A DNA stretch of 35,205 bases, taken from the IMG/VR virus record IMGVR_UViG_3300037502_000326, positions 1-35,205 of that record. The stretch is one strand, 5' to 3'. This document shows positions 1 to 35,205 of the stretch, piece by piece. Under the pieces are notes generated by a model. That model was not told the DNA's origin. It did no database searches and worked only from the letters and a program-made list of their open reading frames with translations. Each line of letters begins with the position of its first letter. Positions within the stretch are counted from its first letter, which is position 1. Made by a program: the position numbers and the translations under genes. Source of the DNA: a virus.

Positions 1-127
1 CAAGTCCTCTAGTAACGAGCATTGGGCTGTTCTCCACAAAGACGTATCTGGGTCGTACTTCGCTAACCACCCTCGCCATGTGTCGCCACATTCCTGATCG
101 CTCTCCGTCAATTCCTGCGCCTTTTCC
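1..127. repeat. Terminal direct repeat, left copy (contig closes into a circle)
   Basis: These 127 bases are identical to 35079-35205. The copy lies inside the methyltransferase gene, which reads through the junction without interruption when the ends are joined. The length equals a common maximum k-mer (127) of de Bruijn graph assemblers, so I infer a circular or circularly permuted genome whose assembly ends overlap, not a true phage terminal repeat. Unique length is 35,078 bases. Confidence 0.9.
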
Positions 128-376
128 TGCTGCGGAGATGTCCTGGCATGGAAACCCGCCAGATACAACGTCAACAATTCCTCTCCACGGTCTGCCGTCA
201 AAGGTTTGTACGTCATCCCAAATCGGGAAAGGCGGGAGAAGTCCGTCATTTTGTCGGGCGCACAGTACGCTTGCTGGGTATGGTTCCCACTCAACTGCGC
301 AGACGGTTCTCCATCCAAGGAGTTTTCCTCCAAGAATACCCCCACCAGCGCCTGCGAAAAGAGCCAACTCATTCAA
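1..376 (-). CDS. DNA (cytosine-5) methyltransferase, N-terminal part (continues at 35078)
   Basis: Transfers a methyl group from S-adenosylmethionine to C5 of cytosine in a short DNA target. This part holds motif I (FAGAGGG, residues 7-13) and motif IV with the catalytic cysteine (PCQD, Cys77). Joined across the circle end to 34603, the protein is 283 residues, a usual size for orphan phage enzymes. I chose a TTG start at 376: it places motif I near the N-terminus, has GAGG six bases upstream, and overlaps the stop of the preceding 62-residue gene (369-371), suggesting coupled translation. No partner restriction enzyme is visible, so a role in evading host restriction is the natural inference. 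The rest of the catalytic motifs are in the 34603-35205 entry. Confidence 0.9.
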   Translation of the reverse strand, partial: MNELALFAGAGGGILGGKLLGWRTVCAVEWEPYPASVLCARQNDGLLPPFPIWDDVQTFDGRPWRGIVDVVSGGFPCQDISAAGKGAGIDGERSGMWRHMARVVSEVRPRYVFVENSPMLVTRGL

Positions 377-557
377 TTTTTTCCTCATTCTGTATTTGCT
401 TCATGTAGTCAATCACTCGTTTGTGAGCGTTTGCACCATAAACCTTGTCAATCCACTTGATCCGTTCTTTGGTCATCACTTTGTTTCCTGTGGAAGAAAA
501 CGTGGCAAACAATTCGCGGGCAAGGGCTTGTTCTAGCTGGACTCGATCAGACGCCAT
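369..557 (-). CDS. Hypothetical protein, 62 aa
   Basis: A small charged protein with no family I recognise. Its stop overlaps the TTG start of the methyltransferase by 8 bases, and its ATG overlaps the end of the 58-residue winged-helix-like gene by 25 bases. The C-terminal half is helical and rich in Lys and Glu. Position suggests an accessory early gene; no function can be assigned. Confidence 0.6.
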   Translation of the reverse strand: MASDRVQLEQALARELFATFSSTGNKVMTKERIKWIDKVYGANAHKRVIDYMKQIQNEEKIE

Positions 558-709
558 TTGCGCTTGACGCTTTCAATCTTTCCAATGTCAGTCAGATAGT
601 TGATTGCACTGCAAAGCTGCTTTTCAGTCCATCCAGTGATCTCGCGTAACTCTCGTCTGGTCAGTTCACCGTGTTCCAAGAGTTTCGTCAATGCGTAGGT
701 TCTTGTCAT
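533..709 (-). CDS. Small winged-helix-like DNA-binding protein, 58 aa
   Basis: The sequence reads MTRTYALTKLLEHGELTRRE and continues with an ITGWTEKQLCSAINYL segment, a typical helix-turn-helix pattern (residues about 17-40), then a basic wing-like stretch ending WRLIESS. It starts 6 bases after the stop of the replication-initiator-like gene and ends at TAG 533-535. It probably binds DNA, as a regulator or a replication accessory factor. The fold is inferred from pattern only. Confidence 0.6.
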   Translation of the reverse strand: MTRTYALTKLLEHGELTRRELREITGWTEKQLCSAINYLTDIGKIESVKRKWRLIESS

Positions 710-715
710 CGGTGT

Positions 716-1471
716 TTACCCTACTTTTCTCAAAACAGAGTTGATCTGCGCTTTGATGTGGTCAGGCATTGGAACAGCTTTCTTTCGGTCTTCTGCGATC
801 TTTTGCAAAGCAGGATCAGGATCAGTTGAACCAGGAACAGTCACACGGGCAATGTCGGCAGCTTGTTGGGCAAATGTAGGTTTCTGGAAAGCAAACTGCG
901 TGTTGTTGACCCACGTAGCCTTGAACCCAACCCAATTGCGAAGGATCATTTCCTTAAAAACGTCCTCAATAGGCCAGCCAGCCTTCTCAGCTTCTTTCTT
1001 GAGTTGGTCAATGACAACCTGAGTTACTTGGGCTTTCTTGGCCTTCCTGTGCTTTACAAAGTCGTTCCAGATAGATTCAGATACGCCGTCAGGCGGTGCA
1101 ACGACAGTTGCTTTCTTCTTTGTCTCTTTCTCTGTCTCTGTCTCTGTCTCTGGTGCATCGTGTTGATATCGTTCTGTTATCGCCTCGATATCGTCATGTA
1201 TCAGCCAATGAGATAGCTTACTAAGTATTTGATTTAACTTAGATTCTTCAATTCGTAAACGAAAAGCAAGTTTCCTGATGTCTGGCAATGCTCCAGTATG
1301 CGTATCGTCTTCACTGGCGATTAGCCAAAGCATTGTTAGAACTTTTGCAGAAGTACCATCTAGCTCATGCCAATCTGGATCATCAAGTATGTCTCTGTAT
1401 AGCTTTACCCAAGGAGGTGTTCTATCCTTGAAGTGTTGAAATTTTCCCCAATCTTTTATTCGAATTGTCAT
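716..1471 (-). CDS. Replication-initiator-like protein (phage O / DnaD-like), 251 aa
   Basis: Two-part protein. Residues about 1-105 look like the winged-helix N-terminal domain of phage replisome organisers (DILDDPDWHEL, then an LTMLWLIASE helix). A charged linker at about 106-125 is built from Glu-Thr repeats. Residues about 130-190 (SESIWNDFVKHRKAKKAQVT through NWVGFKATW) resemble the C-terminal region seen in many phage and prophage replication proteins. Such proteins bind the origin and recruit host helicase and loader. It overlaps the HNH gene upstream by 4 bases (ATGA). No phage polymerase or helicase is visible, which supports this initiator role. The origin could lie within or near this gene, but I see no clear iterons. 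Confidence 0.65.
   Translation of the reverse strand: MTIRIKDWGKFQHFKDRTPPWVKLYRDILDDPDWHELDGTSAKVLTMLWLIASEDDTHTGALPDIRKLAFRLRIEESKLNQILSKLSHWLIHDDIEAITERYQHDAPETETETEKETKKKATVVAPPDGVSESIWNDFVKHRKAKKAQVTQVVIDQLKKEAEKAGWPIEDVFKEMILRNWVGFKATWVNNTQFAFQKPTFAQQAADIARVTVPGSTDPDPALQKIAEDRKKAVPMPDHIKAQINSVLRKVG
1129..1152. repeat. Hexamer microsatellite (TCTCTG)x4
   Basis: Four perfect copies of TCTCTG within the replication-initiator-like gene. On the coding strand they encode the Glu-Thr alternation of the linker between the two domains. Copy-number changes would keep the frame and only lengthen or shorten the linker. Confidence 0.9.
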
Positions 1472-1710
1472 TCTTTTGCTCCTCTAGAACAATTACAAGA
1501 ACGACACATCCATCTCAAATTAGATTCTTCATTTGTTCCACCTTTGCTAACTGGAACAATGTGGTCAACAGATCCTGCTTTTGGACGTTTATCAAATGGT
1601 CTGTCATAAAGTGAATTAAAGAATCGTGTCAATTCTCCACATTGACAACATATTCCTTTATCACGTTCATATATCTTTTTCCTCAATGAGGGTGACATAT
1701 ATGATCTCAT
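1468..1710 (-). CDS. HNH endonuclease, 80 aa
   Basis: A compact HNH nuclease. Paired cysteines CCQCG (near residues 21-25) and CRSCNC (near the C-terminus) form the usual structural zinc site, and VDHIVPVSKGG followed by ESNLRWMC gives the His-Asn-type catalytic loop. Start at 1710 is supported by GGAG six bases upstream; the stop overlaps the next start (ATGA at 1468-1471). It is probably a free-standing homing or packaging-type nuclease inserted in the early operon. The bases before its ribosome site form the structured RNA at 1723-1826, whose U-run ends only 12 bases before the start codon. Confidence 0.85.
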   Translation of the reverse strand: MRSYMSPSLRKKIYERDKGICCQCGELTRFFNSLYDRPFDKRPKAGSVDHIVPVSKGGTNEESNLRWMCRSCNCSRGAKE

Positions 1711-1722
1711 TGCGACTCCAAT

Positions 1723-1769
1723 AAAAAACCCCTGAACCCCAGTGGTACGAGCACCGGAGATTCAGGGGT
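1723..1769 (-). terminator. Rho-independent terminator (second hairpin of the structured RNA)
   Basis: Minus-strand stem ACCCCTGAA/TTCAGGGGT followed directly by TTTTTT. It would stop or attenuate transcription before the HNH, replication and methyltransferase genes. Those genes sit immediately downstream with no clear promoter of their own, so read-through or regulated antitermination is likely. Confidence 0.75.
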
Positions 1770-1826
1770 CAGCCTGTGACGGCTTAGATGTGTCTGCGTC
1801 TCGTACACGCAACACCTAAACCGTCA
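1723..1826 (-). ncRNA. Structured RNA with two kissing hairpins and a U-run
   Basis: Read on the minus strand. Hairpin 1 pairs 1826-1812 with 1777-1791 (15 bp), then, after a 3-base bulge, 1811-1807 with 1795-1799, leaving the loop GTACGAG (1806-1800). Hairpin 2 pairs 1769-1761 with 1736-1728, with an inner stem 1757-1752/1744-1739, leaving the loop CTCGTAC (1751-1745). The two 7-nt loops are exact complements, so they can kiss. Pairs 1820/1783, 1815/1788 and 1755/1741 are G-U on the minus strand but A-C on the plus strand, so structure is kept only for minus-strand RNA. Six U residues follow. It lies between the helix-turn-helix gene (stop at 1843) and the HNH gene (start 1710). No known RNA class is recognised. 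Confidence 0.75.
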
Positions 1827-1842
1827 TTGCTTAAATTCTACA

Positions 1843-2058
1843 TCACTTCGGCGGCTTGCCAAAGTAAATTTTGGTTCTGTTGTCAGCCATCAACTTGAAC
1901 GTGATTGTCCAGCCCTTCTCTCGCAGGTCACTCAGTCTGCGGGTTGGGGTGGTTGACGGCAGGACTTTGGCGATCTCCACCGTTGTCGTGCCTCGCTTCT
2001 GAAGCAGTAGCTTTTCCAGGCGTTGCAGTTGTGTCTTGGGTTTCGTGCTGAAGAACAT
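1843..2058 (-). CDS. Helix-turn-helix protein (HTH_39-like), 71 aa
   Basis: Begins MFFSTKPKTQLQRLEKLLLQ, then TTTVEIAKVLPSTTPTRRLSDLREKGW, which matches the pattern of the HTH_39 family of small phage helix-turn-helix proteins (a Q-L-x-R-L start, an xxxAxxxL recognition region and the LRxxGW signature). I chose ATG 2058 because GGAAAG lies just upstream; a TTG at 2073 would add five residues. The gene ends just before the structured RNA at 1826. It probably binds DNA; the target is unknown. Confidence 0.7.
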   Translation of the reverse strand: MFFSTKPKTQLQRLEKLLLQKRGTTTVEIAKVLPSTTPTRRLSDLREKGWTITFKLMADNRTKIYFGKPPK

Positions 2059-2155
2059 TTTTACTCTTTCCAAAGATTAAATCAAAGTTTGCTGCGTACT
2101 GCTCAAATGCAACATCGAATGGTCTGGCGACTGACCCTTTTCCCCCTGCGCTCAT
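1928..2155 (-). CDS. Hypothetical protein overlapping the HTH gene, 75 aa
   Basis: The start is well supported: ATG 2155 overlaps the preceding stop in the ATGA pattern common in this operon. The first 36 residues (MSAGGKGS, then a PFDVAFEQYAANFDLIFGKS stretch) look like a short conserved phage protein. The remaining half is low-complexity and overlaps the helix-turn-helix gene out of frame by about 130 bases, so the C-terminal part may be unconstrained. Function unknown. Confidence 0.5.
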   Translation of the reverse strand: MSAGGKGSVARPFDVAFEQYAANFDLIFGKSKNVLQHETQDTTATPGKATASEARHDNGGDRQSPAVNHPNPQTE

Positions 2156-2373
2156 GCTTTTACCCTCACTGCCTTGCCGTTAATAGGCTCGGCTTCTTTT
2201 ACGTGGAAGTAGGCACAGTGAAGGCATTTATATGCCATCATTCTTGCGCCTTGCTTGTGACCTATGATGATGTTCGCTAGTTCTAAGGACGGGTACTTGT
2301 GCTTTCCTTGGCAAACCCTAGCTGGACAGTCTCTGCCCTGGTTGCAGTTGTTGTTGCATGGAGGGCACTTCAT
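2152..2373 (-). CDS. Cys-rich zinc-ribbon-like protein, 73 aa
   Basis: Starts MKCPPCNNNCNQGRDCPARV and carries a later YKCLHCAYFHV motif, giving several CxxC pairs that could bind zinc. I chose ATG 2373 because it overlaps the preceding stop at 2370 (ATGA); a longer reading from 2454 would duplicate coding space of that gene. Probably a small nucleic-acid or protein-binding zinc protein; no specific role can be given. Confidence 0.6.
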   Translation of the reverse strand: MKCPPCNNNCNQGRDCPARVCQGKHKYPSLELANIIIGHKQGARMMAYKCLHCAYFHVKEAEPINGKAVRVKA

Positions 2374-2597
2374 TCCTGCTCCCTTGCTCTGATGGCGGCG
2401 GCGTAGGCTTTCACATCGGGGGCATTGCTCATGCTTTCCAAGCGTTTTGCGCACGCCTCGCGCTCTGCTGCGGCGACAAGGGCGGCGAAGCGTTCAAGGT
2501 TGTCTGGCCTAAAGTGCATCCCAGTCAAAACTTTTGAGGCATGAATCTCGTCACACTCAGCCTCACGCGCCATGCGGATGATGTCTTTGTGGTTCAT
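2370..2597 (-). CDS. Hypothetical protein, 75 aa (paralogue of 31566-31886)
   Basis: Shares the layout DIIxMAREA near the N-terminus and LERFAALV in the middle with the protein at 31566-31886, and the genes share a 24-base identical block (2475-2498). The C-terminal region EREACAKRLESM is common in small phage accessory proteins. It overlaps both neighbours by 4 bases. Function unknown. Confidence 0.6.
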   Translation of the reverse strand: MNHKDIIRMAREAECDEIHASKVLTGMHFRPDNLERFAALVAAAEREACAKRLESMSNAPDVKAYAAAIRAREQE

Positions 2598-2995
2598 ATA
2601 AACACCCTCGGAAGGAATTGTTTGCTTGCAGCGGCCATGCCGAACTTTCTTCCAGCTTCAGTTGCAGCCAGTTCACTCTGCGTATAAAGACCAATGGCAA
2701 AGTTCTGCCAGTCAAAAGCGTTGCCACGGCTCTTAGGGGTTCCATCCTCCCAGAATGCAGAGGATTTCTTCGGATCAGCAAGAAGCGGCTTTCCAGTCAC
2801 TGCATAGGTGTTGACCTTCTTACCGTCATTTCGGATAACGTATCCTTTTTGGATGATGTGACCAGACTCAATCAAAGCATCCCTGACCTTGCTCGGTACG
2901 ACCTTCCATTCTTTCTTCATCGTCTTGGTGATGTAGTCGTGCCGATTCATACCTTTTTTTAGACAGTCAAGATAGTGTTGCTTTGCTTTATACAT
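2594..2995 (-). CDS. Hypothetical protein, 133 aa
   Basis: Begins MYKAKQHYLDCLKKGM, with a probable helix-turn-helix-like N-terminal region and a VIRNDGKKVNTYAVTGKPL segment. I placed the start at ATG 2995, overlapping the stop of the 59-residue gene by 8 bases; a longer form from 3049 would overlap that gene by 62 bases. A DNA-binding role is possible but not shown. Confidence 0.6.
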   Translation of the reverse strand: MYKAKQHYLDCLKKGMNRHDYITKTMKKEWKVVPSKVRDALIESGHIIQKGYVIRNDGKKVNTYAVTGKPLLADPKKSSAFWEDGTPKSRGNAFDWQNFAIGLYTQSELAATEAGRKFGMAAASKQFLPRVFI

Positions 2996-3167
2996 AGAGT
3001 TGGTCGATGTGGATTTCACGGTTAATGATCTTTTCGATTGAACAGGCAAGGACGGCCACCATTGCTGCGTCTATGTCTCCAGGATGGTCAACGTAACCTT
3101 TGACCAGCGCAAAGGCATAGTCAATCAGTGCGCTGGCGGCTTCGTTTTCGGCTTGTTCAGGGTTCAT
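2988..3167 (-). CDS. Hypothetical protein, 59 aa, first gene of the minus-strand early operon
   Basis: Reads MNPEQAENEAASALIDYAFA and continues through a hydrophobic AAMVAVLACSIEKI helix to LYV. It fills the space exactly up to the next start and is the first minus-strand gene after the divergent region at 3168-3273. No recognised family. Confidence 0.55.
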   Translation of the reverse strand: MNPEQAENEAASALIDYAFALVKGYVDHPGDIDAAMVAVLACSIEKIINREIHIDQLYV

Positions 3168-3197
3168 GCCGAAAGATTAGCATAAGTCAACAGCAAA

Positions 3198-3221
3198 AAC
3201 ATTAGGGTTTATCCTAGTGTT
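3198..3221. promoter_or_regulatory. Operator-like inverted repeat in the divergent early control region
   Basis: AACATTAGG - GTTTAT - CCTAGTGTT: arms match at 8 of 9 positions. It sits in the only divergent gap of the genome (3168-3273), between the minus-strand early operon and the plus-strand recombination operon. A nearly identical 20-base site (17 of 20) occurs at 33143-33162 in the opposite orientation. I infer a regulator binding site. I do not find a convincing consensus -35/-10 pair in this gap on either strand. Confidence 0.45.
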
Positions 3222-3273
3222 TTTCATGTTTTTTTCGTGGCAAAGTAGAGGCTCCAACAACCCAAGGAACTGT

Positions 3274-3429
3274 ATGAACACAACCTTTCTCAAGCTGGCT
3301 CGAAAGTATTTTGACCGCCCTTACATACCTCGCCACATTGTTCGGCATAACTGCCGTCAGTATGTCCGTTCCATTCGTTTCCTCGGAGACAAATGGCTTC
3401 TGGCAACCAAAGTGGAGAAGCGGACGTGA
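3274..3429 (+). CDS. Hypothetical protein, 51 aa
   Basis: Basic protein starting MNTTFLKLARKYFDRPYIPR. AAGGA at 3264-3268 gives a good ribosome site for ATG 3274; a longer reading from 3217 would start in the T-rich control region. Its stop overlaps the next GTG start (GTGA). It is the first gene of the plus-strand recombination operon. Function unknown. Confidence 0.6.
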   Translation: MNTTFLKLARKYFDRPYIPRHIVRHNCRQYVRSIRFLGDKWLLATKVEKRT

Positions 3430-3659
3430 GCAACAACACAGGTGGGCCAGCGTTTCCAACTGGCACATGGGAATACGACGGCCAGAACAATGTTCTGCCA
3501 TATCAAGAAGGCGGCATGACCCTGCGCGACTACTTCGCGGCCAAGGCGATGCAGGAGCTGATGACGTACAAAGATCGTCCGGCATACCTGCGACCTGTGG
3601 ATGAGGTGGCAACTGATGCGTATGAAATGGCCGACGCCATGCTGAAAGCAAGAAACTAA
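3426..3659 (+). CDS. Hypothetical phage protein (GGPAFP / GMTLRDYFA type), 77 aa
   Basis: Carries GGPAFPTG near the N-terminus and GMTLRDYFAAKAMQ in the middle, the signature of a small protein found in many phages of Gram-negative bacteria; its function is not known. I chose GTG 3426, with GGAG eight bases upstream and a 4-base overlap with the preceding gene. An ATG at 3393 would add 11 residues and overlap by 37 bases. Confidence 0.75.
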   Translation: MSNNTGGPAFPTGTWEYDGQNNVLPYQEGGMTLRDYFAAKAMQELMTYKDRPAYLRPVDEVATDAYEMADAMLKARN

Positions 3660-3672
3660 TCAAGAAATCGAA

Positions 3673-4302
3673 ATGGTACACAAGAAACTTATGCAGGCTC
3701 GTATCAAGCTGCAAAACACATCCCTCAAGAAGTCAGGCCACAACAAGTTCGCAGGGTATCAATACTTCGAACTAGGTGACTTCCTTCCGACGATCAACAA
3801 CATCTTTAACGAGATCGGCCTTTGCGGTGTCATTTCCTTTGACATTGACAAAGCAACCTTGACCATTACGGATACTGACGATGGCACTCAAATTCAAATT
3901 ACCTCTCCGATGGCAGAGGCGAATCTCAAGGGCTGTCATCCGATTCAGAACCTGGGTGCTGTAGAAACCTACACCCGCAGGTATCTCTGGGTCACAGCAA
4001 TGGAGATCGTTGAGCATGATGCCCTAGACTCGTCTGCCCCATTGACTGAAGAAGGTGTTAGGCGCAAAGGACCAAGCCCTGTAATTACTCCTCGTGGTGG
4101 AATTGGCGACGATTTGCCAGAGGATCAGAAAGAATTTCTCCGTGAACTGGCAGCATCTATTGAGGAACTTGTCTCCAAAGGACAAGCGGTAGAGGCTCTG
4201 GCAATGGTGAAAGAAAACCAGCTTGAAGCGGATCAATCCGTCTGGCTGTTCAATCAACTACAAACCCCAACTCGTACAGCACTAAAGAAAGCAAAGCAAT
4301 GA
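3673..4302 (+). CDS. erf: ERF family single-strand annealing protein, 209 aa
   Basis: Promotes annealing of complementary single strands in phage recombination. The N-terminal two thirds shows the ERF family core: a LKKSGHNKFAGYQYFELGDF region (about residues 17-37), then NLGAVETYTRRYL (about residues 95-107), close to the family's typical GSAxTYARRYxL motif. The C-terminal part is acidic and probably binds partners. It lies upstream of SSB, the usual partner, separated only by the inserted HNH gene. The genome also encodes NinB and RusA, so recombination-driven concatemer formation and genome circularisation are likely roles. Confidence 0.85.
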   Translation: MVHKKLMQARIKLQNTSLKKSGHNKFAGYQYFELGDFLPTINNIFNEIGLCGVISFDIDKATLTITDTDDGTQIQITSPMAEANLKGCHPIQNLGAVETYTRRYLWVTAMEIVEHDALDSSAPLTEEGVRRKGPSPVITPRGGIGDDLPEDQKEFLRELAASIEELVSKGQAVEALAMVKENQLEADQSVWLFNQLQTPTRTALKKAKQ

Positions 4303-4309
4303 AATAATT

Positions 4310-4432
4310 GGGATGCTGTATAATTGCAGCATCCCTTGGTCGGGAATCGTAGTAAGCCCTTGGGCGCACTCTGGCGGTACTACCCGTTCGACCAACTTCC
4401 GAAAGGATGAGAGTGCGACCAAGGGCTTTTTT
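4310..4432 (+). ncRNA. Structured RNA with pseudoknot-capable terminator, upstream of an HNH gene
   Basis: A first perfect hairpin pairs GGGATGCTG (4310-4318) with CAGCATCCC (4327-4335). A long stem pairs 4354-4372 with 4410-4428 (18 of 19) and ends in TTTTTT (4427-4432). Its 37-base loop holds TACTAC (4378-4383) and CGACCAA (4389-4395), which are exact complements of GTAGTA (4349-4354) and TTGGTCG (4336-4342) just before the stem. The upstream segment could also pair with the CGACCAA inside the 3' arm (4416-4422), which would break the terminator. So the RNA can form a pseudoknot or switch between two states. The loop also holds a TCC-GAAA-GGA GNRA mini-hairpin. It fills the gap between erf and the HNH gene. 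Confidence 0.65.
4354..4432 (+). terminator. Long-stem terminator-like hairpin
   Basis: Stem AAGCCCTTGGGCGCACTCT / AGAGTGCGACCAAGGGCTT with one G-A mismatch (4364/4418), followed by six T. The stem is strong but the loop is unusually long for an intrinsic terminator. It would limit transcription of the HNH gene and SSB downstream. Confidence 0.6.
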
Positions 4433-4444
4433 GTTTGCAATCAC

Positions 4445-5005
4445 ATGGAAAACATCAAGCCAATTCCAGGATACGAAGGCTATTACGCTGTTTCTGATGA
4501 TGGTCGTGTCTTTTCACTTGAAAGAACAATCATTGATAAAAATGGCATGAGGAAAAAATTAAAAGAAAAAATTCTTAAGCCTAAGACAAAGTTGGGTGGC
4601 TATAAGATGGTCAATCTAAGGAAAGATTCAAGCGGCAAGATGTTTCTTGTTCACAGACTTGTGATGATGACATTTGTTGAAAACAAAAATAAAAAGCCAT
4701 TTGTTAATCACATAGATGGCAATCCGTCAAATAACAACTTGTTTAATCTTGAGTGGTGCACTTCATCTGAAAACAACATTCACGCATATCGTGTTTTAAA
4801 AGTAAAAAATCCAATGCTTGGCAGAACAGGCGCAAAGCATCATAAATCAAGAAAGGTAATAGCAACAAATGTAAAAACTGGTAAAAAAATTTATTTTGAT
4901 GCTTTGATGGATGCAAAGAGAGCAGGATTCAGAGCGCAAGAAATTTACGCTTGCTGTCGTGGGCTACAAAAAACTCACTATGGCATGACTTGGCAATACG
5001 CATAA
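4445..5005 (+). CDS. NUMOD4/HNH homing-type endonuclease, 186 aa
   Basis: Residues 7-27 (IPGYEGYYAVSDDGRVFSL) are a NUMOD4 DNA-binding motif. VHRLV (69-73), NHIDGN (88-93) and NNLFNLEWC (97-105) form the HNH_3 catalytic core. The C-terminal part (RKVIATNVKTGKKIYFDALM, then a helix-turn-helix) resembles NUMOD1/IENR-type repeats that recognise target DNA. The gene is visibly AT-richer than erf and ssb, between which it is inserted, consistent with mobility. I chose ATG 4445, where NUMOD4 homology begins; no Shine-Dalgarno is visible and the terminator-like RNA ends 12 bases upstream. A longer reading from 4313 would translate that RNA and is unlikely. Confidence 0.85.
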   Translation: MENIKPIPGYEGYYAVSDDGRVFSLERTIIDKNGMRKKLKEKILKPKTKLGGYKMVNLRKDSSGKMFLVHRLVMMTFVENKNKKPFVNHIDGNPSNNNLFNLEWCTSSENNIHAYRVLKVKNPMLGRTGAKHHKSRKVIATNVKTGKKIYFDALMDAKRAGFRAQEIYACCRGLQKTHYGMTWQYA

Positions 5006-5014
5006 GGAAAGAAA

Positions 5015-5392
5015 ATGAATGTCTTAACAGTCGCAGGTCAACTTGGCAAAGATGCTGAAGTTAGATATACCCAAGGCGGCGATCCAGTCGCAAACTTTTC
5101 AGTCGCAGATCAACAAGGTAAAGATCGTGAAACTGTCTGGTGGAATTGCCAACTTTATGGCAAACGAGCCGAGAGTCTTTCTAAATATCTCGTCAAAGGC
5201 CAGGCAGTGACCATCACTGGCAACATCACTACGAACAAATACACAGACAAGAACGGCATCGAGCGCATTGGATACAACATCCGTGTAAACGACATCGCCC
5301 TTCAGGGTGGAAAGAAGGAGGGCGAATCCACGCCTCCGAAAGCAGCGCCTCAAGCTAAAGAGTTTGAAGACGATTCATCAATCCCATTTTGA
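5015..5392 (+). CDS. ssb: Single-stranded DNA-binding protein, 125 aa
   Basis: Coats single-stranded DNA during replication and recombination. The OB-fold is clear: MNVLTVAGQLGKDAEVRYTQ, VANFSVA, then WWNCQLYGKRAESLSKYLVKG and VTITGNI. The C-terminus ends DDSSIPF, the acidic tip that docks host partner proteins. AAGGA lies just upstream of the ATG. It lies in the same operon as erf, its likely functional partner. Confidence 0.95.
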   Translation: MNVLTVAGQLGKDAEVRYTQGGDPVANFSVADQQGKDRETVWWNCQLYGKRAESLSKYLVKGQAVTITGNITTNKYTDKNGIERIGYNIRVNDIALQGGKKEGESTPPKAAPQAKEFEDDSSIPF

Positions 5393-5401
5393 GGAACAGA
5401 A

Positions 5402-5551
5402 ATGAAAAAAGCACTTATCGGTCTTTGGATTGCCGCCAGCACCACGATGGTTTGGGCATCTTGCACCACTCATACAATCATTTCTAATGGCCGTATGGTT
5501 ACTTGTACGACCTGTTGCTATGGCTCTAGCTGTTCTACGACCTGTTTTTAA
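5402..5551 (+). CDS. Secreted Cys-rich microprotein, 49 aa
   Basis: Starts MKKALIGLWIAASTTMVWAS, a typical Sec signal peptide with likely cleavage after the WA-S/C boundary, leaving a mature peptide of about 29 residues. That peptide has six cysteines, clustered as CTTCCYG and CSTTCF, plus many Ser/Thr. The start has GAGGAA five bases upstream, and the gene sits tightly between ssb and the next gene. If cysteine 21 begins the mature peptide it could also be a lipoprotein, but no clear lipobox is seen. Possible roles include superinfection or envelope effects; this is inference only. Confidence 0.7.
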   Translation: MKKALIGLWIAASTTMVWASCTTHTIISNGRMVTCTTCCYGSSCSTTCF

Positions 5552-5563
5552 TTGAGGGAAACC

Positions 5564-5725
5564 ATGATCTTTACCATTGAACCCAACGAAGCCGCATTCA
5601 TCGTCCGAGTCATCGGTCAGCTTCCCACCGAGTCTGGCGCATACCCTTTGCATCAGAAGCTCGTCGCTCAATTCAAAGAGCAAGAAAACGAGCAGGAAGT
5701 TATGCCTGTCGGAGATGTGCAGTGA
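5564..5725 (+). CDS. Hypothetical protein, 53 aa
   Basis: Starts MIFTIEPNEAAFIVRVIGQL, a probable small helix-strand domain resembling short phage proteins with an 'LPTESGAYPL' middle segment, followed by a Glu/Gln-rich tail. GAGGG lies at 5554-5558. The stop overlaps the GTG start of the MazG-like gene (GTGA). Function unknown. Confidence 0.65.
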   Translation: MIFTIEPNEAAFIVRVIGQLPTESGAYPLHQKLVAQFKEQENEQEVMPVGDVQ

Positions 5726-6024
5726 GTTGGTCTTATTACGAAAACGAAGTCTCTGCTTGGGGTAATGCCCGTGGCATCATCCAGAACGGCAAGCCAATGG
5801 GCCAAGCCATCAAGACTCTGGAAGAAACCACGGAACTCCTAGACGCCATCAACAAAGGCGATAAGGAAGCGATTAAAGACGCTGTGGGCGATATTTTCGT
5901 TACCCTGCTTATGCAGTGCGAGATTCAGCAATTCACAGCGACAGAGGCTCTGGCAGCGGCTTTTGCACAGATCAAAGACCGCAAGGGTTATCTGACTCCT
6001 GAAGGCATCTTTGTAAAGCAATGA
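5722..6024 (+). CDS. MazG-like nucleotide pyrophosphohydrolase, 100 aa
   Basis: MazG-type enzymes hydrolyse nucleoside triphosphates to monophosphate and pyrophosphate. The family pattern is visible: LEETTELLDAI (about residues 33-43) supplies the EExxE metal-binding helix and KDAVGDIFVTLLMQC (about residues 52-66) the second acidic helix. Start is GTG 5722, overlapping the preceding stop by 4 bases. In phages such proteins may alter host nucleotide pools or alarmone signalling. Confidence 0.75.
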   Translation: MSWSYYENEVSAWGNARGIIQNGKPMGQAIKTLEETTELLDAINKGDKEAIKDAVGDIFVTLLMQCEIQQFTATEALAAAFAQIKDRKGYLTPEGIFVKQ

Positions 6025-6284
6025 TCGAAGATGTCCTGACCGAGCGAGGCAACCGCTACGGATCATTCATCGACAATGCGAGGACTACGCACTTCTTGAA
6101 AGAGCAGGTGCGTAGCTCCCCAGCATGGCCGAAAATGTATGCCGATCAGCGTGAAGCCCTAGACATGATCTGCCACAAGATTGCCAGGATTGTGAACGGC
6201 GATCCTGACTATGCAGACTCTTGGGTTGATATTGCTGGATACGCAACACTGGTCGCAGAAAGGCTGAAGAATGCTGCAAAATGA
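6021..6284 (+). CDS. DUF6378 family protein, 87 aa
   Basis: LTERGNRYGSFIDNA near the N-terminus, then REALDMICHKIARIVNGDPDY and DSWVDIAGYATLVAERL, match the DUF6378 family of phage proteins. The helical arrangement with conserved acidic residues is reminiscent of all-alpha NTP pyrophosphatases, and it follows directly after the MazG-like gene with a 4-base overlap (ATGA). Activity is unproven. Confidence 0.8.
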   Translation: MIEDVLTERGNRYGSFIDNARTTHFLKEQVRSSPAWPKMYADQREALDMICHKIARIVNGDPDYADSWVDIAGYATLVAERLKNAAK

Positions 6285-6483
6285 AATCGTGCGGTGCGAT
6301 CCAGAGTATCCAGACCACTATTGCTTAAATTGCAAGCGGTTCATCAAGCAAGCAGGACAGCCACCCAAAGACAAAGTGGCCGTTGTCAGCATTGAGGCAA
6401 GCGGATCAGAGGCTTGTATGTATATGCCTATTGGATTCCAAGAACGGCCTTATACCGCTTCTCCCGGTCGGAAAGTCCGATAG
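6271..6483 (+). CDS. Hypothetical protein with Cys pairs, 70 aa, last gene of plus operon
   Basis: HYCLNCKRF and a later EACMYM give three or four cysteines that may bind metal. The start overlaps the DUF6378 gene by 14 bases. Its last 56 bases overlap, tail to tail, the end of the endolysin gene on the other strand, and I see no terminator in this convergent junction. Function unknown. Confidence 0.55.
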   Translation: MLQNEIVRCDPEYPDHYCLNCKRFIKQAGQPPKDKVAVVSIEASGSEACMYMPIGFQERPYTASPGRKVR

Positions 6484-7084
6484 TTCCGCCATTGATCTTT
6501 TTGGTCAGTGCCACAAAATCACCTGACTCAGCGATAGGGCCACATTTGTTTGAATGCCAGAACCATGCTGCCGAAAGAGAAGCATATTTCGGATTAAGAA
6601 GAAGTTCAGGCTCGTCAACCAGGTTGGCCCCAATAGCACCACCACATCTTGTGTAGTTGTCTTTGCCTGTAAGCTGCTTCAGACCACGGCCACGGTATTT
6701 CCAGCCTTCTCCTGATTCGGTGGGCCCATTACCCATACGAGAGGCGTAAACCACGTTAGCGATCATTTCAGGCTTACGCTCCAAGGCAAGAGCAAACTTG
6801 TTAGGAACTCTTGCTCCTTTTTCGTCCTTTGCCCATGTACCATCAGCGTTCTTCACGCCGAATCGGTTAGGCCAGCAAGCTGCCATGACGGAAGCTCGGT
6901 AATTGAGGTTTTCTTCCAGCATGGTAAAGCCACCAGACTCATGGGCGCATTGAGCAATAAATGCCGCCTCTTGGTTTTTCGTGTTGATCTGGTAGCGTTC
7001 ACAGGCTTGCTGGACGAATGGAAGCCAAACCTCGGCCACATTCGCACGAACACCAGCAGCAACCAGCTTTTCAAGCGTAATCAC
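6428..7084 (-). CDS. GH19 endolysin (chitinase-like lysozyme), 218 aa
   Basis: Cleaves the glycan strands of peptidoglycan at the end of infection. The phage GH19 core is clear: IAQCAHESGGF (residues 43-53) with catalytic Glu49, followed by LEENLNYRA with the second acid near Glu58, then YRGRGLKQLTGKDNY in the middle and FWHSNKCGPIAESGDF later. There is no signal peptide and no separate wall-binding domain, so it needs the adjacent holin to reach the wall. It overlaps the holin-like gene by 4 bases. Confidence 0.9.
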   Translation of the reverse strand: MITLEKLVAAGVRANVAEVWLPFVQQACERYQINTKNQEAAFIAQCAHESGGFTMLEENLNYRASVMAACWPNRFGVKNADGTWAKDEKGARVPNKFALALERKPEMIANVVYASRMGNGPTESGEGWKYRGRGLKQLTGKDNYTRCGGAIGANLVDEPELLLNPKYASLSAAWFWHSNKCGPIAESGDFVALTKKINGGTIGLSDREKRYKAVLGIQ

Positions 7085-7557
7085 TTTTTGTCCTTGTTAC
7101 GACTGCCAATAGAAGAACCAAGCAAGAATTGGAACATCGAGGCGACCATTGTGCCCAACACAAACCCAAGAATCGTGTCAGCAAACCTAACATTGTCGTC
7201 TGGGATGTCGTAGAAAGTAATAAAGCCAATATAGAGAGCCGCCAAAACAGACCAGAAAGAAATGAAGTAATAGACAAACCTACGAACCAAAGGATCGTCA
7301 GACTCCATCGCCTTGAGTTGCATATCACGAGCGCCCTGCATATTTTTCAGGTCAATCTCGGCCATGAATTCTTCATGCTTCATGGCGGCTTCTTTTAGCT
7401 TTGCATTGTCTTCTGGAGTTGCTTCTCCTTCAGGCTTTAGCTTCATGCCTAGCTTTTGCTCGACAGCCTCTACACCTTTATCAAGAACAGCGTCAGCAAC
7501 CTTTGGAAGGCCTTGACTGATTAGGTTGGAAACAATGGAAGCAACGATAGGAAGCAT
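7081..7557 (-). CDS. Holin-like membrane protein (3TM/GTA-holin type), 158 aa
   Basis: Residues 1-75 form an amphipathic, charged helical part (GVEAVEQKLGMKLKPEGEA, then AMKHEEFMAEIDLKNMQ). Two clear membrane segments follow: YYFISFWSVLAALYIGFITF (about residues 90-110) and ADTILGFVLGTMVASMFQFL (about residues 122-143), ending in a basic tail. This layout matches the holin family called 'holin of 3TMs, for gene-transfer release'. Placement directly before the endolysin, with overlapping stop and start, supports the holin role. Confidence 0.75.
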   Translation of the reverse strand: MLPIVASIVSNLISQGLPKVADAVLDKGVEAVEQKLGMKLKPEGEATPEDNAKLKEAAMKHEEFMAEIDLKNMQGARDMQLKAMESDDPLVRRFVYYFISFWSVLAALYIGFITFYDIPDDNVRFADTILGFVLGTMVASMFQFLLGSSIGSRNKDKK

Positions 7558-7844
7558 TACTGTTCCCCTTCTTTGTCAGACAGCTTATTAGCGACAGCCG
7601 ATGCAGCCTTGCGGCCAGAGATACCGCCAAGAGTGCCGACACCCATAAAGGCCACGGCCTTCAGAATTTCAAGAAACACGGCATCAATCGGCGCAAGCGT
7701 ATCGGCCTGTTCCTCAAAGGCAATGGCGTAAAGAACACCAAAGGCGATGCCAAGCACTAAGAGAGTGACAGACTTAACAACAAAAGCCCAAACACGAACC
7801 TCGATTTCCTCTGGCGTCAGTCCACTGTAGCTGTTTCCAATCAT
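7557..7844 (-). CDS. Two-segment membrane protein, 95 aa (second holin-like candidate)
   Basis: Membrane segments AFVVKSVTLLVLGIAFGVLY (about residues 20-40) and FLEILKAVAFMGVGTLGGIS (about residues 57-76), with an acidic loop between and a charged tail. It lies between the holin-like gene and other small membrane genes. It could be a holin, antiholin or regulator of lysis timing; sequence alone does not decide. Confidence 0.65.
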   Translation of the reverse strand: MIGNSYSGLTPEEIEVRVWAFVVKSVTLLVLGIAFGVLYAIAFEEQADTLAPIDAVFLEILKAVAFMGVGTLGGISGRKAASAVANKLSDKEGEQ

Positions 7845-7845
7845 T

Positions 7846-8031
7846 TCATTCTCCTAGTCCAAGTAATTCCAAAACCTTGTCCGCAATCTTTTTAGCCACC
7901 GGATCAGGCAGTCTGGGCAAGATGTCGCACAGGAAGTAGAGAGCAAGAATGGCATGAATCCTTGGGTTCTTCACAAAGCGTTGCAGCCTTGCATCGAACT
8001 CCCTGGCTCCAGCCTTCCAATTCCAGCTCAC
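7846..8031 (-). CDS. Hypothetical lysis-region protein, 61 aa
   Basis: Starts MSWNWKAGAREFDARLQRFV, followed by a hydrophobic IHAILALYFLCDILPRL stretch that may be one membrane segment or an amphipathic helix. It overlaps the preceding gene by 4 bases (ATGA). No recognised family. Confidence 0.6.
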   Translation of the reverse strand: MSWNWKAGAREFDARLQRFVKNPRIHAILALYFLCDILPRLPDPVAKKIADKVLELLGLGE

Positions 8032-8528
8032 CCACCGCAGCCCATCTTTTTACAATACATCAGAAACTCCCAGCCACCCCACATGAGGACACCGAGAAGA
8101 ACCACGGCAATCGTCACACCGATGGTGATCTCAATCATTTCCTCTTGTTCTTTTTTCTTGCGCTTTGCCTCAGCCTTAGCTTTTGCAGCAGCTTTAGCAG
8201 CCTCGACGTTCATAGCAGCTTCACGGGCTTTAATCCGTTGCCACACATCCATCTTATTGGCTTGCCAGAAAAGGTCTTTAAGTTGGTTTTCAAACTCTTT
8301 CTGCGCCTCGATAGCGAGTTCAATCTCCATCGCCTTGCCCATTGACGAGCCTGACGATTTGGCTTGTTGAGCAGCAGCTACCGCTTGAGCCTTTGCGTCA
8401 AAGTATTTCCCAAGGACAGGGCCAAGGGATTCGACGTTATCAACTGTTTTGCTGGCCTTCTTGACCAGCTCAACAGCCTTGTTTACCGCATCAAGCGCCT
8501 TGTCTGGGTCAAGAAGTAAATCAATCAT
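8028..8528 (-). CDS. Ala/Lys-rich helical protein with C-terminal membrane anchor, 166 aa
   Basis: A long helical body with a strongly Ala/Lys-rich segment (AAKAAAKAKAEAKRKKKEQE, about residues 109-128) is followed by one membrane segment (ITIGVTIAVVLLGVLMWGGW, about residues 133-152) and a short Cys-containing tail. It may bridge the membrane and virion or cytoplasmic partners, or act in lysis. Position in the lysis cassette is the only functional hint. Confidence 0.6.
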   Translation of the reverse strand: MIDLLLDPDKALDAVNKAVELVKKASKTVDNVESLGPVLGKYFDAKAQAVAAAQQAKSSGSSMGKAMEIELAIEAQKEFENQLKDLFWQANKMDVWQRIKAREAAMNVEAAKAAAKAKAEAKRKKKEQEEMIEITIGVTIAVVLLGVLMWGGWEFLMYCKKMGCGG

Positions 8529-8618
8529 TTAGATCACCATCAAAAACACACGGATGCACCAAACGATCATCCCTAGAAGACAGGCCGCAGCCACGAAGGA
8601 TGCGGCCCATTCTTTCAC
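8529..8618 (-). CDS. Single-pass membrane microprotein, 29 aa
   Basis: Reads MKEWAASFVAAACLLGMIVW then CIRVFLMVI: almost entirely one membrane helix. Start is GTG 8618, overlapping the previous stop (GTGA, 8615-8618); the stop TAA is immediately before the next ATG. This exact packing supports a real gene. It may be a holin partner or a pinholin-like peptide; unproven. Confidence 0.55.
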   Translation of the reverse strand: MKEWAASFVAAACLLGMIVWCIRVFLMVI

Positions 8619-8836
8619 TTATCGGCCTTTTTGTCGATTTTGTCGAAAATGTCATGCAGGATTTTTTTTATCTCAGCGATGTCTGCTCGATAATCGTCCT
8701 TCTGAACGTAATCCTTTGGCATTTCGCCCATCTTGTCTTCCAGCTTCTGGATGCGCTGCATCACTTGGTAAAAGACAAACACGCCGAGAAAACCAGCAAT
8801 ACTTACGACAAAGTTAAATAATTGCTGGTTGTCCAT
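8615..8836 (-). CDS. Membrane-anchored coiled-coil protein, 73 aa
   Basis: One N-terminal membrane segment (NFVVSIAGFLGVFVFYQVMQ, residues about 8-27) followed by a charged helical tail with heptad-like spacing (IQKLEDKM, IAEIKKILHDIFDKIDK). The layout recalls small holin-accessory or spanin-like phage proteins, but there is no periplasmic signature for a spanin. It sits at the upstream end of the lysis cassette. Confidence 0.65.
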   Translation of the reverse strand: MDNQQLFNFVVSIAGFLGVFVFYQVMQRIQKLEDKMGEMPKDYVQKDDYRADIAEIKKILHDIFDKIDKKADK

Positions 8837-9132
8837 TACCAGGGCACTCCCACAGCGGTAACAGGGTTCTTCTGAGCCTCGATCTGAGCAGCCAAAGCAG
8901 CCTCAGTAGCGGCCTTGTCCACACCAGAATCCCAGCACCATTCCAGAACAGCTTGCTCAGTCAGATTGGCATAGGGCACAGAAGGAGTGCCTTCAGACCA
9001 TGAGCGGGTCGAATAGATGCTGGCGCTGTGTTCGCCGTCAACAGCAGAGGCCGTCCAGTGAGCGCAAAACACATATCCAGAAGGAAGGTTGCGATCAGTG
9101 TTTGTAATTTTCCAGTTATAAGAGATTGCCAT
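8836..9132 (-). CDS. Conserved phage protein (MAISYNWKI type, tail/assembly-associated), 98 aa
   Basis: MAISYNWKI at the start, then [20 protein letters not shown] and an acidic helix with [11 protein letters not shown]. Similar small proteins commonly follow tail-fibre genes in phages; their function is not established. AAGGA lies upstream of the ATG. In this genome the HNH gene (9116-9838) sits between it and the tail fibre, and the HNH C-terminus overlaps its start by 17 bases. Confidence 0.7.
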
Positions 9133-9838
9133 TTTGTGTTTCCTTTTTCAAGTTCCAGGGTAATGCAGATTGATGAATTATCACTGCTTCTTTGTTTCCA
9201 ACCAAAGGCATATCGTCAATTTTGCCTTGTTTGCTTAAATTATATTTTGCTGTTGTTACCATCAAATTCCAAGGTACGTGCAAACCGCAAGCTGTTTTTG
9301 CCTTGAGTGGAACAATATGGTCGACATGAAGTTGAGTGCCAAAAGACTTGCTCATTTTTCTTACACAAGCATAGATGTTTTGTATCTGGCTTTGCAAGAT
9401 TGGATCATTTCTATAAATGTTTGCTTGGTTTATCCTATGATGACGTATTCCATTGTTTTTTGCGTTTGATTTTTGCCTTGACTTAATAGCACAAGATGCA
9501 CAAGAATTGTTGCAAGAATAACGAGTTTTATTTGCACAAATCTTGCATATAGCGCCTTCAAAAAACATGTCTCCTTTTTCCAAAGCAGCTTGGCGCAAAA
9601 GATATTGCGGCGAATCTTTTCTGGTGCGCACACCTTTTTTAGCTGCGTGAGAGCATTTTTTACAGTCAAAACCAAGAAGATGGACAGCAGCCGTTACAGT
9701 GTAATCACCATGAATTGGGCAAGTCACAACAACTTTTGATTTTTTGGTTTCATAAACCGCTTTGTCATAGGAAAACTTGCCGCCATGAACCTTAGTGGCC
9801 TTGGCGACAAATTGCTCTGTTGTTAAGCGCTGAACCAT
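9116..9838 (-). CDS. HNH endonuclease with N-terminal zinc-ribbon-like region, 240 aa
   Basis: The N-terminal region ([20 protein letters not shown], then [13 protein letters not shown] and CKKCS, about residues 10-63) is the modular DNA-recognition region often fused to phage nucleases. A Cys-rich middle follows ([15 protein letters not shown]), and the C-terminal HNH core is LHVDHIVPL then [13 protein letters not shown]. It is inserted between the tail fibre and the 98-residue protein, starting 10 bases after the fibre stop. Base content is visibly AT-richer than the fibre gene, consistent with a homing-type insertion. Confidence 0.85.
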
Positions 9839-9848
9839 AATCTAGCTC

Positions 9849-11777
9849 TTATGGATGCGATGCTTTGTAAGCGTCGAACTCGGCTTTGAGTTCTTGGATG
9901 GCAGCAGTCAGCGTAGCCACGAGGAAGCTGGTGTCGATGCCTTGGTAGACAGGCTTGCCTTCTTCATCAACAGCGTCTTTCTCGCCAGTCACGCACTGAG
10001 GCACAACTTCAGCAAGTTCATGAGCAATGAAGCCTTCACCGTCAGAGCCGTCTGCCTTCCACTTGTAGGTGCAGGGTTTGAGTGCAGCGACCTTTGCCAG
10101 CGCACCAGTCATGGGCTGGATGTCTTCTTTCAGGCGATAGTCGGAGGAGGTGATGTATGAAGTTGCCGATCCATTGGTAGTAATAGACCCCACCAAGCCG
10201 TTGCTGTTTCTAAAATAAATATGAGCTTGACTTGTTGATGCATTTTGCAAGCTGTCAATCGAGACGCGATCGTTTGGAACTCCGTTGACGTTAAAAACAC
10301 CTCCACGCCCAGATGCGCTAGTCAAATTCAACAGCAAGTTACCGCTGGCGTCGATACGGGCGCGTTCGGTGTTGTTGGTGCCGAATACCAGTGGCTGGTT
10401 GTCGTAGTTGTAAAGGCACAGTACACTGGTCGGGTAGGCGCTGTCGGTGCCGTTGGTCATCATCAAACCACCGCCAAACGTGGATGTGGCGCTCTTTACA
10501 CGCACAGTGGCGCGACAGTTTGATGAGGCTGATGTGTTCTGTGATTGAACCTCGGCCTGATCCTCACCAGAGCCAACAGCGTGAATCCTCATTTGCGGAG
10601 ATGTCGTGCCCACACCAAGTCGCCCACTCGCATCCAGCGTCATCGCCTGAGTGAAGCTGATGGCGTTGCCTGCGGTGCCGGAGGGGGCGGTGAACCAAGC
10701 GTGTGAGCCGTTGTTCATTTGATAAACAGCGGCGGGGTTAGTGCTTGCGTAAATCTCAGAACCTGCGTCGTTCAAAAAGCTGTTGTTGCGAATTTCTGTC
10801 AAACCACCGCCAGAGAACCCTGCGATTGAAGACCCTGCGTTATTTATTTGTATTGCTTTGCGGTTGCTAAACCAAGCACTCGGCGTAACCCCCAAGCCGA
10901 GGTTGCCTGCGGCATCGAGGGTGGCGGCTGTCGTGTAAATAGATGCGTTGCTTGACGCGACAATGAACTTGAGCGTTCCTGGCGTGGTGGTATTGGCCCC
11001 AAGCGCCATGATTCGATTACCGTCACCAGTGTCGATTACGGTAGACGATGCGCGAACAGAAGCAATAGAACCACTGACGGTAAGACCGCCCGTAGAGCTG
11101 CCTCCGCTTACGTCCAGTTTGCTTGTAGGCGAACTCGTCCCAATCCCCAGCCCTGTGCTGGTCAGGCGCATTTGTTCGGAGCCGTTGTAGTTCCATTGCA
11201 AGCCGCCACCACTATTTGTTTGTAGCGACCACGTAGTTCCAGGGGCATACCGCAAGGCCAACTGAGCGCCAGCGGTGGACTCAATCTGCACCTTCTCACC
11301 GCCATCAGCAGTACCACCAATAAAAGCCTTGCCAGTGGTGTAAAGGTTCGTTCCATCAAACGTCAGCGCAGACCCAGTGGTCAGGACTTTGGAGCCGTTG
11401 AGGTAGGCCACGCCGTTGGCGGTGCCGCCAGAGAGCGTTACGTTTCCAGAAGCACTCAGGGTAGTAAAAGAACCAGCAGCAGCAGTCGTGCCGCCGATAG
11501 CAGGAGGGCTTGCCAGGTAGGTGCTGAAACCAGTGCCAGAAACGGTGCTGGAGGCGCTCAGAGTAGTGAATGCCCCAGCAGCAGCCGTAGTCGTGCCCAC
11601 AGGCCCGTTAAACGAGTCTCCAGCCGTACCAGCTTGGAAGTCCTTGAGTTGGGCCATCAACTCACGGATGGCATCATTAATCCCAGAGGGTGCGCAACCT
11701 TCTGCAATGTTGATACCGTCAATGTCGGTGTTGTTTCCAGGAGTTGCAGAAAACTCGCTGATTTTGGTCTTTGCCAT
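9849..11777 (-). CDS. Tail fibre / receptor-binding protein with S74 self-cleaving chaperone, 642 aa
   Basis: The N-terminus (MAKTKISEFS, then NIAEGCAPSGINDAIRELMA at about residues 25-44) is a common particle-attachment region. The long middle is Gly/Ser/Thr-rich with repeated TTAAAGxFTTLSASxxV units typical of trimeric beta fibres. The last 98 residues are an intramolecular chaperone of peptidase family S74: SDYRLKEDI supplies the catalytic pair Ser545 and Lys550, and the family cuts just before that serine after the trimer folds. It binds the host surface and sets host range. Confidence 0.85.
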   Translation of the reverse strand: MAKTKISEFSATPGNNTDIDGINIAEGCAPSGINDAIRELMAQLKDFQAGTAGDSFNGPVGTTTAAAGAFTTLSASSTVSGTGFSTYLASPPAIGGTTAAAGSFTTLSASGNVTLSGGTANGVAYLNGSKVLTTGSALTFDGTNLYTTGKAFIGGTADGGEKVQIESTAGAQLALRYAPGTTWSLQTNSGGGLQWNYNGSEQMRLTSTGLGIGTSSPTSKLDVSGGSSTGGLTVSGSIASVRASSTVIDTGDGNRIMALGANTTTPGTLKFIVASSNASIYTTAATLDAAGNLGLGVTPSAWFSNRKAIQINNAGSSIAGFSGGGLTEIRNNSFLNDAGSEIYASTNPAAVYQMNNGSHAWFTAPSGTAGNAISFTQAMTLDASGRLGVGTTSPQMRIHAVGSGEDQAEVQSQNTSASSNCRATVRVKSATSTFGGGLMMTNGTDSAYPTSVLCLYNYDNQPLVFGTNNTERARIDASGNLLLNLTSASGRGGVFNVNGVPNDRVSIDSLQNASTSQAHIYFRNSNGLVGSITTNGSATSYITSSDYRLKEDIQPMTGALAKVAALKPCTYKWKADGSDGEGFIAHELAEVVPQCVTGEKDAVDEEGKPVYQGIDTSFLVATLTAAIQELKAEFDAYKASHP

Positions 11778-11789
11778 TGGTTTACTCCG

Positions 11790-13388
11790 TCAGTCTTTGG
11801 GTTGCTGAGATTGATACAGCAGGTTGAACAGTGTGGGATAGTCTAGTTCTGGCATCCTGCGTTGCAGATCAAGCAGACCACGTGCGCCGACACCAGCACC
11901 ATAAGCAGCCTCACCAACAACACGGGGAGAGGAGACCAATGCGCCACCAGCAACAGCAGGAAGGCCACCAGTGCTGAACAGGCCAATGCCGCCAATTGGA
12001 GCCGTTGCCCTTTGAATTCCACGTGGGGCAAGTTCAGACAATGCCTGGCCAGCCAATGCTGGCATCATTTGACGGCCACCAGAAGCCTCAAGTTGAGCAG
12101 CCAGATTCATGCGTTGACCATAATTTGTATTTACGTTGTTGCGCATGATTGACTGAAGTTTGCGCAAGGCAGTGTCAGCAGAAGACCTCTGACCAAGCGA
12201 CAAAGCACGTTCAATCTCTTTTATCTGCTCACTTGCGTCAGCATACGACTTCATGGTTTTGGCATAAGTCGGAGCCTGTTTGTTGATCTCTTGCTTTAGA
12301 GAGTTGTAAACATCACCGACAACCAACCTAGCCGTCTTCTGCTCGAAAGGAATGCTCTCAAGAATATCGCCGACCTGCTGCTTTAGTGCGTCCAGGCCTT
12401 CAGGAGTGTGGAACTCAGCAGGATCAAGATTCTTCCAGTCATTGATTTTTGATTGAACCTCTGCCAGTTTATTGGCAGCAGATTCATTTTTAACCTGACC
12501 TTTGAAACTTACCTTGTTAAAAGCATTGTCAAGAGACTTGTCAATTCCATCAAAACCAAGAATCGTCTTGTCTGTCTTGATGGCCGTCATATTTTGACGA
12601 TACTCAGCTTGTTTTGCCAAGTTCATATTGGCAAGATTTTGCTTTGCAGCATCAAGAACATCAGTAATCTGTGCAGTTCCGCGCAGATTTTCAGTGAACA
12701 TCTTTGCTCGTTCGCCACCTTCAGCGCCAGCCCTAAATGCCTGACGGATTGGCTCAGTTCCAGTTCCAGTGGTCATGCCAAGAACAGGAGCAGCAACCCT
12801 ACCAGCCAAATTAGCACCTTGCCCAACAGCCTGAGCCGTCAAGGATACGGGGTCAACAGCACGAGCAGCAGTTCTCAAAGGCGCAGCAACGGCCCTAGGA
12901 GCCACAGCAGCACCACCAGTAAGTATTGTGCTGAGATCTGCCATAACAGCCACAGGATCAGTAGCAACGGCTTTTTTCAGGCCTTCTTCAGAGCCGTAAC
13001 GCTGCTTATAAAACTGACCAACCTGCGATGCCATTTCACGGGAAGGACGATCCTCTCCGATCATGCGGACAAGACTTTCAGGCAAAAGATTTTGCAAAGC
13101 ACCAGCGCCAATATCAAGGACACTTTTTGCTGTTTGCACTGGACTTGTGACAGCCTTGTAAATGTCTTGAGCCATTCGGCCAGCCGATGCTGGAGCGTTA
13201 GAAATCGCACTTTGCAGAACATCTGCCGCACCCATTTCTGCAAATGATGTGCGTGAAATATCAGCAACAGACTTCCCAGAGAAATCTTTTTTTGCTCTTT
13301 CGATTGCTTGTTCTTTGGTTACAGAGTTTGGGACGTTCTCGTAAACATGGCTAGTGCCATCAGCAAACGTGACAGTAATATCAGCCAT
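11790..13388 (-). CDS. Probable internal virion / DNA ejection protein, 532 aa
   Basis: Begins MADITVTFADGTSHVYENVP followed by VTKEQAIERAKKDFSG, an N-terminal motif common in podoviral internal proteins. The rest is Ala-rich and mostly helical, with a predicted long helical region around residues 230-420. I chose ATG 13388, just after the preceding stop; a GTG at 13397 would add three residues. It is the last of three consecutive large helical proteins after the tail genes, the usual place of ejectosome proteins. Confidence 0.6.
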   Translation of the reverse strand: MADITVTFADGTSHVYENVPNSVTKEQAIERAKKDFSGKSVADISRTSFAEMGAADVLQSAISNAPASAGRMAQDIYKAVTSPVQTAKSVLDIGAGALQNLLPESLVRMIGEDRPSREMASQVGQFYKQRYGSEEGLKKAVATDPVAVMADLSTILTGGAAVAPRAVAAPLRTAARAVDPVSLTAQAVGQGANLAGRVAAPVLGMTTGTGTEPIRQAFRAGAEGGERAKMFTENLRGTAQITDVLDAAKQNLANMNLAKQAEYRQNMTAIKTDKTILGFDGIDKSLDNAFNKVSFKGQVKNESAANKLAEVQSKINDWKNLDPAEFHTPEGLDALKQQVGDILESIPFEQKTARLVVGDVYNSLKQEINKQAPTYAKTMKSYADASEQIKEIERALSLGQRSSADTALRKLQSIMRNNVNTNYGQRMNLAAQLEASGGRQMMPALAGQALSELAPRGIQRATAPIGGIGLFSTGGLPAVAGGALVSSPRVVGEAAYGAGVGARGLLDLQRRMPELDYPTLFNLLYQSQQPKD

Positions 13389-13390
13389 AT

Positions 13391-14785
13391 TTACCACCCA
13401 CTCCTAGATTGACCAGGCCTTTGTGGAGCCGTAACAGACTTTTCAATCTTGTCTGCGGCAGTGCCAAGACCGAACAAGCGATCCAGATTCTTTAGAGCTT
13501 CCATATTGGCTTCATAGCTCAAGTCAGGGTTGGTTGCCGCATTCAGATAAAGCTGCATTTCAGCATTGGAGTTCATCTGCTGTGCGCTCATGCCTGTGGC
13601 ATTCTTGATAAGGTTCAGCAGCAGAGGACGGGTCTGCTCAATAGCTTGACGCTGTTCTTGCGTCTTTGTACCAACAGCGCCACCAATCGCACGACCAACA
13701 CCAGAGGAGGAAAGTCGAGCGCCAATGTTTTGCAGACCACCTGCTTGAGTGCTAACGATCCCACCTTCTTTAAGGAGGGTGTCATATTTACCCTTGAGTT
13801 GATCAACAGTGGCAGTAAGTTGGTCTTTAGCTTCAGACTTAGTGTTGGCTTTTTCAGCCGCCTTCGCTGCCTTTTCTTCCAACTTGGCTTGAGCCAACAT
13901 TTGCTGGATTTGTTGATTTCCTTGAGCAAGTATGTTCGATGCTTCTCTCTGCGCTTGTAGTCCTGCTTGAGTCTGCTCAAATTGCTGAACTCGCTGAGTC
14001 ATCTCAGACAATTGACGGACACGCTCATCAACCTTCTCGGCATCAATCAAGCCATTTGAATAACTTTTTGCATATTGACCAGCCAATGAACGGATATTTG
14101 CTGGAATTGTCTGATCTTGAGAGAACATCAAGAAAGGATTGTCTTCTCCGGCAGAAACTTGTTTCGGCCCACCAGCAATTGGTTTAAATTGACCATCCTG
14201 GACGATTCCAAGTTGCTCACCTTTTTTCAGTGTTTGCAGTTTCGGCTGCATTGCCTCTTGAGCCTTCACGAGATCGGCCAAAGTAGCACGACCTTCACGG
14301 CTTGCCATCAGTGCAGGGGCGATTCTTTGCAGATCCAGTCGCGGAGCCTGAGCAGCAACAGCAGGAGTAGCACCAGGCATCAGATTGCCTTCGTCATCAC
14401 GCAAAGGCATTTGAGTCTGTTCGCCATAGAACATATTAGGCGATGCGGCAACACCAGGTTGATAGGCACGAGCCACAGCCGTATCAATCATCTGCTGACG
14501 GCGCAGTGCGTCTTCTTCCAGCTTGCGTTTACGCAGGAGATCCTGCACTTGTACGCCTTGTAGTTGCTCCTCAAGAGAACCACGCATTGCCTGACGATAT
14601 GCTTGCTGGCCTTGCTGAAGACCGCGAACAATCGACAGACCAGTCGGCCCACCAGACAGGAGAGAACCAGCCAGAGCATACAGAGCCTGGGCCTGAGCGT
14701 CATCACGGGAGCGACCTACATCACCACCCAGAAGACCGAGGGTTTCCTGTCCAGACGTTCCGAAAATATCAAGCAGTCCAGCCAT
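13391..14785 (-). CDS. Probable internal virion protein, coiled-coil, 464 aa
   Basis: Starts MAGLLDIFGTSGQETLGLLG and then becomes Gln/Ala/Lys-rich with long helical stretches (about residues 235-345: QQFEQTQAGLQAQRE, then QQIQQMLAQAKLEEKAAKAA). Enzyme motifs are absent. Small size, helicity and position between two similar proteins suggest a structural component delivered with the DNA. It is followed without a gap by the next gene. Confidence 0.6.
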   Translation of the reverse strand: MAGLLDIFGTSGQETLGLLGGDVGRSRDDAQAQALYALAGSLLSGGPTGLSIVRGLQQGQQAYRQAMRGSLEEQLQGVQVQDLLRKRKLEEDALRRQQMIDTAVARAYQPGVAASPNMFYGEQTQMPLRDDEGNLMPGATPAVAAQAPRLDLQRIAPALMASREGRATLADLVKAQEAMQPKLQTLKKGEQLGIVQDGQFKPIAGGPKQVSAGEDNPFLMFSQDQTIPANIRSLAGQYAKSYSNGLIDAEKVDERVRQLSEMTQRVQQFEQTQAGLQAQREASNILAQGNQQIQQMLAQAKLEEKAAKAAEKANTKSEAKDQLTATVDQLKGKYDTLLKEGGIVSTQAGGLQNIGARLSSSGVGRAIGGAVGTKTQEQRQAIEQTRPLLLNLIKNATGMSAQQMNSNAEMQLYLNAATNPDLSYEANMEALKNLDRLFGLGTAADKIEKSVTAPQRPGQSRSGW

Positions 14786-14787
14786 GT

Positions 14788-15987
14788 TTAGTCCCCACTA
14801 GTGCCAGTGCCAAAGAAGAATGGCGACAGCGATGTACCTTGGAAAGAAGGTGTCGGATTGAAGAAGCTACTAGCTGTATTCCACAGATTGCTGATTCCAG
14901 AAGCGCCACCGAGATTCTTGTAAAGACCGCCAAGCGTTGCAGCAGTTCCAAGGAAGTTCTGGAGGCCAGAGGTGTCTTGGTAGCCAGCCTGAGTCGTTTG
15001 AGTTGCACGACCCAGAGGATTGCCGTAAACAGCGTTCAGGAAGTTGCCAAGGTTCTGCTGCGGAGCGTTTTGCAGGAAGTTGAATCGAGCAATATCCGAT
15101 GCCAGTTGCTGACCAGTGTAGCCCTCACGTGCCTGACCTGCGGCCAACAGGTTCTGGATGTCTTGATATTCCATCTGAGACATCTGCGGAACCATGCCTG
15201 CGGCAACCAGTTGACGATTGACATCAGAGGCAAAAGTCTGACCAAGACCGCCAGTAGCGGCAAGCTGATTAGCCACGGCTTGTTGATAGTTGCCACCAAG
15301 ACCTTGAGCAGCGGCCATTCGGTTTGCGATGTCTTGCTGAGACAGTGCGCCGACACGACCCATTGCAGCCTCTTGCAAGGCCCGTTCGGTGCCGTAGTTC
15401 TGGTATGCCAGTTGTCCTGCGGTGTTAGCCAGTTGCTGAGCAAGCTGGTTAGAGGCCTGGCCTTGCAGACGCTCCATCGCACCAGATCCGTAGCGACCAG
15501 CCCTAGAAGCCTGAGAAGCAATGTTCCCAAGGGCGCTCTGGAATTGCTGGGTTGCAGCCTGAGCAGCAGGAGCAAAAGCACCTTGGAAGAAAGGATTACC
15601 AGACAGATACTGACCAGAGGCGGTAGCTTGAGCGCCAGCCATTGCGGGGTTTACAGTGCCGCCAAGCAGACCGCTGTAAAACTCACTGGTAGGGTTGTAT
15701 CCAGCACGACCATAGATGTCGGCATACATCTGAGCCGCAGGGCTTTGCTGGCCTTGAGTGGCCGACAGAACAGCACCCCTAGCTGCACCCATCAGAGGGC
15801 TTCCAGCGGTAGCACGTTGCTCAAGAGCCTGAAGACCCGTCAGAGTGGTTTCAGACGGAGAAACGAAGGTTTGACCTGGGAAGTATTGAGGGCCACCAGC
15901 TTGATAAAGCCGTTGCGCTTCACCCAGACCGAAACTCAGAAACGGCTGGATGGTTGGATCAATTTGAGTGGTGGTTGTTACCGCCAT
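14788..15987 (-). CDS. Probable internal virion protein, Ala/Gln/Gly-rich, 399 aa
   Basis: Begins MAVTTTTQIDPTIQPFLSFG and carries many AAGxxxQ and QQxxxN units, for example QQDIANRMAAAQGLGGNYQQ near the middle. The composition and location match podoviral internal or ejection proteins. The first 30 residues resemble the N-termini of phage tail-region proteins that start with a 'PxxxPFLxxGL' motif. A candidate promoter and hairpin lie just upstream at 16009-16043. Confidence 0.6.
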   Translation of the reverse strand: MAVTTTTQIDPTIQPFLSFGLGEAQRLYQAGGPQYFPGQTFVSPSETTLTGLQALEQRATAGSPLMGAARGAVLSATQGQQSPAAQMYADIYGRAGYNPTSEFYSGLLGGTVNPAMAGAQATASGQYLSGNPFFQGAFAPAAQAATQQFQSALGNIASQASRAGRYGSGAMERLQGQASNQLAQQLANTAGQLAYQNYGTERALQEAAMGRVGALSQQDIANRMAAAQGLGGNYQQAVANQLAATGGLGQTFASDVNRQLVAAGMVPQMSQMEYQDIQNLLAAGQAREGYTGQQLASDIARFNFLQNAPQQNLGNFLNAVYGNPLGRATQTTQAGYQDTSGLQNFLGTAATLGGLYKNLGGASGISNLWNTASSFFNPTPSFQGTSLSPFFFGTGTSGD

Positions 15988-16008
15988 GATTTAACTCCTA
16001 AAAGTCTG

Positions 16009-16043
16009 GATTCCATGACGGGTGATCCGATGGAATCATTATA
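16009..16043 (-). promoter_or_regulatory. Candidate promoter -10 and leader hairpin before the ejection-protein genes
   Basis: On the minus strand TATAAT occurs at 16043-16038, with ATGTCA 18 bases upstream as a weak -35 (4 of 6). It is followed at once by a hairpin, GATTCCAT (16037-16030) with ATGGAATC (16016-16009), with an inner CGG/CCG. There is no U-run after it. The gap 15988-16050 is one of few in the late operon, so internal promotion or RNA processing is plausible. Confidence 0.4.
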
Positions 16044-16050
16044 AACACTT

Positions 16051-16845
16051 TCAACCCACAATGACATATGCGTAAGTCTTGTTTGCGGTGGAATTTGCAA
16101 AATGCGTCAGAGTCGCAGAACCTTTCGCCTGGGCACTGACGTACACGGAATAGTCGCCAGCAGCATTAGTCCCGTTGGACGATGCGAAGTTCACGGTGAC
16201 AATCGCCGAAGGCGTTGCAGGTCTTGTTGGGCTTGTTTGCGCAGGAATCTGCTGGATTGAAACCGCTGTGCTGGTGGTTCTCCACATGATTTCAACGTAA
16301 TCGTTCGCGGCTAGTTCAACCCAGAAGTTCAGAGCAGCAATCAAGTGACCGTCAACACCGCCATGACTGTTTGGGATAGAAAAACGGCTGTTTGAGTTGT
16401 CTATGTTCGTGCCGTTCTTCCTGAACCAGATGTCAATATCCTGAATCTGTGTGTCTGTGTTCGCAAACTGAAGACTGAATTGGACGTTGTAGATCCCGTA
16501 GCTAGTGGCCGTGATCCTTGAGTTACTAGCAACAGAGATCCCGTTAGAGAAATCTACGGTGTTGAAAGTCACCGGATATGCAGCAGTCGTAGACGCAGCA
16601 GTCTGGTCGGTGGAGTCCTGAAAAGCACCGTAGGGTGTTGAATCAGTGAAAGCAGCAGCAGACCACGGAATCACGATGATCTTGGAGTCGTATCCAATAC
16701 GCTCATCGTAAATAGTAGTTGTCGTAGCGTTTCCAGTGGCAAGCGTCACAGTTCCGTGATTGTTCGTCTTGCCGTTCATGATCCCATTGACAACCTCTGA
16801 GATTGCCCGAGGATCTCCACCAAAAACAGGTAGTAACCGGAACAT
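16051..16845 (-). CDS. Receptor-binding-like tail protein with C1q/TNF-like jelly-roll domain, 264 aa
   Basis: Residues about 1-35 (GDPRAISEVVNGIMNGKTNN) form an attachment region; the middle carries a TLATGNATTTTIYDERIGYD segment. Residues about 100-230 resemble the C1q-like jelly roll seen in many phage structural proteins: TATSYGIYNVQFSLQFANT, IDIWFRKNGTNI, then NDYVEIMWRTTSTAVSIQQI. Such domains often mediate adhesion or surface decoration. Its start overlaps the stop of the upstream nozzle-like gene by one base. Confidence 0.65.
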   Translation of the reverse strand: MFRLLPVFGGDPRAISEVVNGIMNGKTNNHGTVTLATGNATTTTIYDERIGYDSKIIVIPWSAAAFTDSTPYGAFQDSTDQTAASTTAAYPVTFNTVDFSNGISVASNSRITATSYGIYNVQFSLQFANTDTQIQDIDIWFRKNGTNIDNSNSRFSIPNSHGGVDGHLIAALNFWVELAANDYVEIMWRTTSTAVSIQQIPAQTSPTRPATPSAIVTVNFASSNGTNAAGDYSVYVSAQAKGSATLTHFANSTANKTYAYVIVG

Positions 16846-18293
16846 CAGCGAATCCCCTGCGGAACGACATCAATATCCAGAGCCACAGCCGTTTTCCAGC
16901 TTGGGCCTGTTGGAGTAACCCTAAAGCGGTGGTAATACCCGTTAGACCGCAGAGAAACACGGTTCTCGGAATCGGCAGCAACAGGAGTGCTGAAGTTAAT
17001 TCCATCACTCAAAAGTGTACGGCTGGCAACAGAAACATTAGCAGAACCATTATCCACTTGAGGCCTCGCCAAAGTAGCGATTGAGCGACCACCAAGATTA
17101 ATGTCTCCAGTAATGATCTGCCCAGTTGCGGGTTGACCGTTGTAAGTGATGACATATGCGCCGTTTGTCCCGCCAAGGAAGTATTTGCCACCCATGTAAA
17201 GGATGGAGTCCAGACTCACAGACAGAGCGTCAATGCTGGCAGAGATTGAGTCTAAACCTTCAAGCGTAACGGCGGCAGTAGACGCATCAGAGATGTAGTC
17301 AGCACCAGCATCCCCATACGTCCATTTCTGGGTCTTGAAGTTGTAAATAATCAGCTTGCGTTGTGCGAAGGTGGTTTTGTAGTTCCAGATAACCAGCTTT
17401 CGGATAGGATCAACCGCCGCGCTCATGCTGTCAAAGGCGCTTTCGTCAGCATCTGCGAAGAAGTAGCGATCAACCTTTTCTGCGCCGATAGGTGTGACGT
17501 TTTGTCCATCACACATATAGAAGCCGTCATCAGACAGGAAGAATGAAACACCCTGAATCTGAGCGATAGATCCAGCAGCGATACATCCCTTACCACGGGA
17601 GATGTTGTCAAACTGGAAAATCAGAGGCGTCCCAATGTAGGTCATCCGGTGGATGCCTTTTTCCAAGAAGACAAGACCGAATTCACCCCCGCGGATTCCA
17701 ACAATCTGACCACCATCGGCGATGTCTTGATGATCTGCCTGACTGGTGGCGCTAGGAGTCCAGTTCGTTTCGTCGTTGATGTCAGACCAGCGAACCCGAG
17801 CAGGGTATACGACACTTGATTCAGTAGTAAATGCCGTCACCACGAAATCACGAACCACGGTCAGATAACGACAGATCGGAGCAGAAGCAGCAAGGTCGGC
17901 AAACGCAGTCGATGTCCCAAGCGTGTAAGCCTGCATTGGGTCTCTGTAGTTCGTTCCGATGATGACGTTGCCAAACTGAGTGAAGCGGAACCTATCGTTA
18001 TTGGCGTTTGGCGTATAGCCACCAGCCTTAGATACGTTCGTCAAAGCACCCACACCGGAGACATCAAAGATCTTTGTGGAGCCAGCAGCAAACAGCTTAG
18101 TGGCATTCGCAGGAGTCTTTCCAGCGACAAGAGTGGTCAGGTTCTGGTCGGCAGCAGCAGAGAAAGTCGCGGCAGTAGGCAAAGGCCCATATCCCACAGC
18201 ATTGGACACGACATTCTTGGCATCCATCAAAGCGCCAGTGATGCCAGGCTGGTCAGGCATCCATTCACCAAAGGTTAGACGTTGGGTTGCCAT
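16845..18293 (-). CDS. Tail nozzle/tube-like structural protein, 482 aa
   Basis: Starts MATQRLTFGEWMPDQPGITG, a motif at the N-terminus of large beta-rich tail proteins of podoviruses that lie downstream of the adaptor. It is mostly beta-strand with repeated short hydrophobic strands (FLSDDGFYMCDGQNVTPIGA, KWTYGD), consistent with a propeller-like nozzle. Length and gene order after the adaptor support a tail nozzle or hub. It overlaps the upstream repeat protein by 19 bases. Confidence 0.65.
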   Translation of the reverse strand: MATQRLTFGEWMPDQPGITGALMDAKNVVSNAVGYGPLPTAATFSAAADQNLTTLVAGKTPANATKLFAAGSTKIFDVSGVGALTNVSKAGGYTPNANNDRFRFTQFGNVIIGTNYRDPMQAYTLGTSTAFADLAASAPICRYLTVVRDFVVTAFTTESSVVYPARVRWSDINDETNWTPSATSQADHQDIADGGQIVGIRGGEFGLVFLEKGIHRMTYIGTPLIFQFDNISRGKGCIAAGSIAQIQGVSFFLSDDGFYMCDGQNVTPIGAEKVDRYFFADADESAFDSMSAAVDPIRKLVIWNYKTTFAQRKLIIYNFKTQKWTYGDAGADYISDASTAAVTLEGLDSISASIDALSVSLDSILYMGGKYFLGGTNGAYVITYNGQPATGQIITGDINLGGRSIATLARPQVDNGSANVSVASRTLLSDGINFSTPVAADSENRVSLRSNGYYHRFRVTPTGPSWKTAVALDIDVVPQGIR

Positions 18294-19159
18294 GTGTTAC
18301 TTCCATTTGATTGTGTTGCCCATGTGTTCGATGTGAACGTTTCATCTGTCCAAGTATTGTCAGAAGCCGCCACATCAGTCCATGTGTTTGTGTTCTCAGA
18401 AATAGGTGTCCAGGTGTTGTCGTTGAAGACAACATCAGACCAGTTCCCACCAAGGGCAAAGCAGGAAATCAGTGCGTTACAGGATACCTGAGCGCCACCA
18501 GCAAAAGTAGCATTCGCCAATGCTGTGAAGTCTGCCTGAGCATTTACATTCGCTTGGCCATCAGCAATGACACCGCCAAGGGCACTGAAGGTTGCTGTCG
18601 CAGAAACAGATCCAACCGCCTCACGGACACGGATAGCACTTGCAGAAACGGTAGCGTCAGCAGTGACCGATGCAACACCGTTTGCGATCTTTCCACCAAG
18701 GCATGAGACCTCAGCAGAAGCCTTAATTGCCGCATCAGCAAACTGGACACGAGTTCCTGCACAAGATACCGTTGCACTCGCAGAAACGTCAGCAGAGGCA
18801 TTCTGAACCCTTGTTGCATTACAAGAGACAGAGGCATCAGAAGTTATCTGGGCATTTGCATTCTGGACACGGATCGCATCAGCAGAAACAGACGCACTCG
18901 CAGTGATCGAGGCACTTGCAAACTGAACGCGAATCGCAGTAGCAGAAACACTAGCATCCGATGTAACAGCCGCCGCGCCACTTTGAACCCTTACTGCTGC
19001 TGCATCAAATGATGCCGTGGCGTTGACAGAACCATAAGCGTCCCACAGCGTAACCGATGTCTCATATAGAGGACTATCAAGGGTCAGCGTGAGATCATCA
19101 ATGCTCGACTTTAACTGGTCGAGACTGTCAATCGTCCACGGTGGCAGCAGGTCAGCCAT
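18275..19159 (-). CDS. Repeat-rich tail-region protein, 294 aa
   Basis: Residues 1-34 (MADLLPPWTIDSLDQLKSSI onward) form an N-terminal helix region. Residues 35-234 hold ten repeats of exactly 20 residues with a pattern like AIRVQxAxAxITxxASVSAx; each likely forms two short beta strands. Residues about 243-294 hold a different 10-residue repeat with NTW spaced exactly 10 apart (NTWTPISENT, NTWTDVAASD, NTWTDETFTS, NTWATQSNGS, NTW). There is no known catalytic domain. Beta repeats in the tail region suggest a fibrous appendage or host-binding part. Confidence 0.7.
   Translation of the reverse strand: MADLLPPWTIDSLDQLKSSIDDLTLTLDSPLYETSVTLWDAYGSVNATASFDAAAVRVQSGAAAVTSDASVSATAIRVQFASASITASASVSADAIRVQNANAQITSDASVSCNATRVQNASADVSASATVSCAGTRVQFADAAIKASAEVSCLGGKIANGVASVTADATVSASAIRVREAVGSVSATATFSALGGVIADGQANVNAQADFTALANATFAGGAQVSCNALISCFALGGNWSDVVFNDNTWTPISENTNTWTDVAASDNTWTDETFTSNTWATQSNGSNTWQPNV
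18276..18432. repeat. Short tandem repeat coding for 10-residue NTW units
   Basis: Encodes the five NTW-type units at the C-terminus of the 294-residue protein. Copies are divergent in DNA but keep exact 30-base spacing, so selection for the protein periodicity is likely. Confidence 0.7.
18456..19057. repeat. Tandem 60-base-period coding repeat (ten 20-residue units)
   Basis: Encodes residues 35-234 of the 294-residue protein. Units keep a strict 20-residue period with no insertions; conserved positions are Arg-Val-Gln near the start and the ASVSA-type end. Confidence 0.75.
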
Positions 19160-19160
19160 C

Positions 19161-19547
19161 TCATGCCAGCGTTACAGACAGAGAACCAATGGCAACACGG
19201 AAAACGTCACCAGTGGCAATAGTCTTAGAAGCATCCAGAGGCGTGTGGAACAGCATATTCCCGGTGGTCAGTGCATCACGGATAGCCACATGGGTAACAG
19301 TGCCCCAAGAGCCAGTGGCTTGAGGAAACTCGATTGCCGCAGTGTTCGTGGTCACACCGTTAGAAGGCGCACCGAACGTGATGGCCTGACGAGCATAAGC
19401 GTTGCCGCTCACCTCAGTGCCAGTGTCAGCATCAGTAGGATCAGAAGTATAAAGAGCAAGATACACAGTCGTTGGAGATGTGTAACTTGTGTTGCGGAGA
19501 ACGGCATTGATTAACGCATTTTCCAAATAGTTGGACATTTCAGCCAT
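19161..19547 (-). CDS. Tail fibre-like / tail completion protein, 128 aa
   Basis: The sequence MSNYLENALINAVLRNTSYT, then VYLALYTSDPT and EVSGNAYARQAITFGA, matches a widespread phage family described as tail-fibre-like. It probably forms part of the tail tip or a collar-associated appendage. It sits 3 bases from the adaptor gene and one base from the repeat protein. Confidence 0.75.
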   Translation of the reverse strand: MAEMSNYLENALINAVLRNTSYTSPTTVYLALYTSDPTDADTGTEVSGNAYARQAITFGAPSNGVTTNTAAIEFPQATGSWGTVTHVAIRDALTTGNMLFHTPLDASKTIATGDVFRVAIGSLSVTLA

Positions 19548-19550
19548 GAT

Positions 19551-20171
19551 TTACCTCGTCGTGGTGGTCATAACCAGGGGCACACCAGAATACTGGCCTT
19601 GCTGGTCGGAAGTGGTCAAGGAAGTAAGACCACGGTTAAACAATGCAGTCCAAGTCTGCATTCTTGGATCGTTCATCAGGTAAGGCTCTGCCTCGATCAG
19701 AGAACCATACAAGAGCAAATCCGGGCAGTTTGCCAAGAAAGCGTTGGATGTATTTGAGCTACTCAGGAAAGTCGGAGCCGAGTAATACAGCAATTTGATT
19801 GTGTAAACGGCATCAGGGATAGGTGCAAGCTGAAAGTCGTTTGCCAGAATCGTGTAATCCAGCGGCTTACCTGCATCAGCAGCCCTAGCGTTACGATTGA
19901 ACAAAGATGGAGACAGGTAGCTCAAGGGTTGAACGGGGTTGCCAACAACAACCAGATCCCTAGCCTCCAGAAAGTCTGACGGCAGTTCTACCGTTGAATC
20001 GCTTGCAGTGGTCGAAGTTGTAACGCTCTTGAGCATTTGGCGAATACGCAGATCCCTACGCAGACGCACTTCGCACAGACGAATGAAATCAGGAATCTGA
20101 GAATTCAAGTCAGACCGAGCCAGATACCCAGCAATGGTCGTTGACAGATCTGAGTAACTGGTAAAGGCCAT
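19551..20171 (-). CDS. Head-tail adaptor protein (SU10 adaptor-like), 206 aa
   Basis: Starts MAFTSYSDLSTTIAGYLARS, followed by IPDFIRLCEVRLRRDLRIRQM: a helical domain with the conserved acidic-basic pattern of SU10-type and Gp4-like adaptors that attach below the portal ring. Later regions include LPSDFLEARDLVV and NDFQLAPIPDAVYTIKLLYY. It joins portal and tail in podoviruses. The one-base overlap with the next upstream gene and its place after capsid support this. Confidence 0.75.
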   Translation of the reverse strand: MAFTSYSDLSTTIAGYLARSDLNSQIPDFIRLCEVRLRRDLRIRQMLKSVTTSTTASDSTVELPSDFLEARDLVVVGNPVQPLSYLSPSLFNRNARAADAGKPLDYTILANDFQLAPIPDAVYTIKLLYYSAPTFLSSSNTSNAFLANCPDLLLYGSLIEAEPYLMNDPRMQTWTALFNRGLTSLTTSDQQGQYSGVPLVMTTTTR

Positions 20172-20482
20172 TAAATGACTCCAGGACGAGTGCGGAATGC
20201 TTGGTTATCCCGTTGGTTCAACCAGTGCCTAAAACGCTTCTGGTCGACCACGTGGAAGCCACGCATGATCCCTTGTTTGTTCAGGTCATCAATCACCGTC
20301 AGAGGAATTGAAGCAACTTTATTGCCGAACGGGTTTTCAGACCACCTTGCCCGTTCGTCGTAAGAGTTGAATTCCTTTTTGTTCGCTTCGACAATGCCTG
20401 AAACGTCTTGCACAGTCTGAATAACCAGACCGCCTTCGCCGTCAGCATGGGCTACAGTTTTGCGAAATTCGGGTGCATTCAT
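20171..20482 (-). CDS. Conserved head-tail region protein, 103 aa
   Basis: Begins MNAPEFRKTVAHADGEGGLV; a later region is NSYDERARWSENPFGNKVAS. It lies between the capsid terminator and the adaptor and overlaps the adaptor start by one base. Proteins of this type are often found after the major capsid gene, but no function is established. Confidence 0.65.
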   Translation of the reverse strand: MNAPEFRKTVAHADGEGGLVIQTVQDVSGIVEANKKEFNSYDERARWSENPFGNKVASIPLTVIDDLNKQGIMRGFHVVDQKRFRHWLNQRDNQAFRTRPGVI

Positions 20483-20512
20483 GCTTGAAATTCTATCAGC
20501 AATGCGGTAAAT

Positions 20513-20541
20513 AAAAAAGCCCCAGCCTTTTGAGCCGGGGC
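20513..20541 (-). terminator. Rho-independent terminator after the major capsid gene
   Basis: On the minus strand GCCCCGGCT pairs with GGCTGGGGC around a CAAAA loop, followed by TTTTTT (20518-20513). It lies 20 bases after the capsid stop. It would let capsid be expressed at a higher level than downstream tail genes. Confidence 0.85.
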
Positions 20542-20561
20542 CTTTTCTAACTAGCCTTGGA

Positions 20562-21509
20562 TTAGCTCAGGTCAGCGATGATGCCGTGAGCAGCTTGGTT
20601 CTTGACTTCCAGGGTCAGTTCGGCCAGCAGTTGCGTCATTTCGCTGTCGCCAGTCTTAGCCAGTTCGTTGGTTTGGAACGGGCGCAGGTAGGCAACGGCA
20701 GCCATGTCGGGATCAACCACGAAGGCAACTTCATTACCAGCGTTGGTGCTGTTCATAAAGCGGTTCGGAACCACCGAAACGGTGCCGAAGTCGCTCAGGT
20801 AAACATCAGCAGCGCCGATGATGGTGGTCGGCTCGTTGGAAGGAGCCATGTAACGCTGAGCAGCGATGCCAGCAAAAGCCGACACGGTTTGCTTGTGGCC
20901 GGGGTTGACCATCAGCACTTTCGGGTTGCCGCCAGACTCGTACACTTCCTTGATGACAACCTTGAGGATGTCTTCAGTGAAGGTACGGTTCGTGCCGTTG
21001 GTACGGGCGGTGGTGCCAGAAGCGCCAGCCGAGCCACCCGAACCAAAGTCGCCGTTGGTAGCCAGCCAAGCTTGCAGACCACCCAGGGTACGGGCGGTGC
21101 TGCTGTCGCCGTTGGAGGCAACTTGGTTGCTCAGGAGCGTCAGTTCGATGTCGCGCTTGATTTCGGCAGAAGCCTTAGCCAGTTGGTAAGCCTTTTCCGA
21201 CTTACGGCCAGCCTTGTCAACAGCTTCCAGGGTGCCAGAGATCTTGATGGTCTTCTGGAAAATCTGGGTGCGGTTGCCAACACGGGTCGTGGGCGACATG
21301 GTGGCGTCAGAGGCGGTAGCGCCTTCAACAGCAGCGTTCGTCAGAACAGCGGCGGCCAGGCTGTCGGTCTGCCACTCGTGCAGGATGGCGGTAGCCTTGG
21401 TCTTGCCGATGGACGACATCATGGGCGTATCGGTTGGGCTGATGTTATAGATAACATCCGAAAGGTCTTCACGCTGACCGATAGCGGTGTAGGTTTGATA
21501 GGTTGCCAT
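20562..21509 (-). CDS. Major capsid protein (SU10/DUF5309-like, HK97 fold), 315 aa
   Basis: Forms the icosahedral shell. The sequence LSDVIYNISPTDTPMMSSIG (residues 16-35), the HEWQTDSLA strand, the long helix KSEKAYQLAKASAEIKRDIE (about 103-122) and the late VAFVVDPDMAAVAYLRPFQT region match the DUF5309/SU10 capsid family, an HK97-fold group. GGAG lies upstream of the ATG. It follows the scaffold gene and is followed by a strong terminator, as expected for the most abundant virion protein. Confidence 0.9.
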   Translation of the reverse strand: MATYQTYTAIGQREDLSDVIYNISPTDTPMMSSIGKTKATAILHEWQTDSLAAAVLTNAAVEGATASDATMSPTTRVGNRTQIFQKTIKISGTLEAVDKAGRKSEKAYQLAKASAEIKRDIELTLLSNQVASNGDSSTARTLGGLQAWLATNGDFGSGGSAGASGTTARTNGTNRTFTEDILKVVIKEVYESGGNPKVLMVNPGHKQTVSAFAGIAAQRYMAPSNEPTTIIGAADVYLSDFGTVSVVPNRFMNSTNAGNEVAFVVDPDMAAVAYLRPFQTNELAKTGDSEMTQLLAELTLEVKNQAAHGIIADLS

Positions 21510-21524
21510 TTCAAAACTCCAAAA

Positions 21525-22475
21525 TCAAAGGAATCGTTCAAAAATCGCAGCAGCGTCCTTGACCTTTCCGGTCTGGCGAAGCCGTTGCGACAACTGTTTT
21601 TCCTGTGAGGACTTAGCAGGCGGCGCAGAAGTTCCAGATTTAAGCATCTTAGGAGCCTGTGAAACCTTCTTCTGGATTTCAGGTTTCGACTTCTGAAGTT
21701 GCTCAAACTTCATTGCTTTATACAAAGTCAGCACAGCGCGATGGTCATACACGGAACTGAGTTCTTGATCCGACCACCCTTGGGATTTCGCATATTCGCG
21801 GATTTGTTTGCGAATCTCGTCACCCTTCGGAGTAGACAGTTCAGGAATTGCCGCATTCAGCTTGTCAGCTTCCGACTTAAGATGATTTTGGAGGGCCTGC
21901 TGCTGCTCTGCTTGTTGCTGTTGGGCAATGCGTTGCTGTTCAGCACGAACCACGGCCAATTGTTTCTCGCGTTCGGTGCGTTCTGCAACCTTCACGGCAT
22001 AGCCGATCGGGTCAGTTTCCTTGAGAGCCTCTAAGTCCTCACCCTTGTTCTGTTGCGTCAGAAATTGATCTAACGCTTGCAGCTTTTGGGCGTATGCCTG
22101 TCGCTCTTGTTTCACTTGCTCCAGATGAATTCGCTCAGCCTCGATAGCCTTGCGTTGTTCTGCCAGAGCCTGAGATTTTTTCGTGTAATCAGCGGTTCGC
22201 TGGTATCCATTAACGAGTTCGTCAATATCTACCTCGATTTCCTCGCCGTCCACCTTGGCCTTGTATTTAGGCTTCGGTTGCTCCTCTTGCGGTTCTTCTT
22301 CCGAATATTCGGGTTCAGATTCGCCAGATTCTTCTACAATTTCTTCAGCTTCAGCAGCAATTTCTTCAGGTTGGCCTTGTTCGGCTCCCGAATCATCACC
22401 CATCAGCCCCAGAAACGCAGAGGCGGCCTGATTCACGTTTAGGCTTTCACTCCCCGAAGGGTTGGTGTTTTCCAT
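21525..22475 (-). CDS. Scaffolding protein, 316 aa
   Basis: Guides capsid assembly and leaves before DNA packaging. Residues about 25-75 are strongly acidic (EEIAAEAEEIVEESGESEPE). Residues 75-100 hold KYKAKVDGEEIEVDIDELVN, a recurrent scaffold motif. Long coiled-coil regions follow (EQRKAIEAERIHLEQVKQER and a Gln-rich QQQQAEQQQ segment), and the C-terminus is basic. It lies directly before the major capsid gene. Confidence 0.85.
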   Translation of the reverse strand: MENTNPSGSESLNVNQAASAFLGLMGDDSGAEQGQPEEIAAEAEEIVEESGESEPEYSEEEPQEEQPKPKYKAKVDGEEIEVDIDELVNGYQRTADYTKKSQALAEQRKAIEAERIHLEQVKQERQAYAQKLQALDQFLTQQNKGEDLEALKETDPIGYAVKVAERTEREKQLAVVRAEQQRIAQQQQAEQQQALQNHLKSEADKLNAAIPELSTPKGDEIRKQIREYAKSQGWSDQELSSVYDHRAVLTLYKAMKFEQLQKSKPEIQKKVSQAPKMLKSGTSAPPAKSSQEKQLSQRLRQTGKVKDAAAIFERFL

Positions 22476-22525
22476 GTGTTATCTCAAAAATCGCCAGAAA
22501 CCGTCTGGACGGCGGGTGAGTTACC

Positions 22526-22780
22526 TCACAGAATCTTCCACTTCTTAGCCTGGATCTGCTTTTCAGCGGCCAATCCTTTTAGATGGCCTTCCACTAGTTC
22601 AAGTGTCTTGATGACTAGATAAGCGTTTTCACGGTCATCAATGCCATCACGATTTGTGTTCAATATAGCACTAATCTGCTGGTTTTTCAAATCATCCATG
22701 ACTTTCTTGAAAAAGTCATCGTCAAGTAGGCGTTGCGCCCATTCAGCCACTGTAATTTTGTCCACTCTGGATTCCTGCAA
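22526..22780 (-). CDS. Hypothetical protein, 84 aa
   Basis: A helical protein starting MQESRVDKITVAEWAQRLLD with a long NAYLVIKTLELVEGHLKGLA helix. It overlaps the upstream gene by 38 bases. Located between the Ala/Gly-rich virion protein and the scaffold, it may be a small capsid-assembly partner; no family is recognised. The 50-base gap downstream (22476-22525) holds only a weak 5-bp hairpin followed by a short T-run. Confidence 0.55.
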   Translation of the reverse strand: MQESRVDKITVAEWAQRLLDDDFFKKVMDDLKNQQISAILNTNRDGIDDRENAYLVIKTLELVEGHLKGLAAEKQIQAKKWKIL

Positions 22781-24149
22781 TGATGTCAGCGATAGATACC
22801 GGAGTACCGTTTAGATTGCCTATTGTGTCATTGATTCCAACCGTAGTCGGTGCCCTGAATACATCCAAGATGTCAGGCATTTGCATTTCGACTTGAGGAA
22901 TCGCAGAAACATTCTGGACAAATGGCTGGCTTTGGTAATTCAGCGTGTTAATCAGGTTCGACAGAGTGTAGGCGTTCGGAGCCTGAACACTTGGAGATTC
23001 CCATTGTGTACCGCGCAGAAGTTCACGGGTTCCAAAGTCAATCGGAGCCGATGGCGTGAAGGCCATGTTGTATTCAGGAGAGCGCCAATCAGCAGGAATC
23101 GGAACAATCTGGAACCCTGTCGGCCCTTCTTCCTGTTGAGGATTTATGACCTCGTTTGCCAGTGCAGCGCCTACGACCACCGGAGCCAATTGCTTGGCGA
23201 CATCAAGCGCCTTCAGCGTTCCAGAAATGTCCTCTGTAGTTGCCTCTGGTGCATTAGGAATATTGACGCTGACATCAGGAGCAGGCTGGTTAATGAAAGA
23301 ACTCTGATCCCCTAATGGCGGCGTGAAATTTACTGGAATAACACCAGACTCAGTGAGAGTGCCACCAGAAACTGGAACGGTAATGCCTTGACCACCACCC
23401 ATTGCATCAATGTTCGGAGCCGTGGGCATCACCAATCCAAGGCCAGCATTAGGAACCGGCAAAGAGTAGTCAGGCTGGAGAACGTCTATAACTTGATTTA
23501 TTGTTGGAACTTGTATGCCTTGAGCGCCCATTTCTGGAATAACTGGCGCACCTGTAGACAGTGAGTAGTCTGGCGTAAAAGTTGTATTTGGTGGGACAAA
23601 GACAGGATTTTCTGCTGCGATGACATCCAGAATATCCAACTCTGTAGGTGCTGGTGTAGTTTCATAGCCAGATGGGAGGCTTTGCAAATAGTCTTCAGCA
23701 GCAGCCAACTTAGCCTGATTGATGCCAGTTCCAATCCCACCAAGCAAAGCGCCTTGAGCGAAATCGCCACCAGATATTTCAGCCATTGTCCCGCTAGTCA
23801 AAGCACCAGCAGCAATATTCCCTGCAGCGCCTCCACCAAGCGTTTCTGCAATGCCAGATTGAACCCCAGGAGCCAGAGCGCCAGCAGCGCCAGCAACAGC
23901 GCCTTTCAAAAAGTCACCGCCAGAAGCCTCTGCAAGTGCCCCACCAACAACAGCATTACCAACGGCTGTTGCGGCAGCACCAGTCGCACCCAAAGCAGAA
24001 CCTATGGCCGTACCAATACCAGGCGCAGCAACCGAAAGCGCAACAGACGCAAGCGCGACAGGGTTCTCAATGATGTTCTCAACAGTCTTTACAACGGGCT
24101 GGATGATTGCATCATCAATCTTCCTTCCCCATTTTCTTACCGTTCCCAT
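22743..24149 (-). CDS. Gly/Ala-rich virion-associated protein, 468 aa
   Basis: After a basic start (MGTVRKWGRKIDDAIIQPVV) residues 35-165 are a repeated hydrophobic Gly/Ala series (GTAIGSALGATGAAATAVGN, then ASGGDFLKGAVAGAAGAL and ISGGDFAQGALLGGIGTGIN). The rest is Pro-rich with repeated VIPxxxTPPL-like units. Such domains are common in phage internal proteins that may enter membranes during DNA delivery. It overlaps neighbours on both sides. Confidence 0.6.
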   Translation of the reverse strand: MGTVRKWGRKIDDAIIQPVVKTVENIIENPVALASVALSVAAPGIGTAIGSALGATGAAATAVGNAVVGGALAEASGGDFLKGAVAGAAGALAPGVQSGIAETLGGGAAGNIAAGALTSGTMAEISGGDFAQGALLGGIGTGINQAKLAAAEDYLQSLPSGYETTPAPTELDILDVIAAENPVFVPPNTTFTPDYSLSTGAPVIPEMGAQGIQVPTINQVIDVLQPDYSLPVPNAGLGLVMPTAPNIDAMGGGQGITVPVSGGTLTESGVIPVNFTPPLGDQSSFINQPAPDVSVNIPNAPEATTEDISGTLKALDVAKQLAPVVVGAALANEVINPQQEEGPTGFQIVPIPADWRSPEYNMAFTPSAPIDFGTRELLRGTQWESPSVQAPNAYTLSNLINTLNYQSQPFVQNVSAIPQVEMQMPDILDVFRAPTTVGINDTIGNLNGTPVSIADIIAGIQSGQNYSG

Positions 24150-24535
24150 CAGAACCTCACTTGAGAAGTAAACGTGCCATCGTCATTTTCAATGATGCTG
24201 ACGTCAAATTCATTTTTGACAGAATTTATCAAATCATTGATTTTTGGATTGCCGTAAGTAGTAACAGCCATCACAGCGCCAGCCTTCTCAAGCATACGCC
24301 AGAACTTTTTGTGGAAATCAACGAGATTTTTGGTGCTATCGGCATTGAAGCTGTGATGCTCAATAACTCCGGGAGCGATAACTTTAAAGACAATGATTGC
24401 GTCACCTTGCCTTATCACCTCTGCACCTTCGCGCATATGGTCATTGAATGATGCAAAGACTTCACCAACCTCGGTGCCAATCGGGTAGTGCTTCTTTGTA
24501 TCTATTTCAAGGATTTGCTCGATTGTCTTTGCCAT
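24149..24535 (-). CDS. Hypothetical structural-region protein, 128 aa
   Basis: Mixed alpha/beta sequence (MAKTIEQILEIDTKKHYPIG, IIVFKVIAPGVIEHHSFNAD, FHKKFWRMLEKAGAVMAVTT). The HHSFNAD centre and the long helix after it give a vague acetyltransferase-like layout, but no motif is decisive. It lies between portal and the Gly/Ala-rich protein with almost no spacing. Function unknown. Confidence 0.6.
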   Translation of the reverse strand: MAKTIEQILEIDTKKHYPIGTEVGEVFASFNDHMREGAEVIRQGDAIIVFKVIAPGVIEHHSFNADSTKNLVDFHKKFWRMLEKAGAVMAVTTYGNPKINDLINSVKNEFDVSIIENDDGTFTSQVRF

Positions 24536-24538
24536 ATC

Positions 24539-26629
24539 TTATCCAGGGATCTCAACAGAACCAGTGATACCAGCACCCACCTTCATTGCTTTGAGTTGGG
24601 CTTCGGCTTGGAATTCCTCTTGCTTCAGAGCCATCTGCGCACGGAACTTCTCTTGCTCAAGCTGCATCTTGGCCATCTCTTTTTCGCGCATCAGTTGGAG
24701 TTCAAGAGCAGCTTTCTCCCTAGCCAGTTGCATTTCGGCTTGGAACCTTGCTTGCTGTGCTTGAATATCAGCTTGAGTCCTTGCCATCAGTGCTTGAACC
24801 TCTGGAGGCATCTGCGGCTGCTGCGGAGGCGGATTCGACAGAGCCTGGTCAATCTCTGGAGTAATCGGCTTAAAGAACTCAGCGGAATCCTTGAAGCCAG
24901 CGGCTTCCACAAACCTACCCAGAGTCGAGCGATATTGACCCATAGAAACAAGCGGGTTCGCAGGGCCAAACTGACCAAGCATTTGCTCTTGTTTGGCGAG
25001 AACCATCTGAAGCATCGCCATTTGCTGATCTCGATTGCCATTACCCAGTCCCACGTTAATCGTCAGGTCGTACTTGTTAGCCCAAGTGCGAGGGTCAACA
25101 GTCACAAACTGACCGCGTAGACGGATGATGCGTTCTTTGTTCTGGTACTTCGTGACCAGGTGCAGGATGCCTTCAAACAGTTCCTTAACACCGCCTTCAG
25201 CGAACAGACGAGCGATCAGTTCAATCTTTCCTGCGCCAGCTTGCTGCATCGAGGCCACAGCCGCAGCAGTCACGTTCTGAAGGATGTTTGCGTCCAGACC
25301 TTGCGACATTTCGGTCACGCCGGTGCGCTTTTGCTGGACTTGATCCAGATACTGAAGCATCGGGAAAGACTGGCTAGACATATTCTGCACAGCCAGTTGA
25401 CCCAGAGCAGTCGGAGACTTAACCCGAATCACACCACCAGCAGTAGAGGTCAGCAGGTCATCAAGGTTAACCTGACCCTCCACGGCCCATGTGCGAGCAT
25501 CGTTGGTCAGATACAGGTTATCGAGCATCTGACGGGTAACGGTTGTCTTAATCAGTTGCAGGTCAACAGTTCGATCAGCCAGAGAGTTACCGAAGAACTT
25601 GTGCGGAATCGGAATCGGGCAGATTGAGTAGAAAGGAACGTAATCGCATTCCTCATCGCTCAGGATTTCGTTGCCAGCATAGAACACTTGGCGCAGTTCA
25701 GCGATGCCGTCTTCGTTGGAGTCGTGCAGGATGTAGCACTCAAAGACTTCCACCTCTTGCAGAGCGAATTCCTCGGACTGAGTGTCATAGGGCTGTTCAC
25801 CACGAGAGTAACGCACCACACGCTCAGGGGTGTAGGCCAGAGCATCACCAGAAGGAAGCGAGTCAACCTGTTCCTTCTCAAAACCCATAGCGATCAGGTC
25901 ACTGCGGGTGATTTGGCGACGATGCGCCACGAACGGAGCGGCCCGAGGGCCACGGATTGCAGCACCACTCTTGGAGATCAGGAATTCTTCAGGAGGGACG
26001 TTGACAACAGTAACCTTACCGGACTTCTTACGGCGCTGGACAACCACATCATTAAGGTTGTAGGTCGGAACCTCACCACCAGCGGCCATGATGGTTTCGG
26101 CCATCACAGGGTCAACAGCGGGGAAGGAAGTGGTTTCTTGCTCAACGACTTCGATGTCCTTGTCTTGGAGCATCATCGCCAGTTCGTCATCAGTCAGACC
26201 CTGATAACGCTCTTTGTTTACGTCTTCCTTGTCTTCCCAATACGCCTTAACGATGCCGTTCTTTTGCAGCAAGGCATCAAAGAACCAATCCCGGAGGATC
26301 ATCACACCGGGGTTGTCTTTCAGGAAAATGTAGTTCAGGTAGTCAGTAGCCTGTTTTGCACCAGCTTCATCGCCAGGGCCAGTCGGATCAGCTACAACGA
26401 TCTCGTCTGAGCCAGTAAAAATCCGCATCAAAGCCGGTAGAGCGCCATCAATTGCCTCGGCGACTTCACCAGTTACGACTTGGCTCTTGCCCTCGACCTC
26501 GTTCCCAAGAGGCTGGCGCAGATAGTATTGGAGGGCTGTCTTTCGGGCATCTACCGTTTCGGTTTCAACATACCCGATGGAATCGTCAATCGCTGCTTGG
26601 ATCGCGGCTTTGAGGCTGATTTGGCTCAT
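24539..26629 (-). CDS. Portal protein (SU10-type), 696 aa
   Basis: Forms the dodecameric ring through which DNA enters and leaves. Length is right for podoviral portals. The wing region (KTALQYYLRQPLGNEVEGKS, then VTGEVAEAIDGALPALMRIF), the KAYWEDKEDV segment and the crown/stem region (YFPMLQYLDQVQQ-like and LFAEGGVKELFEGILHLVTK) fit the SU10 portal family. The last ~90 residues are Gln/Glu/Lys-rich coiled coil (IQAQQARFQAEMQLAREKAA), a likely barrel. It is downstream of the large terminase, overlapping a small coiled-coil gene. Confidence 0.85.
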   Translation of the reverse strand: MSQISLKAAIQAAIDDSIGYVETETVDARKTALQYYLRQPLGNEVEGKSQVVTGEVAEAIDGALPALMRIFTGSDEIVVADPTGPGDEAGAKQATDYLNYIFLKDNPGVMILRDWFFDALLQKNGIVKAYWEDKEDVNKERYQGLTDDELAMMLQDKDIEVVEQETTSFPAVDPVMAETIMAAGGEVPTYNLNDVVVQRRKKSGKVTVVNVPPEEFLISKSGAAIRGPRAAPFVAHRRQITRSDLIAMGFEKEQVDSLPSGDALAYTPERVVRYSRGEQPYDTQSEEFALQEVEVFECYILHDSNEDGIAELRQVFYAGNEILSDEECDYVPFYSICPIPIPHKFFGNSLADRTVDLQLIKTTVTRQMLDNLYLTNDARTWAVEGQVNLDDLLTSTAGGVIRVKSPTALGQLAVQNMSSQSFPMLQYLDQVQQKRTGVTEMSQGLDANILQNVTAAAVASMQQAGAGKIELIARLFAEGGVKELFEGILHLVTKYQNKERIIRLRGQFVTVDPRTWANKYDLTINVGLGNGNRDQQMAMLQMVLAKQEQMLGQFGPANPLVSMGQYRSTLGRFVEAAGFKDSAEFFKPITPEIDQALSNPPPQQPQMPPEVQALMARTQADIQAQQARFQAEMQLAREKAALELQLMREKEMAKMQLEQEKFRAQMALKQEEFQAEAQLKAMKVGAGITGSVEIPG

Positions 26630-26768
26630 CTTTAACCTTTGGAGGTCGGCCCACTTTGGGCTTTGTGTCAGATTCTAACCTTTTCAGTTGGTTTTCCAAA
26701 GCCTCCACCCGTTTTTCTAGGGCTTGGATTAGCTTAACGGCGTTTTGGCCTTGAGGTACGAAAAACAT
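26586..26768 (-). CDS. Small coiled-coil protein, 60 aa
   Basis: MFFVPQGQNAVKLIQALEKR followed by VEALENQLKRLESDTKPKVG: one clear heptad coiled coil (residues about 10-35) and a Lys/Pro-rich tail. Starts right at the terminase stop and overlaps the portal start by 44 bases. Possibly a packaging or portal accessory factor; inference only. Confidence 0.6.
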   Translation of the reverse strand: MFFVPQGQNAVKLIQALEKRVEALENQLKRLESDTKPKVGRPPKVKDEPNQPQSRDPSSD

Positions 26769-28019
26769 TTAAACCACCCATTTCGGTTTGACGTTGATAG
26801 ATCTACCCCATGAGGAAACACCCTCATCGAGTCCGACTGCGACATATCTCCAAGCGTCAGCAGCGTGAGAGTGCTGGTCGTGGAGAGGTTTGTTTGAGAA
26901 CATCTTTGTGTTTGGGTCTACGTCATACCGGTAATGACGAAGGTTCTGTAGCCCATCAGCGCAGTTTGTCTCATGGATAAATGCCCTTCCCAAGAGGGTA
27001 CGAGCAGCGTTAATGCCGTCAGCCACGGACAGTTTCGGCGTGATTCGGATAGGTTTGCCCATGCCTTCAAGAATATCTTTGACCGATTTTCCGGTCATAT
27101 TCTTGTTTTCGGCATCGTGAGGAAGCCACCAGTCTTTGTAGACATAGCCCTTGTCTTGGAGAACCTGAGCGTAATGGTCGATAGTTTTCTGGCAGTTTTG
27201 GTAGAAATCAATGACCCTGACTTCACCACCGGGGATAACCTGGACGAACCAAATCGAGGTCATATCTGCCCAGCCAAGATCCCAGAACGTCTGAACAGGG
27301 ATGGATTTGTCCAGCAAGAAGTCACGGATTCTGTTTTCTTCCTGAGCCTTCCGCAGTTCATGGGCATAGACAGCCCCATCCAGCATCTGACGGGTATGGC
27401 CTTCCCAGACGTTCAGGTAAGAATCCGGGTCTTTTTCCTTGAGTTGATCCAGTTCATCCTTGAGGACGTTAGGAAACCAAGGATTGTCGTTCCAGTTCAC
27501 CTTCCTGACGATGGCCGTACTCGGAGGGTTGACCACAAACCGCTTGTAAGTCTCGTCAGTGTCCAAGTCGGGATTGAAAGTGACCCAGATCTCGGAGCCA
27601 GGCTTGCGAATGGTAGGGATCAGGACTTCCCAAGAGGATTTAGATACGGCTTGGCCTTCTTCGATCCAGCAGATGTCCACACCCTCGAAAGACTTGATCG
27701 AGGTGACATTGTGCTTCAGACCAGCAAAGGAGAACTCAGAGCCGTTCTTCCCGTAGATGGCAGTTCTTTGTACGTCAAAGAATGACTCCAGACCCATAGC
27801 CTTGATCTGGTCGGCCAATAGAGCAATCACAGAATCAGAGATGGAGTTCTGGAGTTCACGGGCACAAAGCACCCTCAGAGGCTCCTGCACTGCTTTGGCG
27901 ATCAAAGCCCTAGCGACTCCCCATGACTTACCAGAGCCGCGACCCCCATAGAGGATCTTGTAACGGCTCGGTTGAAACAGGAAATCTAGCTTTTCGGGGA
28001 AGTCCAGTTCAAGTTCCAT
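26769..28019 (-). CDS. terL: Terminase large subunit, 416 aa
   Basis: Packages DNA into the capsid with ATP hydrolysis and cuts concatemers. Walker A is GGRGSGKS (residues 25-32), Walker B with the catalytic acid is VDICWIEEG (114-122), and the coupling motif is VTFNP (146-150). The nuclease domain shows FWDLGW with Asp247, LPHDAENK with Asp302 and HSHAADAW with Asp388 as RNase H-like metal ligands. It resembles the PBSX/Terminase_3 group. It overlaps the small subunit gene by 11 bases. The family can do headful packaging, which would fit a circularly permuted genome. Confidence 0.95.
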   Translation of the reverse strand: MELELDFPEKLDFLFQPSRYKILYGGRGSGKSWGVARALIAKAVQEPLRVLCARELQNSISDSVIALLADQIKAMGLESFFDVQRTAIYGKNGSEFSFAGLKHNVTSIKSFEGVDICWIEEGQAVSKSSWEVLIPTIRKPGSEIWVTFNPDLDTDETYKRFVVNPPSTAIVRKVNWNDNPWFPNVLKDELDQLKEKDPDSYLNVWEGHTRQMLDGAVYAHELRKAQEENRIRDFLLDKSIPVQTFWDLGWADMTSIWFVQVIPGGEVRVIDFYQNCQKTIDHYAQVLQDKGYVYKDWWLPHDAENKNMTGKSVKDILEGMGKPIRITPKLSVADGINAARTLLGRAFIHETNCADGLQNLRHYRYDVDPNTKMFSNKPLHDQHSHAADAWRYVAVGLDEGVSSWGRSINVKPKWVV

Positions 28020-28275
28020 CAGGACGCTTCAGGTTGATGGAAATCTTTTGAATGAGATTGACAGGGTTATCCTGATCCCCAGACAGTTCAATTGAACTCA
28101 AGTCAGGCATTGCTTTCTTAAGCAAAATCTCAATAGCTTTCATCCGGGTCGGCTCTAATTTTCCCTCACCCGTAAGTGCATGATCCTGCAAGACATTTAT
28201 TAATTGACTTACTTGGATCTTGCGGCGCACATCCTCTTGATGCAGCTTGCCTATTGGTCTACCGACTTTTGACAT
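28009..28275 (-). CDS. Terminase small subunit-like protein, 88 aa
   Basis: Starts MSKVGRPIGKLHQEDVRRKI, a basic DNA-recognition-like start, then a helical KLEPTRMKAIEILLKKAMPD region and an ELSGDQDNP tail, a pattern typical of short small-terminase proteins in podoviruses. It would recognise the packaging site and regulate the large subunit. It is directly upstream of terL, with GAGAGGG as ribosome site. Confidence 0.8.
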   Translation of the reverse strand: MSKVGRPIGKLHQEDVRRKIQVSQLINVLQDHALTGEGKLEPTRMKAIEILLKKAMPDLSSIELSGDQDNPVNLIQKISINLKRPDGT

Positions 28276-28310
28276 TTTGAATCCCTCTCGGGTTGTTCAA
28301 GTTAGTGTAT

Positions 28311-28332
28311 GCCAACAAATGAACCTGTTGGC
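28311..28332. repeat. Perfect 7-bp inverted repeat before the terminase genes
   Basis: GCCAACA (28311-28317) and TGTTGGC (28326-28332) around an 8-base loop, in the 66-base gap before the small terminase. There is no U-run on either strand, so it is not a standard terminator. It could be a protein site, an RNA-processing hairpin or part of a packaging region; I cannot decide. Confidence 0.4.
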
Positions 28333-28341
28333 TTGGCTGGG

Positions 28342-29589
28342 TTATCTGCCTAGCAGACCTCTACGGATGATTGTACCTTCAGGAGTCATGTTAATCAGAC
28401 CCTCCAAAAAAACATCTAATCCATATCCAGTTTCTCCAGTGTATTCAAACGGGAAGTATTTGCGCCTCTCAGCGTCTGACAAGTCCATACGTCTTTGGGT
28501 CAAACGAGCCTCGGCCTCACCCATAAGATTGGCGTAAGCCTCCATTGGGTCAAGTTGCGCGGTAGACACCAGAGACTGTCTTTGCGCCATTAGGTCTTCG
28601 TATTGTGACCTGAGCGCATCTTTTTCCTGTTTAGAGATAGATGGGTTGTCCATTTGTTTGACAACCTCACCCATCTTTGTATTCAATTCGCCAATCTGGT
28701 CGAAAGCGTCTTGCCGCATCTTGGCGAAGTCACGCATATTCCCGCCGACTGCAAAACCTGATTTCTCTTGAATTGCGTGTTGGATCTCATGCAATGCGCT
28801 GCTTCTTGCCTTCTCTGGACTCAGTTGGTCACTGAGAGTCAGCCTATTGTGAGTCGGAGAGTATGCGCCATAAGCGCCCTTCATTTTCTCAGCAGGCATG
28901 AAATGAACTGGAATGTTAGCCAATTCAGGATCATATTCAAACAGTTTCTTATGCTCAAGCACCGTATCAAAAGGCTGCGTGTGTTTCAAGTAGTCAAAAT
29001 CATCACGGAATTTCAGGTCTTCCAATGCTTCAGGATCGTACCGAGACGCTTTATCGCTGATTTCTTTTCTGAACTCACCATCAGGGCCACGGACTACACC
29101 CATTTCTTGCCATACCTCTTGGGGAGTCTTTTTCTTTAGCATCTGGGATGCTTTGTAGGCTTCTTCTGAAGTGGCTGGAACAAAAATCTGCCTGCGAGTG
29201 CCTTGAGCCAAGTCAGACAACAAACCAGCAGGCAAACCACCACGCTCCATGATCCTAGGAACTACCCTCTCGGCCACACGCTCACCAGCACGACCAACAG
29301 ACATTGCAGCCCTATTTGCAGCAGGAGGAACAGGAAGCAGTGTCAGAGCAGCTTCAGCAGTCTCAGGACGAAGGAGAGGGACGTTTGCCATCTGTACGTT
29401 TGTCAGAGGCTCACCGTATGCCATGCGCTCTACGGTCTTAGGAATTCCTGTGCTTTCCAGCAATCCAGCCAGACCCTGCATTTGTTGCGTGCGTCTTGGA
29501 TCGCGCATATATCCAAGCAGACCGCCAATCAGATCATTGACACCACCCAACATGGGGCGTTGATAGGGGGTTGCGCGGATTCCGTCCAT
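28342..29589 (-). CDS. Large polyvalent-type protein with HExxH motif, 415 aa
   Basis: Residues about 225-290 hold the block YSPTHNRLTLSDQLSPEKAR followed by LHEIQHAIQEKSGFAVGGN. The HEIQH motif (267-271) matches the HExxH zinc-binding signature of metallopeptidases, and the block resembles large polyvalent-protein-associated domains. The N-terminal third is low-complexity with a few hydrophobic helices, the C-terminal third helical. Because it sits between the DUF6321 protein and the terminases, it could be a virion-associated or assembly factor. A third zinc ligand is not obvious, so activity is uncertain. Confidence 0.6.
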   Translation of the reverse strand: MDGIRATPYQRPMLGGVNDLIGGLLGYMRDPRRTQQMQGLAGLLESTGIPKTVERMAYGEPLTNVQMANVPLLRPETAEAALTLLPVPPAANRAAMSVGRAGERVAERVVPRIMERGGLPAGLLSDLAQGTRRQIFVPATSEEAYKASQMLKKKTPQEVWQEMGVVRGPDGEFRKEISDKASRYDPEALEDLKFRDDFDYLKHTQPFDTVLEHKKLFEYDPELANIPVHFMPAEKMKGAYGAYSPTHNRLTLSDQLSPEKARSSALHEIQHAIQEKSGFAVGGNMRDFAKMRQDAFDQIGELNTKMGEVVKQMDNPSISKQEKDALRSQYEDLMAQRQSLVSTAQLDPMEAYANLMGEAEARLTQRRMDLSDAERRKYFPFEYTGETGYGLDVFLEGLINMTPEGTIIRRGLLGR

Positions 29590-29592
29590 GAT

Positions 29593-29892
29593 TTACTTCT
29601 TTCGATTGCGCTCAGAAATCGCCTTGGCCTTTGTCCTAGCATCAGCCTTAGAACTTGCGCCCCATGCTTGGAGGCTTTGCAGCAGTCTTGTCGGACTGCC
29701 ATCAGGCTTACGCTCTGGGCCAGGCATATTCCCCATCCTAGCAAGGAAGGAGGCCCTACGAGGATTGTCGCCAGACTTCACCGGAGGCTTGAGATTGCTT
29801 CCGGGATTCTCGCGCTCATAGGATTTGCGGCCCTTCTCATTCAGGCCACCTTTAGGGTTCTTACCCTCTTTGCGTGTCCAAGCTGCGCTCAT
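29593..29892 (-). CDS. DUF6321-like basic protein, 99 aa
   Basis: AWTRKEGKNPKGGLNEKGRK near the N-terminus, PVKSGDNPRRASFLARMGNM and a C-terminal WGASSKADARTKA segment match the DUF6321 family of marine and freshwater phages. It is very basic and may bind nucleic acid. It overlaps the next upstream gene by 4 bases. Confidence 0.75.
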   Translation of the reverse strand: MSAAWTRKEGKNPKGGLNEKGRKSYERENPGSNLKPPVKSGDNPRRASFLARMGNMPGPERKPDGSPTRLLQSLQAWGASSKADARTKAKAISERNRKK

Positions 29893-30044
29893 TTCTTTGC
29901 CGTCTTTGCTGCTGCTTTGAATGCCGCTGCTGTCGGAGCGCCTTTAGTGCCAGGCTTCCTCATCTTTTCAGGAGTCTTCCCGGCAGCTTTCTGCTTTTCA
30001 ATGCGCTCACGTTTAGCGTGAATATTGGCGTACAGGCCTTTCAT
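29889..30044 (-). CDS. Small basic protein, 51 aa (MKGLYANIHAKRER type)
   Basis: Starts MKGLYANIHAKRERIEKQKA and contains MRKPGTKGAPTAAAF. This type recurs next to phage packaging genes in many phages but has no known function. The start overlaps the preceding stop (ATGA), and the stop overlaps the next start. Confidence 0.7.
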   Translation of the reverse strand: MKGLYANIHAKRERIEKQKAAGKTPEKMRKPGTKGAPTAAAFKAAAKTAKK

Positions 30045-30229
30045 TTCTTGCCCCGATTCGTAGCGGTACGGCTACCACGCTGAGGCATAGAACGGCCAGC
30101 TTCGCTCATGGCGATTGCCACAGCTTGATCTCGGCTCTTGACCTTCTGACCAGATGAGGATTTCAGCTTACCGGACTTGTATTCGCCCATGACTTTGCCA
30201 ATTTTCTTGGCGGCTTGATCCATGTTCAT
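30041..30229 (-). CDS. DUF6496-like basic protein, 62 aa
   Basis: KKIGKVMGEYKSGKLKSSSG and KVKSRDQAVAIAMSEA match the DUF6496 family. Strongly basic with Ser/Arg-rich tail. It may bind DNA in the packaging region. Confidence 0.7.
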   Translation of the reverse strand: MNMDQAAKKIGKVMGEYKSGKLKSSSGQKVKSRDQAVAIAMSEAGRSMPQRGSRTATNRGKK

Positions 30230-30360
30230 TTCTTGCCTTTCGGTTTGGAAAACTTGTAGGCCATAGACTGCCAGCCCTTTGATTCAGCCTGTTTCCGGGC
30301 TTCCTCGGCGTATTTTTTGGCTTGCTTTGGGTTTACAGGCTTGTTATTCGTCGTTCCCAT
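30226..30360 (-). CDS. Small basic protein, 44 aa
   Basis: Reads MGTTNNKPVNPKQAKKYAEE, then a helix KQAESKGWQSMAYKF and a Lys-rich end. GAGGAA precedes the ATG. It ends overlapping the next start (ATGA). No recognised family. Confidence 0.6.
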   Translation of the reverse strand: MGTTNNKPVNPKQAKKYAEEARKQAESKGWQSMAYKFSKPKGKK

Positions 30361-30796
30361 TTTCCTCGTCCTTTTCATCGGTTACGGGGCCACCAACGAT
30401 CCAGGCAGCGCAGGTACGCTTGGCAGCACACTTGAAGTGGAACATATCGCAGTAACCCAAGTCACCAGCGTCAATGACTTCCCATGCATCAGGCTCACCC
30501 AAGCCTTTTTCGATGCAGTCCATCATGGATTCGGTCTTGATAAACGCTGCACAGTTACCGCAGAGGGAGCGTTTGGCTTGGTCAGGAGAGAGTCGCCAGC
30601 CGTTAGCCAGTTTGCGCCAATACTCGGTGTTTGGCTCATTCGGGTTCATCGGGCCATAGTTGGCTTTGTCGATGGCCTTCTGGCGGTTCTTGAGGTTTTC
30701 TTTTACGTCTTGAGTTGCGAGAGGACAGGACTCGCCTTCCTCTTGACTCTTGATTTCGATTTCAATCTCGACTTTCGGCGCAAGTAAGCCACCCAT
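30344..30796 (-). CDS. Cys-rich phage protein, 150 aa
   Basis: Seven or more cysteines in a defined pattern: LCGNCAAFIKTESMMDCIEKG, GDLGYCDMFHFKCAAKRTCA. The arrangement is reminiscent of high-potential iron-sulfur proteins or a zinc-binding fold; which one I cannot tell. The same type is common in phages near the packaging genes. It is the first gene of the minus-strand packaging operon after the gap 30797-30914. Confidence 0.65.
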   Translation of the reverse strand: MGGLLAPKVEIEIEIKSQEEGESCPLATQDVKENLKNRQKAIDKANYGPMNPNEPNTEYWRKLANGWRLSPDQAKRSLCGNCAAFIKTESMMDCIEKGLGEPDAWEVIDAGDLGYCDMFHFKCAAKRTCAAWIVGGPVTDEKDEENGNDE

Positions 30797-30843
30797 AGGA
30801 CTCTCCTTTTGACCACATTATCACATTTTTGGCATTTTGTGCA

Positions 30844-30859
30844 TAGGGAAAACACCTAG
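30844..30859. promoter_or_regulatory. Weaker operator-like semi-palindrome in the 30797-30914 gap
   Basis: TAGGG - AAAACA - CCTAG. Its arms equal those of the stronger site at 3200-3219 (TAGGG and CCTAG) but the spacer is 6 bases instead of 5. The gap is the only other place where a plus-strand and a minus-strand gene start divergently. No clear -35/-10 pair is seen. Confidence 0.3.
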
Positions 30860-30914
30860 ACTTTTTTCTTGTCCACAGGTTTATCATTGCCACATCAACA
30901 ACCGGAGAGCCGTA

Positions 30915-31025
30915 ATGGACGAAATCACCAAACTCGAAAAATTCGCTGACGTTGCCCTTGCCGTAGGACTTGGGATTGTCTTTGCCATCCTTGCCTTGGC
31001 TTACTTTGACGTTTTGGTTAAGTAA
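30915..31025 (+). CDS. Plus-strand single-pass membrane microprotein, 36 aa
   Basis: MDEITKLEKFADVALAVGLG, then IVFAILALAYFDVLVK: a charged N-terminus and one membrane helix. GGAG at 30904-30907 gives a good ribosome site. It is the only plus-strand gene outside 3274-6483 and ends overlapping the 3' end of the opposing gene. It needs its own promoter in the preceding gap. Possible early host-directed or lysis role; unproven. Confidence 0.55.
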   Translation: MDEITKLEKFADVALAVGLGIVFAILALAYFDVLVK

Positions 31026-31479
31026 TCGCTCTGGCTTTTTTGAGGGTGATCTGCTTCTGTACGAAGTCGATCATCTCCTCCATTGTTTTGACGTTTGAGG
31101 CTTCTAGCTGGGCATCATGGATGTCCATTGCTAGGTTGATGGCCTTCATCTCTGGGCCTGTAAACAGGAACTTTCCCTTGTCCAGCCCACGCTTTGCCAT
31201 GTTGTAAAGCGCATCCTGACCCTCTCGGATTTCCTTCATCCAGTCTGATCCTGAACCGTGAATGGCGTATGCCTCGCACATATTCATGGCAGCGATCAGA
31301 ACGTCTATTTGATCTCGGTTTCCTCTACCCTGGACAACTTCTGTCAGGGCAGAATGGTTCTTTGCTTTGAGAACCAGTAGAGCATCTCCGACTTCTGCAA
31401 TAGGTTTTAGCCCTGCCAGAACCCAATTTACTGCGTCAACTCTTACGCCTTTAGGCCTGTATTTACTGCGTTTTTTCAT
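31018..31479 (-). CDS. Hypothetical protein, 153 aa
   Basis: MKKRSKYRPKGVRVDAVNWV then a mostly helical body (IAEVGDALLVLKAKNHSALT, NLAMDIHDAQLEASNVK). Its start directly follows the stop of the 29-residue membrane protein. Helical proteins of this type with an initial basic patch occur near phage accessory genes; function unknown. Confidence 0.65.
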   Translation of the reverse strand: MKKRSKYRPKGVRVDAVNWVLAGLKPIAEVGDALLVLKAKNHSALTEVVQGRGNRDQIDVLIAAMNMCEAYAIHGSGSDWMKEIREGQDALYNMAKRGLDKGKFLFTGPEMKAINLAMDIHDAQLEASNVKTMEEMIDFVQKQITLKKARAIT

Positions 31480-31569
31480 TTACTGCTGCTTGTAATACCA
31501 CTGAGCGATCTTTGCTGATACGTATACACCTATCCAGAATGATGCAAATGCAACGAGGAAACAGGTCAT
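31480..31569 (-). CDS. Single-pass membrane microprotein, 29 aa
   Basis: Reads MTCFLVAFASFWIGVYVSAK, then IAQWYYKQQ. It is packed exactly between two genes: its ATG overlaps the upstream stop (31566-31569) and its stop TAA touches the next ATG at 31479. This packing is the main support. One membrane helix, no other features. Confidence 0.5.
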   Translation of the reverse strand: MTCFLVAFASFWIGVYVSAKIAQWYYKQQ

Positions 31570-31886
31570 GCCTGCCCTCCGTTCAGTTCGCGCAGCTTGG
31601 CCGAAACATGGCGAATGGCCCAAGACAGCGCAGCACGCTGACCAGCGTGGCCTTGGATTGCACGCTCAACCGCTTCACCGATCTCCTCATCCGTCAGCCC
31701 AACCCATTTACGTGGCTCCGCCACGGGCCGCTCTGCTGCGGCGGCCTTGGCTTTGACAAGGGCGGCGAAGCGTTCAAGCAGCTGTAGTGTCCAAGGATCA
31801 AGCTGCCCTGCATGGCCGGGGTAGTCCTCGGTCACAAGGCAGCGATGTGCCTCCCGCGCCATTGCGATGATGTCTTCGCGGCTCAT
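31566..31886 (-). CDS. Hypothetical accessory protein, 106 aa (paralogue of 2370-2597)
   Basis: MSREDIIAMAREA and LERFAALVKAK match the N-terminal layout of the 75-residue protein at 2370-2597; the genes share a 24-base identical block. The extra C-terminal part holds WVGLTDEEIGEAVERAIQ, a common 'LTDEEI' helix of phage accessory proteins. I chose ATG 31886, overlapping the preceding stop. Function unknown. Confidence 0.65.
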   Translation of the reverse strand: MSREDIIAMAREAHRCLVTEDYPGHAGQLDPWTLQLLERFAALVKAKAAAAERPVAEPRKWVGLTDEEIGEAVERAIQGHAGQRAALSWAIRHVSAKLRELNGGQA

Positions 31887-32326
31887 GCTGCACCTCCGTT
31901 CTTGGATCGCAGCTTGGCTACAAAAGCGTCCCACTTAAGGCCTGCAACATCAGCACCAACTGCATTCCACGCTGCGTAGAGCGTGTCGTAGTCCCATTGC
32001 CGCTGTGCTGCCGGTGGGGTGGTGATTTGCCCAGTGCCTGCACACGGCTTGCAGATTGCTATTGGCGACTCCGCAATCCCGGTGTCTCTTTCGCCTGAGC
32101 CACCACAACTACGGCAGGCCCGTGTGCTTAGCTCCTGCACAGGTGCTGCGGGTGGCTTGTCATACAGGTGGATGACCTGCTTGATGTTTGACTTCTCTGC
32201 TTGCTCGATGGCGGTGCGGAGGGTGGTGATGGCTTTGTTCCAGTATTCTTCAGCCATCGGCGTCATGTTTCCGGGGTGTATGCCATTCAGCGCCTCCAGC
32301 GCCAGCCTCATTGCTGTAACGCTCAT
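31883..32326 (-). CDS. Zinc-finger accessory protein with CxxCxG pairs, 147 aa
   Basis: The middle holds CRSCGGSG and CKPCAGTG, DnaJ-like CxxCxGxG pairs that bind zinc. The N-terminus (RLALEALNGIHPGNMTPMAE) is a helical region frequent in phage accessory proteins. I chose ATG 32326, overlapping the preceding stop. Probably binds a protein or nucleic acid partner. Confidence 0.65.
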   Translation of the reverse strand: MSVTAMRLALEALNGIHPGNMTPMAEEYWNKAITTLRTAIEQAEKSNIKQVIHLYDKPPAAPVQELSTRACRSCGGSGERDTGIAESPIAICKPCAGTGQITTPPAAQRQWDYDTLYAAWNAVGADVAGLKWDAFVAKLRSKNGGAA

Positions 32327-32562
32327 TCGTAGTCCCTCGATTCTTCCTCTACCCGCTTCCAGTTGATTTCTTTGTCTACTTTGTCCCAATCAACCAGATC
32401 GGTGATGTTTGCTCCACGGTAGAAAACCTGAGACTTTTCTGTCATGCCGGGAGTTTCATTGTCGAACTCAACATCGAAGTAGACATCCACACAGTCGTAG
32501 TCGTAGTGGATTGTTTGGTGGAAATCGAAATACCTTTGGGCTTCTTGCTCAGTCATTCTCAT
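32323..32562 (-). CDS. Acidic hypothetical protein, 79 aa
   Basis: MRMTEQEAQRYFDFHQTIHY, then VDVYFDVEFDNETPG and DWDKVDKEINWKRVEEE. Strongly acidic, mixed alpha/beta, no family recognised. Overlaps the upstream gene by 14 bases. Confidence 0.6.
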   Translation of the reverse strand: MRMTEQEAQRYFDFHQTIHYDYDCVDVYFDVEFDNETPGMTEKSQVFYRGANITDLVDWDKVDKEINWKRVEEESRDYE

Positions 32563-32905
32563 TCTCCTGGGCCAGTTCTAAAAGGAAATGGGCGCACTGA
32601 GCAAGCGCAAATGCTTGGCTGTTTGCTTTGCCTATCAGCCGTTTAGCTTCCTTGGTTGCTCCGTGATGGTTTTCCTCAAATCGGACTCTCATGTATTGCA
32701 GCGCAGCAAGAAATCCATCTTTGAAGTCTTGTGGTTTTTCATGGAAGTTGTAATTCGGGAAGTAAAGCTGCTCAAACCTCAAAACCTTGCTTTCTGTTGC
32801 TTGAATCTCTAAAAGGAAGTCAGCAACGATAGCGCCTCTGGCCTTTACCTGACCAGCACGATAAGCTGATTCTGTGTAAATAGGATTTCCGTCTTGTTTA
32901 GTCAT
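32549..32905 (-). CDS. Hypothetical protein, 118 aa
   Basis: Helical protein with ESAYRAGQVKARGAIVADFL and a C-terminal AFALAQCAHFLLELAQENEN. Overlaps the next upstream gene by 4 bases (ATGA). No family recognised. Confidence 0.6.
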   Translation of the reverse strand: MTKQDGNPIYTESAYRAGQVKARGAIVADFLLEIQATESKVLRFEQLYFPNYNFHEKPQDFKDGFLAALQYMRVRFEENHHGATKEAKRLIGKANSQAFALAQCAHFLLELAQENEND

Positions 32906-33093
32906 ACACCCTCCGAAAAAAAGTGCATTGCAGCTTCAGATTCAATTTCAAGAATCTGGTTATAGGAAAGAAGGTCGGTTACTTCTACGCCAGCTTTGTA
33001 GACCTTGATTTTTTCAACCAGGTCGTCTTTTGTGGTGTAGGTAACTTGAACGACTGTTCTGCCGTGTCCTGTGATGGTTTCAAATGTGTTCAT
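32902..33093 (-). CDS. Hypothetical protein, 63 aa
   Basis: Starts MNTFETITGHGRTVVQVTYT, a short beta-rich protein ending in a helix with FFSEGV. AAGGA lies just upstream. It follows the gap that holds the operator-like site at 33143-33162. Confidence 0.6.
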   Translation of the reverse strand: MNTFETITGHGRTVVQVTYTTKDDLVEKIKVYKAGVEVTDLLSYNQILEIESEAAMHFFSEGV

Positions 33094-33142
33094 ACGATTC
33101 CTTGTTAGAGCCTTGATAGTACGATGGATTTTTGCTGTCAGG

Positions 33143-33162
33143 CACTAGGAGAAACCCTTAGG
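33143..33162. promoter_or_regulatory. Operator-like semi-palindrome, second copy
   Basis: On the minus strand it reads CCTAAGGGTTTCTCCTAGTG and matches 17 of 20 bases of the site at 3200-3219. It overlaps the end of the YbcO-like gene and precedes the small gap 33094-33144, where a -35-like CTGACA and a -10-like TACTAT lie only 14 bases apart. A regulator could act at both ends of the early operon. Confidence 0.4.
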
Positions 33163-33480
33163 CAGTGGAACATCGTCAGGCCATAGACCGTTGATGTTGA
33201 GAGCATGGACTGTTAGGTAGTGTGCATCAAACCAGATTGCCATGCGCTCGGCTTTGCTTAGGCTTGAGCCTTGGTCGATCATGGAGTGGCACTGAAAGCA
33301 TAGACTAGCGATCAAGTTGTCATCAGCCTTGATGCCTCTGCCTTTTCCTCCACCCCAATTCGTGTGAGCCGCTACCACAGTGCCGTCATCGGCTCCGCAG
33401 TGCTGGCAAGGAATCTCCCTAGCCGCCTCCAGTAGCTTTTTGCTTCTGACGTAATCATGCTTCGGGAATTTCAATGCCAT
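33145..33480 (-). CDS. YbcO/DUF1364-like HNH-type recombination nuclease, 111 aa
   Basis: PCQHCGADDGTVVAAHTNWG and LCFQCHSMIDQG give the Cys pairs and the histidines of the YbcO-like phage nuclease family, proteins placed with NinB and RusA-type genes in lambdoid recombination regions. It overlaps the end of NinB by 26 bases. It probably cuts DNA intermediates during recombination. Confidence 0.8.
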   Translation of the reverse strand: MALKFPKHDYVRSKKLLEAAREIPCQHCGADDGTVVAAHTNWGGGKGRGIKADDNLIASLCFQCHSMIDQGSSLSKAERMAIWFDAHYLTVHALNINGLWPDDVPLPKGFS

Positions 33481-33865
33481 TTTGTGCTGCCCAGGCCATT
33501 AGCCATTCTGTGAATTGACTCGCTTGATCTTTGGTGAACTTGCGTGTCTGCATCCCTAACTGGACGATTCCAGTGCCATCCAAACTAGGAACCAGCTTGC
33601 CAGTGTTAATCCCCACTTCTTTGGCAAACTGCCACACAAGAAACCGCTTCCAATCCTCGGCATCCCACTTCGCTCCAAGATGGCTGGCTTGCTTGGCGAT
33701 GATACCGATGATGGCGTGATACATCTCCTCTTGGTCGCGGCTTTTGCGTTCACGCTTGATGGTCAGTTCCAGCTTATGCCCGTTCTGCAATGCTGCTTTG
33801 ATTTGCGGCCAGAGTTTTAACAGTTCGGCGTGCGCTTGATGCGGCGAATGGAGTTTTAACAACAT
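33455..33865 (-). CDS. ninB: NinB-like recombination protein, 136 aa
   Basis: NinB (lambda Orf) binds single-stranded DNA and SSB and helps phage recombination. The family pattern is clear: LELTIKRERKSRDQEEMYHA, IIGIIAKQASHLGAKWDAED, WKRFLVWQFAKEVG and the C-terminal FTKDQASQFTEWLMAWAAQN. It lies between a winged-helix gene and the YbcO-like gene. Its N-terminus overlaps the upstream gene out of frame by 92 bases. Confidence 0.9.
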   Translation of the reverse strand: MLLKLHSPHQAHAELLKLWPQIKAALQNGHKLELTIKRERKSRDQEEMYHAIIGIIAKQASHLGAKWDAEDWKRFLVWQFAKEVGINTGKLVPSLDGTGIVQLGMQTRKFTKDQASQFTEWLMAWAAQNGIEIPEA

Positions 33866-34184
33866 TGAAGTCTGCCATCAGTTTCATTTGTTTCATTTTC
33901 TCGCGGTAACGGCGATTTACTTCAGCCATCGTCTGTTTTGGCTTTGGCATATCTTTACCTTTGCCTAGCTTAAATACCTTGCGAGTCCTATTACCCCTCG
34001 GGTCTTCTTCCCAGTCTGAAATATGAACCAGTCCGTTTTTATGGAAAACATTGATATATCCACGGACAGTGTTAATGCTCAGGCCGGATATTTCTGACAA
34101 TTCATAAGCGGTATATACACCCTCTTGTGCTGCTTTGAGCATTTCTGCGATTGCGATTGCGTTAACTCGGATAACTTTCTTCAT
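33774..34184 (-). CDS. Winged-helix DNA-binding protein, 136 aa
   Basis: MKKVIRVNAIAIAEMLKAAQ then VYTAYELSEISGLSINTVRG: a clear winged-helix/helix-turn-helix N-terminal domain (residues about 18-60), followed by a basic helical region (MAEVNRRYREKMKQMKLMAD). I chose ATG 34184, which overlaps the RusA stop (ATGA). The final 30 codons share DNA with ninB. Likely a transcription regulator or replication accessory protein. Confidence 0.75.
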   Translation of the reverse strand: MKKVIRVNAIAIAEMLKAAQEGVYTAYELSEISGLSINTVRGYINVFHKNGLVHISDWEEDPRGNRTRKVFKLGKGKDMPKPKQTMAEVNRRYREKMKQMKLMADFNVVKTPFAASSARRTVKTLAANQSSIAERA

Positions 34185-34606
34185 TGGAGTTCTTCTTTGA
34201 TGCAAACATGGACACTAGCAACAGTGTCGTATCTCTTGGTTACGTGAAGGCTTACAACCTGGCGGTCATCTTTGTAGACGATCCCGTTGCAAGCGTCTAG
34301 GATTTGCTTAGCTACGTTGTCAATGTCTCCGAGGTTTGAACCTACTGGCCTCTCAGAGCCGTTTAAACACGCCTCACGGCGTTTTTTCGTGTAGCTTGGT
34401 GGTACGGCATAGTTGATGTAGATGTAAGCCGCTACGGGCGTTTCCAGAGGTTCTGACGAACCCATCGCAGACTTCGCCATAAGAGCCACTTCAGTCTCGT
34501 ATGCCAGCGATTCTTTTGGTGTGTAGGCATGGCCGTACCTTGTGACTCTTGGGCGCTTCTTTGGGACTGGTTGTCCGTAGACGCTAAAAATTACTTGGAA
34601 TGTCAT
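34181..34606 (-). CDS. rusA: RusA-family Holliday junction resolvase, 141 aa
   Basis: Cuts four-way junctions during recombination. Signature elements are VYGQPVPKKRPRVTRYGHAY near the N-terminus, and the catalytic-type acidic block GDIDNVAKQILDACNGIVYK with DDRQV after it. Size matches the family. Its start overlaps the methyltransferase stop (ATGA). It acts with ERF, NinB and the YbcO-like nuclease. Confidence 0.9.
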   Translation of the reverse strand: MTFQVIFSVYGQPVPKKRPRVTRYGHAYTPKESLAYETEVALMAKSAMGSSEPLETPVAAYIYINYAVPPSYTKKRREACLNGSERPVGSNLGDIDNVAKQILDACNGIVYKDDRQVVSLHVTKRYDTVASVHVCIKEELQ

Positions 34607-35205
34607 TTTGTTAACAGTCTCCAGGCTTCTGCTGCACAGAGTGGGACTTGTCCGTTGCCAATGGCTTTAAGTCTGTCCACCCTAGCGGCCATCCCATCAA
34701 CCACTCGACCCACGTTGGGTTCAGTGCGCCAGTATTCTTTGACTGCCCAACTACTTTCCCCAAATCCGGGCTTTGCCTGTTGGCTGTCCCTTCCGTTTTG
34801 CCATCTTTCCAATCCCGCGCTTTCGGAGAAGGCCACATTGCTTTGACTTGCATTGTCAGACTGCCAAATCCGTTCTTCCTGTCGTTCTTTCGCTTGCTGT
34901 TCATTCTTCTCCTGAAGTTCTCTGGAGTTTCGTCTATCTCCACTACTCTTGGAGTCAACCACATTTGTCGCGACGATCCAGATCCTGTCTCTTTGATGGT
35001 TTGCTCCAACATCGGCAGCTCCCATAACAGTCCATTTCGTGTCATACCCGAGCGCGGTAAGGTCTCCAAGGACTCGTTCAAGTCCTCTAGTAACGAGCAT
35101 TGGGCTGTTCTCCACAAAGACGTATCTGGGTCGTACTTCGCTAACCACCCTCGCCATGTGTCGCCACATTCCTGATCGCTCTCCGTCAATTCCTGCGCCT
35201 TTTCC
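34603..35205 (-). CDS. DNA (cytosine-5) methyltransferase, C-terminal part (joins 1-376)
   Basis: Completes the enzyme whose N-terminal motifs are at 1-376; bases 35079-35205 repeat 1-127. Residues in the joined numbering: ENS motif VI (Glu115), QRDR motif VIII (154-157), then a target recognition region with low similarity to others, DGMAARVDRL (motif IX region) and GNGQVP (266-271, motif X). The methylated sequence cannot be predicted. Its last 580 bases also carry a second open frame (see 34611-35189). Confidence 0.9.
   Translation of the reverse strand, partial: GKGAGIDGERSGMWRHMARVVSEVRPRYVFVENSPMLVTRGLERVLGDLTALGYDTKWTVMGAADVGANHQRDRIWIVATNVVDSKSSGDRRNSRELQEKNEQQAKERQEERIWQSDNASQSNVAFSESAGLERWQNGRDSQQAKPGFGESSWAVKEYWRTEPNVGRVVDGMAARVDRLKAIGNGQVPLCAAEAWRLLTK
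34611..35189 (-). CDS. Overlapping second-frame protein inside the methyltransferase gene, 192 aa
   Basis: A second uninterrupted frame on the same strand, from a TTG at 35189 (same base as 111) to 34611. It is not random: DTSLWRTAQCSLLEDL, then TLPRSGMTRNGLLWELP, MWLTP, MWPSPKARDWKDG, and the C-terminal NPTWVEWLMGWPLGWTDL resemble a recurring set of phage proteins found with orphan cytosine methyltransferases, usually annotated as hypothetical or as methyltransferase-related. Alternatively it is a shadow whose similarity follows from conservation of the enzyme frame. It has no signal or membrane segment and many tryptophans. Confidence 0.5.
   Translation of the reverse strand: MTESDQECGDTWRGWLAKYDPDTSLWRTAQCSLLEDLNESLETLPRSGMTRNGLLWELPMLEQTIKETGSGSSRQMWLTPRVVEIDETPENFRRRMNSKRKNDRKNGFGSLTMQVKAMWPSPKARDWKDGKTEGTANRQSPDLGKVVGQSKNTGALNPTWVEWLMGWPLGWTDLKPLATDKSHSVQQKPGDC
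35079..35205. repeat. Terminal direct repeat, right copy
   Basis: Identical to 1-127; see that entry. It lies within the methyltransferase gene and joins the window ends. Confidence 0.9.

Follow-up and report, generated by a model that had tools for sequence, protein, structure and literature searches.

Can two hairpins of one short viral RNA, the second of them a transcription terminator, be joined through their loops, and what would such a contact do for the genes that follow? The question is raised by a minus-strand locus in the window, a stretch of viral DNA of 35,205 nucleotides (IMG/VR record IMGVR_UViG_3300037502_000326). The original prediction held that loop GTACGAG and loop CTCGTAC are exact reverse complements and that each fills its whole hairpin loop, and both the sequence and the predicted fold confirm this. 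By comparative sequence analysis, we examined the layout of the element, the conservation of the loop match, the distribution and gene context of related elements, and the mechanisms that the layout may serve.

Layout of the element in the window

The element exhibits a compact arrangement of promoter, structured RNA, intrinsic terminator and start codon, with neither room nor signal for a second promoter (Table 1). From the position of the putative promoter, the RNA is predicted to start at approximately 1828, at the foot of hairpin P1. In P1, a lower stem of 14 bp, which includes a U-G wobble, is separated from an upper stem of 5 bp by a bulge of 3 nt on the 3′ side. Hairpin P3 comprises a 10-bp lower stem, a 1-nt bulge and a 6-bp upper stem, and two weak additional pairs are possible at its foot. 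P3 is a GC-rich hairpin followed immediately by a U tract, as is characteristic of an intrinsic terminator, and the ATG of the HNH gene lies 12 nt beyond this tract. The element folds with a predicted minimum free energy of −59.3 kcal/mol, which corresponds to z = −7.2 relative to dinucleotide-shuffled sequences. Immediately upstream of the element lies a gene for 76 amino acids (1843–2073), whose end (..KPPK stop) overlaps with the promoter region; L235 and L240 show a similar end.

Table 1. Features of the element and the adjoining genes in the window
Feature	Position	Strand	Description	Basis
Putative sigma70-like promoter	1835..1862	−	−35 box TTGGCA (1862–1857), 16-nt spacer, −10 box TAGAAT (1840–1835)	Read from sequence; family-wide −10/−7 enrichment upstream
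Hairpin P1	1778..1825	−		Fold; covariation in alignment A2 (helices 1 and 2, 99.5% and 100% paired)
Loop 1	1800..1806	−	GUACGAG, 7 nt	Sequence, fold; kissing pairing is helix 3 in A2
Linker	1769..1777	−	ACAGGCUGA, conserved	Alignment A2
Terminator hairpin P3	1729..1768	−		Fold; covariation (helix 4, 97.2% paired)
Loop 2	1745..1751	−	CUCGUAC, 7 nt, exact complement of loop 1	Sequence, A2
U6 tract, intrinsic terminator	1723..1728	−		Read from sequence
Shine-Dalgarno-like GGAG	1716..1719	−	Directly 3′ of the U tract	Read from sequence
HNH endonuclease gene	1468..1710	−	80 aa, nearest gene downstream of the element	Pfam HNH, 1.4e-9
Phage replication gene	716..1471	−	251 aa, 4-nt overlap with the HNH stop	Gene call; L240 comparison

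Two further pairings in the leader were considered. In the window type, AGCC of the 3′ strand of P1 is able to pair with GGCU of the linker, and this pairing may form an alternative hairpin, a candidate switch; the length of its spacer varies among L046, L126 and L157, and it shows no covariation of its own. An antiterminator hairpin CAGG/CCUG, suggested by folds of the growing transcript, was rejected, as it is not conserved in L126 and L157. Since the kissing contact and the terminator hairpin are compatible with each other, the sequence provides no classical antiterminator switch.

Resemblances of the 7-nt loops to other RNAs were also dismissed. The 23S rRNA also contains GUACGAG, in its sarcin-ricin loop; this likeness was taken as a coincidence, the loops of other elements not being rRNA-like. 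Mimicry of a tRNA through an anticodon-like 7-nt loop was rejected because the equivalents of U33 and A37 are not conserved, and a tRNA search of the window found none.

Complementarity and covariation of the loops

Whether the loop match exceeds chance was assessed with a detector that accepts any complementary pair of loops capping two hairpins before a T-run, applied to 4.26 Mb of fetched viral DNA. For 7-nt loops, 87 distinct elements were detected, as compared with none in controls with rotated or reversed loops. The other lengths gave 9 elements against 8 and 17 in the controls (5 nt), 5 against 0 and 1 (6 nt), 2 against 1 and 0 (8 nt), and a single element, near the control level, for 9 nt. 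The loop match is beyond chance. As the 4.26 Mb had largely been chosen through the loop pattern, loci found without reference to the loops provide the stronger test. Three such sets were available: 15 loci retrieved through the linker AAGCCGTCNCAGGCTGACCCCTG alone, seven loci retrieved through the stems of another subtype with the loops left free (six real and one chance hit), and MW202710, found by BLAST. All real loci in these sets retain complementarity at seven of seven positions with differing sequences; their loop 1 types are GTACGAG, GGACAAG, GGTCGAG, GGACTAG, GTACCAG, GGTTCAG, GGTCCAG, GGACCAG and GGACGAG. Compensated pairs include GGACAAG/CTTGTCC, GGTCGAG/CTCGACC, GGACTAG/CTAGTCC, GTACCAG/CTGGTAC, GGTTCAG/CTGAACC and GGTCCAG/CTGGACC.

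The same pattern is observed in alignment A2, which contains 16 close relatives of the window type, most of them selected independently of the loops. The proposed structure is paired in 98.8% of its cells, as compared with 33–43% when it is slid along the alignment. The loop-loop helix is 100% paired in all 16 sequences, with two-sided changes at four of its seven pairs and one-sided changes at none; this pairing was reproduced in 0 of 500 shuffles and collapsed in the slid controls. The covarying loop pairs anticipated by the original prediction are accordingly present, and the loss of complementarity without compensating change in homologs, which would have counted against it, was sought and not found. 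The complementarity is upheld by compensatory change, as expected of kissing loops, and these comparisons indicate that the loop-loop pairing is under selection.

The strand of the selected molecule is indicated by the non-Watson-Crick pairs. It had been argued that these are G-U pairs on the minus strand only, and the argument holds across the family, with 63 GU/UG cells against 3 AC/CA cells; the selected molecule is thus the minus-strand RNA. The T-run is retained in all 15 loci retrieved by the linker alone. The covarying loops, the promoter motif adjoining upstream and the conserved T-run together support the reading of the locus as an RNA that ends in a terminator. Loop 2 begins with YUNR in 9 of the 13 distinct loop types, including the window element (CUCG); a passage of PMC4485353, citing Franch 1999, describes this U-turn motif as a general enhancer of the rate of loop-loop binding.

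Distribution, subtypes and gene context

In IMG/VR, the pattern GTACGAGN{25,55}CTCGTACN{8,30}TTTTTT matched 111 stretches, most of which have both stems flush with the loops, while several others are variants with mismatched closing pairs. The looser pattern GTACGAGN{20,45}CTCGTAC gave mostly chance matches, and only loci with stems and a T-run were retained from it. Loop GTACGAG accounts for 60 distinct elements and GGACAAG for 16 further ones; since the arbitrary loop GTGGAAG matched at least 120 stretches, none of which qualified as a new element under the strict threshold, the former two represent favored loops, although loop abundances are biased because many loci were reached through one loop sequence, and viral contigs are often fragments. 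Among 84,980 prokaryote genomes, the tight GTACGAG pattern matched two stretches, of which one, in a metagenome-assembled genome of an uncultured Bacteroidetes, is plausible. The element is phage-borne and rare in prokaryote chromosomes. When 21 elements were concatenated and compared by BLAST with 50,697 phage records, no match was found; the sole match to the element of the window itself was MW202710. The stretches around the replication genes of isolate phages of Xanthomonas, Pseudomonas and Limnohabitans contained no element. One of the records, PQ492659.1 (L521, Limnohabitans phage DC33), is a 39-kb genome with 52 genes filed under Inoviridae, a label that looks like a taxonomy error.

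The architecture is shared by Bacteroidetes-like, proteobacterial-like and low-GC phages, the host types being judged from the promoter type only. The subtypes have wholly different sequences and a common architecture, in which a promoter motif is followed by P1 with its 7-nt loop, sometimes an intermediate hairpin, the terminator with the complementary loop, the T-run and the start codon. When the window type was turned into a covariance model, in which the loop-loop pairing is unscored, this model recovered elements of the L326 type and L156 with E values of 1e-10 to 1e-8. A −10 or −7 motif lies just upstream of 62 of the 66 elements, as compared with 28% of control windows, and the Bacteroidetes motif TAnnTTTG lies upstream of 27 of the 66, as compared with 1.9% of controls. 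Between loop 2 and the ATG, no promoter enrichment was found across the family. Antisense promoter motifs were likewise not enriched, being found downstream of 5 and inside 4 of the 66 elements against 4–7 of 55–59 controls. The start codon is mostly located 30–37 nt past loop 2 and only about 10–20 nt past the U tract.

The genes that follow include replication initiators that fall into several unrelated families (DUF1376, HTH_36 and Lin1244_N), members of PHROGs for replication initiation, primosomal and DnaD-like proteins, DnaB helicases, and homing endonucleases of the HNH, GIY-YIG or NUMOD types; the first and second genes downstream of it are mostly members of the PHROG replication initiation, primosomal and HNH families. 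What is conserved, judged from these annotations, is a position at the head of an operon for replication or homing endonucleases. In two further loci (L141:6925–7871 and L155:7926–8539), the element precedes a NUMOD/HNH-like gene that is followed by the terminase large subunit gene. The position of the terminator 12 bases before the HNH start stands as originally described, but the HNH gene is not its constant partner: L240, which lacks this gene, carries the same upstream sequence and the element directly before a homolog of the replication gene (53% protein identity). The HNH gene of the window is therefore probably an insertion, as far as this comparison indicates. Homologs of the HNH gene were found in three loci, and the two that were read (L122 and L123) lack the element. 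The kissing element was also found in none of 80 homologs of the replication gene from other phages, so the element is not bound to the replication gene of the window.

Some of those homologs have leaders of other kinds. In 33 of the 80 (L244–L323), a different conserved leader of approximately 115 nt is located upstream of the replication gene (for example L244:2832–3000, and L252, L255, L261 and L265). It contains a TTGGCGG/CCGCCAA stem, across which runs an extended terminator helix, GGGTTACAC..GTGTAGCCC, and then T8, with a varying 6-bp pair (CGCAAT/ATTGCG, CACAGT/ACTGTG or CTCAGT/ACTGAG); from its sequence, the leader resembles a pseudoknotted terminator placed immediately ahead of the ATG. 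Rfam gave no match at the leaders of L244, L252 and L265. Directly upstream of the replication gene in L256 (2904–2979), a weak match to the int-alpA RNA was obtained (RF02996, 31.5 bits, E 0.012; gathering score 35.8), and the leaders of L288, L289 and L308 resemble that of L256.

Most complete or near-complete contigs carry one element, usually ahead of replication or homing-endonuclease genes as described above. G022 carries four (loops GTACGAG, ATGACGG, GGACGAG and GGTCCAG), G023 three (GTACGAG, GTGGAAG and GGACCAG), and G020, L183 and G041 two each. In the multi-copy phages found, a loop pair is never repeated within a phage (rough shuffle P = 0.014, from a pool partly chosen through one loop). 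This avoidance is a lead rather than a result, as descent of the subtypes could explain it. G022 (L523–L526) and G023 (L527–L529) are large phages with Bacteroidetes-type promoters and with three or four free-standing homing-endonuclease genes, each of which has its own promoter, its own kissing leader and a distinct loop pair.

Candidate mechanisms and related RNAs

The reading that we favor, with a confidence slightly above even, is that the element acts in cis, as a leader RNA by which transcription is attenuated. The leader probably decides whether the replication or homing-endonuclease genes are read. The promoter would fire into a leader of approximately 100 nt, in which P1 would fold first and display its 7-nt loop. 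P3 would emerge next, and its loop, often pre-arranged by a U-turn (YUNR), would pair with the loop of P1. The resulting helix would alter the speed or the stability of terminator formation, so that the fraction of polymerases reading through into the downstream genes would be fixed or would be set by a phage or host factor. Two directions are conceivable: kissing may speed and stabilize termination, or, by holding loop 2, it may postpone the closing of the terminator. Kissing in cis, its influence on termination, the sign of that influence and the signal behind it are all inferred. The element is unusual in that the upstream loop has the loop of the terminator itself as its partner. For the contact to form within one molecule, two hairpins of nearly 20 bp and a 9-nt linker must bend, which speaks against cis kissing; the 3-nt bulge of P1 and the bulge of P3 could serve as hinges.

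Kissing in trans needs no bending at the bulges. A terminated RNA of approximately 100 nt might be the product: its loops would pair with those of leaders still being transcribed in the same phage and thereby determine their termination, so that expression of the replication or endonuclease genes would fall as genome copies rise. Differences in the loops would separate copies and phages from each other, as happens with the copy-control RNAs of plasmids. The standalone layout of promoter, RNA and terminator would suit such a self-limiting riboregulator, as would the diversity of the loops among otherwise conserved relatives and the U-turn motif, which is typical of trans kissing loops. The unrepeated loop pairs of G022, G023, G020, L183 and G041 point the same way, since pure cis action would not require a different pair for each copy. 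However, the cis partner is always closer, the same loop recurs across phages, so that loop differences may merely follow subtype, and antisense promoters are not enriched; we regard action in trans as unlikely. A broader proposal, in which the element represents a new class of phage riboregulators where kissing of the terminator loop sets replication and homing-endonuclease transcription, also in trans, through loop pairs that are mutually orthogonal within and between phages, is rather doubtful. Quite unlikely, in our estimation, is a put- or nut-like antitermination site, at which the kissing RNA would be bound by RNA polymerase or a phage protein and would render the polymerase resistant to terminators along the whole replication operon. 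The element does precede replication genes, and its position just after a promoter and its two adjacent bulged hairpins match HK022 putL as described in part of PMC9378689. That description gives put approximately 70 nt and reports neither a terminator as its second stem nor loop-loop pairing; moreover, the subtypes diverge strongly in sequence, whereas bases should be conserved in an RNA that binds polymerase.

The remaining readings dispense with attenuation. The structure sits at the extreme 5′ end and at a fixed short distance from the start codon, as would befit a role in mRNA protection or in placing the start codon, with an incidental T-run; the GC-rich lower stem and the T-run nevertheless persist in the relatives found by the linker alone, which is the pattern of an intrinsic terminator and makes this reading very unlikely. 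Proximity to replication and homing-endonuclease genes would also suit a DNA-level origin, cruciform or homing target, but the G-U excess implies pairing kept on one strand only, and the promoter orientation and the T-run suit an RNA; a DNA element is scarcely credible.

The original prediction knew of no phage RNA family with this layout, and Rfam 15 agrees: no match was obtained in the whole window at the gathering threshold, in 13 element-bearing loci at E<=0.5, or in L588 and L162 at E<=0.1. In open-access full text on kissing loops and terminators, phage leaders and homing-endonuclease leaders, the element is undescribed. We filed it as a new RNA family acting like a transcription attenuator, set apart from put by description. 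In the ColE1 RNAI/RNAII pair, 7-nt loops kiss over their full length; unlike the present element, these are two molecules that control a replication primer, with no terminator hairpin in the pair. Purine-type riboswitches have kissing loops between two leader hairpins next to a terminator. Their loops, however, belong to the aptamer, whereas in the present element the terminator contributes one of the loops and no pocket for a ligand can be discerned; a ligand-binding core conserved across subtypes was not found, the architecture being common and the sequence not. Closest in function are the antisense-controlled plasmid attenuators and the HK022 put RNA. The attenuators of pT181 and pIP501 likewise place a terminator leader before a replication initiator gene and use U-turn loop-loop pairing, but their partner is a counter-transcript, while here it is a loop of the same RNA. 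A plasmid-type counter-transcript was rejected because antisense promoters are not enriched. In the portion of PMC9378689 on which the comparison draws, put is also a phage early-leader RNA with two adjacent hairpins near a promoter; it binds RNA polymerase to suppress termination, and neither complementary loops nor a terminator stem are reported. The present element has two stem-loops just downstream of a promoter motif, possibly that of an early promoter, and its second stem is a terminator, with put compared by description only. GOLLD and ROOL are also RNAs known from phages and metagenomes that form RNA-only complexes, but they are much larger, form homo-oligomers and are not terminator leaders (PMC12286853).

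The timing of phage replication is usually explained by proteins, and here an RNA leader occupies that point in many unrelated phages. The element is small enough to be tested in a single reporter construct. If the terminator loop is indeed controlled by kissing, the family would represent a natural means of tuning termination without a ligand, a ribosome or an antisense RNA, and its naturally orthogonal loop pairs would be useful as parts for RNA circuits.
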